IMG/VR virus record: IMGVR_UViG_3300037549_000022
Coordinates: 1-38,339 of that record
Direction: 5' to 3' (one strand)
Source of the DNA: a virus
DNA length: 38,339 nt
Position numbers and translations under genes: made by a program. The notes beneath the pieces are model-generated. The model had not been told where the DNA came from. It saw only the letters and a program-made list of their open reading frames with translations, and did no database searches. The stretch's first letter is position 1, and each line of letters begins with the position of its first letter. This document shows positions 1 through 38,339 of the stretch, piece after piece.

Positions 1-171
1 CTTGCTAAATCCGAACCCGCGAAACAGTCAGCCCGCGTCGAGGGCGACAGCCGCCCCGTCATCGTCCGCGCGAAGGATGCGGGCGTCCACTTCGGCTATC
101 TGACCGCATATGAGGGCCGCATGGTCTACGGCTCCGGCTACGGCTACGGCTCCGGCTACGGAGATGACTGA
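1..171 (+). CDS. Partial small phage protein, Gly-Tyr tail (DUF6948-like, tentative)
   Basis: Only the last 56 codons are present; the start lies before the window. The readable part contains the segment RAKDAGVHFGYL, which resembles the core of small phage proteins of the DUF6948 type, but the Arg/Trp-rich stretch I would expect afterwards is absent. The protein instead ends in a short Gly/Ser/Tyr repeat (GSGYGYGSGYGDD). Function unknown. It is the first of a run of small plus-strand genes; the next starts 3 nt after its stop, so they are probably co-transcribed. Confidence 0.55.
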   Translation, partial: LAKSEPAKQSARVEGDSRPVIVRAKDAGVHFGYLTAYEGRMVYGSGYGYGSGYGDD

Positions 172-174
172 ACC

Positions 175-396
175 ATGAGCCAGACCGAAATCTTCATCGA
201 AACATCAGATCGCCGCACCGGCCGCGTCCGGGAAATAAAATTCCTCGGAACCGCCGCCGAGGCCGACGCCTACTGCCGCTCGGCTAACGGCATGTCGCGG
301 AACGTCAGCTATCGGGTCGTCACGCGATGCGCCGATGCCGCCGCCGAGGCCGACGCTATCGAGCGCCGCGCCGAGCGCCTCGCAAGGGAGGGTTGA
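175..396 (+). CDS. Small hypothetical phage protein
   Basis: A 73-residue protein beginning MSQTEIFIET and ending in an Ala/Glu/Arg-rich helix. I do not recognise a family. The N-terminal half has a beta-like pattern (TEIFIE, REIKFLG), followed by a probable helix rich in Ala and Glu. It starts 3 nt after the preceding stop and ends 4 nt before the next start, so it belongs to the plus-strand early operon that runs to the integrase. No membrane segment or cysteine cluster is visible beyond two isolated cysteines. Confidence 0.6.
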   Translation: MSQTEIFIETSDRRTGRVREIKFLGTAAEADAYCRSANGMSRNVSYRVVTRCADAAAEADAIERRAERLAREG

Positions 397-400
397 TCCG

Positions 401-595
401 ATGCTGTCCGACAAAACCCGCGCCATTATGGCGCTTTCCCTCGAAGTCGAACAGGCCGCCCGCGACGGCGATTTCGTAACCGCGCGCGACAAGCAGGCCG
501 AGCTGGCCGGCGGCGAAGGTTTCGCGCCGCTCATGGCCGAAGCCGTTGGCCGCTTCATCGATCGATGCCGCGAACAACAGGAGAAGGTCGCATGA
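401..595 (+). CDS. Small hypothetical phage protein
   Basis: A 64-residue, mostly helical acidic protein (MLSDKTRAIMALSLEVEQAA...). I chose the ATG at 401 because it follows the previous stop directly; the longer in-frame ORF from 335 would overlap the upstream gene by 62 nt. The stop overlaps the next start in an ATGA arrangement at 592-595, which indicates translational coupling. Family not recognised and function unknown. The context is the early or lysogeny operon upstream of a DNA methyltransferase and integrase. Confidence 0.6.
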   Translation: MLSDKTRAIMALSLEVEQAARDGDFVTARDKQAELAGGEGFAPLMAEAVGRFIDRCREQQEKVA

Positions 596-807
596 GCATT
601 ACCACGCCCAAAATCATCGACAACGACGCGGGCGAAATTTCCGCCGTGCTCGACGGCAAGGAAATTCGCGCATGGTCCTATATGGGCGACGTCGTGCGCA
701 TCCAGAAAATGCGACAGGCGCACGAATTCGCCAATGGCTGGATTGCCGCGATGCGCCACGCCATCGACGCGCAGATCGCCGTCGCCGTCCAGCAAGCAGC
801 GGAGTGA
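592..807 (+). CDS. Small hypothetical phage protein
   Basis: A 71-residue protein (MSITTPKIIDNDAGEISA...) whose ATG overlaps the preceding stop (ATGA). The N-terminus is beta-like (PKIIDN, ISAVLDGKEIRAWSY) and the C-terminus is a single long helix. No motif that I recognise. Codon use matches its neighbours, and the tight coupling on both sides supports a real gene. Function unknown. Confidence 0.6.
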   Translation: MSITTPKIIDNDAGEISAVLDGKEIRAWSYMGDVVRIQKMRQAHEFANGWIAAMRHAIDAQIAVAVQQAAE

Positions 808-812
808 CCGGC

Positions 813-1067
813 ATGAAAGCGGAAATTATCAATCTCCACTCGACGGCGGCGGCCGCGCTGATCGTTGAAAGCCGTGTGGCGCGTATTCGGGCCAAGATCG
901 CAATGGGCGACTTCGCGGCGGCTATCGCCGACATCGACGGCTTGCGAAATTTGCCTTTCGGCGACGGCGTGAGCGCTTTCATCCGATCCGAGGCCAGACG
1001 CCACGCCGATTGCCTCTCGGCGTCCATGATGCGTGCGCGCCAGCCAGAGCCGACAGGTGCGGCATGA
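813..1067 (+). CDS. Small hypothetical helical protein
   Basis: An 84-residue protein starting MKAEIINLHS. I use the ATG at 813, 5 nt after the previous stop, rather than an upstream in-frame start at 546 that would run through two genes. The product is almost entirely helical, with an Ala-rich first half and an Arg-containing second half. Its stop overlaps the next ATG (ATGA, 1064-1067). No family recognised. It lies two genes before the methyltransferase. Confidence 0.6.
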   Translation: MKAEIINLHSTAAAALIVESRVARIRAKIAMGDFAAAIADIDGLRNLPFGDGVSAFIRSEARRHADCLSASMMRARQPEPTGAA

Positions 1068-1372
1068 CCCGCGCCGGCGAAGCCGAAAAGAACGCCGCTC
1101 GCATCCTGCGCGCATTTGGAGCTTCATATCCCAAGATCGCGGATCTGTTCGGCCGCACGGTCGAGGCCGTCGCCGGATGGTGCGATCCCCGGCGCGGCGT
1201 CTCGCGACGGCGCGCGAACAACAAACACGCCGCGCGCTGCCGTGCGGCAGGCTTGCCGTATCGATCGCCGGAGGTGCTGCGCCGCTCGCAATTGCGCAGG
1301 AGCGCGCGCGAGGAAGCCAAGGCGACAGGCGAGAACGTCGAGACGATTTATAGCCGGTGGGGCGTCGCATGA
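1064..1372 (+). CDS. Putative HTH-containing protein upstream of the methyltransferase
   Basis: A 102-residue, strongly basic protein. Residues about 10-45 (ARILRAFGASYPKIADLFGR and onward) look like a sigma-region-4/transposase-type helix-turn-helix: helix, a turn at the SYPK segment, then a recognition-like helix around TVEAVAGW. The C-terminal half is Arg/Ala-rich and may bind nucleic acid. It overlaps the previous stop and the following methyltransferase start, both by ATGA. The likely role is DNA binding or regulation in the early operon; this rests on pattern, not on a recognised family. Confidence 0.6.
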   Translation: MTRAGEAEKNAARILRAFGASYPKIADLFGRTVEAVAGWCDPRRGVSRRRANNKHAARCRAAGLPYRSPEVLRRSQLRRSAREEAKATGENVETIYSRWGVA

Positions 1373-2409
1373 CCGCCTATTACAATGAAATAGACGGAGC
1401 CGCTGCGCATGTCCTCGAAAGCCTTATCGAAGCTGGCACAATTGCAAATGGCATCGTGGACCGCCGATCAATTCGGGATGTTCGGCCTGCCGATCTCGAC
1501 GGATTCACGCAATGCCATTTCTTCGCAGGTGGCGGATTGTGGAGCGTCGCCGCACGGCTCGCCGGATGGCCCGACGATAAGCCGCTGTGGACCGGATCCT
1601 GCCCGTGCCAACCGTTCTCGGTCGCGGGAAAAGGCGCCGGTACAGACGACGTTCGGCATTTGTGGCCCGACTTCTTTCGCCTCATCCGTGCCAGACGGCC
1701 CGCTGTCGTCATGGGAGAGCAAGTTGCGGGAAAGGCTGGCCGCGATTGGTTCCACGGAGTCCGCACTGATCTGGATGGCGGCGGATATGCCGGACGGGCG
1801 GTCGATATCCCGGCTCTCGCCGTGGACGCCCCCCATATCCGCCAACGGCTCTATTGGATCGCCGTGGCCGACGCCGCAAGCGAGGGACGGCTTTCCGCCG
1901 CACACAGCGGAATATGTGGCCAAGCACAAGGCGAACGGCCACGGCATGTCGAACCTGAACGACACTTTGAACTTCACGGGGGCGCTTTGGCCGACGCCGA
2001 CCGTGGCGGATGCGCAGGGCGGTCATCTGTCGAGATCGGGAGCGCGAGGGAACGAGTTGCTGTTGAATGGGATGATGAAAGCGGCGTGGACAACGCCTCT
2101 CGCCTCGGATGTGGCGAAACAGTCAGAGAACCCCGAAACAACAATACGGAGGCTCGCGGCAGGCCGGCAGGTTGGATTGAACGCGCATATTGCGCTCACA
2201 GAGTACGCAACGGCTCTTATTGGTCCGACGCCGATTGGATCAAATGCCACGACGGAAAAGCGCGGCGCACCAAACCCGACCTTCGCCTGCTGGTTGATGG
2301 GATGGCCGGACGAACTGATCTCTGGCGCATTGCGGGGAATAGCATCGTTCCGCAGCTCGCGGCGGAAGTCCTCCGGGCGTTCCTCGAAACCGAAGGGATA
2401 GCCGCATGA
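1369..2409 (+). CDS. C5-cytosine DNA methyltransferase (phage type)
   Basis: The 346-residue product should transfer a methyl group from SAM to C5 of cytosine in phage DNA, a common way to evade host restriction. Visible motifs are motif I, FFAGGG (51-56); motif IV, PCQPFS (79-84) with catalytic Cys80; motif VI as GEQV, with Glu117 in place of the usual ENV; motif VIII, IRQRLYW (148-154); and motif X, GNSIVPQLA (313-321). Residues about 165-275, where the target-recognition domain should sit, look degenerate and coincide with the best-conserved part of a second reading frame. The start at 1369 is ATGA-coupled to the upstream gene, and the stop is ATGA-coupled to the excisionase-like gene. The Gln in the ENV position is shared, to my memory, by other phage relatives with the GEQV signature. 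Confidence 0.85.
   Translation: MTAYYNEIDGAAAHVLESLIEAGTIANGIVDRRSIRDVRPADLDGFTQCHFFAGGGLWSVAARLAGWPDDKPLWTGSCPCQPFSVAGKGAGTDDVRHLWPDFFRLIRARRPAVVMGEQVAGKAGRDWFHGVRTDLDGGGYAGRAVDIPALAVDAPHIRQRLYWIAVADAASEGRLSAAHSGICGQAQGERPRHVEPERHFELHGGALADADRGGCAGRSSVEIGSARERVAVEWDDESGVDNASRLGCGETVREPRNNNTEARGRPAGWIERAYCAHRVRNGSYWSDADWIKCHDGKARRTKPDLRLLVDGMAGRTDLWRIAGNSIVPQLAAEVLRAFLETEGIAA
1409..2401 (+). CDS. Overlapping-frame protein inside the methyltransferase gene (WPTP-repeat family)
   Basis: A 330-codon ORF lies almost wholly inside the methyltransferase gene in another plus frame. Its product carries features I recall from a recurring phage protein family: SPDGPT (51-56), SKLRERL followed by GST (104-116), repeated WPTPxAxD units (WPTPQARD 153-160, WPTPTVAD 194-201, WTTPLASD 227-234), a GHGMSNLND segment (177-185), and NPTFACWLMGWP (289-300). 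The methyltransferase frame keeps its catalytic motifs outside this zone, so both frames may be coding. The start is uncertain: 1409, 1448 and 1478 are in-frame ATGs. Function unknown. The alternative is a spurious ORF created by GC-rich coding DNA, with family members in databases being the same artefact. Confidence 0.5.
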   Translation: MSSKALSKLAQLQMASWTADQFGMFGLPISTDSRNAISSQVADCGASPHGSPDGPTISRCGPDPARANRSRSREKAPVQTTFGICGPTSFASSVPDGPLSSWESKLRERLAAIGSTESALIWMAADMPDGRSISRLSPWTPPISANGSIGSPWPTPQARDGFPPHTAEYVAKHKANGHGMSNLNDTLNFTGALWPTPTVADAQGGHLSRSGARGNELLLNGMMKAAWTTPLASDVAKQSENPETTIRRLAAGRQVGLNAHIALTEYATALIGPTPIGSNATTEKRGAPNPTFACWLMGWPDELISGALRGIASFRSSRRKSSGRSSKPKG

Positions 2410-2735
2410 ACGCGCCTCTGGTTTACACGCCCGACGAGGCGGCGCTCGTTCTCAAGTGCAGCCCGGCGCATGTCCGCGCGATGATCGGACGCGGGGAAAT
2501 TCCGGCTTTCCGTCTTGGCGGGAAGCTGCTTAGAATTCGCGCCGAGGATCTGGAGGCGCTCACATGCCCGTCGAATACAAGCTCCAGCGATTGCGCGGCG
2601 GATGGTGCATCTCCGCCTATGAAGGCGGAAAGCGAGTCAGCCGCCGACAGCTTGACGCGGGCAATGCGGCAGATGCGGCGGTCGAGTTCGCGCAAACCGT
2701 CGCCATCGCCAGCAAACCCGTCGACCCAACCGTGA
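2406..2735 (+). CDS. Excisionase-family HTH protein (HTH_17 type)
   Basis: Residues about 5-55 (YTPDEAALVLKCSPAHVRAM followed by IGRGEIPAFRLGGKLLRI) form the MerR-like winged HTH typical of excisionase-family proteins: helix, turn, helix, then a wing ending in a basic strand. Such proteins direct integrase toward excision or act as small regulators. The gene is ATGA-coupled to the methyltransferase. Its 109 residues exceed the usual 60-70 because the reading frame continues 172 nt into the integrase gene, adding a Ser/Pro/Ala-rich tail with no fold that I recognise. Position directly before int supports a Xis role, but this is inference. Confidence 0.75.
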   Translation: MNAPLVYTPDEAALVLKCSPAHVRAMIGRGEIPAFRLGGKLLRIRAEDLEALTCPSNTSSSDCAADGASPPMKAESESAADSLTRAMRQMRRSSSRKPSPSPANPSTQP

Positions 2736-3562
2736 GCCAGATATGGGCGGCCTATCGCGCGGATCGGGCAGGGCGCCGCATCGCGGAAAACATGGAGTGG
2801 TCAGGCCGCGCAATCCTGCCCGTGTTCGGCGCCATGAAGCCCATGGCGATTGAGGCGAAGGACTGCCGCGCCTATGCAAAGGCCAGAGCGAAGGCGGGGC
2901 GCCAGTCTGGTACGATCTGCACCGAGCTGGCGCACCTTCGCGTGGCGCTCGCATGGGCGGTCAAGGCGCGCATCATTCGAGAGGCGCCCTATATCGAGCG
3001 CCCGCAGTTGCCGCCGCCCAAAGAGCGCCACCTGACGCGCGGCGAGGCTGAGCGCGTGATCGCCGCCGCCGTCGCGCCGCATGTGCGCCTGTTTATCGTG
3101 CTCGCGATCTCGACCGCCGCTCGAGCGACGGCATTGCTTGAACTAAAATGGGACAGGATCGACTTCGAGCGCGGCCTGATCGTGCTGGGCGACCCTGACC
3201 GGACGCGGCGCCAAAAGGGCAGGGCGACGGTCCCGATGACGAATACGGCGCGCGCCGCGCTGTCGGCGGCCAAGGAAGGCGCGCGGACGGAATTCGTGAT
3301 CGAGCACGGCGGCGCGCCGATCAAGAGCGCGAAGAAAGGCGTTGCGGAGGCCGCGCGCCGGGCTGGCGTCAAGGGATGTACGCCGCACGTCTTTCGCCAC
3401 ACGGCTGCCGTGTGGATGGCGGAAGACGGCGTCCCGATGGCGAAGATTGCCGCGCTGCTAGGCCATTCGGACGAAAACACCACGGCGCGCGTCTATGCGA
3501 AATTTTCGCCGGATCATTTGAGAGGCGCGAGCGCGTCGCTGGAAATGAAAATTTTGAAGTGA
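2564..3562 (+). CDS. int: Tyrosine recombinase / phage integrase
   Basis: The 332-residue protein should catalyse site-specific recombination between phage attP and the host tRNA gene. Residues about 55-140 form the core-binding (SAM-like) domain. The catalytic domain shows Arg187 (in AARATALLEL), Lys218 (RRQKGR), His275-x-x-Arg278 (HVFRHT), His301 (LLGHSD) and the nucleophile Tyr311 (RVYAKF), the complete tyrosine-recombinase set. The N-terminal 50 residues resemble a small arm-binding domain. The start at 2564 lies inside the excisionase-like gene. The attachment site lies about 410 nt downstream, as is usual for integrases that target tRNA 3' ends. Confidence 0.93.
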   Translation: MPVEYKLQRLRGGWCISAYEGGKRVSRRQLDAGNAADAAVEFAQTVAIASKPVDPTVSQIWAAYRADRAGRRIAENMEWSGRAILPVFGAMKPMAIEAKDCRAYAKARAKAGRQSGTICTELAHLRVALAWAVKARIIREAPYIERPQLPPPKERHLTRGEAERVIAAAVAPHVRLFIVLAISTAARATALLELKWDRIDFERGLIVLGDPDRTRRQKGRATVPMTNTARAALSAAKEGARTEFVIEHGGAPIKSAKKGVAEAARRAGVKGCTPHVFRHTAAVWMAEDGVPMAKIAALLGHSDENTTARVYAKFSPDHLRGASASLEMKILK

Positions 3563-3569
3563 GGGAATG

Positions 3570-3920
3570 ATGGACAAACTAGATACCGTAATCCAGCAAT
3601 TCGGAGAGTATGCGGAGCGCGTCACAGATGACCTGCTCCACTACAAAATCGTGGCCGCCAGCGCCCTGCGTGTCGCGGATGAGCGGCAGGATCGCATTGA
3701 TGAAATGGAGGTCGAGATCGAAGGAAACAACGAGCGCATCAGGCAGTTGGAAGCTGCGCTTGATAGGATTGAAAAAAACGACACGATCCGCATTGAAGAA
3801 CACGATCCAATATATGGGAAATTTGCGCGGATCGCACGCGATGCCAAAAATGGAGTGCTCCAAGGTTCAAGCGAACCCGTCTCCGTAGCGCAAAGCCCTT
3901 TAGATGGCGCTGATACGTGA
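3570..3920 (+). CDS. Hypothetical coiled-coil protein
   Basis: A 116-residue acidic protein. Two consecutive ATGs (3567, 3570) are possible; I favour the second because of its distance from the GAGGGA upstream. Residues about 35-75 (DERQDRIDEMEVEIEGNNER and onward) have clear heptad character and form a probable coiled coil. Codon use is less GC-rich than its neighbours, with runs of A near the 3' end. It sits between the integrase and the attachment site, a common place for accessory genes in temperate phages. Function unknown. Confidence 0.65.
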   Translation: MDKLDTVIQQFGEYAERVTDDLLHYKIVAASALRVADERQDRIDEMEVEIEGNNERIRQLEAALDRIEKNDTIRIEEHDPIYGKFARIARDAKNGVLQGSSEPVSVAQSPLDGADT

Positions 3921-3973
3921 ACACAACGCGCACATGGCACAAACGAAGCGTGAAAAACATGGGGCGCGCTCTA

Positions 3974-4018
3974 TTGGTAAGGGAGAGGTCCGGGGTTCAA
4001 ATCCCCGTCGCAGCACCA
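3974..4018 (+). other. attP core: 3' half of tRNA-Thr(GGT)
   Basis: From the anticodon loop TTGGTAA (3974-3980; anticodon GGT at 3976-3978) the sequence reads as a tRNA: 3' anticodon-stem strand GGGAG, variable loop AGGTC, T-arm CGGGG-TTCAAAT-CCCCG (3991-4007), 3' acceptor strand TCGCAGC (4008-4014), discriminator A and encoded CCA (4016-4018). The 5' half is missing: no GCTGCGA lies about 66 nt upstream, and the 5' anticodon-stem strand does not pair. This is the usual form of a phage attachment core that rebuilds the tRNA 3' end on integration. Phage genes lie on both sides, so it is attP rather than attL or attR. Confidence 0.75.
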
Positions 4019-4058
4019 TTAAAATCAACGGTTTAACCCATTAAAATAATGTGATCCT

Positions 4059-4096
4059 AGGTTCATTTGAACCTGTAAGGATTGCTTACAGGTTCA
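4059..4096. repeat. Inverted-repeat cluster beside attP
   Basis: A perfect 12-bp inverted repeat, TGAACCTGTAAG (4068-4079) and CTTACAGGTTCA (4085-4096), is separated by 5 nt. A third copy of the AGGTTCA half lies at 4059-4065 and forms a second palindrome with 4068-4074. No T-run follows on either strand, so it is not a typical intrinsic terminator. Its position 41 nt beyond the attP core suggests integrase/excisionase arm-type binding sites; this is inference. Confidence 0.6.
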
Positions 4097-4102
4097 AAAA
4101 CG

Positions 4103-4138
4103 CACAAAAAAGCCCCGCCAGCGCGAGCCAGCGGGGCT
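4103..4138 (-). terminator. Intrinsic terminator of the leftward late operon
   Basis: Read on the minus strand, an 8-bp stem, AGCCCCGC with GCGGGGCT (plus coordinates 4111-4118 and 4131-4138), is followed directly by a T-run complementary to the A-run at about 4105-4110. This is a canonical Rho-independent terminator, placed 48 nt after the last leftward gene (stop at 4187). It would stop late transcription before it enters attP and the convergent integrase operon. Confidence 0.8.
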
Positions 4139-4186
4139 ATCGTCCATCCCCTGCGTCGTGTCAGCAAAACAGGGAAGGGGCGAATT

Positions 4187-4417
4187 TCATGGCGTGCCGA
4201 ACCAGATCAGCAGCGCGTGCCATTTCGCGGCGACGATGACGCCCGCGCCGCTCGCTCCAAGGAGACCGACGCCAACCTTGCCGATCTTCGCGACGCCGCG
4301 CCCTTCCACCATCATGTTGTACATCGCGTCGATCTTCGGTTTCATGTCGGCGAGCTGGTGTTCCAGGATCGCGACGCGTTCGTGCATGTCGGGGGATTCG
4401 TCGCAGGCTGGAGACAT
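4187..4417 (-). CDS. Small membrane protein of the lysis cassette (XhlA-like, tentative)
   Basis: A 76-residue protein from the ATG at 4417; a longer in-frame ORF begins inside the upstream holin gene and is less likely. Residues about 10-45 (MHERVAILEHQLADMKPKID) are amphipathic and coiled-coil-like. One hydrophobic segment follows near residues 50-74 (VGVGLLGASGAGVIVAA). An N-terminal coiled coil plus a C-terminal membrane helix resembles XhlA-type haemolysin/holin partners. It is the last gene of the late operon, directly after endolysin and holin, so a lysis or membrane-accessory role is likely. Confidence 0.7.
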   Translation of the reverse strand: MSPACDESPDMHERVAILEHQLADMKPKIDAMYNMMVEGRGVAKIGKVGVGLLGASGAGVIVAAKWHALLIWFGTP

Positions 4418-4427
4418 GGCGCGGCCC

Positions 4428-4973
4428 TCACTTGCGCGGCTTGTCGATTGGGAGCGTATCGAGCGCGACGCCCGTAAAACGCTCATAGGTGCGCAGGCCC
4501 GCAATCGAGGTCCAGACCAGCAGGAACGAATTTACCAGCGTGTCAGGGAGCGGCGGCAGATGCACGGCGAAGGCCGCGACCTGGTAGATGAAGATGGCCG
4601 GCCCGAAAGCCCAGCCGGCGGCCGGGCGCCAGCCGCCATAATAGAAGCGAAGCCATGAAGGCCCCGGCGCGTTCAATTCCGCGTTGTTCTGATCGACCTG
4701 CAATTGAGCGAAGGCGAGCGCGGTCTTTCGCGCATCCTCCAGCGACGCCAATTTGTCGCTCGACTGCGAATCTGTGGTAACGCGCTCGGTTATCGTGGCC
4801 GGCGGCGCATCGGCGGGAAGGCCCAGCGACGCGGCGATCTGGCCGACGACACTTCCCGCGACATTCCCGGCAATGGCGCCCGCCGGTCCGCCGATCAGGC
4901 CGCCGAGGATTGGCAATCCCTTTTGCAGCAGTGACGCAGCGAGGGCTTCAAGGTCTTTCGGATCGAACGCCAT
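4428..4973 (-). CDS. Holin, GTA_holin_3TM-like
   Basis: A 181-residue protein starting MAFDPKDLEALAASLL; the ATG at 4973 follows the endolysin stop by one base. The first third has a Gly/Ala-rich hydrophobic stretch (ILGGLIGGPAGAIAGNVAGS). The C-terminal half contains the GWRPAAGW signature and two further hydrophobic segments (FGPAIFIYQVAAFAV; TLVNSFLLVWTSIAGL), as in the three-TM holins named after gene-transfer-agent release. It should form inner-membrane lesions that let the endolysin act. The operon order endolysin-holin-small membrane protein is a standard lysis cassette. Confidence 0.8.
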   Translation of the reverse strand: MAFDPKDLEALAASLLQKGLPILGGLIGGPAGAIAGNVAGSVVGQIAASLGLPADAPPATITERVTTDSQSSDKLASLEDARKTALAFAQLQVDQNNAELNAPGPSWLRFYYGGWRPAAGWAFGPAIFIYQVAAFAVHLPPLPDTLVNSFLLVWTSIAGLRTYERFTGVALDTLPIDKPRK

Positions 4974-4974
4974 A

Positions 4975-5703
4975 TCAGGATTCCTTTGCGACTGCGGAAA
5001 AGGCGGCGGCGCGCTGCGACTGGCGCCATGCGATGAAGGCGAGAATAGCGACGCCAAGCACGGCGACGACGGCCAGAACGATGATGGTGGAGTGCGAGCC
5101 GCCAGACGACGCATGGACGGTCGCAACTGATCCCGTCACGGTCCCGTGAGCCGCCGCGCTCGCGCCGGCTTTATCACTGCTTGCCGACGCGGCGGATGCC
5201 TCTTTTTTCAGGGCGGGCGGGATTGCGGCGGGCGCGACGCCAGAACTGGCCAGCGCCCATTTGACACCGAGCGCCTCGATTTGCGCGACGCGGGCGCCCC
5301 ACCCCTTGCCAAAAAAGCGCCATGTGCGCAGGCCGTGCAGGATCGACCCCCGCCGCCCACAGATCGCCTTGACGCGAGGGGCGGGCGCAAGGCCAAGCGA
5401 CGCCGTAAGCGCTTTCTTGGCCGCGCCGACGCCGCTGTTCACGCCATAGTCGAAAGCCGCCAGGTCAACGCCGGCAGGGAGCGCGTCGCCGCCAACCGGC
5501 GCCCAATACCCGTCCCGGTAGATGCGCAAGACTTCGGCGTCAGAGATATGCTTCAGATCGTCAATCGTCGCGCCGGGCTCGTAGCGCCGAAAGGTCGCGA
5601 GCGTGACCCCCTCCATCGTCGCGCCGCCGGGGTCGTGTGCATCGTTTGAGAATTTCCCCTCAAATCGCAGAGTGACGGGTAAGCATGCTGATAGATCGGA
5701 CAT
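4975..5703 (-). CDS. Endolysin, GH108 muramidase with C-terminal membrane segment
   Basis: A 242-residue peptidoglycan hydrolase. Residues 10-35 (LRFEGKFSNDAHDPGGATME) match the GH108 signature, with catalytic Glu15, followed by GVTLATFRRYEPG. A second domain, about 95-165, resembles the small C-terminal domain usually paired with GH108. An Ala/Ser-rich linker then leads to a single hydrophobic helix (about 207-226) and a basic tail. There is no N-terminal signal peptide, so the protein is tail-anchored. A strong Shine-Dalgarno AGGAGG (5711-5716 on the complement) lies 7 nt before the ATG. The holin gene follows immediately. Confidence 0.87.
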   Translation of the reverse strand: MSDLSACLPVTLRFEGKFSNDAHDPGGATMEGVTLATFRRYEPGATIDDLKHISDAEVLRIYRDGYWAPVGGDALPAGVDLAAFDYGVNSGVGAAKKALTASLGLAPAPRVKAICGRRGSILHGLRTWRFFGKGWGARVAQIEALGVKWALASSGVAPAAIPPALKKEASAASASSDKAGASAAAHGTVTGSVATVHASSGGSHSTIIVLAVVAVLGVAILAFIAWRQSQRAAAFSAVAKES

Positions 5704-5715
5704 TAAAAACCCTCC

Positions 5716-5934
5716 TCAAAATCGCGGATTGCCCGGCAACGGGATGCCATTTAAAGCCGTCAGCGCGGGCCCTGGGCGCGGACGCCGCGCGCGCACGATC
5801 CAGTCGCTGCACCAGGAGCGCGCTGTGACGGGATCGACGCCTTCCGCGCGCACCGGACATCCGGTCTCGAACAGGTTGCAATTTTCGCAGGCAGGCCCGA
5901 GCTGCGGGCTATCGTGTGTGATTGAACGCGTCAT
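5716..5934 (-). CDS. Small Cys-rich hypothetical protein
   Basis: A 72-residue protein from the ATG at 5934, two bases after the tailspike stop. It contains a compact set of four cysteines, C-x2-C-x6-C and a later C before DW, in the segment CENCNLFETGCPV...SWCSDW. This could bind zinc or form disulfides. The Arg/Pro-rich tail has no recognisable fold. It lies between the tailspike and endolysin genes. Function unknown. Confidence 0.6.
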   Translation of the reverse strand: MTRSITHDSPQLGPACENCNLFETGCPVRAEGVDPVTARSWCSDWIVRARRPRPGPALTALNGIPLPGNPRF

Positions 5935-5936
5935 GG

Positions 5937-8039
5937 TCACCGGTCCGGCATGATGGTGGAAACGAGATAGGTCAGCGCGCCATTGCCGCCGATTGTCTTC
6001 TTGGCGCGCCAGAACCATCCGGGAGGCACGCGCGCGGAAATCGTCGAGTTGAGAGCGGCGGGAACGGATACCGGCGTCGCCAGATATTGCGAGATGGCAG
6101 AATAAATCGCCCGACTGTCCTGCAAATCAATCTGCACCGAAACATTGCCTGTTGTCCCCGGCACAAGATTAAACGTCACATAGACAATGATCGGGACTCC
6201 ATAATTATTCTGCAACAGAGAATTATCTGTAATAGATACTGTAAGCGGAAGGTTTATATTCCCACCGCACACCACTTCATTGAGCACGCCGCCCCAGGTG
6301 ATCGAAACGCCGTTCGTTACGTCATTGCCGATTTCCACGCGGTTTTCGACCGCCGATCCCTTGAATTCCCAGACGCCATTCACGAAGCCGACGCGAAACG
6401 TATTGTAGGAGCCGCCAATGGTCGCGCACCTGCCGGAAGCGCCCGCCGCCGACGATGGCGCATCGAGGGTCCATTCGTATGTATTATTATTGTCGTTGGA
6501 GGCATCGACGTTGGCATTGATGACATTGGCGAAGCTATTCTGGATGTAAACAAAGTTATCATTGAAGGCGCCCGTCGCCGCATCGACCGACGCCTGTTGA
6601 TAGCCTACGCCACCAAAAGCAACTTGCCCGAAAGAGTAGTAATTCATCTGGTTTTGTTGGCCGCCCGAATAGGTCACGGTGCGGGAGGATGCGGCCAGCG
6701 TTGTCGACGCATTGGAGACCAGCGTGACTTGGGTAGCGGAAATATAAGACGCGATATACGTCACCAACGTCGCGCCAGCCGCGCCCGCGCCAGGGACGGA
6801 GATGTTCTTTCCAACATCGTTCGCAGTGAAGGCCGCGCCAGCGATGGTCAGGGTGTTTGTGCCCGACGCGATTGAGCAATTGGCGGTAATCGTCGTCGTG
6901 AACGGCGACGCCGTATTGGTCTGGTCCATGTAAATGTTATTGCGCGTGAACGCTATAACTGTCCCGATTTCAATTTTTGAAAATTGAACGCATCTGAAAA
7001 CCGCGCCGTCGCAACCAGAGCCATTGACCGACGCCGGGAGCGCCAGATTGCCGTTCTTGGCGCGCACTGTGCCGATTTTAATGTCGTAGCCCCAATTGCG
7101 GTAGGATTTGACATTGCCGAAGATGATGCAAGCGCCGGTCGTCGGCGTATAAAGCAGATAAGGAATATGAAACTTGATCGGAACCGTCGTCGTAAGCGTT
7201 GATCCGATGGCATAGACTTGCCCCGGAAGACCAACGACTTCACCTGCCCGCCCCTCGGTCGCGATGCCGACTTGCTGCGCATAGTTGATGACATTTTGCA
7301 TGGCCGTACTGTCGTCGGTCACGCCATCGCCCGTCGCGCCCAATTGCTCGGGATAGATCGTCGGGCTTTTGATGACCCAATAGGCTCCGTCTGCGCTTTG
7401 AAAATAGGCGGCATGAGACGGCGCGGAACCGGCGCGCCGATAGAGCGCGCCGCCGATCCCAGGCGTCGTGTAGCCGAGCGTGACGACTGTTTGAATCGAA
7501 CCGTTGATCGAGGCCGCGACTGCCGTCGCGCGGTTGTCGAAATATTGCGTGGCGCCGGAAACCAAAGCGGACGGCTGCACTCTTTGCCATGTGCCGCCGG
7601 TGAACAGCACATAGTCGCCGCCGTTCCATGACGAAATGCCGTTAAGCGTCGTCGAGCCGCCGACAGAAACGACGTAATAGGTGTTCGACGTGCCTGTACT
7701 GGACGTCAGCGTCGGCGTGTTGGTCGCGGCATTCCAAGTCCCGATGCAGGAGATCGCGCCCGTGAGCGACGCCGGCAGGTTGGCGACGGTAAGTTGCGGG
7801 ATGTCTGACGCTAGCAGGGCGCGAAATGAGGGCGTCCCCGCCGACCCGCCGGGCGTCGCCCATACGCTGGCGGCAGGGTTTGAGGCCGTCGCGATTTCGA
7901 GCGCCCCAAGCCGTGAATCAGCATCCGTGCCGAAAGCGCGAATATCCGCTTTCGCGGGCGGGTTATAGCCGCTGGTCGGGACGCCATCCGTCACGAAATC
8001 GCGGAATGCGGCATCGCAGAGCGCCTTGGTGCTGCCCAT
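5937..8039 (-). CDS. Tail fibre / tailspike with pectate-lyase-like beta-helix
   Basis: A 700-residue virion protein. The N-terminal about 110 residues (DGVPTSGYNPPAKADIRAFG) resemble the virion-attachment portion common to Hyphomicrobiales phage fibres. Around residues 230-260, QLGATGDGVTDDSTAMQNVI is the typical opening of a pectate-lyase-3/right-handed beta-helix tailspike, followed by a long Ser/Thr/Asn/Gly-rich beta-solenoid region. It should bind, and possibly cleave, a surface polysaccharide. Part of the gene (about 6180-6560) is more AT-rich than its surroundings, as expected of a diverging receptor-binding module. It is downstream of the tail-tip genes. Confidence 0.83.
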   Translation of the reverse strand: MGSTKALCDAAFRDFVTDGVPTSGYNPPAKADIRAFGTDADSRLGALEIATASNPAASVWATPGGSAGTPSFRALLASDIPQLTVANLPASLTGAISCIGTWNAATNTPTLTSSTGTSNTYYVVSVGGSTTLNGISSWNGGDYVLFTGGTWQRVQPSALVSGATQYFDNRATAVAASINGSIQTVVTLGYTTPGIGGALYRRAGSAPSHAAYFQSADGAYWVIKSPTIYPEQLGATGDGVTDDSTAMQNVINYAQQVGIATEGRAGEVVGLPGQVYAIGSTLTTTVPIKFHIPYLLYTPTTGACIIFGNVKSYRNWGYDIKIGTVRAKNGNLALPASVNGSGCDGAVFRCVQFSKIEIGTVIAFTRNNIYMDQTNTASPFTTTITANCSIASGTNTLTIAGAAFTANDVGKNISVPGAGAAGATLVTYIASYISATQVTLVSNASTTLAASSRTVTYSGGQQNQMNYYSFGQVAFGGVGYQQASVDAATGAFNDNFVYIQNSFANVINANVDASNDNNNTYEWTLDAPSSAAGASGRCATIGGSYNTFRVGFVNGVWEFKGSAVENRVEIGNDVTNGVSITWGGVLNEVVCGGNINLPLTVSITDNSLLQNNYGVPIIVYVTFNLVPGTTGNVSVQIDLQDSRAIYSAISQYLATPVSVPAALNSTISARVPPGWFWRAKKTIGGNGALTYLVSTIMPDR

Positions 8040-8066
8040 TGCAAAAGCTCCAGATTTTCGGGGGTT

Positions 8067-8741
8067 TTAGAAAACTTCGATCAGATCGAGCGTCACGTCG
8101 GCGACGCCGCCAATCGTGATTTTCTGCCGCGCCGTGTCGTCCGCGCTAAGCCGCATCATGCATTTTGGATTTTCAAAATCGAGCACGGTCCCCGCGCCCC
8201 ATGCGGCGCGAAGCGGCGGCGAAAACGCGACCGTATAACTGTTGACGCCATTCCAGACGACGCCGGTCACGATATGCATTTCGGTCCCGCCGACGCCGAA
8301 ATATTGCCCCGGCTGAGGCTCGCTGATCGTGCTGACCAAAATAGACAGGGCGCCACGCGCCGCGCCTGCGCTTAGCGTAAGGGGACCGGAAAGGGGAAGT
8401 GCATCGAATGATGCCCCGTCCGAAAACAGAGTCCCGTCCGAAAACGCCACAGTCATAATCTCGTCAATGACAGACGGCGTAAGTTGATCGAACGGCCCGA
8501 TGATGAGTGACCCGGAGCGGCCATTCAATGCGGCGGCGAGGGCGCGCCAGAACAACATCCGTTTCGGGTCTTTGGTTGTTCCCCAAATCCGAAACGTCAT
8601 GCTGGCGCGCCAGCGTGCGGCAGGCGTCGCGACAATCCTCTCATTCCCTAGGATCGTCTGGCCGCCAGATTTGGTCGGGTATTCGATCCACCAATCGATA
8701 GAATTCGGCGCGATATAATCGGGCCAGGCCAGCGCCGTCAT
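8067..8741 (-). CDS. Minor tail / tail-tip protein
   Basis: A 224-residue protein starting MTALAWPDYIAPNSIDWWIE. The layout is beta-rich, with a central FGVGGTEMHIVTG segment and a C-terminal MMRLSADDTARQKITIGGVA repeat-like end that I recall from phage proteins placed between the tail hub and fibre genes. No enzymatic motif. Position between the hub protein (8757-10577) and the tailspike supports a structural role at the tail tip. Exact family not identified. Confidence 0.65.
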   Translation of the reverse strand: MTALAWPDYIAPNSIDWWIEYPTKSGGQTILGNERIVATPAARWRASMTFRIWGTTKDPKRMLFWRALAAALNGRSGSLIIGPFDQLTPSVIDEIMTVAFSDGTLFSDGASFDALPLSGPLTLSAGAARGALSILVSTISEPQPGQYFGVGGTEMHIVTGVVWNGVNSYTVAFSPPLRAAWGAGTVLDFENPKCMMRLSADDTARQKITIGGVADVTLDLIEVF

Positions 8742-8756
8742 TTCACACCCCGATCA

Positions 8757-10577
8757 TTAAGGGACAGACCGCGTCGTCGTCGCGCACCACGAACTTCGAA
8801 GTGTCGAAGGTGCGACGAATTTTGCTCTGATGTCATAGGAATAGCCGTCGCTGACGACGCCGGAATTCACCGACCAAATACCCGGCGCCGGGTCTATTTC
8901 CGTCCACGCGCCGGAGCCGGCCAAAGCCCATTGCACCACGAGGCTTAAAGTCGTGTCCGTCGGCGTCGCCGCCACGATGCCCAACGAATGCGCCGTAGTG
9001 CCCCCATAGGTTCCGGCAACCACGGTAACGGTCAGAACAGGGACGGAGATTGTCGGCGTCACCGATCCGGGCGGCGCTGTCGACGGCGTCGCGCCTTCTT
9101 CCACTGCGGGGGCCCAGTCGTAAGCCGCGCTCGAAAGCGAGACCACGTCCAGATCCACGCGGGTATAGTCCGCCGCAATCGTCGCCTTGGTGATAAAAAA
9201 ATTTTCTGTGAGGCCGAGGTCAGCCGATGGGAACGCCACCGTAATGATGCGCTCGCAGATGGCGTTGAGGCCGGAAATGTCTAGCGAGATTTGACCTTCC
9301 CAGGCTGGGTTGGCCTTCGCCGCGTTGATCTTGGCGAGCCTCCGCGCCTGCGATGGGCTTGAGACCATATCGAGCTGAAGCGACGTCGCCAGCGAGCCGA
9401 GAATACCCTCAGAAACAACATCAACCCAAGGCTCTGCTTCGATCAACTGGAAATCGTGCAACGGCGACGTGTACGTGATCGTCGTCCGATTGAACGTGAC
9501 CATTTTCCCCGCGCCCTGCGTCAGGGAAAAGGCCAGGATGGAATCGCCGCCGAAGGTCAGCGTCGGATCGGTCCACTTTCCGCCGCGAATGCCGATCAGC
9601 CCGGCTGGCGTGCGATAAATTTCTCCGTCGCAGGTCGCTAGTAGGCGCTGCATGACGCCGACAGGTTCATCCGTGAGCGTGTAGGTGCCGTCGATGCGAT
9701 AGCGGTATTCGGCGCCGCCTGCGGCCAGCGAGACCAATTCGTCGCAGAGGTTGGCGAAGTCTATGAAGGTCTGGACGTCAATGCGAGATCGATCTTTTCC
9801 ACGCCCGTCCGGGTGCCGCAGATAATCGAGGATGCAGAGCGCCGGATTTTGCGACCATGCCCATGTGGACGGATTGTCCCATGTGTCGTCGGGATTTTGC
9901 GCGCCGTCGCGCGGGTCCCAGACCTTCGCCATGCGCGCCAGCACGCGGAGCGTCGCTTCGCCATTCTTGTAGTACGACAAGAAGTCTTTTTGCGCGACCG
10001 ATCGATAAAGCACAACCGTGTAGCAGATGCCTTTGGCCGTATCCGTGCTGGCCCAATCCGGGATATATGTCGCCGCAAGAGCCGACTCGGTCTGGACGCC
10101 CGTGCCTTGCTGCGTTTCGACCGTGACAAGGCCACCATAATTGACGACGGCCTGAGCGGAGCCGAAGGCAAATCCGTAGCTGAATGTCCCGTAAACATCG
10201 TCGAAAATATAAGCCTCGATAGCGTCGATTGGCCCCAAGCAATGCGCGAGGATCGACGCGCGAAACGATGTCCCGCTCGAATAAACGTTGTCCCAATAAA
10301 TCCGCGCGCCGCCCAGCATGGCGCGGCCGTAGCCCCGCACGCGCGCGGCCGTAGATTCGTTGATCGTCGTTTGCGTCGATTGGTTTGGCTGCGCCGGTTT
10401 CGGCGTCAGCAGAGATGCCGCATAGGACAGACCGACAGACAGCGCGATGCCAGAAACTGTCGTCAGCAGCGAGCTACCGCCAAGCAGCGCGGTCCCGCCA
10501 AGAGCGGCGCCAATGCCGCCCAGCGCCGACTCCGCGCCACCGACGATGATAGGGATAATAGTCAGGGCCTCGGGCAT
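8757..10577 (-). CDS. Tail hub / tip attachment protein (lambda J-like)
   Basis: A 606-residue protein starting MPEALTIIPIIVGGAESALG; the ORF extends further upstream, but that part is the shadow of the DUF6950 gene and is not used. The N-terminal about 65 residues are hydrophobic and Gly/Ala-rich, as in J-like proteins. The middle contains the hub core (ARVRGYGRAMLGGARIYWDN, then FIDFANLCDE). The C-terminal about 100 residues form a fibronectin-like beta domain. It should sit at the tip of the tail and link it to the fibres. The start overlaps the stop of the DUF6950 gene by one base. Confidence 0.82.
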   Translation of the reverse strand: MPEALTIIPIIVGGAESALGGIGAALGGTALLGGSSLLTTVSGIALSVGLSYAASLLTPKPAQPNQSTQTTINESTAARVRGYGRAMLGGARIYWDNVYSSGTSFRASILAHCLGPIDAIEAYIFDDVYGTFSYGFAFGSAQAVVNYGGLVTVETQQGTGVQTESALAATYIPDWASTDTAKGICYTVVLYRSVAQKDFLSYYKNGEATLRVLARMAKVWDPRDGAQNPDDTWDNPSTWAWSQNPALCILDYLRHPDGRGKDRSRIDVQTFIDFANLCDELVSLAAGGAEYRYRIDGTYTLTDEPVGVMQRLLATCDGEIYRTPAGLIGIRGGKWTDPTLTFGGDSILAFSLTQGAGKMVTFNRTTITYTSPLHDFQLIEAEPWVDVVSEGILGSLATSLQLDMVSSPSQARRLAKINAAKANPAWEGQISLDISGLNAICERIITVAFPSADLGLTENFFITKATIAADYTRVDLDVVSLSSAAYDWAPAVEEGATPSTAPPGSVTPTISVPVLTVTVVAGTYGGTTAHSLGIVAATPTDTTLSLVVQWALAGSGAWTEIDPAPGIWSVNSGVVSDGYSYDIRAKFVAPSTLRSSWCATTTRSVP

Positions 10578-10936
10578 CAGATCGCCCAGGCCATGACGCA
10601 GGGCCACGCGGCTACTGCGAGGCCCTGCGGAGCCAGCGCCGCCCAGCGCGTGCCCGTGCAGATCGCCGCAGTCGCCTCGCCTCGCGAGCCCGTCAGGACA
10701 ATGCCGACGTCGCCCCGCTTTGGGCTTTGTGTGGTCAAGAAGTCGGCCATTGTCTCCCTCGCCAGGGCCCGAACATCGACGCACGCCGGGTCGAATTCGC
10801 CCGTGCGCCAGCCTGCCGCCGGATCGTGCGCGGTCTGCGACACAATCCAGTCCGCGACCCAGATCATGCAATTCCGCCCGGACCAGTCGAACGCCTCGCC
10901 CGTTGCCGCGCGGAGGTAGGTTGTCAGGGCATCCAT
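10577..10936 (-). CDS. DUF6950 / NlpC-P60-like tail-associated protein
   Basis: A 119-residue protein from the ATG at 10936. The segment FDWSGRNCMIWVADWI (about residues 14-29) places a Cys at the head of a helix, as in NlpC/P60-type papain-fold peptidases, and matches DUF6950 proteins of alphaproteobacterial phages. A His is not obvious later in the sequence (GDVGIVLTG, then TRWAALAPQG), so activity is uncertain. The place directly before the J-like gene is where lambda-like phages keep a tail-assembly or cell-wall peptidase (lambda K). It is the first leftward gene after the plus-strand insertion. Confidence 0.72.
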   Translation of the reverse strand: MDALTTYLRAATGEAFDWSGRNCMIWVADWIVSQTAHDPAAGWRTGEFDPACVDVRALARETMADFLTTQSPKRGDVGIVLTGSRGEATAAICTGTRWAALAPQGLAVAAWPCVMAWAI

Positions 10937-10965
10937 TATTTTTTCCGCATTTGTAAAAATAACGC

Positions 10966-10993
10966 TTGCATAAATTTCCAAATGTGTTAGTTT
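10966..10993 (+). promoter_or_regulatory. Candidate sigma70-like promoter of the plus-strand moron
   Basis: The 81-bp gap between divergent genes (10937-11017) is clearly more AT-rich than its surroundings. TTGCAT (10966-10971) and TAGTTT (10988-10993) are 16 nt apart and could be the -35 and -10 boxes for the moron genes. An alternative -10, TTTAAT, overlaps it. AT-rich hexamers also exist on the minus strand for the tail genes. Weak boxes; inference only. Confidence 0.35.
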
Positions 10994-11017
10994 TAATCAT
11001 CGAAAGGGAGCAAGCAA

Positions 11018-11098
11018 ATGACCAACGAAAAAACCATCAGCCAAGCCGCCGCCGAAACCCTGGCCGCGATTGAAGCCTACCTCGCCCAATTCAAATGA
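11018..11098 (+). CDS. 26-residue small protein or leader peptide
   Basis: A short plus-strand ORF, MTNEKTISQAAAETLAAIEA followed by YLAQFK, preceded by GGGAG at 8 nt. The product would be one amphipathic Ala-rich helix. A perfect UUCG-capped hairpin follows 9 nt after its stop. It may be a genuine microprotein or a leader ORF controlling the downstream genes. The good ribosome-binding site and the exact repeat of that site before the next gene support translation. Confidence 0.5.
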   Translation: MTNEKTISQAAAETLAAIEAYLAQFK

Positions 11099-11106
11099 AA
11101 CCAAAA

Positions 11107-11124
11107 GCGGGGCTTCGGCCCCGC
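11107..11124. terminator. UUCG-tetraloop hairpin in the moron
   Basis: GCGGGGC (11107-11113), TTCG (11114-11117) and GCCCCGC (11118-11124) form a perfect 7-bp stem with a stabilising tetraloop. On the plus strand no T-run follows. On the minus strand TTTTGGTTT follows, so it is a fair intrinsic terminator for leftward transcripts. On the plus strand it could act as an attenuator or an RNA-stability element between the 26-codon ORF and the next gene. Confidence 0.6.
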
Positions 11125-11149
11125 CCTCCACTCAAACGGGAGCAAGCAA

Positions 11150-11317
11150 ATGTCCCCTAAAATGCAAATCGTCTGGCAAGTTCTTGAAGCAGCCAAAGAC
11201 AATCGCGACGAAATGGTCATCGCCGCTTGCCGCCGATTGATCGAAGCCAACCGCCTCGGATGGCGCAAGCATCACATTGCCGCCGATTACGACCTTGTTC
11301 AGGAATTGGCCCAATGA
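11150..11317 (+). CDS. Small hypothetical moron protein
   Basis: A 55-residue plus-strand protein, MSPKMQIVWQVLEAAKDNRD and onward, ending AADYDLVQELAQ. It is helical and slightly basic, with no family recognised. A good GGGAG site lies 7 nt before the ATG. The stop overlaps the next gene's start (ATGA, 11314-11317), so it is coupled to the HTH gene. The pair lies against the direction of the surrounding late genes, a typical moron position; a role in the lysogen or in regulation is inferred. Confidence 0.6.
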   Translation: MSPKMQIVWQVLEAAKDNRDEMVIAACRRLIEANRLGWRKHHIAADYDLVQELAQ

Positions 11318-11535
11318 CCCCCGCCGACTTCGCCGCCTTCGTCGCGCTCATGAAAGAGCGCGGCCTTTCCAAGGGCGACATCGCCACGCGCCTCGGCAAG
11401 CCGGCGAGCCGCATTTCCGACTATCTGCGCGACGGCACAGACCAAACGATGGCGCTGGCCTGCGCGGCCCTCGCCGCCGGGCTTAAGCCGTGGCCCGCCC
11501 ATCGGCGATCTACCAAGGCTGACGCAGCATCCTGA
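11314..11535 (+). CDS. Small XRE/Cro-like HTH protein of the moron
   Basis: A 73-residue protein with a helix-turn-helix at about residues 14-42: ALMKERGLSKGDIATRLGKP, then ASRISDYLRDG, the expected pattern of a phage-repressor-type HTH with the recognition helix at ASRISDYL. It is coupled to the 55-residue protein. Its last 26 nt overlap, in convergent orientation, the 3' end of the leftward tail gene ending at 11510. The likely role is a small transcriptional regulator acting on its own AT-rich promoter region or elsewhere in the phage; the target is unknown. Confidence 0.7.
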   Translation: MTPADFAAFVALMKERGLSKGDIATRLGKPASRISDYLRDGTDQTMALACAALAAGLKPWPAHRRSTKADAAS

Positions 11536-12085
11536 ATTTCATCAACGGGCGAAATCTCATCGACGTGTCGCCGGGATATCTGGACCGCTGGTCCGCGTCC
11601 GTTATCAGGCCGAACGGCGCGCGACGACGGTCCGCATTTTCGCCTTCCGCCGTCAATGTGATAACGCGCGAGGATGGACCCGTCGCCTTGAATGTCATCA
11701 CGTCCATGACGCCAGACCAGATCGCCAGCATGGAGCCGAGCGGCGCCATTGGAACGTCGCCAGTGACATCGAAAAACTGGCAATAGACCGTCACCGCCCG
11801 CCCGCGCACGAGGTTCGAGGCATTTACCGCGAGGCTCTGCATTTCCGCCGTGACGCCGGCCAGCGTGAAAGTCACGGCTTGCGCCGCGTCCGTCGTCGCG
11901 AGCGCGAGGCCCTCGATTGATCCGAAGTCGCCTGAACCGTCCCAATCGTAGCCTCCGACCGTGAGCGTGCCGAAGCCCGGCCACATGCGCTTCGGGTCGC
12001 CTGCGAAATCGAAAAAGACCAGCGGCACGGCGCCAATCGCGCGCCCGGCCATTTTGGCGTTGATGGCGGAATCGAACAGCGCCAT
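11510..12085 (-). CDS. Minor tail protein downstream of the tape measure
   Basis: A 191-residue beta-rich protein starting MALFDSAINAKMAGRAIGAV. Segments such as GFGTLTVGGYDWDGSGDF and VRGRAVTVYCQFFDVTGD are familiar from phage tail-tip proteins encoded directly after the tape measure gene. It should belong to the distal tail or baseplate. The start overlaps the tape measure stop by one base. Its 3' end overlaps the convergent moron HTH gene. Confidence 0.7.
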   Translation of the reverse strand: MALFDSAINAKMAGRAIGAVPLVFFDFAGDPKRMWPGFGTLTVGGYDWDGSGDFGSIEGLALATTDAAQAVTFTLAGVTAEMQSLAVNASNLVRGRAVTVYCQFFDVTGDVPMAPLGSMLAIWSGVMDVMTFKATGPSSRVITLTAEGENADRRRAPFGLITDADQRSRYPGDTSMRFRPLMKFRMLRQPW

Positions 12086-14061
12086 CAGCCACCCCGCAAC
12101 TGGATTTCATTGATACGGCCCGGAAGCACGGCGCTGGAGAAATGCCCGAGGCCTGCCGATACGCCTTGCTGGACCGCGCGCATGATCGCCGCATCGCCGT
12201 TCGCGCCGGCCAAATTGATGTTGATATGCTGTTGCGCGCCGCCGCCTGACGATCCGCCGACATTCGGAACAATCGAGCCGCCGCCGTTCGGCTGGAAAAG
12301 CTCAGGGCCGCGCTCGCCGACGACATAGGCCTTGCCGCCCATGACTGGGCCGCCGTCCGCCTTGAAGCCAGAAAACAGCGACTTGAGACCGCCTCCGATC
12401 AATCCGCCCGATCCCGCAGCTCCGCCGAAGATCGAAGCGAAAGAACCTTCTCCCATCAGTGCGCCCTTGAGCACGGACGATGCCATGTTTTGCAGCAGGC
12501 TTTTCAGCGTGTCGTTCAGCTTTCCGCCCTTGACGATCAGTTGATCCATCGCATTCGCGAAGGCGTCCCCCATCGCCTGCGACGATTGCTCTAAGCCCTT
12601 TGTCTTGTCGTGCAAGTTTTGAGTCTCGACGGCAGTGTCGGCGATTTCCTTCTTTTGCTTCTCGGACAGCGTCAGCCCGTCCCGATCCGCCGCCGCCTTG
12701 GCCTGCGCCAGCGCCACGGCCTTCGCGCGCTCGACGTTCGATAGCATCCATGTTTCGGATTCGGCCTGTGCGACATCTTTGGCTTTGTTCAGGCTGTCGA
12801 TGTAGCGGTCGATGCTATCTTTCGCGTCCGCCGTGTCTTTCGCCGCCTTGCTGCCGCCGCCGCTGCTTTTGTCCGAAGGGATGACGGTTGACGCTGGGTT
12901 GAAATATTTCTTGAGCGCATCCTTCGCCGCCGACGCCGATCCTGTCGGCGTCATCCCCGGAATTGTGCCGGTATCGAGAGCGCCAGCCCACGGCGCATCG
13001 GCGGAAGCGCCGACGCCACCTTTGCCGCGAAAGCCTTCGCCGGGCTTATCGATCAACCCCTTTGAATCCATCCATTCGACAAGGCGCCTGAAAATATCGG
13101 AGTTGCCGATGTCCGTCATTTTAGCCTGGAGCTTATCAAACAAGCTGACGACATTCATGATGGCCGACTTCCAACCGATGGAAAAATTATCCATCGTAGT
13201 TTTCCAGCCGATGTCGAATTCATGCGCCCTCTTGACCATGCCGTCATCGATGGCCGCGCCCGCTTTTTCCGCAGCGGATTGGACTTCCTTGATCTTTTCC
13301 GCGCCCTGTTCAAAAAAGGAAATCATGTCCTTGTCGGAACCGATGGCGCTCAACAGAACGAGCTTGTCTTGCTCCGTCTTGGCGTTGCGGACGAGGTTCG
13401 CATAATCGGCCAAAAGCGACATGGTCGAGCGCAGATTGCCTTCGTTATCCTTGAGCTTGATCCCGTTGGCGTCGAGAATTTTGGAAAACTCGTTTTCATC
13501 CCGGCTCGCGTCGTTCGCCGCCTTGGCGATGCCCTGAAGCGCGGTCGTCATCCCGTCGCGCGTGCCGCCCGACATGACCGCCGCGCGCTGGAGGTTTTGC
13601 AATTGCTGGAGAGAGACGCCGGCCAGTTTCGCCGCGCCGTCAAGCTGGCCCAATTCGGCTATGGTCTCCCGCGACATCAGGACCATTGCGCCAAGTCCGA
13701 CCGTGGCGAGCGCCGCCGTTCCGAGCGCGATAGAGAGGATTCTCACGCCAACAGTCGCGCGCGCCATCGCCTGAACGAGCGCCGTCCCGACGCCTTGGAC
13801 GATGGTGACGTTGGCGCCGGTCCAGGGCCCGTAATTATAGGCAGCGTTTCCGACCTTTTCGCCGAAGTCCTTGATGCGCGCCGCCGTCGAAGCCGCCGCC
13901 GCCTCAACGGATTTCAGGCTGTTGGTAAGCTCCTGGCCCTGCTGTTTTGCCGCCGCGCCCGCCTGCTGGAATTGCGCCTTGATCCCGTCAAGCCCCGCTT
14001 TCAGGCTCGAAGTGTCGGCCTTGAACTGGTAGCTGATGGCGCCAACGGTTGCATCGGTCAT
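12085..14061 (-). CDS. Tail tape measure protein
   Basis: A 658-residue protein that sets tail length and lines the tail tube. The N-terminus (TDATVGAISYQFKADTSSLK) and the long Ala/Gln-rich helical region are typical, as are the hydrophobic stretch near residues 100-150 (RILSIALGTAALATVGLGAM) and the lambda-gpH-like C-terminal end with a Gly-rich segment before GRINEIQLRGG. It is the longest gene of the tail block and is preceded by two chaperone genes, the usual order. At about 0.15 nm per residue, a tail of roughly 100 nm would be expected. Confidence 0.9.
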   Translation of the reverse strand: MTDATVGAISYQFKADTSSLKAGLDGIKAQFQQAGAAAKQQGQELTNSLKSVEAAAASTAARIKDFGEKVGNAAYNYGPWTGANVTIVQGVGTALVQAMARATVGVRILSIALGTAALATVGLGAMVLMSRETIAELGQLDGAAKLAGVSLQQLQNLQRAAVMSGGTRDGMTTALQGIAKAANDASRDENEFSKILDANGIKLKDNEGNLRSTMSLLADYANLVRNAKTEQDKLVLLSAIGSDKDMISFFEQGAEKIKEVQSAAEKAGAAIDDGMVKRAHEFDIGWKTTMDNFSIGWKSAIMNVVSLFDKLQAKMTDIGNSDIFRRLVEWMDSKGLIDKPGEGFRGKGGVGASADAPWAGALDTGTIPGMTPTGSASAAKDALKKYFNPASTVIPSDKSSGGGSKAAKDTADAKDSIDRYIDSLNKAKDVAQAESETWMLSNVERAKAVALAQAKAAADRDGLTLSEKQKKEIADTAVETQNLHDKTKGLEQSSQAMGDAFANAMDQLIVKGGKLNDTLKSLLQNMASSVLKGALMGEGSFASIFGGAAGSGGLIGGGLKSLFSGFKADGGPVMGGKAYVVGERGPELFQPNGGGSIVPNVGGSSGGGAQQHININLAGANGDAAIMRAVQQGVSAGLGHFSSAVLPGRINEIQLRGG

Positions 14062-14261
14062 GATTTCAGCCGCCCTTCATCGTCCAGTCGCGCGAACAGC
14101 GCATCGACTTCCGCCCGCGACGGAGCGCCGCGAACGCCGCGACCCGCCTGCTTCACGCCCTTGCTTTCCAAAAGACCGTCAACGGCGGCGAAAAATTCCG
14201 GCAGGCTAAGCCGCCAGAACACGTCAGGCGAATAGCGCAGCGCGCCGAGGCCAAGCCTCAT
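14058..14261 (-). CDS. Tail assembly chaperone, short (GTA/TAC type)
   Basis: A 67-residue protein starting MRLGLGALRYSPDVFWRLSL. The segment YSPDVFWRLSLPEFFAAVDG matches the small phage/GTA tail assembly chaperones encoded just before the tape measure (P-x-x-FW-x-L-x-x-x-E pattern). It should bind the tape measure during tail assembly. The start overlaps the stop of the longer chaperone gene (ATGA), and its own stop overlaps the tape measure start (ATGA). The two chaperone ORFs are separate, coupled genes rather than a frameshift pair. Confidence 0.8.
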   Translation of the reverse strand: MRLGLGALRYSPDVFWRLSLPEFFAAVDGLLESKGVKQAGRGVRGAPSRAEVDALFARLDDEGRLKS

Positions 14262-14623
14262 CCACGCTTGCCAGCGCGCTTTGCCGCTAAAGGGGCGTCG
14301 TCGCTCCCGGCCTCGGCCTCCGGGCGCTCGGACAGGCCAGACGCGCCCATGAGGTCGCCGACAAACGCCATGAAGTCGGGAACCGTCATGTGCAAGATGG
14401 CGAGGCCGATTTCTTCCGTCAAAACAATGCCGTTGCCCTTCAAAACCGCAGTTACGAATTTCGTGAGCCGACGCGCCGAAAGCTTCTCGAAATTCAGCGC
14501 GTCTTCAAAGTTCTCGACGCCGAAAGCGTCCTCCAGCTCGGCCAGCGCGCCCAATCCGAGCGCGACGCCGTAATCCTTGCCGCCAAGCGTGATCTTGGCC
14601 TCGCCGCGCGCCCTGTTCGCCAT
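14258..14623 (-). CDS. Tail assembly chaperone / GTA gp10-like protein
   Basis: A 121-residue protein with the pattern of gene-transfer-agent family tail chaperones: GEAKITLGGKDYGVALGLGA then LAELEDAFG, followed by a helical body and an Ala/Glu-rich variable tail. It should act with the 67-residue protein in tail assembly. It lies between the small beta protein (14634-15005) and the short chaperone. No unusual features. Confidence 0.82.
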   Translation of the reverse strand: MANRARGEAKITLGGKDYGVALGLGALAELEDAFGVENFEDALNFEKLSARRLTKFVTAVLKGNGIVLTEEIGLAILHMTVPDFMAFVGDLMGASGLSERPEAEAGSDDAPLAAKRAGKRG

Positions 14624-14633
14624 GCGCGCCGCC

Positions 14634-15005
14634 TTACGCCGATTGCGCGGGCAGGAGGATCGCCGCCAGCGTCAGATTGGTGATGACGCCGGTATTGGCG
14701 AGCGTGATCGTGGCCGTCGCGTCGATGTAGGCGGCGGGGATCGGGCCGATCAGCTTGTCGCCAGTCGTCGCCGGGACGGTGACGACGATAGCCGGGACTG
14801 CGACGACGCCGACGCCGGGGACGCGTGCCGTGAGAGGCGATACGGGATTGATCGTGATCGTCGCGGTCGCGGCGTTAGAGTTTTTCGCGTGAATATAGAC
14901 GCGCTCGTTGGTCGTCGCGCCGGGGATGGTATCGGACGCGGTCGCGGCCTGATAGGACGGCGTGGCGCCTGCGACGGTGATAGTCTGGATTGCGATGGCG
15001 GACAT
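14634..15005 (-). CDS. Small beta-rich structural protein
   Basis: A 123-residue protein of almost purely Ala/Thr/Val/Ile composition (MSAIAIQTITVAGATPSYQA...). It has alternating beta-strand patterns and no cysteines, and resembles an Ig-like or decoration protein. A good Shine-Dalgarno AGGAG lies 9 nt before the start. It is encoded between the major tail protein and the tail chaperones, so a tail-tube decoration role is plausible. Family not firmly identified. Confidence 0.65.
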   Translation of the reverse strand: MSAIAIQTITVAGATPSYQAATASDTIPGATTNERVYIHAKNSNAATATITINPVSPLTARVPGVGVVAVPAIVVTVPATTGDKLIGPIPAAYIDATATITLANTGVITNLTLAAILLPAQSA

Positions 15006-15029
15006 GGGGGATGCTCCTAGGCGTCAGGA

Positions 15030-15434
15030 TCAGGAATAGGTGAAGGTGGGTTGACCAGATGACAAAAGCTTGCCTTCGAAGGTTACGGCCTCATTGAAAG
15101 GGCCATCGGCCTTGAGATTATCGACCAGGAAAGTCCCGTCGATCTGGACGCCGTTGGTGACAAGCCGGATGGTTTGCAGCGCGCTGGTCGTGACGGCGGA
15201 AAACAGCGTCTTGTAAGCGGCGTCCGTCTGGCAGAGGCCGGCGAAGTCGATGTCCAGCGATTGGATGCCAGCGCCGCCAAGCAGTTCGCGCCAGCGGCCC
15301 GCGCTGTCCGCCGTGGTCACGTCGATGTTGGTGTTGTTCGCGGTGAACGATCGCGTTTTCAGACCGCCGACGGCCACATAGGCGCCGGCGACAAGGATAG
15401 ACAGCGCCCAAAGACGCCCCGCAGATGCAGTCAT
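15030..15434 (-). CDS. Major tail tube protein (TP901-1-like)
   Basis: A 134-residue protein. SFTANNTNIDVTTADSAGRW followed by RELLGGAGIQSLDI, and the later QIDGTFLVDNLKADGPFNEA, are hallmark segments of TP901-1/GTA-type major tail proteins (N-x-x-IDVT...RELL...D-x-x-G). It polymerises into the tail tube. It follows the tail terminator genes and precedes the chaperones and tape measure, the standard order in siphoviruses. Confidence 0.87.
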   Translation of the reverse strand: MTASAGRLWALSILVAGAYVAVGGLKTRSFTANNTNIDVTTADSAGRWRELLGGAGIQSLDIDFAGLCQTDAAYKTLFSAVTTSALQTIRLVTNGVQIDGTFLVDNLKADGPFNEAVTFEGKLLSSGQPTFTYS

Positions 15435-15461
15435 GATTTATGCTCCGATTTTCAGGGGTTT

Positions 15462-15899
15462 TCAGGCGTGGTCGACGACAACGCGCACCGTGACGACGCC
15501 GTGAAGCGTGGCGCCGTCAGGATCGTGATAGGGTCCGATCTGGTTCGTGACCCTGCAAAAGACGCAATGGAATGGCGCGGCTGGCGCGAGATTTGCCGTG
15601 TGCATAATCTGGCGCACAAGCCCCATAATCTGCATGGCCATCGCGGTTTCTGGCGTCTGCGAAGTCGGTTGATGCCAGATATGGAGGTCAATCTTGAGGT
15701 CTTGGCCGTCTTCGGTCGCGGTCGAATAATCGCCGCCTGACGGGCTCATTTCAATGTACGGCGTCGGACAGGAGGACGGCGCCATAACCATTACTTTGTT
15801 GCCGGCAAGCAGGCCCGGCAATGTCGCGTCAGCCAGCAGCGCCGTTCGGATCGCCGCCAGTGTCGCGGCAGTTGCGTCTAACGGGAGTGATGCTGCCAT
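15462..15899 (-). CDS. Tail terminator protein, DUF3168 family
   Basis: A 145-residue protein that should cap the growing tail tube and join the head. The pattern AIRTALLADATLPGLLAGNK, then CPTPYIEMSPSGG and DLKIDLHIWHQ, matches DUF3168 tail completion proteins. Its start lies 71 nt inside the preceding small ORF (15829-16068). It is followed by the major tail protein. Confident from both sequence and position. Confidence 0.83.
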   Translation of the reverse strand: MAASLPLDATAATLAAIRTALLADATLPGLLAGNKVMVMAPSSCPTPYIEMSPSGGDYSTATEDGQDLKIDLHIWHQPTSQTPETAMAMQIMGLVRQIMHTANLAPAAPFHCVFCRVTNQIGPYHDPDGATLHGVVTVRVVVDHA

Positions 15900-16068
15900 C
15901 GGAATGCCTCACTTCCCATTCGCCGGACTGGCGCCGCCGCTCGAATTCCAGATCGTCCAGCGGCACGCGCGTCACGCAAAACCCGATGTCCGCGACGGCG
16001 TCCTTGGTCGCCTCGTCCAGCCAGACGCCGCGAAGCTCGTAATTGATCCCGAAAGATATTTTTGCCAT
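15829..16068 (-). CDS. Small hypothetical protein between tail completion genes
   Basis: A 79-residue protein starting MAKISFGINYELRGVWLDEA. The start overlaps the stop of the HK97-gp10-like gene by one base, so it is coupled. Its C-terminal 23 codons overlap the start of the tail terminator gene in another frame. The charged central part (RVPLDDLEFERRRQSGEWEV) is probably folded; the tail is disordered. Family not recognised; a connector or tail-completion accessory role is inferred from position. Confidence 0.6.
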   Translation of the reverse strand: MAKISFGINYELRGVWLDEATKDAVADIGFCVTRVPLDDLEFERRRQSGEWEVRHSDGSITPVRRNCRDTGGDPNGAAG

Positions 16069-16517
16069 CAGGCTTTCAGAGCGGCGTCAACGTATGCGCG
16101 GACGATCTTCTCGGCTTTCGGCAACACCTTTTCGACAGCCGGGCGCATGAAGGGACGCGCCGCCATTTTCCGCGTTCCGTATTCAAGATGCACCGCGTAG
16201 GGCGCATCCGCAACCAACTCGACGGCGCGACGATCCGCGAGCGGGACAGAAACCAGAATGGACATGGCGAGGCCGCCAAGGTCTGTCGCCGGAGCCTCGC
16301 CGGGCGCCGATGCCTGGTGCGTGCGCTTGGGGTTGTAAAGCTGATAGACGATGCCCGTCTTTGGGCCTTTCTGGACAGACCGAATTGCGTTGGCCTGCGC
16401 CATGAACGCAACCGCCGTAAGTCCGTCATGAGCGCCAGCCTCGATCTTCGCCGCCGCGCCTTCGATCTTGCGGAGCGCGGCGTCCAAGCCGGTCAAGGTA
16501 ATGGTGATGTCGGTCAT
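16068..16517 (-). CDS. HK97-gp10-like tail completion protein
   Basis: A 149-residue protein. Residues 100-130 (VADAPYAVHLEYGTRKMAAR, then PFMRPAV) carry the characteristic YA-x-x-x-E-x-G-T-x-x-x-x-A-x-PF-x-RPA pattern of the HK97 gp10 family, preceded by a helical N-terminus. It works at the head-tail junction. Its stop and the next start overlap. It is separated from the other connector genes by the two-gene secreted-protein cassette (16518-18433). Confidence 0.88.
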   Translation of the reverse strand: MTDITITLTGLDAALRKIEGAAAKIEAGAHDGLTAVAFMAQANAIRSVQKGPKTGIVYQLYNPKRTHQASAPGEAPATDLGGLAMSILVSVPLADRRAVELVADAPYAVHLEYGTRKMAARPFMRPAVEKVLPKAEKIVRAYVDAALKA

Positions 16518-16823
16518 TTACTGCGGCGCAATTGGCGTGATGACGGAAAGCGCATCGGTTTTTTGCTTGCCAAGCGCGATGTTGATGACTTCCTGTTTGA
16601 TCGACCCAAGCCATGCGTCCGCCGCCGTGGTGGCCGTGGCCGTTGACGTCGCCGCCTCAATCCCCGCAATAAACGCGCCCATGTCCGCCTGCGTCAGGGT
16701 CATGGATCGCGTGAGGGTACCAGTGGCGCCGGGCACGGCCGAGACGATCTGAACCGTGATTGAGTCCGCAAAGGCCGGCGATGCGGCGAATAGGGCGAAG
16801 GCAAGAATAAGCCGTTTCAGCAT
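16518..16823 (-). CDS. Small secreted protein with Sec signal peptide
   Basis: A 101-residue protein from the ATG at 16823. Residues 1-20 (MLKRLILAFALFAASPAFAD) are a textbook signal peptide: basic start, hydrophobic core, and an AFA-DS cleavage site. The mature part is Ala/Thr-rich, with probable helices (MTLTQADMGAFIAGIEAATS) and no recognised family. It follows the large signal-bearing fibre-like gene by two bases, forming a two-gene exported cassette inside the head-tail connector block. Periplasmic or outer-surface location is inferred from the signal. Function unknown. Confidence 0.7.
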   Translation of the reverse strand: MLKRLILAFALFAASPAFADSITVQIVSAVPGATGTLTRSMTLTQADMGAFIAGIEAATSTATATTAADAWLGSIKQEVINIALGKQKTDALSVITPIAPQ

Positions 16824-16825
16824 TG

Positions 16826-18433
16826 TCAGAACCCGATGCATTTGTAAGTAAGCGTGTCTGCGGTTCCAGTGTTAACGCCTGCCAACGTGAATGTCGCGCT
16901 TGTCGTTGCAAGCGCTGTCTGGTTGAAAACCGCCGTTGGGGTTGTAAGGTCTTTCAGGTCGCAGTTATAGCCATTCGGAACTGCTGTAAAGCCAGCGAGA
17001 ATGACCGTCTGACCGACTGTACATGCTGTAGTGTTAACGGTGAATTTACCGGCCATTGAACCGCCAGTGGCCGCATTAAGCGTGGTGCATGTGCCAGTAT
17101 TAACGGTCGGCACCGTGCCAGAGGCGTACATGAAGCCAGATAACTGAAGGCCAGAGATAATAAAACGGCTGGACCCGGCATAAGGAACAAATGCGACAGG
17201 CGATCCAACACTGTTGGTGAGAGTAATGTTGTTATTTGATCCCTGCCCGCCGAGCACTAAACCGTTTGTGGCGGACGTATATACTGCGCCCTGCCCGTTG
17301 ACCCCGAATGTAGGCGCCGAAACCAAGCCGCCGATGCCGAGTACACCCGCGTTCGTCCCCGGAGCCCATGTCGTCGTTCCGCCAAGGATCGTTGTGGTGT
17401 TGGCCGGTGGAGAGGCGAGGCCCGCGCCGGAAAAGGCGGTTGTGGATGAATGGCCGATAGCGCCGGTGAAGGTCTGCGCTGCGCCGAGGGTTGCAAACGT
17501 ATCGGTGCCCGTTCCGGTCGCGGCAGGCGTTTTATAGGTCCACGTTCCTGTGCTGGTACCTGATTGGATCGTGTCGTAGCCGGTCGAGGAGCCCTCAAGA
17601 TAGAGGGTTTGTACGGAGGCAGATGCCCACCAAGAGGCCGACGAAGCAAGACCAAGATTGCCCGTGTTGGTCGTCAATGGGACAAAATTATTGACCGCGC
17701 TAATTTTGTAAAACGCAGTTCCGTTGCCACCAAGATTTAGCTGCTGCCCAACGCCAGCCAAAATGCCAAACGCCGAGGAATTGGCTCCGGTGAGCGTATT
17801 GCTCGACGCCGAGATGCCGGTATCAAGCAGTGATGCGCCTGAGGTCGAGTTCCACGCCGGGAGGTTGCCCGAAACGGTTGTTCCAGGCCCGGTTACGCCG
17901 CCGCCAGCGCCGCACGCCGCGCCCGCATCCTGAATGCCGCTGGCGGACCATTTAAGGCAGTCGCCAGCCGTCATGGAGCCATTGACGCCGGTCAGGCCCC
18001 CCGATGCGTTGAGCGCCGCAGCCAGCGCGGACGAAACGCCTGCCCCGAGCGCCGACGTTTGCAGCGCGCCGGAAATGCGCGCGTCCGAATAGAGCGCGAA
18101 GCCGCCCGCAGCCCCCGCCGCGTTCCCGAGCGCCGCGAAAACGCCAGAGCCATAGGCGAACTGAGCCAGCGCATTCGACGCGACATAAAGCCCGTAGCCG
18201 TTCGTGCTGCCAGAAATCGCAACACCGATCGAAGGCGCGGCCAGCGCGGCGATGGCGCCCGTGGTCGTCTGGACCGTCGTCAGGACCGCCGCCACCGTCT
18301 TGTCGACGGGCACAAGCTCCGCGCCCGAAAGCGCGCCCGCCGCTGGCAACGTCGAGATGGAAACATTCGCCGCGTGCGCGGGCGCAAGCATCGTCGCAAG
18401 CGCGAGCGCCACGCAAATCGTTTTCATTTTCAT
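16826..18433 (-). CDS. Fibre-like protein with N-terminal Sec signal peptide
   Basis: A 535-residue Gly/Ser/Thr/Ala-rich protein. I use the ATG at 18433; a GTG at 18442 and an ATG at 18427 are in-frame alternatives. The N-terminus (MKMKTICVALALATMLAPAH then AANV) is a clear Sec signal peptide, very unusual for a virion fibre. The body has fibre-like repeats (TNTGNLGLASSASWWASASV, LYLEGSSTGYDTIQ). The C-terminal about 40 residues (NGYNCDLKDLTTPTAVFNQT) resemble a C-terminal module seen in phage fibre proteins. It could be an exported surface protein of the infected cell or lysogen, or a fibre that acquired a signal. Confidence 0.72.
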   Translation of the reverse strand: MKMKTICVALALATMLAPAHAANVSISTLPAAGALSGAELVPVDKTVAAVLTTVQTTTGAIAALAAPSIGVAISGSTNGYGLYVASNALAQFAYGSGVFAALGNAAGAAGGFALYSDARISGALQTSALGAGVSSALAAALNASGGLTGVNGSMTAGDCLKWSASGIQDAGAACGAGGGVTGPGTTVSGNLPAWNSTSGASLLDTGISASSNTLTGANSSAFGILAGVGQQLNLGGNGTAFYKISAVNNFVPLTTNTGNLGLASSASWWASASVQTLYLEGSSTGYDTIQSGTSTGTWTYKTPAATGTGTDTFATLGAAQTFTGAIGHSSTTAFSGAGLASPPANTTTILGGTTTWAPGTNAGVLGIGGLVSAPTFGVNGQGAVYTSATNGLVLGGQGSNNNITLTNSVGSPVAFVPYAGSSRFIISGLQLSGFMYASGTVPTVNTGTCTTLNAATGGSMAGKFTVNTTACTVGQTVILAGFTAVPNGYNCDLKDLTTPTAVFNQTALATTSATFTLAGVNTGTADTLTYKCIGF

Positions 18434-18438
18434 GGATT

Positions 18439-18861
18439 TCACCCGAGCCTGATAGGGTTGCCGGCTTCGTCGGTGATTATCGCGCCGCTTTCAGTCGCGA
18501 GATAATCGGCGCCCGCCGTGAAAGGATCGCCCGAATCGCCATCGGCGTCGCGTTCCGTCGCGAAAATCGTCATGAACTGGCGCTGTCCGTCTTCGTTCTC
18601 GACGCCGTTGACGTCGAAGCGGCGCCCGCGCCAGAAGATGCGATGATTGGTCCCGATGTCCGAGCGCCAGCGCGTGACAAATTCAAAGGTGCGCATGCCT
18701 TCCGGGCGCCCTGCAACCCATGCCTCGCGCGCGGCCTTGCGCGTCGGCGCCGCCCAAACGGTCGCAACCGCCGTCCATGTCGTGACGATATTGCCGGCGC
18801 CGTCCACGGCCTGCGATTGCAGATCGAAGCGGACGCGCTCGCGAAGGTTCGGGGCGCTCAC
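18439..18861 (-). CDS. Head-tail adaptor / head closure protein
   Basis: A 140-residue protein. The first 105 residues follow the SPP1-gp16-like head-tail joining pattern: LRERVRFDLQSQAVDGAGNI, TWTAVATVWAAPTRKAARE, and a late FDVNGVENEDGQRQFMTIFA strand. It carries an extra acidic C-terminal tail (about residues 112-140). It should close the head below the connector. The start overlaps the stop of the connector gene (ATGA). Confidence 0.83.
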   Translation of the reverse strand: MSAPNLRERVRFDLQSQAVDGAGNIVTTWTAVATVWAAPTRKAAREAWVAGRPEGMRTFEFVTRWRSDIGTNHRIFWRGRRFDVNGVENEDGQRQFMTIFATERDADGDSGDPFTAGADYLATESGAIITDEAGNPIRLG

Positions 18862-19535
18862 GCCAGCCTCATGTTGCGCCAGGAGCCGAGCACGTCCTCG
18901 AGCAGGTGCGGCGTCGGAATGGCGCGGCCTTGGTTGAGCAAGTCGCGGCTGTCATACCAGTGCTTGACCAGGATCTTCATCGCGAAAACCAGATCGTCCG
19001 GCACTCCCGAATAAGGCGATGCGTCGAAGCCCGCCGTGAACGTAATTTCGATCCCGCTGGACGGCGCCATGATGACGATAGGCCAGACGGCGCCCAATTT
19101 GCGGATGATGCGCCCGCGATAGTCGCTCTGTTCGGTCTGGTAGATCGATGGATCGACGGTCGTCATGGTTCCGTAGGCGTCGCGAAGCTGGAAATTCGTC
19201 ACGGCCTGAAACGGGCGCTTGGGGATTTCCAGCACGGCAGTTTGCGCAAGCAGCGTCGTGATCGGCCCATCGCGCACGCCATCCCACCATGGCGTGGCGA
19301 GGCCGTTTTGCTCATTGCCCGGCCAGCGATCGAAAACCGCCGTCCATGTCTGCGTCATCAACGCAAGGCCGGTCTCTTTTTCGACGCGGCGGCGCGCGGC
19401 CTTGATGAGCTGCGTGACCGCCGCGCTTTCGCTCGTGTCGTCGATGCGCGCATAGGCCAGCGCATCCGAGACGCTCAGCGGTTCGCTGGCGGCGTCGGTT
19501 ACGAGGCGAAGGCGCGCAATCGAGGACTTGTGCAT
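18858..19535 (-). CDS. Head-tail connector protein (gp6/gp8-like)
   Basis: A 225-residue protein. The N-terminal helices (LRLVTDAASEPLSVSDALAY, IDDTSESAAVTQLIKAARRR, VEKETGLALMTQTW) are the signature of phiE125-gp8/HK97-gp6-like connector proteins that dock on the portal ring. The remaining part is beta-rich and ends in helices. It follows three small head-region genes and precedes the adaptor, as expected. Confidence 0.85.
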   Translation of the reverse strand: MHKSSIARLRLVTDAASEPLSVSDALAYARIDDTSESAAVTQLIKAARRRVEKETGLALMTQTWTAVFDRWPGNEQNGLATPWWDGVRDGPITTLLAQTAVLEIPKRPFQAVTNFQLRDAYGTMTTVDPSIYQTEQSDYRGRIIRKLGAVWPIVIMAPSSGIEITFTAGFDASPYSGVPDDLVFAMKILVKHWYDSRDLLNQGRAIPTPHLLEDVLGSWRNMRLA

Positions 19536-19537
19536 GG

Positions 19538-19822
19538 TCAGGCCACGGCGGTCGGCGCGGCGGGATTGGCCGGCGCGGGTTCGGCGGGCGCGGGCGCCAC
19601 GCCCTCAGCCGCGACGATTTGCGCGGTCGCGGATTCGAGATAGTCCGCCACGCCGTTCAACAGCGCATCATAGGACGCCTGCAAAGCGACGAGATCGGCC
19701 TTCGCCTGCGCCAGTTCGGCGGCGAGATCGACGGCCGGCGCGGCGCGATGGTTCAAGAGCGCCTGCAAGGCGTCGTGGTTCGCCGCAGCGGCGGCGTCAT
19801 AGCGTTCTTTGGGAGTGGTCAT
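19538..19822 (-). CDS. Small Ala-rich coiled-coil protein of the head region
   Basis: A 94-residue protein from the ATG at 19822; a longer ORF reading is Arg/Pro-rich and looks like a shadow. Residues 1-65 are a predicted long helix (KERYDAAAAANHDALQALLN, ELAQAKADLVALQASYDALL) with heptad character. The C-terminus is a Pro/Ala repeat (APAPAEPAPANPAAPTAVA). Family not recognised. Its position between capsid and connector genes suggests a head accessory protein. Confidence 0.6.
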   Translation of the reverse strand: MTTPKERYDAAAAANHDALQALLNHRAAPAVDLAAELAQAKADLVALQASYDALLNGVADYLESATAQIVAAEGVAPAPAEPAPANPAAPTAVA

Positions 19823-19835
19823 GATCGGAGACCTT

Positions 19836-20138
19836 TCAGAGTTTCGGGGGAGCCTTGACCGCCTTGAGAGCGGCCTGTTCGGAGGCGGCCTGCAACGTCG
19901 CGGCTTCGGCGATGTCAGCCGCCTTTTGAGCGGCGGCGGCGAGCGCCGCATCCTCGGCTTTCGCGTCGGCTTTGTCGTTTCCCGTCACCTCAATGGCGGA
20001 AAGCGTGAGCGGATGCGTCAGATCGTCCGCAACGGCGTCGGGCACGTTCTCGCGCACTTCGCCCTTAAGCCATTTTTCGACCGTGAATCCGTCGGCGGCA
20101 ACAAAGCGGTCTTCAAGCAATTTGATCGTTTTCGGCAT
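19836..20138 (-). CDS. Small hypothetical head-region protein
   Basis: A 100-residue protein starting MPKTIKLLEDRFVAADGFTV. The first 50 residues look like a small folded domain with alternating strands; the second half is Ala/Lys/Glu-rich and probably helical or disordered. It resembles the small proteins often encoded between capsid and connector genes, but I cannot name the family. No membrane or metal-binding features. Confidence 0.6.
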   Translation of the reverse strand: MPKTIKLLEDRFVAADGFTVEKWLKGEVRENVPDAVADDLTHPLTLSAIEVTGNDKADAKAEDAALAAAAQKAADIAEAATLQAASEQAALKAVKAPPKL

Positions 20139-20195
20139 TTGATGCCCTTTCGGAACGGGGGAAAGCGGCGCGAGACAATGCCCGCGCCGTCAAGA

Positions 20196-20678
20196 TCAGC
20201 CGGCGGGAAGCTGTTGCGGGAAGCCGAGCACGGCGTACAGGCCGACGAGCGTGCCGGTGCCGTGAACGCCGCCAAAGGTAACGGTGACGCGCAAATACCG
20301 CTTATTCCCGACGTAAGTGACCTTGAACGGGTCCACGTCGGCGGTCGCGTGCGCCACGGCAATGAGGCGAACGAAGCCGTTGGCGTCCGGCGCTTGGCCG
20401 CCCAACTGCGTCGCATCCGGGTTTTTCCCGAGGATGGTCTCGCCGGAGGTGACGACGGCATAAGTGGAGTTGTCGTCCGAATCCTCCAGCTTCAGCGCGA
20501 TATAATTCGTGCCGGTGAAGGTGATGCCGCCCGCGCCGACGAAAAAGCCGAGCGAAACGCCTTCGTAAAGATTGGAGTTTGCCGTGGCGCGGTCGATGAC
20601 GACAGCGCCGGGGGAAGTGGTAACAACCGCTTCCGCGACAAGCCTTTTGACGGTGATGTAAGAGCCGAGGTCGCGCAT
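20196..20678 (-). CDS. Putative capsid decoration / head protein
   Basis: A 160-residue beta-rich protein (MRDLGSYITVKRLVAEAVVT; LKLEDSDDNSTYAVVTSGET; NKRYLRVTVTFGGVHGTGTL). The pattern resembles phage head proteins of the kind that measure out as beta-sandwich decoration or spike subunits. It directly follows the major capsid gene in transcription order, where decoration proteins usually lie. The assignment is from composition and position, not from a recognised family. Confidence 0.62.
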   Translation of the reverse strand: MRDLGSYITVKRLVAEAVVTTSPGAVVIDRATANSNLYEGVSLGFFVGAGGITFTGTNYIALKLEDSDDNSTYAVVTSGETILGKNPDATQLGGQAPDANGFVRLIAVAHATADVDPFKVTYVGNKRYLRVTVTFGGVHGTGTLVGLYAVLGFPQQLPAG

Positions 20679-20744
20679 CTGCGCTATCCTTTCAAATTGG
20701 GGGAGCGTGAAAGGCGCGACAGATCGCCGCGCCCCGATGCGTGA

Positions 20745-22121
20745 TTACGAGACCGCGAACTTGAGCAGCTTGGCCGCTTCAAAATTGCGAATGCCGCCGC
20801 CGACCCTTTTCGTCATGTAAAACAAGACGTAAGGCTTGAGCGTGTAGGGGTCGCGCAAGGTGCGGACGCCGACGCGATCAACGATCTGGTAGAACTGCTT
20901 GAAATCGCCGAACGCGACCGAATAGGACGACGCGGCGATGTCAGGCATGTCTTCCACTTCGGTGAGTGGATAGCCCGCGAAGGCGTCCGCCTGCCCGTTT
21001 TGCAAGCCGGGAACCCACAAGTAATCGGCGTAGGTGTTCTTGATCTTGCGGAGGCGAGCAACCGCCGTCCTCTTGGCCAGGAAATGAGCGTTCGGGCGAT
21101 AGGGATATTTCAGACCGGCGATCATGTCGAAGAAAATATCCGCGCCGGTCCCGATGGTCGAGGACTGCGCCGTGAAGTCGCCCGAAGCGCCGGTAGCGAA
21201 ATATCCGACCGAACCCCACGCCCAAGAGGCGTCGGCCACGATGGGATAAGCGAGGAACCCCTTCGGCTTTTTCGAGCCGTCGCCAGAGACGAAGGCTTGG
21301 CCTTCAACCTGGGCGAATTTCAGCGCCGCTTCCGAGGCAATCCACTGTTCGACGTTGATGTAGGAATCATCCAACATCTGCTGCGTCGCCGCCGGCATGG
21401 CGTAAAGCTCGCCGGGGACGAATTCGATTTCCGCAAGCTGACTGGTCGCGGTCTGCGCACGCGGATCGGTCTCGCCAACCCAACCCGCCGCCGTGCCGCG
21501 CTTGTTGATCGGGATTTTCAGCGAGCCCGTGCCGATGGTCGTGATCGACCCAAGCGCGCGAATGGGCGAAACAAGCAAAGCCAGTTCGACCATCGCCTGT
21601 TCGATCTGCGGCAGGACGGTAAAGCCGCCGTCCGCTTCCGAGTTGGTCAAAAGCGCCTTGGCCTCCAGTTCGCTCAGCGCCTTGGCTTCGACGGCCTTGG
21701 CGTAAGCCGCGTTCAGGGCCTCCTCGGAACGCTCGCCGCCCTTGCGGAGATAGCGATCGAAGGCGCCCTTGAGTTCCGTCAGTTCCTTCGCCTCGGCCTT
21801 GTCGTCGCCTTTGGTGAAGATCGCCGCGCGCTTGGCCTCCAGAATTTCGGCCTCCAGCTTCACGCGCACGTCGTCGATGCTCGAATTGATGCGGTCAACG
21901 TGCTCCTTGAGCACAACGTCGTCGATCTTCTTTTTGGCGATTTCCTTCAAGGATTCGTCGTTCTTGGCCTTGAAGGCCTCGAACGTCTTCATCAGGTCTT
22001 CGCCGAGCTTCTTGAATTCGGCGCCAGCGGGCGGGGGCGTGGCGTCGTCCTTGCGCTCAAGCGGGTTGTAGCGACCGCGCAGAGCAGTGGAGGCCATGAG
22101 GCCTCGATCATGCTTCGTCAT
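20745..22121 (-). CDS. HK97-fold major capsid protein
   Basis: A 458-residue capsid protein from the ATG at 22121, with an AAGGA Shine-Dalgarno 8 nt upstream; the longer ORF upstream overlaps the protease gene. Residues about 30-150 are a charged, heptad-rich delta/scaffold domain (EFKKLGEDLMKTFEAFKAKN, VDRINSSIDDVRVKLEAEIL). The mature capsid begins near NSEADGGFTVLPQIEQAMVE, with the typical GWVGETDPRAQTATSQLAEI and later PDIAASSYSVAFGDF core. Cleavage by the adjacent protease between these parts is expected. Confidence 0.93.
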   Translation of the reverse strand: MTKHDRGLMASTALRGRYNPLERKDDATPPPAGAEFKKLGEDLMKTFEAFKAKNDESLKEIAKKKIDDVVLKEHVDRINSSIDDVRVKLEAEILEAKRAAIFTKGDDKAEAKELTELKGAFDRYLRKGGERSEEALNAAYAKAVEAKALSELEAKALLTNSEADGGFTVLPQIEQAMVELALLVSPIRALGSITTIGTGSLKIPINKRGTAAGWVGETDPRAQTATSQLAEIEFVPGELYAMPAATQQMLDDSYINVEQWIASEAALKFAQVEGQAFVSGDGSKKPKGFLAYPIVADASWAWGSVGYFATGASGDFTAQSSTIGTGADIFFDMIAGLKYPYRPNAHFLAKRTAVARLRKIKNTYADYLWVPGLQNGQADAFAGYPLTEVEDMPDIAASSYSVAFGDFKQFYQIVDRVGVRTLRDPYTLKPYVLFYMTKRVGGGIRNFEAAKLLKFAVS

Positions 22122-22137
22122 GTGTGAATTCCTTGGA

Positions 22138-22806
22138 TCAGGCGCGCAAAAACTCGGTGAGTTTCCGCAGCTCATTGGCGGCGATTTCCGCCTCTTTTGC
22201 CGCCCGATCCGCATCACGCGGCCCGGTTTCGAGCGTTTCTTCATCGTCACGATGAAGGTTTTTGAAGAACGCAACCGCCTTCACGGCGTCTGCCCGCGAC
22301 AGGCCAGCATCACGCAGGCCCGCTTCAAGTTCGCGCGGGTTGAAATCTTTCACGGTCGTGACGTTCGCCTGTTCGTTCATGGCGAAGGTGACGAGCGAAA
22401 CCTCGAACAAGCCGAGTTCTTTAAGCTGGCGCACGCCGCCGCTCGTGAAGTCGGCCTCCATCGTCTTGTAGCCGATGGACATGCTGTCGATACATCCGGC
22501 CTTCATGAGCGCATAGGCCTCGGCGCCCTGTTGGATCGATGTCAGGATTTGGCCTTTGACGTAAAGGCCCTTGCCGTCTTCAGCCGCGCTCGTCAAGACG
22601 CCAATCGGCTTCGTGGTATCATGCTGCCAGAGCATCTTGACTTGGCCGGCAGGGCGCTCCTGTAGCGACTTCGTGAACGCGCCGGGCATGACGACGTCAA
22701 AGCCCTTATCGACGTTGCCGAAGGTGCTCGCGTAGCCTTCAAACTCGCCGCTGTCCTTGACGGCTTTCGCATCGAAGACGACGGGGAGATGCTTGAGATT
22801 TTTCAT
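22138..22806 (-). CDS. HK97-family prohead protease
   Basis: A 222-residue serine protease that trims the capsid delta domain. Catalytic residues fit His62 (LWQHDTTKPIG), Ser110 (SMSIGYK) and an acidic residue in LFEVSLVTFA (Glu135), the family triad. The C-terminal about 60 residues are a charged helical tail. It sits immediately before the capsid gene, and its start overlaps the stop of the small membrane protein (ATGA). Confidence 0.92.
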   Translation of the reverse strand: MKNLKHLPVVFDAKAVKDSGEFEGYASTFGNVDKGFDVVMPGAFTKSLQERPAGQVKMLWQHDTTKPIGVLTSAAEDGKGLYVKGQILTSIQQGAEAYALMKAGCIDSMSIGYKTMEADFTSGGVRQLKELGLFEVSLVTFAMNEQANVTTVKDFNPRELEAGLRDAGLSRADAVKAVAFFKNLHRDDEETLETGPRDADRAAKEAEIAANELRKLTEFLRA

Positions 22807-22976
22807 TTCGTCACGACCTCCGGCTTAAGGCCATGTTGCGCGATAAGTCGGATCGAGTCAGCCGACAGAATAAACAGGAAAAAGAGCGGGAATGTGCGGA
22901 GGAGCCAAAAAAACGGATTGAACCACCATGCGCGGCGCAACCGAAAATGGACCTCGATATGCCCAATTGTGCTCAT
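22803..22976 (-). CDS. Small single-pass membrane protein
   Basis: A 57-residue protein from the ATG at 22976, coupled to both neighbours by ATGA overlaps. The central segment is strongly hydrophobic (WWFNPFFWLLRTFPLFFLFI, then LS) and should span the inner membrane, with a basic N-terminal side (HFRLRRAW). A membrane protein between the MuF-like and protease genes is unusual. Roles such as superinfection exclusion or membrane-linked prohead assembly are only guesses. Confidence 0.6.
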   Translation of the reverse strand: MSTIGHIEVHFRLRRAWWFNPFFWLLRTFPLFFLFILSADSIRLIAQHGLKPEVVTK

Positions 22977-23734
22977 CCCGGAATCCTCGGATTGTAGAGG
23001 CAGACGCATCGGCAGTTGATGACGTTGGCCGCGCTGCCTGTCGGGTCTTTCGGGTATTTCAGCGCCTCGCCGTCAACGGAAAAATCTTCGTCCATGCCAA
23101 CGCTTTGGCCGTCCGCCGCCGCGTGCGCCGGGCGCGTGCGCGCATCCTCGGTCGCGCACCATTCCTTGTCGAGTTGCAGGCCGCTCGCATCCGCCGCCGC
23201 GTCCGCGCCTATGGCCGTGGCCGCGCCGACTTCGGTCCGCGCTATCGTGATCGATCGCGCTTTGCCGATCAGGCCGCCCGTCTCGTTCCGCACACGCTTG
23301 GAAATATCCCGCAGGCTTTCGCCCTCGGATTGGCCGTCTCTCAAGGCCTTACGAATGATCTTTTTCGTCGTTTTCAGCACGCCGACGACTTTTTCCGCCG
23401 CGTAATTCGTCAGCCAATCCATGATCGAAGATCGCGCCAGATCGATCAGGTCCAGAAATTTCTTGCCGCCCGTCAATTCTTCGATGACGAGCTTCGCGCT
23501 TTCGAGCGCCGCGACTTCAAGCCGCGCGTGGTAAATTCGCAAGAGCGCCGCATGATAATGATCGACGACGCCCGCCGCGATTGCGCCCTGTCCGCTCGCC
23601 ACATGCGCCGCCGCATCCTTCGCAATGCGGTTGAGCAAAGCCGCGACATCGTGCGCCAGACCGCGTTCAAGAGTCGCCGCCAGCATGACGTGACGCCGCG
23701 CGCGGGCATTACGCCTGCGGGATGGTTGCTTCAT
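22973..23734 (-). CDS. Mu gpF-like minor head / head morphogenesis protein
   Basis: A 253-residue protein; the ATG at 23734 or a GTG at 23743 could be the start. The first 150 residues are helical. The C-terminal MuF domain shows RSITIARTEVGAATAIGADA, KEWCATEDARTRPAHAAADG, and the terminal VINCRCVCLY with the typical C-R-C close. Such proteins are internal minor head proteins linked to the portal. It follows the HTH gene and precedes the protease. Confidence 0.85.
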   Translation of the reverse strand: MKQPSRRRNARARRHVMLAATLERGLAHDVAALLNRIAKDAAAHVASGQGAIAAGVVDHYHAALLRIYHARLEVAALESAKLVIEELTGGKKFLDLIDLARSSIMDWLTNYAAEKVVGVLKTTKKIIRKALRDGQSEGESLRDISKRVRNETGGLIGKARSITIARTEVGAATAIGADAAADASGLQLDKEWCATEDARTRPAHAAADGQSVGMDEDFSVDGEALKYPKDPTGSAANVINCRCVCLYNPRIPG

Positions 23735-24155
23735 CAAATGCACTCATCCCGGCCTCTACGCCACGCTGCACAGCGCGCGCGATACCGTGCATCAACCCGA
23801 ACTCACGCGCCTGCATTTCAGGCGTCCATTCGTGCAAAATACCGTCCGCGCCGCCCATGTCGATAACGCGCCCATTGGCCGCGCTATGGGTTGTTTGCAT
23901 TTTTTGCAACTTACCCCGCGCAACAAGGCGGCCGTATTTCAACATGATCTTTCGGACGCTTTCTCTGCCTAACCCGAATTTCACGCCTACATTTTCAAGC
24001 GTCATCCCGGAAAGGCGTAATCGTACAATCTCTTGATTGCGTTCCAGAAGTTCGTGCGGCCCTTCATCGCGAGACGACCGAATATACCCGCGCGCGATTT
24101 CAGCTTGCCTCCACGTAGGAAGATCCGTCTCTGCATCTTTTCCATGATCTATCAT
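23709..24155 (-). CDS. HTH protein encoded between portal and MuF genes
   Basis: A 148-residue protein. Residues about 38-75 (LERNQEIVRLRLSGMTLENV then GVKFGLGRESVRKIMLKYGR) are a clear sigma-region-4/resolvase-type helix-turn-helix. The C-terminal 70 residues (GGADGILHEWTPEMQAREFG, LMHGIARAVQRGVEAGMSAF) are helical and of unknown family. The start is ATGA-coupled to the portal stop, and its end overlaps the MuF gene by about 26 nt. A DNA-binding protein inside the head module could regulate late genes or assist packaging. Confidence 0.75.
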   Translation of the reverse strand: MIDHGKDAETDLPTWRQAEIARGYIRSSRDEGPHELLERNQEIVRLRLSGMTLENVGVKFGLGRESVRKIMLKYGRLVARGKLQKMQTTHSAANGRVIDMGGADGILHEWTPEMQAREFGLMHGIARAVQRGVEAGMSAFDEATIPQA

Positions 24156-25501
24156 GCCGATTCCTCGACTTCGCCTCCGGCTTCCGCGCCTTCGTCGTCA
24201 ACTTCGCTGTCCGCGCCGTCGCCGTCGTCTGGCGCAGCGCCGCCTGTCGGCATTTCGCCTGCGGCCTCCAGCGGGATCATAGTGCTGGAGACCAAAATCA
24301 CGTCGCCGCCCGCAACCGGGCCAAGCCCTTGCTTCTCGCGCTTTTCGTTGATCGTCATGGAGGTGGATTTTTCGATCCGATCCCATTCCGCCGCGCGCTC
24401 GTCCGCGAAGACTTCGAGGTCGTCCGTATCGGGCGCAATCGTGATGTCAGGCCCGAACGCCGGCCCGATCCACCAGGATACCGCCCTGCACCATTGCGCC
24501 AAAAGCGGGAGCACGGCCTGCCGATAAAACGCCTTGTTCGCCTCCATGTAGTTCGCAAACGTGTTGTCGCCGGGAATGCCGAGGATCAAGGGCGGCACAC
24601 CGAAGGCCAGTGCAATCAGCCGCGCCGAGGCGTTTAATCCCTCGCCGAAATTCATGTCCTTGGGCGAAAAGCCCATCTCCTGCCAGACCATCCCGCCGTC
24701 GAGAAGCAACGGCTTGCCGGCGTTCGCCTGACCGGAAATCATTTCGTCGATCTGGCGCTTGAGCGACTGGTACTGTTCGTCCGTCAGCTTGTCCGGGCCT
24801 TCCTTGGGCGAATAGACCAGAGCGCCGGACGGTTGTGCGCCATTGTCGAGAAGCGCCTTGTTCCAGCGCAGGGCGCCCGTGTGCGCGTCGATCGAGAACG
24901 CCGCAGGGTCCACATTCGACAGGCCGCGCCAGTCGTCTGTCGGGTGATAATCGCGCACATGCAAAACGCCGACATTGCCGCGCGGGAAATCGACTTCAAC
25001 CGTGCGCGATTGGCCGTTGATCTTGAACGTGTAGCCGCTCGGAAAGCCGTCATCGCCCGGATTGACCGTCACACGGCCCGGCTGCCAACGATAAAGCTCC
25101 TTCGGCGTCTTGCCGATGTCCACGCGCTCGGCGAAGAATTCGCCCGCAAGCATGAAATCGGAAAGCGTGGCCTGACGGAACGCCTCGCCGTCTTGAACAG
25201 GATTCGGGCGGTTGAGCAGCGCGCGCAACGCGGGGATGTCAATCTCGGTCTCGCCGCGCATGATGGCTAGCGGAACAGACGCGGCCGCGCGCGCCGTGAG
25301 ATAGACGCAGGCGTTCACAACCGGGTTTTGCTGGTAGCCTTCCTTGGCGATCTGTTCCCAATCGCGGCGAGCCCATTGCGGCATTTTCAGCACGCGCGCG
25401 GCGATCATGCCGCCAACCGACGACTCCTTGACCTCGGCGACTGGGGCGGGCGGAATGACCGCAAGCGCCGTCGATTTGGAGCGCGAGAAAGGCCAGACCA
25501 T
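24152..25501 (-). CDS. Portal protein (HK97 family)
   Basis: A 449-residue portal protein from the ATG at 25501, which overlaps the terminase stop (TAATG). Characteristic segments: QNPVVNACVYLTARAAASVP, ELYRWQPGRVTVNPGDDGFP, FPRGNVGVLHVRDYHPTDDW, and GVPPLILGIPGDNTFANYME (the clip/stem region). The C-terminal about 35 residues are an acidic Gly/Asp/Glu tail. It forms the dodecameric ring through which DNA is packaged. Standard order after the large terminase. Confidence 0.93.
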   Translation of the reverse strand: MVWPFSRSKSTALAVIPPAPVAEVKESSVGGMIAARVLKMPQWARRDWEQIAKEGYQQNPVVNACVYLTARAAASVPLAIMRGETEIDIPALRALLNRPNPVQDGEAFRQATLSDFMLAGEFFAERVDIGKTPKELYRWQPGRVTVNPGDDGFPSGYTFKINGQSRTVEVDFPRGNVGVLHVRDYHPTDDWRGLSNVDPAAFSIDAHTGALRWNKALLDNGAQPSGALVYSPKEGPDKLTDEQYQSLKRQIDEMISGQANAGKPLLLDGGMVWQEMGFSPKDMNFGEGLNASARLIALAFGVPPLILGIPGDNTFANYMEANKAFYRQAVLPLLAQWCRAVSWWIGPAFGPDITIAPDTDDLEVFADERAAEWDRIEKSTSMTINEKREKQGLGPVAGGDVILVSSTMIPLEAAGEMPTGGAAPDDGDGADSEVDDEGAEAGGEVEESA

Positions 25502-26814
25502 TAGAGACGCCGCACGCCGGGCTCGGATTGAGCCGGGCCAAGCATCAGCGCAGTCAAAGCCCAAACGAGTGCGTCAACGCGATCCGGCGAAAAGCCTGCC
25601 GTCGCCTTGTCGAAGTCAGTCGTCATGACGCACATTTGATCCTCCAGGCGCGCCAGAGTTCCGACATGGTGGACGCGATGCTGTTCGTAAAGCGCCGAGA
25701 CTGGTTCGGCCCGCGTCGCCTTGCCGTGAGATGCGCGAACCTCTTTGACCGGGACATTCGGATCGATGTTGTGAATGATCGTTTTTATCATCTCGCCGCC
25801 GTTGTTCACTTCGGCGACGATGAAATCAGCCTCAAAATTACGGTAGGCCAGCACGGCTTTTCGCGCCCATTCGTTCGGCGTGTCGCCCTGCGTCGTCAGA
25901 TCGCCGAGGACATACCCCTGACCGTCGAGACCGATCGCCGCCGCGATCATGCCGCATTCGTCGGCGTTCTCGCCGCTGGTCACAGGCGGGTCGACGGCGA
26001 TGCAAACGCGCCGCAGACTGGCCGGTGCATCCCTCACGCGGTCCCTGTCGAGATTCGACCGCGCCCAAAGAGCGCCTGGCACGTCGTCGATGATTTCCGC
26101 GTCCAGCTCCTGCCGGCCGAGTCGAGTGCCTTCGTACCGCTTGCGGATTTGGATCAAGAAGCTTTCGGCAAGATTGGCCGCGTTATCGAAGGTGCGCCCG
26201 CGCGTCGTAACGGTTTTCGGATCGGCGATGATCTGCTTGAGCAGAGGCAACGGACGCGGCGTCGTGGTGATGAGCTGGCGCGGCTTGTCGCCGAGGCGAA
26301 GGCCGAATTGCAGCATGTCCCATGTTTCTTGAGCGTATCGCCACTTCGCCAGTTCGTCCGCCCAAGCCAGATCGAATTGTGGCCCGCGAAGCTGACTTGG
26401 ATCTTCGGCCGAAAAGGTCGAGGCCGTCGCGCCATTGTCCCAAGTCAATCGCCGCTTGGACGGCTCGTAAAGCGGTCTGTTCCAGGGCGGCGACGTTGCG
26501 AGGATGCCGCTGTCGCCTTCAACCATGACATCGCGCGCATCGGCCGCCGTTTCCGCGACCAGGGCCAGCCGCCCCGCGCGCCCGGCCTCTACCTCGCCGC
26601 GAACCCACTCGGCGCCAAGCCTTGTCTTGCCGAATCCGCGACCTGCGATGGCCGCCCATGTGATCCAGTCTCCGGGCGGCGAGAGTTGCTGTTCGCGCGC
26701 CCAAAAAGGCCAGTCGTATTGGAGGACAGCCGCCTCGTGCTCACTCAGGCTCGCCAGAAACGCCGCCCGATCCGATCCGGGAAGCGAGGCCAGCCAATTT
26801 GCGGTCAAGCGCAT
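25501..26814 (-). CDS. terL: Terminase large subunit
   Basis: A 437-residue packaging motor. Walker A is GRGFGKT (58-64), Walker B FDLAWADE (147-154), the coupling motif TTTP (183-186). The RNase-H-like nuclease domain shows Asp275 (AVDPPVTSG), Glu335 (VAEVNNGG) and Asp414 (RVDALVWAL). The sequence is closest in style to GTA-type terminases of alphaproteobacteria. The start lies 74 nt inside the small terminase gene; homologues start in the same way (SEHEAAVLQYDWPFWAREQQ). Confidence 0.95.
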   Translation of the reverse strand: MRLTANWLASLPGSDRAAFLASLSEHEAAVLQYDWPFWAREQQLSPPGDWITWAAIAGRGFGKTRLGAEWVRGEVEAGRAGRLALVAETAADARDVMVEGDSGILATSPPWNRPLYEPSKRRLTWDNGATASTFSAEDPSQLRGPQFDLAWADELAKWRYAQETWDMLQFGLRLGDKPRQLITTTPRPLPLLKQIIADPKTVTTRGRTFDNAANLAESFLIQIRKRYEGTRLGRQELDAEIIDDVPGALWARSNLDRDRVRDAPASLRRVCIAVDPPVTSGENADECGMIAAAIGLDGQGYVLGDLTTQGDTPNEWARKAVLAYRNFEADFIVAEVNNGGEMIKTIIHNIDPNVPVKEVRASHGKATRAEPVSALYEQHRVHHVGTLARLEDQMCVMTTDFDKATAGFSPDRVDALVWALTALMLGPAQSEPGVRRL

Positions 26815-27292
26815 CTTTCGTGCCTGTCAGGTCGAGTTGTCCGGACAATTCGACCTTTTCTTTGAACATTCCGAGGTGGCGCCCAAGCTTTTCAAGCGCC
26901 GTTTGCTTGTCGGATAGCTTGATCTTGATCGATCCGCCCGTTTCGCTGCGCGTCTCGGAAACTTCGGCAATGACGGAACGCTGATCCGCAGTCAGGTCGG
27001 CGCTCGGATTGATCGTGACGCCGCCCGGCCCCCACCTGAAATAATCGCCGGCGTTGGCGAAAGCGATCTTCGCCAGCTCGGAAACGATGCGCTCGACGGT
27101 AACGCCGACTTTTGCCGCCGCCGTCGTCTGGATTTCTTCGATGCGCTCGGCGACTTCCTGCGTCCAGCGCAGGATATACGCGTGTTTTTTGTTGCGCCGA
27201 TAGCCGGCGGCCTCGTACGCGTTCTCCAGCGTCATGCCCGTGGCGAAATGCTGCGCGAACTGCTCGCGGCGCGGGTTTTTCAGGACAGGCAT
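26741..27292 (-). CDS. terS: Terminase small subunit (Terminase_2 type)
   Basis: A 183-residue protein that should recognise phage DNA for packaging. The N-terminal HTH (REQFAQHFATGMTLENAYEA then AGYRRNKKHA) and the oligomerisation helices (ERIVSELAKIAFANAGDYFR, KLSDKQTALEKLGRHLGMFK) fit the Terminase_2 family. Its 3' end overlaps terL by 74 nt. The ATG at 27292 directly follows the stop of the preceding small gene. Confidence 0.9.
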   Translation of the reverse strand: MPVLKNPRREQFAQHFATGMTLENAYEAAGYRRNKKHAYILRWTQEVAERIEEIQTTAAAKVGVTVERIVSELAKIAFANAGDYFRWGPGGVTINPSADLTADQRSVIAEVSETRSETGGSIKIKLSDKQTALEKLGRHLGMFKEKVELSGQLDLTGTKDALDRKLAGLASRIGSGGVSGEPE

Positions 27293-27487
27293 TTAGGGAT
27301 CGATCATCGGTTCGACTGCCTCACGCGGCGTCGGCGCCTTGCGATTGAACGACAAGACGCCGCGAAGCAGCGCCAGCGCCTGCGAAACGGCATTGTTCGA
27401 AAGCACATCGAACGCGCCGCACGCCAGCGCCAGATCGGAGATGCACTTTTCGACCAGAACGAGCGCGGCGTTGTCGTCGTCGGCCAT
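27293..27487 (-). CDS. Small hypothetical protein, first gene of the late operon
   Basis: A 64-residue protein from the ATG at 27487 (MADDDNAALVLVEKCISDLA...); the longer ORF is rejected because it runs through the repeat-bearing non-coding region. It is helical, with two cysteines, and of no family that I recognise. The stop is followed at once by the terS ATG, so the genes are coupled. Its position right after the presumed late promoter makes it the first late gene; HNH or terminase-accessory motifs are absent. Confidence 0.55.
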   Translation of the reverse strand: MADDDNAALVLVEKCISDLALACGAFDVLSNNAVSQALALLRGVLSFNRKAPTPREAVEPMIDP

Positions 27488-27528
27488 GTTCGCCCCCGCG
27501 AAATGAATTCGGGCCACTTTCCCCAAAG

Positions 27529-27600
27529 TCCGGCTGTATATTGTTGAGCCGAGGCCCGAAACTTGAAAGCCGCCTGCGAGAACAGACGGCGAAACTTGAA
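27529..27600 (-). promoter_or_regulatory. Candidate late promoter with paired 11-bp direct repeats
   Basis: The 144-bp gap 27488-27631 contains CGAAACTTGAA twice (27557-27567 and 27590-27600), 33 bp apart, about three helical turns. An imperfect inverted repeat lies between them (GCCGCCTG / CAGACGGC, 27569-27590). On the minus strand, TATACA (complement of about 27535-27540) follows the repeats and could be a -10 box for the late operon; no good -35 is visible, which suits activator or antiterminator control. Inference from layout. Confidence 0.45.
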
Positions 27601-27631
27601 GGATTTTTGTGTGTGCGCGGCACAAGGCCAC

Positions 27632-28288
27632 TTACGCGGCCTTTTTGGCATAAGCCGAGATCGCGCTGGGCTTGGCCCTAAAGACGATCTCGACGTGTCC
27701 ACTCTCAACAATCATCGGAGAAGGACGCCCGAATATTTCAATCTCTACCTTGAGAACGCCTTTTCTGTCAACCGCCGTAACGACGCCCTCAAAGCCAGCG
27801 AACGGCCCTTCGTTGATGCGGATGCGGTCCTTGAGGCGCGGCAGATGATCGGTCGCCCTGCTGTCCTCTGGCCTGTGCGCCTTGAGCCAGTCGATCTGCG
27901 CATCCGCTACCGGCAAAGGTTTTCCCGTGTCCTTTGCGCCGAGGATGTCCGCGACGCCCGTTGTCGTTCGGACTGCGGCGGCGAGGTCGTCCGTCATCGC
28001 GCATCGGATAAAAAAATATCGGCCGAACCGCGCCGTGCGAATGTCGCGCCTTGGTTTGCCGTGGCGTCCGCGCGTCGGATCGCGATGGACATCGAACGGG
28101 CGCCAGATCGTCAGGCCTGCGACGGCGAGGGCGAGCTGCGCTTTGTCGCCGCCGTTCTCGTTCGCCTCGATGACGAACCATGCGGCGCTGTAGTCGTTTT
28201 GTGGGCGGTCTGACACGGGCATCTCCTGGGGGATGTTCCGTGCGTCGTGTGGCGGGGCGTCGCCAATCTGGACGATCTGGCCGGGCAT
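27632..28288 (-). CDS. NusG/RfaH-like antitermination factor
   Basis: A 218-residue protein from the ATG at 28288, which has AGGGG 7 nt upstream. In-frame ATGs at 28384, 28345 and 28222 are alternatives, but the first two lie in AT-rich, repeat-bearing DNA. The NGN domain (about residues 32-118 here) includes YSAAWFVIEANENGGDKAQL, LTIWRPFDVHRD and RFGRYFFIRCA. The C-terminal KOW domain is clear: KDRIRINEGPFAGFEGVVTA. Such proteins bind RNA polymerase and reduce pausing or termination. It is the last gene before the late operon and probably controls it. Confidence 0.83.
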   Translation of the reverse strand: MPGQIVQIGDAPPHDARNIPQEMPVSDRPQNDYSAAWFVIEANENGGDKAQLALAVAGLTIWRPFDVHRDPTRGRHGKPRRDIRTARFGRYFFIRCAMTDDLAAAVRTTTGVADILGAKDTGKPLPVADAQIDWLKAHRPEDSRATDHLPRLKDRIRINEGPFAGFEGVVTAVDRKGVLKVEIEIFGRPSPMIVESGHVEIVFRAKPSAISAYAKKAA

Positions 28289-28314
28289 GGTCAAGCCCCT
28301 GCTGACGGGATTTG

Positions 28315-28459
28315 TATCTGTATGCGCGATAAAGAAAACCCTCATAGGCGGGAGAAAGAAATCAATTAAATTAGAATCATTCATACTTACATACAGATAG
28401 ATATTATTAATGATATTATATTGATTTATAAGGGATTTTTGGCCTCCTATCTGTATGCG
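28315..28459. repeat. TATCTGTAT operator-like repeats around the NusG promoter
   Basis: TATCTGTATGCG occurs exactly at 28315-28326 and 28448-28459. An inverted ATACAGATA lies at 28391-28399. The three copies surround the AT-rich stretch with the -10-like box of the NusG-like gene. They share the GTATG core with the neighbouring GTATGA repeats. They look like binding sites of one regulator. Confidence 0.65.
28415..28420 (-). promoter_or_regulatory. Candidate -10 box of the NusG-like gene
   Basis: On the minus strand this is a perfect TATAAT, in a stretch of about 60 bp that is strongly AT-rich compared with the rest of the window. No good -35 hexamer lies 16-18 nt upstream, which suggests dependence on an activator or on the flanking repeats. 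Transcription would start near 28408, leaving a leader of about 120 nt before the preferred ATG at 28288. Confidence 0.5.
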
Positions 28460-28464
28460 TCATT

Positions 28465-28556
28465 TGGTATGAGTATGAAAAAAAACGCCCGCCAAAAGCG
28501 GGCACTGGTATGAGTATGAAAGACGGGTATGAAGGCGTTTTTTCATACCGGTATGA
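28465..28556. repeat. GTATGA repeat cluster with 16-bp direct repeat and palindrome
   Basis: TGGTATGAGTATGAAA is present twice exactly (28465-28480 and 28506-28521), 41 bp apart, about four helical turns. A single GTATGAAGG (28527-28535) and the perfect 14-bp palindrome TCATACCGGTATGA (28543-28556) follow. The palindrome contains the stop codon of the PrimPol gene. The two long repeats flank the terminator hairpin. This layout suggests a multi-site operator. Confidence 0.75.
28478..28503 (-). terminator. Intrinsic terminator of the leftward replication operon
   Basis: On the minus strand a 6-bp stem, GCCCGC (28487-28492) with GCGGGC (28498-28503), and a 5-nt loop are followed by an 8-nt T-run (complement of 28478-28485). 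This is a clear Rho-independent terminator 40 nt after the PrimPol stop. It separates the replication operon from the NusG-like gene and is embedded in the GTATGA repeats. Confidence 0.85.
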
Positions 28557-30912
28557 GGCGATAGGCCACAACTTTTTTTGTGTCGGATCGTTTGTCCGTC
28601 ACGTCGATGGCCTCGACGCGACCACTTTCCACAAGGTCCGCGATTATTTCCTTGATTTCAGCCGATCTGATTTCCGATCGAATCGCGTTTTGAATATCCT
28701 TCACCTTGCATGTCCCCTTTTTCTTGATGATGGCGATGATCCGATTGACCCATTTTCCGCGCACGGTTTCGCTGATCCTGTCCCGTGCGCCTTCGATCAT
28801 GGCGTCAGCCGATTGCAGCGCCAGCGCGGCGCCCCAATTCATGTCCTGCTCGGTCAGGCGAGGGTCGCGCGGATCGATGCCAACGGCGCGGATTGTGGCG
28901 AGCCTGACGGCCATTTCCGCCGTTCGGACCAGATAGCGTTCCTGCTCAGGATCGGCGTCCATGCGCTTCGTGATCGCCTCCTGAAGCTCATCGAAGGCCA
29001 GCTCGGCGAATTCGTCGCGCCACGGGGCCATTGCCGGTTGCGATTTCAATTCGATATCGCCGGCGCCGTGATAGGTCGATGCTCCCATATCGCCCAGTCG
29101 CCAATAGACCGCATTGACGCCGTCTATGATCTCTTTCGGGACTTCGTGCTTATCTTCTTCGGGCTTGGTGCGCGGCGGGCGCTTGGGGTTTTCGAGGATC
29201 AAAAATCGGTTCAAGAGCCCGTTGCGCGTGTCCTGATCGGAAATGGCGTCGTAAAATTCCTCGGCCGTCGATGTCCCGAAGATCGTCATGGCCGGCGAAT
29301 AGAGCAGCTTGAACCGCTCGCCGGCGCGCTCCGTCGTCGGAACGATGTCGCCTGACGATCCCCACAACGTCCGCAGCATGGAGGATATGCCCTGTTCGTG
29401 CGTGCTGGCCTGCCGGTTCTTGCCGCGCGCCAGGAAAGCCCCGAATTCGTCGATGGCGCAAACGCAGGCCGGCGAGCGCTGGACGGTGTTCACGACGGAT
29501 GTCTCGGACGTAAACTTGCCCGCGCCGATCAGGTGCGACATTTTCGCGGCGACCAGCACGCGCCCAATAGATTTTAGAGGATGGTCCTTGCCGCCGCCCG
29601 TCGAGGCGACGCCGATGGTGTAAAGGTGCGTGCCTGACTTGGTCGGGCCGCAGAGCTGGCGGCCGGCGACTGTGCCGACGATGGACAGCGCGGCGCCCAT
29701 GGCGAGCAATGGCTGCTGAAAGTCCGCCGTGGCGACGATCCAATCCGCGATCTTGCCGACAAGGCCGGGGCAACGCGCGGGATCGATCCCGTCGAGCCAA
29801 GGCGGCCGGCGCGATGGCTTGGGTTTGTCATCTTTGCGCGCTCTTGGCTTTGGATCATGAAAAATGACGGGCGCCGGCGCTTCGATAACCTCTCCGGTCT
29901 CCGCGTCCGCCGTGACGCCGCCGACTTCGACGGTCGCGCGCGGCTTTGGATCGTGAAAAGTGTCAGACCCCCATCGCGTGATTTCCGCCAGCCATTCAAA
30001 AGCCCTGTTCGGATCGGAGCAAAAATTGCAGGCTGTCACCAGGTCGATGGCCGTGTAACCGTGATCGGCGCCGAAGTCCTTTATGCCGCCGGGCGTGATT
30101 TTCAGATTGAGCTTGCGCTTGTCGAGAGGCTTGCCCGTGCAGGACGCGCGCCAGTCCGCGACGGCCTCCCATCCCGCAGATGTCTTGCGCAGACGATAGA
30201 GCGGCAGTTTCGGAACCCATGCGTCGAGATTTGCGAGCGCGTGCTCGTTGAGGATGCGAAAAGGCGTCTTGTCGTCGCCGGTCGGCGCGCGCCCCGCGAT
30301 GGCCTTGCGCTCCACCTCGGCGGCGTAGCCAAGGGGCTTGAGCGCCGCGACGATCAGATCCAGCGCGTTAGCCGGCAGTTCGGGAAGATCCTCAATCGCG
30401 ATATCTTCAAGCGCGGCCTCGCCAATCCAGACATAGGGCTTGCCGGTTTCGGGGTGGATGCTACCAGGAACTATGGTTTGCCTTCCCTCGCAAAGAACAT
30501 CTACCAGCCGCTCGGAGCGGCCGTCCGGCAATTTTCGACTAAATGGCTTGCTTTCAATTTCGCCGCGATAGAACGACGTCTCGCCTTTCTGGCCGCGCTT
30601 GCGGGCGGGCGTATAGGGGAGCGCGCGCCGCATCGCATCGGCGGCGTCCTCGGTATCGGCGTCGATGGCGACGACGCCGCCCGAAGCCCGGCCAGTGATG
30701 ATGCACACGCCACCATCAGGGAGACTGCTCCATATGTCAGTCTCGCGCTCGGACGGCAGGCGCGAGAGATAGCGCCGCGTCCAATCGCTCATTTTTGTCC
30801 AGCGCCCACTAACAACCATTCCCGGCGCCTTCGTGCCGGGGACAATGGGGACAGCACAATAACCCCTCTCAATAAGCCTGACGCCAACGGTCGCATATGG
30901 GGATGTCGTCAT
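28543..30912 (-). CDS. Bifunctional primase-polymerase / helicase (PrimPol + DUF3987-like)
   Basis: A 789-residue replication protein. The N-terminal AEP/PrimPol domain (about 1-200) has Asp84-x-Asp86 in VVAIDADTED and a GSIH motif with His153. The C-terminal ATPase has a Walker A variant, STGGGKDH (437-444), and Walker B AIDEF (486-490), as in DUF3987-type helicases, followed by a winged-helix end (KVKDIQNAIRSEIRSAEIKE). It should prime and unwind phage DNA. It is the last gene of the operon before the terminator. The start is ATGA-coupled to the zinc-finger gene. Confidence 0.87.
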   Translation of the reverse strand: MTTSPYATVGVRLIERGYCAVPIVPGTKAPGMVVSGRWTKMSDWTRRYLSRLPSERETDIWSSLPDGGVCIITGRASGGVVAIDADTEDAADAMRRALPYTPARKRGQKGETSFYRGEIESKPFSRKLPDGRSERLVDVLCEGRQTIVPGSIHPETGKPYVWIGEAALEDIAIEDLPELPANALDLIVAALKPLGYAAEVERKAIAGRAPTGDDKTPFRILNEHALANLDAWVPKLPLYRLRKTSAGWEAVADWRASCTGKPLDKRKLNLKITPGGIKDFGADHGYTAIDLVTACNFCSDPNRAFEWLAEITRWGSDTFHDPKPRATVEVGGVTADAETGEVIEAPAPVIFHDPKPRARKDDKPKPSRRPPWLDGIDPARCPGLVGKIADWIVATADFQQPLLAMGAALSIVGTVAGRQLCGPTKSGTHLYTIGVASTGGGKDHPLKSIGRVLVAAKMSHLIGAGKFTSETSVVNTVQRSPACVCAIDEFGAFLARGKNRQASTHEQGISSMLRTLWGSSGDIVPTTERAGERFKLLYSPAMTIFGTSTAEEFYDAISDQDTRNGLLNRFLILENPKRPPRTKPEEDKHEVPKEIIDGVNAVYWRLGDMGASTYHGAGDIELKSQPAMAPWRDEFAELAFDELQEAITKRMDADPEQERYLVRTAEMAVRLATIRAVGIDPRDPRLTEQDMNWGAALALQSADAMIEGARDRISETVRGKWVNRIIAIIKKKGTCKVKDIQNAIRSEIRSAEIKEIIADLVESGRVEAIDVTDKRSDTKKVVAYRLIPV

Positions 30913-31421
30913 TTATCTACCCCACATGCGCTTGTTTCTTCGTCGTTAATAGAATTAATAAAATTGTTATATTCTCTGTTAATCCTTCGCCTATCTCGAC
31001 TTTTTTTCTTCACTACGTCAGAATTTCTCACATAGTAATCTTTTGATCGCGCTATCTCCTTTTCAGGAGACGCGGCATATCTTTTTATATGCTTCTCTTT
31101 TGCGGATTGAGGGTTTTTCTTATTCCATTCCCGTTCGCGGGCGCGCGCTTTTTCAGGGTCAGATGCGCGTTTGACGTTGGCCCGGTGCCGGACCAATTGC
31201 CTATTTTTGTCCGTATATTTGCGCGTGCGCTCGCGCCCCTTTTCCGGGTCGCTTTCATATTTTGATTTAAGCTTTACCCGAGCGCATTCGGCGCAAGCGC
31301 CGTCGCTGGCGTATCGCTCAACCACATGCCCGTGTTTGCACGGGTTGCCAGTGAAATATCGCTTCGATCCAATCACCTTGGCCTCAGCGCGCGTCTTCGG
31401 AAGTTCCTGGCAATTTTCCAT
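30909..31421 (-). CDS. Zinc-finger basic protein related to HNH/endonuclease VII-like phage proteins
   Basis: A 170-residue protein from the ATG at 31421. Residues 20-50 (KRYFTGNPCKHGHVVERYAS, then DGACAECARVK) carry the C-x2-GH...C-x2-C zinc-binding signature seen at the N-terminus of many phage HNH/endonuclease-VII-type proteins. I do not see the HNH catalytic core. The rest is Lys/Arg/Asn-rich with repeating units around SDPEK/ARERE and KRYAASPEK. The 3' third is much more AT-rich than its neighbours, suggesting recent acquisition. Probably a DNA-binding or homing-type protein; enzymatic activity is doubtful. Confidence 0.7.
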   Translation of the reverse strand: MENCQELPKTRAEAKVIGSKRYFTGNPCKHGHVVERYASDGACAECARVKLKSKYESDPEKGRERTRKYTDKNRQLVRHRANVKRASDPEKARAREREWNKKNPQSAKEKHIKRYAASPEKEIARSKDYYVRNSDVVKKKSRDRRRINREYNNFINSINDEETSACGVDK

Positions 31422-31849
31422 CAGAATGGAGCCGTTCCTGTCGAGATTTGCTGACGCACGGATTCGCCATAGGCGAGCAGGAAGCTTTCGCAGACGCGCC
31501 GCAGTTCGGGCGCCTTTTGCGCGGCGTCGGCGACGGCCTTGAATTTGACGCCGTCCATGTCCTCCAGGTTGCGCACGCCGTTGGTCCAAAGCGCGCTCAG
31601 GAGGACTTCGGCAAACGCGTCGAACGTCTGCCGCGCCGCTTCGTCAATGGCCTTTTCTTCGTATCGGTCGAGATGCTTGGCCGCCATGTGATAAACGCTT
31701 TCAGCGAGAGGGAGGCAGTCGGGATTGTCGCAGATCCATCCGATGGGCAGGCCGACCTTTGAACAGACGCCGCGCGGGCCAGCGCGCCTGCCGCAGACGC
31801 AACAGGTGAATGGTTCGATGTCGCGTTTTTCGCCCAGGAGGATGGTCAT
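31421..31849 (-). CDS. DUF6511-like zinc-binding phage protein
   Basis: A 142-residue protein from the ATG at 31849. The N-terminus has paired cysteines (FTCCVCGRRAGPRGVCSKVG, then WICDNPDC) in the C-x2-C...W-x-C-x4-C arrangement of DUF6511 phage proteins, followed by a helical body (VKFKAVADAAQKAPELRRVC). It is ATGA-coupled to the small Cys-rich gene upstream and overlaps the zinc-finger gene start by one base. Role in the replication operon unknown. Confidence 0.65.
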   Translation of the reverse strand: MTILLGEKRDIEPFTCCVCGRRAGPRGVCSKVGLPIGWICDNPDCLPLAESVYHMAAKHLDRYEEKAIDEAARQTFDAFAEVLLSALWTNGVRNLEDMDGVKFKAVADAAQKAPELRRVCESFLLAYGESVRQQISTGTAPF

Positions 31850-32043
31850 GCGTCGGCCTTCCGACAGAAATCCTGGCAACGGAAACGCGAATCCGTCGTC
31901 TCGCCTTCGTTCGTTGATGCTGGATTTCCACACCGTCCGACGGTTGTTTCGACCTGCAGCCACGATTTGCAGGTTTCGCAGCAGTTCGGAGGCCAGCGAA
32001 GCCATGATGGAGCCGGCATTGCGTCTTGCTTTTGGTTGCTCAT
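31846..32043 (-). CDS. Small Cys-rich protein
   Basis: A 65-residue protein (MSNQKQDAMPAPSWLRWPPN...) with five cysteines: CCETC, CGN and FRCQDFC segments. The spacing C-x2-C...C...C-x3-C could bind one zinc or a metal cluster. The start overlaps the SF2 helicase stop (ATGA) and its stop overlaps the DUF6511 start (ATGA). Family unknown. The dense coupling supports translation. Confidence 0.6.
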   Translation of the reverse strand: MSNQKQDAMPAPSWLRWPPNCCETCKSWLQVETTVGRCGNPASTNEGETTDSRFRCQDFCRKADA

Positions 32044-33728
32044 TCCGTCGCCTCCCTCACGATTTGCAGCGCCACTGGCCGCGCGTTCAATTTGTCGTCA
32101 ATCTCGACGATCCGCCCGTCGGGGCGCCGCACGCGCCAGCCGCTCACGCGCCAATATTTCCCGTCGCGTTGGATCGTGATTGCGAGAATGTGCGCCTCGT
32201 CCGCCAACCGCGCGACGCCGTCGGCGACGCTGGCTGGCGCGGGCGTTCCGACGATGGACCGCCACCACTTCGCGGCCTTCGCGCCCGCAAAGCCAGGATG
32301 CTCGACGCAAATCCATTCCCGATATTCGGTGACGCCGACGTAATACTCGACGCGCATCGACGGAATGGAGCCGGGCTTTTCGTGCCGCGCGGCGTCGACG
32401 CTCGCGACCTGGAGCCAGCGGTTCACAATCTCGCGCGACATTACGGCGGCGTCGGTATCCGCGCGCGCATGGTGTTTTGGCTCTGCCGGGCGCTCCCACT
32501 CGTAGCCGCAGCCAGTGCACTCATAGACGCGGACAGAAACGAGCGTCTCGCAATGAGGGCAGGCTTTCGCCTTGACGGCGTCGACCTCGGTCCGGCCTCC
32601 GCCATCGCTCTTGACGCTACGCCCGCTGATATGGATTGCGTCAACCGGCCCGTGGCGCCGCACATTCTCAGCGAAGTCTAGAACGAGACAGTCGGCTTTG
32701 CCTTCGTTGAGGCGCGTCCCGCGTCCGAGCATTTGGACATAGAGCGAGGTCGAAAGCGTCGGGCGAAGCATGGCGATCAGGTCGCAGATCGGCGCATCGA
32801 AGCCCGTCGTCAGGACGTTCGCGTTCGTCAGGCATTTGATCCGGCCTTCGCGGAAGTCGCGAATGATCCGGTCGCGGTCGCCTTTCGTCGTCTCGCCTGT
32901 CACCATTTCGGCATGAATTCCGCGCGCCCGCAGCGCATCGCGCACGGCCTCGGCATGGGCGACGCCAGCGCAGAAGGCGAGCCAGGCGCGCCGATCCGCG
33001 CCCTTGGAGACAATTTCGTCGCACGCCGCCTGCGTCACGATGTCCTTGTTCACGGCAGCCTCCAACGCCCCCGCGACAAACTCGCCACCGGCGCGCTTGA
33101 CCTCCGAAACATCGATCACGGCGCCCGTGCGGCGACAGGTGAGCGGCGACAGATAACCATCGTCGACGCCGCGCCCGATGTCGTAGGAGTAGACCACATC
33201 GTCAAAAAGCGCGTCGCCGCCGTCGTCCAGCCGCCCAGAATCGAGCCGGTATGGCGTGGCCGTGAAGCCAGCGATGCGCAGGCCGGGCATGGCCAGCTTC
33301 ATCTTGTCGATGAGCTTGCGATATTGGCCGTTGCCGCTCTTGGGGATCAAGTGCGCTTCATCGACGATGATGACATGGCGCGGCCCGAGCGAATGCGCGT
33401 CCTCTTTGGCGACGGACTGGATCGAGGCGTAGAGTATCTGCGAACGCTTGTCGCGCCGGCCGAGACCCGCCGCATTGATCCCGACGGGCGCCTGCGGCCA
33501 TGAGCGCAAGAGCGCATTGGCGTTTTGTTGGACCAATTCCTTGACGTGCACCAGCATCAAAATACGGACGTCGGGATCGGCCTCGATCAGCCTGCGAACA
33601 AGCGTCGATATGACGATGCTTTTTCCGGTTCCCGTCGCCATGTCGCAGAGCGGGTTGCCGCCGCCGCCAGCCCAATAGTCGATGATCGAGGAGATTGCCT
33701 CCTCCTGGTAGGGGCGAAGATGCGTCAC
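32040..33728 (-). CDS. SF2 DEAD/DEAH-box helicase with zinc ribbon
   Basis: A 562-residue helicase. Motif I ATGTGKS (31-37), motif II DEAH (123-126), motif III TATP (156-159) and motif VI QMLGRGTR (332-339) are all present. A zinc ribbon follows (Cys390, 393, 404, 407 in CPHC...CTGC), then a C-terminal region of about 150 residues with mixed strands (EYREWICVEHPGFAGAKAAK). It resembles phage SSL2/UvsW-like helicases used in replication and recombination. It is ATGA-coupled to the methyltransferase gene. Confidence 0.88.
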   Translation of the reverse strand: MTHLRPYQEEAISSIIDYWAGGGGNPLCDMATGTGKSIVISTLVRRLIEADPDVRILMLVHVKELVQQNANALLRSWPQAPVGINAAGLGRRDKRSQILYASIQSVAKEDAHSLGPRHVIIVDEAHLIPKSGNGQYRKLIDKMKLAMPGLRIAGFTATPYRLDSGRLDDGGDALFDDVVYSYDIGRGVDDGYLSPLTCRRTGAVIDVSEVKRAGGEFVAGALEAAVNKDIVTQAACDEIVSKGADRRAWLAFCAGVAHAEAVRDALRARGIHAEMVTGETTKGDRDRIIRDFREGRIKCLTNANVLTTGFDAPICDLIAMLRPTLSTSLYVQMLGRGTRLNEGKADCLVLDFAENVRRHGPVDAIHISGRSVKSDGGGRTEVDAVKAKACPHCETLVSVRVYECTGCGYEWERPAEPKHHARADTDAAVMSREIVNRWLQVASVDAARHEKPGSIPSMRVEYYVGVTEYREWICVEHPGFAGAKAAKWWRSIVGTPAPASVADGVARLADEAHILAITIQRDGKYWRVSGWRVRRPDGRIVEIDDKLNARPVALQIVREATE

Positions 33729-34726
33729 GCCGCGCCCTCCTCGTCATTGGGGATAGGAGCAAACCCCGTCTGAATAATGCGCGGGTATCCTGGAGGTTGA
33801 ACGGTCAGTTCGGAAAGCAGATCATGCGCGGGTCCGAGTCGTTCGGCCTCTTCGAGATATTTGCAGGCCTGCCGAAAATAGGACGGCTTCAGCTCGGTGC
33901 CGATGAAGCGGCGGCCATTGCGAAGCGAGACATAGCCCTCCGATCCGACGCCCGTAAACGGAGAATAGACGACTTCGCCTGGGTTGGAATATTGGAGGAT
34001 AAGACGTTTCGTAATGTCGAGCGGCATCGGGCAAAGGTGCTTTTCGGCGTCCCCGCCCCGCGCAATCCTGACGTTCAGCGTGTCGGTTTCGTCAGTATCG
34101 GTCCAAAGGTCTTCGATCTGATAGGACGGTTGAGCCATGTCCTGCCACATTTCGAGCGGGAAATTCGCAGGGGAATGCAGCACGGGCGGCGTCTCCTCCA
34201 TGCCTTCGGCCCATTTGCGAAAGACGACGACATATTCTGGCAAGCCGCCGCCCGTCCGCGCGCCATCGGTGCGAAAATTCTTGTAAAGCAGCCGGTCGGA
34301 TTTTGTTTTTTGCATTTCACGAACGGGACAGCGCCAGATCGTGATGCGCCGATGATAGGTCCAGCCCTCTTCGATGTGCGTGCGAATGCAATCGCCCGTG
34401 AAGTCGCGGAGGCCACGGTCGCCCTTCTCGCTGGCGTTGGAATAATAGACCAAGTCCTTGACGTGAATCGCCGTCAGCCGCCCCGGCTTGGTGACGCGGA
34501 ACAGGTCGCGGACCAATGGCCGATAGGCGATCTGAAAAGCCGCGTCGCCCTCGACGTTTCCCATGTCGCGCTCGGATTCGGAATAGATGTAGAGCGAGGA
34601 AAACGGCGGCGAGTAGACGGAAAAATCGACGCTGTTCTCTGGCATCTTGGCCGTAAATTCGACGGTGTCGCAGTTGTAGGCGGAAAAGGATTTTCCATGT
34701 TTTTCGGCGAAAACTTCGGCGGTCAT
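33725..34726 (-). CDS. DNA methyltransferase, beta class, SPPF type (probable N4-cytosine)
   Basis: A 333-residue enzyme from the ATG at 34726. The catalytic motif IV is SPPF (39-42), typical of N4-cytosine MTases rather than the DPPY of N6-adenine enzymes. The SAM-binding motif FTGVGS (257-262) comes after it, followed by FIGTELKPSY with Glu278, so the order is that of the beta class. It should methylate phage DNA, probably to avoid restriction. It sits between two SF2 helicase genes, coupled to both by ATGA overlaps. Confidence 0.88.
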   Translation of the reverse strand: MTAEVFAEKHGKSFSAYNCDTVEFTAKMPENSVDFSVYSPPFSSLYIYSESERDMGNVEGDAAFQIAYRPLVRDLFRVTKPGRLTAIHVKDLVYYSNASEKGDRGLRDFTGDCIRTHIEEGWTYHRRITIWRCPVREMQKTKSDRLLYKNFRTDGARTGGGLPEYVVVFRKWAEGMEETPPVLHSPANFPLEMWQDMAQPSYQIEDLWTDTDETDTLNVRIARGGDAEKHLCPMPLDITKRLILQYSNPGEVVYSPFTGVGSEGYVSLRNGRRFIGTELKPSYFRQACKYLEEAERLGPAHDLLSELTVQPPGYPRIIQTGFAPIPNDEEGAA

Positions 34727-36141
34727 GAGCGCGCTCCAATAAGCCAAGCGGGCAGTGTGGCCGGCTTGTCGGGATGATAGGTTTCAAGGATTTGCCGCGA
34801 CTGGACGGCGCGAGCCATCGCCGCCGACATTTCGACCTTCATGCGACCGTGATCGGCGCCCTTGCGGTTGACGTTGGCGACGATTTCCGCCTCGGTGTCG
34901 GCAACGACGATATGAGCCGTGACGGGCCGCTTTTGCCCGAAGCGCCAGAAGCGGCGCACGGCCTGATAAAAAGCCTCGTAGGAATGCGACAGGCCGCAGA
35001 ATATCGTCACGTTGCAGTGTTGCCAGTTGAGGCCGAATCCCGCGATCTTCGGCTTGGTCAGGATGATGCGGACTTCGCCCTTGGAGAAACCGTCCAGCAG
35101 TTCCTCCTTCCGGTCTGGCGACATGGAGCCATGAACCTCGACGACACCCACCACGGCCTCGCGCACGGCATCGGCCTCGTAATCGGTATCAACCCAAATG
35201 CAGATCGGCGTCCCGTCGGGATAGCCGGAGACGATCTCCGCGACCTTGGCGGCGCGCGCCTTGGCCGTCAGCCGCTTCTCGCCATGAATTGCCGTCGCGG
35301 ATCGGTCAGGGATGCGGAACAATCGGAATTGCCCATCGTGCTTTTCTTCGCCGGCGCCGACGCTGCGATCCGCCGCGATGATATGGCGCTCGATCTTTAA
35401 TTCCGGCAAAACGAACCCGTCGTCGGAAAAGCCCAGATCGGATGGCTTGGAGACGCACCGCGCCCATGAGGCAACCCAATCCCAGAACGGGCGCACGGCA
35501 GGTTTCTTGAGCCGGTAGACGCCCGCGTTAGCCTGGTCGGCGATGAAAAACCGTGACAGCATTTCCGACGACGGCATGACGCCGAGGAAAGACGAGTGCT
35601 GTCCAAGCTCCGTGTGATCGTTGGGCGCGGGCGTGGCAGATCCTGCGAGGCGAAAGCGCGTCTGCGAAAAGGTATCGATCAGCTTGCGCGTCGTGACGCC
35701 CGTAAACGATTTCAGGATTGAGCTTTCGTCCAGGATGACGCCGGCATAGTCGTGCGGATCGAACCGGTCTAGGCGCTCGTAATTAGTGATAACGATGCGC
35801 GGCGTTTCGGGCGGCGCGCCAAAGCGCGATATTTTCGCGTCGATGCCCATGCGATCGGCTTCGCGCACATGCTGCGCAGAGACCGCCAGCGGCGCCAGCA
35901 TCAGGACGGGCTTGTTTTCCGCCTCGACGACGCAGCGCCCCCATTCCAGCATCATCGCGGTTTTGCCGAGGCCAGTGTCATAAAAAAGCGCATCGCGCCC
36001 GCCGCGAAGGGCAAACTCGACGCCGTGCCGCTGATGATCGAACAGCGTCGAGTTGAGTTCGGGTGTGTGCGTCAGGCCATGCAGTAGGGCTTGCGGACGC
36101 TTGGAGGCGCATGCCGCGCGGTAAGCGGTCAGGTCGCTCAT
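34723..36141 (-). CDS. SNF2-type SF2 helicase
   Basis: A 472-residue helicase of the phage SNF2-like family. Motif I DTGLGKT (55-61), motif II DESS (138-141), motif III SATP (168-171), and the C-terminal motif VI region QAVRRFWRFGQK (393-404) are all visible. Such proteins translocate on double-stranded DNA in phage replication or recombination. The start is ATGA-coupled to the 59-residue ORF, and the stop is coupled to the methyltransferase. Confidence 0.9.
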   Translation of the reverse strand: MSDLTAYRAACASKRPQALLHGLTHTPELNSTLFDHQRHGVEFALRGGRDALFYDTGLGKTAMMLEWGRCVVEAENKPVLMLAPLAVSAQHVREADRMGIDAKISRFGAPPETPRIVITNYERLDRFDPHDYAGVILDESSILKSFTGVTTRKLIDTFSQTRFRLAGSATPAPNDHTELGQHSSFLGVMPSSEMLSRFFIADQANAGVYRLKKPAVRPFWDWVASWARCVSKPSDLGFSDDGFVLPELKIERHIIAADRSVGAGEEKHDGQFRLFRIPDRSATAIHGEKRLTAKARAAKVAEIVSGYPDGTPICIWVDTDYEADAVREAVVGVVEVHGSMSPDRKEELLDGFSKGEVRIILTKPKIAGFGLNWQHCNVTIFCGLSHSYEAFYQAVRRFWRFGQKRPVTAHIVVADTEAEIVANVNRKGADHGRMKVEMSAAMARAVQSRQILETYHPDKPATLPAWLIGARS

Positions 36142-36317
36142 GCCGACTTCCTTTCGAGCCAGCGCACGCGCGGAAGCGAAACGACGGCGGTTATTCCCGG
36201 CCCAATGCCGACAGAGATGGACCGATCGAACACCTCACGCGTGACGGCCTCGATCTTGAAATCCGGGCGCGTCTCAAATGTCTTGCCGCGCTCGGCGGAA
36301 ACCTTGGCGTCATTCAT
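36138..36317 (-). CDS. Small hypothetical protein between nuclease and SNF2 helicase
   Basis: A 59-residue ORF starting MNDAKVSAERGKTFETRPDF and ending WLERKSA. The ATG at 36317 overlaps the nuclease stop (ATGA), and its stop overlaps the SNF2 helicase start. It has a beta-like middle (SISVGIGPGITAVVSLP) and basic ends. Family unknown. The double coupling in a tightly packed operon supports that it is translated. Confidence 0.6.
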   Translation of the reverse strand: MNDAKVSAERGKTFETRPDFKIEAVTREVFDRSISVGIGPGITAVVSLPRVRWLERKSA

Positions 36318-37261
36318 GGCCGCAATCCCTCTTTGCTGTCGACGCCATCGGTCCAGAGCCTGCCGCCAACTACAAGGCGATAGGTTACGGTCGCGGCGTC
36401 TTCGTCGGCGTCGATCTGTTCGCCGGGCACGATGTCGGGAAGGAACAAGTGCGCAGGACAGGCCGCCTTCTGTTGCTCAAGCGTCAGCTCGGCGCCCGTC
36501 GATCCGCAGCGCCAGCGGCCTTCGCCCGTCAGCGTGACGTGCAGGCATGTCCGGCAGTTGACGCGGGGGAAATCATCATAGCGGCAGACGCGCTCGTGCT
36601 TGCACCACTTGCAGGCGTAGCTTTCGATCTTGGCCGGCGGCCGATCCGACCATGCGATGCGTTCGGCCTTGAGTTCCAGGCAGATGACGGCTTGCGGATC
36701 GATCTTGACGCGCTCGGTCTCGACTTCATCGGTGTTCTTGTTCACGGCCATGAACAGCGTGCGATCGATCCCATGCGCGGACATTCCGATCTGGACTTGC
36801 GCCCAATAAGTAGAGCTGAATTTTTCCAGGCCGAGCTTGCGCCATTTGGTGAAATTGGCATCGGACATCGTCTTGCATTCGACGATGTGCAGAGCCTTCG
36901 CGGCGCCAGGGATGCCCTTTGCCTTGGCGTCGAGCTTGGAGACGACGACGCCGTTGACGAAGGTCGCCTCCCATTGCTGGCGCGTGTTCGGATCTAGCGA
37001 GGCAACAGCGCAGCCGATGGCGCGCAGATCGTCCAGCATTCGGACTTCTTCGCGATGGCCGGTCTGGAAAAGCCGCAGCTTGCGGCCTTCGATTTTCTCA
37101 TGAGGCGAGACCCATCGGAAGTCGTACCAGATCGCCCGGTCGCACTCCTTGCCGATGGACGAGGCGCCAATGCGCGCACTGTCTCGCGGCGTCTCGCTGG
37201 CCTCGTAGTGACGCTCAATCGCGAGCGCCACGGGGGATTTTATGGCTTCGATCTTTGCCAT
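36314..37261 (-). CDS. PD-(D/E)XK nuclease, Cas4/RecB-like
   Basis: A 315-residue nuclease from the ATG at 37261 (a GTG at 37267 is possible). Residues 35-50 (SSIGKECDRAIWYDFRW) begin like Cas4/RecB proteins. The active site fits Asp111 (SKLDAK), Glu128-x-Lys130 (VECKT) and Gln155 (YWAQVQIG). A cysteine-rich C-terminal part (Cys215, 218, 224, 234, 237, 250) may bind an Fe-S cluster or zinc, as in Cas4. It probably resects DNA ends in phage recombination together with the operon's helicases. Confidence 0.83.
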   Translation of the reverse strand: MAKIEAIKSPVALAIERHYEASETPRDSARIGASSIGKECDRAIWYDFRWVSPHEKIEGRKLRLFQTGHREEVRMLDDLRAIGCAVASLDPNTRQQWEATFVNGVVVSKLDAKAKGIPGAAKALHIVECKTMSDANFTKWRKLGLEKFSSTYWAQVQIGMSAHGIDRTLFMAVNKNTDEVETERVKIDPQAVICLELKAERIAWSDRPPAKIESYACKWCKHERVCRYDDFPRVNCRTCLHVTLTGEGRWRCGSTGAELTLEQQKAACPAHLFLPDIVPGEQIDADEDAATVTYRLVVGGRLWTDGVDSKEGLRP

Positions 37262-37263
37262 AG

Positions 37264-38034
37264 TCACAAGCTCCGCGAAGTTTCGGAGGTGACGCCGTCG
37301 GGGAGCTTGCCTTTGGCCTTGCGGTAATCGCGCGCCGCCGTCTTGATGGCGTCGGCGATCTTTTCGGGCAGAATGCCGCCGCGCTCTTTGAGAATGGCTT
37401 TGATCGCCTTGGCCGCATCCTCGATTATCAATTCTTCGGTCGTGCGGCGCGAAAGCGCGCGGCCAAAGCCGCCGACGATCTTGACGGCGGAATCGCGCTC
37501 GGCAATTTCCGCCGCGCGTTGCGCGCGCTCCATTTCGGCGAAAGCCGCGTCGGCCTCCAATGTCGCCGCTCCGACATCGGTAAACTCTCCAACTTCGGCG
37601 CCCTCTTTGGCCTCGGTCTCGCGCGCCTCGGCTTCGCGCGCCAGCCGTTCCTTTTCCGCCAGCGCCTCTTGAGCGGCGCGCGCCTCGGCGGCCCGGCGCT
37701 TTTCCTCGGCGTCAATGAACCGATCCAGCCGCGCCTTGACTTCGTTCAGGAGCTTCTCGAGCGGCTCGCGCGCCTCGCGAAACTCGGCGTTGATCCCCTT
37801 CACCTTTTCGTTGAGGGGGCGAACGATCCCGTCGCGGGTTTTTTCGAGTTCGTCCAGCGACGCCTTGGCGCGATCGATGAACAGCTTGGCCTCTTTGGCT
37901 TCCTCCAGCGTTTGAACAACGGGCCGGTTTTTCAAATATTCGGCCAGCGCGTCGAAAGTGATTTTTGCCATGTCGATTGGCGAGGGCGGATTATTGGCGC
38001 CGGCGATGGCGCGCGGGTTTTCAAGAGCGGTCAT
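37264..38034 (-). CDS. Coiled-coil recombination-accessory protein
   Basis: A 256-residue protein. Residues about 40-190 are a long, highly charged coiled coil (RAKASLDELEKTRDGIVRPL; AEEKRRAAEARAAQEALAEK), flanked by a folded N-terminal helix bundle and a C-terminal helical domain (LIIEDAAKAIKAILKERGGI). The style resembles phage proteins encoded next to recombination nucleases, such as Gp157- or DUF1351-like ones, but I cannot assign a family. The gene ends in GTGA overlap with the nuclease; 90 nt with two hairpins separate it from the gene upstream. Confidence 0.68.
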   Translation of the reverse strand: MTALENPRAIAGANNPPSPIDMAKITFDALAEYLKNRPVVQTLEEAKEAKLFIDRAKASLDELEKTRDGIVRPLNEKVKGINAEFREAREPLEKLLNEVKARLDRFIDAEEKRRAAEARAAQEALAEKERLAREAEARETEAKEGAEVGEFTDVGAATLEADAAFAEMERAQRAAEIAERDSAVKIVGGFGRALSRRTTEELIIEDAAKAIKAILKERGGILPEKIADAIKTAARDYRKAKGKLPDGVTSETSRSL

Positions 38035-38054
38035 TTTGGCAAGCCTGTAGCGTT

Positions 38055-38109
38055 CGCGGAAACGATGTTCCGCGTTGGTTTCGGGAGATGGCCGGGCGGG
38101 AGCCCGGCC
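38055..38109. repeat. Two perfect hairpins in the intergenic gap
   Basis: The 90-nt gap holds CGCGGAA (38055-38061) with TTCCGCG (38068-38074), and an 8-bp stem GGCCGGGC (38090-38097) with GCCCGGCC (38102-38109) around a 4-nt loop. Neither is followed by a T-run on the minus strand. They may serve RNA processing, transcript stability, or partial attenuation between the two leftward genes. Confidence 0.55.
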
Positions 38110-38124
38110 TATGGTTTCAGAGGA

Positions 38125-38339
38125 TCAGCGGCGCCAGGGCATCGCGCCACCGCTGGCGGCCTTGGCCGGCGCGGGCGCTGGCGCATCCTGCCGGGCGGGC
38201 GCGTGACGCGGAGCGGGCGCGCTGGCGTGGTAAGGCGCCCAACTCTTGACGATATTCTTCGGAAGATATCGTCCGGCCTTATCAACTTCGATGGCGACAG
38301 AGCAAATGATCGGGATACCGTGCAGGTCGTCCGTGTTCT
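38125..38339 (-). CDS. Partial phage protein, C-terminal end
   Basis: The last 70 codons of a leftward gene that begins beyond the window. The readable part (LHGIPIICSVAIEVDKAGRY, then LPKNIVKSW) looks like the final strands of a folded domain, followed by an Ala/Pro-rich linker and a terminal MPWRR. This resembles the C-terminal part of phage single-strand-binding or DUF669-like replication accessory proteins, in front of recombination genes, but the evidence is thin. Confidence 0.55.
   Translation of the reverse strand, partial: NTDDLHGIPIICSVAIEVDKAGRYLPKNIVKSWAPYHASAPAPRHAPARQDAPAPAPAKAASGGAMPWRR

Follow-up and report, generated by a model that had tools for sequence, protein, structure and literature searches.

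A second long reading frame lies inside the C5-methyltransferase gene of the phage DNA analyzed here (IMG/VR virus record IMGVR_UViG_3300037549_000022, 38,339 nucleotides, referred to below as the window). This raises the question of whether the second frame encodes a protein and, if so, how that protein relates to the methyltransferase in whose gene it lies.

Two overlapping frames in a phage C5-methyltransferase gene

Both of the long overlapping frames described in the original prediction were present, at 1369-2409 (the methyltransferase frame, alpha) and at 1409-2401 (F2, the putative beta chain). F2 lies wholly within alpha on the same strand and in the +1 frame, such that the wobble position of alpha is the second codon position of F2. 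Alpha matched PF00145 (E 3.4e-13) and phrog_363 (E 1.2e-68), and F2 matched phrog_1008 over residues 31-303 (E 1.3e-26). The features of the locus are as follows.

1357, + strand: in-frame GTG, alternative alpha start (sequence)
1369..2409, + strand: alpha, C5-methyltransferase frame, 346 aa from ATG; motifs I-VIII and X, without motif IX
1396..1399, + strand: GGAG, possible Shine-Dalgarno sequence 9 nt before the F2 ATG at 1409 (sequence; function predicted)
1409..2401, + strand: beta (F2), nested ORF of 330 codons in the alpha +1 frame; predicted target-recognition modules and motif IX
1478..1480, + strand: ATG at the usual F2 start position of homologues, no clear Shine-Dalgarno sequence in the window
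1519..1545, + strand: alpha motif I region, FFAGGGLWS (established C5-methyltransferase motifs)
1603..1620, + strand: alpha motif IV, PCQPFS, with catalytic Cys80 (sequence, PF00145 match)
1828..1857, + strand: alpha motif VIII region, APHIRQRLYW (sequence, profile match to single-chain methyltransferase)
1865..1987, + strand: beta module 1 (WPTPQARD...GHGMSNLND...), a module type also in other phage F2 proteins
1988..2086, + strand: beta module 2 (WPTPTVADAQGGHLSRSGARGNELL...), nearly the same module in frame 0 of single-chain enzyme L320
2087..2230 (end approximate), + strand: beta module 3 (WTTPLASD...) (sequence)
2273..2308, + strand: beta motif IX (NPTFACWLMGWP) (profile match to single-chain methyltransferase motif IX)
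2335..2355, + strand: alpha motif X, GNSIVPQ (profile match to single-chain methyltransferase motif X)

The key alpha motifs had been read correctly, with both PCQPFS (Cys80) and GNSIVPQLA found in place, and the F2 peptides WPTPQARD, WPTPTVAD, WTTPLASD, GHGMSNLND, SKLRERL, GST and NPTFACWLMGWP were likewise all recovered. With the motif IV PC dipeptide and its catalytic Cys, motif VIII, and motif X, alpha has the features expected of a C5-cytosine methyltransferase. Against the profile of single-chain enzymes (see below), motif IX was not found in the alpha chain, the C terminus of which matched the motif X part only. The motif IX label in F2 (WLMG/WMMG) was assigned from its place immediately ahead of motif X and from what we take to be its resemblance to motif IX of M.HhaI, because the single-chain profile aligned to M.HhaI only over the N-terminal catalytic part.

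The methyltransferase gene is directly followed by an HTH/excisionase-like gene (2406-2735, + strand) that overlaps a tyrosine integrase gene (2564-3562, + strand), and these neighbors place the enzyme among the lysogeny genes of a temperate tailed phage. Elsewhere in the window, a 538-codon open frame on the minus strand (16826-18442) had no PHROG match at E 0.001.

Selection on both frames across homologues

In the window, F2 runs open for 335 codons; synonymous shuffles of the window alpha gave a mean run of 181 codons and a run as long in 0.6% of cases, and the longest run in frame 3 was ordinary (63 codons versus 78 expected). Such a frame could be open merely through the GC-rich codon usage of the methyltransferase; the DNA is indeed GC-rich and the window holds other long spurious ORFs. 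As a check on bias from loci chosen by F2, a second sample was picked by the methyltransferase alone. In 76 of these 77 loci, the open stretch of F2 covered 65% or more of alpha; that of frame 3 did so in none. Stops were counted in 53 sequences, comprising the window and 52 phage loci found by the methyltransferase alone and lying outside the F2-selected set, and compared with synonymous shuffling. Between methyltransferase codons 43 and 315, F2 contained 0 stops versus 168.6 expected, and frame 3 stood at 556 versus 549.7. Upstream of alpha codon 43, F2 stops were not depleted in the alpha-selected sequences (111 versus 87.3 expected). The shuffles preserve codon usage, not codon context, but the agreement of frame 3 with expectation argues against bias. 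The F2 frame was also open in phages of Paenibacillus (48% GC) and Bacteroides (46% GC). A mere shadow of codon usage was rejected by the shuffle tests, in which frame 3 behaved as expected; it is further contradicted by the GC content of these phages and by the conservation of F2 described next, and we give it virtually no credence.

Alpha was constrained as well. When F2 codons were shuffled, approximately 2 to 6 alpha stops were predicted in the center of each locus and 0 were seen. Alpha codons 1-90 and the C terminus diverged as in a normal gene, with position 3 changing far more than positions 1 and 2, whereas divergence at position 1 was near or above that at position 3 in the central region. 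The homologues fall into two methyltransferase subfamilies, A (the window, phrog_363 type) and B (loci L005-L018), whose alpha chains are barely similar but whose F2 chains are homologous and lie in an identical relative frame. At 75-97% alpha identity within subfamily B, identity over codons 181-360 was 0.64-0.87 for F2 versus 0.48-0.81 for alpha. F2 modules of the same type held their sequence while the alpha frame drifted, as in WPTPAVDNFRSRSGERKDEMGMDQ and its relatives; the first 40-50 residues of F2 were hardly conserved. As shared descent gives frame 3 an excess too, pairwise F2 similarity stood only moderately clearly above the shuffled expectation, and codon-position divergence was preferred to it.

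Alpha and F2 are both maintained by selection, and F2 is the more conserved frame in the central region. The comparison of both frames in homologous loci thus favored the original prediction, with F2 stops absent and the divergence pattern switching to the F2 frame in the center, and the approximately 1 kb of dual-coding sequence that it proposed is borne out by selection on both frames. The "degenerate" appearance of alpha residues 165-275 or thereabouts is real, alpha being the less conserved frame there, most clearly in subfamily B.

Spread and existing annotation

A tblastn search with F2 matched 53 phage records (best E 5e-33), and in the records inspected the match sat over a C5-methyltransferase frame, whether annotated so or not. 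Profile searches found at least 509 relatives among the best 600 matches in IMG/VR and 195 relatives in GTDB genomes; among the GTDB matches listed were Proteobacteria, Planctomycetota, Verrucomicrobia, Acidobacteria, Leptospiraceae and Nitrospira. Whether F2 homologues always overlap a C5-methyltransferase had been posed as a check. Of 226 F2-like loci, 221 had an alpha frame uninterrupted across more than 95% of the stretch matched by F2, and in the other 5 alpha was broken or open in part. As none of the 226 held a stand-alone F2 gene, we rejected the idea that F2 is an independent family.

Annotation of these loci varies. Both frames are annotated as "DNA methyltransferase" or "DNA cytosine methyltransferase" in Xanthomonas phage PhiXhv-18, Escherichia phage K1G and Paenibacillus phage DevRi, and only F2 is annotated as a methyltransferase in Pseudomonas phage PMG1 and Klebsiella phage VLCpiM12a. 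F2-type sequences match phrog_1008, phrog_31772, phrog_10223 and phrog_27243 (the last of unknown function), which are probably pieces of the beta/TRD half. The PHROG label "DNA methyltransferase" masks the fact that the F2-type families are another frame of one gene. In Edwardsiella phage eiAU (locus 1474-2895), the beta frame runs stop-free into a downstream annotated second DNA methyltransferase (2353-2898), possibly a natural beta fusion. In the open literature, we found no published description or explanation of the overlap as a general phage feature.

Homology of F2 to single-chain actinophage enzymes

Mycobacterium phage Fancypants gp73 and its relatives (L315-L344) are C5-methyltransferases in which catalytic motifs, xTPxAxD modules, NPRLAAAFPEWMMGWPAGWV and motif X (GNGVVPQQA) follow one another in a single frame; motif IX of these enzymes, WMMGWP, is in frame with the catalytic motifs. 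The alpha profile matched columns 66-185 of the single chain (motifs IV-VIII; E 3e-17) and the F2 profile matched columns 259-418 (modules and motif IX; probability 95.7, E 8e-9), and within the last 89 columns F2 matched positions 30-53 and alpha positions 55-86. These disjoint matches indicate that alpha and F2 divide the single chain between them without overlap, so that at the level of profiles the two are complementary in their homology to single-chain enzymes. Phrog_1008 matched the C-terminal half of single chains, beside phrog_363, at residues 249-407 (1e-48) and 245-451 (6e-67). The window F2 scored up to 52 bits against frame-0 modules of actinophages, versus at most 32 bits in 300 synonymous-shuffle controls, and window module 2 (PTPTVADAQGGHLSRSGARGNELL) is nearly identical to PTPSVADSTGGHMTRSGDRGGELL in L320. 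Judged by these matches, F2 is homologous to the target-recognition/motif IX half of single-chain C5-methyltransferases, and because of this homology it is predicted to be the missing half of alpha's enzyme. It occupies the expected position of the target-recognition domain, in agreement with the suggestion that the second protein uses the methyltransferase's target-recognition segment.

F2 had been described as carrying recurrent features of a phage protein family with no assigned function, and proposed as a possible anti-restriction or DNA-binding partner. The recurrent phage family exists (phrog_1008), but it appears to be half of a C5-methyltransferase rather than a protein of unknown kind. 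A separate protein with another role, overprinting the methyltransferase, would agree with F2 being a distinct, selected frame and with the N-terminal part of F2, which is without an established counterpart in single-chain enzymes. It would leave unaccounted for the homology of the F2 modules and motif IX to single-chain methyltransferases, the missing motif IX in alpha, and the constant company of an overlapping methyltransferase frame in the 226 loci, barring the 5 with a partly broken alpha. We consider such a separate role very unlikely, and the proposal of an independent partner is unsupported.

Five loci of the single-chain group (L318, L320, L326, L332 and L333) carry, besides their frame-0 modules, extra xTPxAxD modules in the +1 frame after a ETLPTSGMTRNG-like sequence. 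In L326, the +1 frame stops (after ...LPSAVMDL) just where the frame-0 array continues (VDLLPTPVARD), as though an indel or recoding had divided one array over two frames.

Start of F2

An F2-frame ATG at alpha codons 33-42 was present in 132 of 155 loci versus 71 in shuffles, and in 99 of the 155 (18 in shuffles) that ATG was accompanied by a Shine-Dalgarno match 4 nt or longer. In the alpha-selected set, the combination of ATG and Shine-Dalgarno sequence occurred 30 times (8.1 expected). The internal start signal of beta is conserved across homologues. The window F2 may start at either 1409 or 1478, because the former has the GGAG and the latter has no clear Shine-Dalgarno sequence. In the subfamily B locus L006, the sequence GTGAATG (2067-2073) places the alpha GTG and the F2 ATG 4 nt apart, so that initiation at both could rely on a single ribosome-binding site.

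These start signals bear on programmed frameshifting, by which translation would pass from frame 0 into the +1 frame (modules and motif IX) and back into frame 0 (motif X) to give one single-chain enzyme. The alpha-F2-alpha order of homology is collinear with the single-chain enzymes, and neighboring modules do change frame in some actinophages. However, two shifts would be required, the depletion of F2 stops begins exactly past the F2 start with none upstream, and frameshifting would not need alpha to stay open through the center. Because F2 has its own start, a conserved ATG with a Shine-Dalgarno sequence, and both frames are open, a frameshifted single chain is the less likely explanation, and we regard it as very unlikely.

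Structure searches

Models of beta (pLDDT 63) and of a single chain (pLDDT 55.8) were both too weak. Searches of PDB and viral folds gave no informative match for the weak beta model, the significant viral fold hits being phage proteins of like kind or unnamed, and the F2 profile matched no PDB chain by sequence.

A putative nested two-subunit methyltransferase

On the strength of these comparisons, we are fairly confident that the locus encodes a nested two-subunit C5-cytosine methyltransferase of the M.EcoHK31I kind, with a beta chain of tandem modules translated inside alpha. The two frames most likely yield the two halves of one DNA-methylating enzyme, of which the beta half probably recognizes the target sequence. 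Alpha (frame 0) would supply the catalytic and cofactor motifs I-VIII and X, and beta, separately initiated inside the alpha gene, would supply the recognition modules and motif IX. The two chains would assemble, presumably as a heterodimer, into one active methyltransferase that methylates the phage DNA, with escape from host restriction as the most likely purpose. The tandem beta modules may give the enzyme more than one target sequence, and any anti-restriction effect would come about through methylation by the reconstituted enzyme.

M.EcoHK31I (YGGCCR) is likewise a split C5-methyltransferase, and Lee et al. reportedly showed in 1995 that the smaller of its two ORFs lies within the larger one, in a different frame. 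Its larger polypeptide carries motifs I-VIII and X and its smaller polypeptide carries motif IX, with the TRD predicted in the larger subunit (PMC3404938). The likeness is one of motif arrangement, the polypeptides being predicted in the phage locus; here, it is the smaller frame (beta) that holds the modules, often as tandem arrays, and the genes are orphan phage genes, whereas M.EcoHK31I is part of a restriction-modification system. M.AquI is also a C5-methyltransferase split over two polypeptides, but the split is sequential, with motifs I-VIII followed by IX and X on the second polypeptide, and that predicted here is interleaved. Fancypants gp73 and its relatives have similar modules and motifs IX and X, unlike the window all in one frame and one polypeptide. 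The multispecific C5-methyltransferases of Bacillus phages (SPR, phi3T) carry several tandem recognition units in one chain; the tandem arrangement resembles that predicted for the window, but the enzyme is a single chain.

The ShiLan element, a hidden HNH endonuclease in a phage methylase gene with both frames open (PMC11855218), is the closest published parallel in concept, in that it places a second open frame inside a phage DNA-methylase gene. It differs in that ShiLan is a sporadic mobile insertion encoding an endonuclease, whereas the second frame described here is near-universal and appears to encode a part of the methyltransferase. A ShiLan-like insertion was rejected, since F2 was open in 76 of 77 methyltransferase-selected loci and had no nuclease match; the families that it hit were all DNA methyltransferases apart from one whose function is unknown.

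Judging from the open literature, the spread of the nested arrangement, the module arrays in beta and the sharing of modules between frames are new. It is evenly balanced, in our estimation, whether the large phage C5-methyltransferase family consists mostly of obligate nested two-subunit enzymes, with the specificity half overprinted on the catalytic half and with interchangeable tandem modules exchanged by recombination among phages and also across frames (0 in actinophages, +1 in the rest), giving combinatorial change of specificity. Many "DNA cytosine methyltransferases" of phages and prophages are annotated from a single frame. If alpha needs beta, clones made from a single ORF or with optimized codons would yield no activity, and the search for specificity would be directed at the wrong protein. 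If true, double-stranded DNA phages would have in this nested arrangement a long same-strand gene overlap of very wide occurrence, and the question of how recognition modules are exchanged when two proteins share the same DNA becomes accessible to test.
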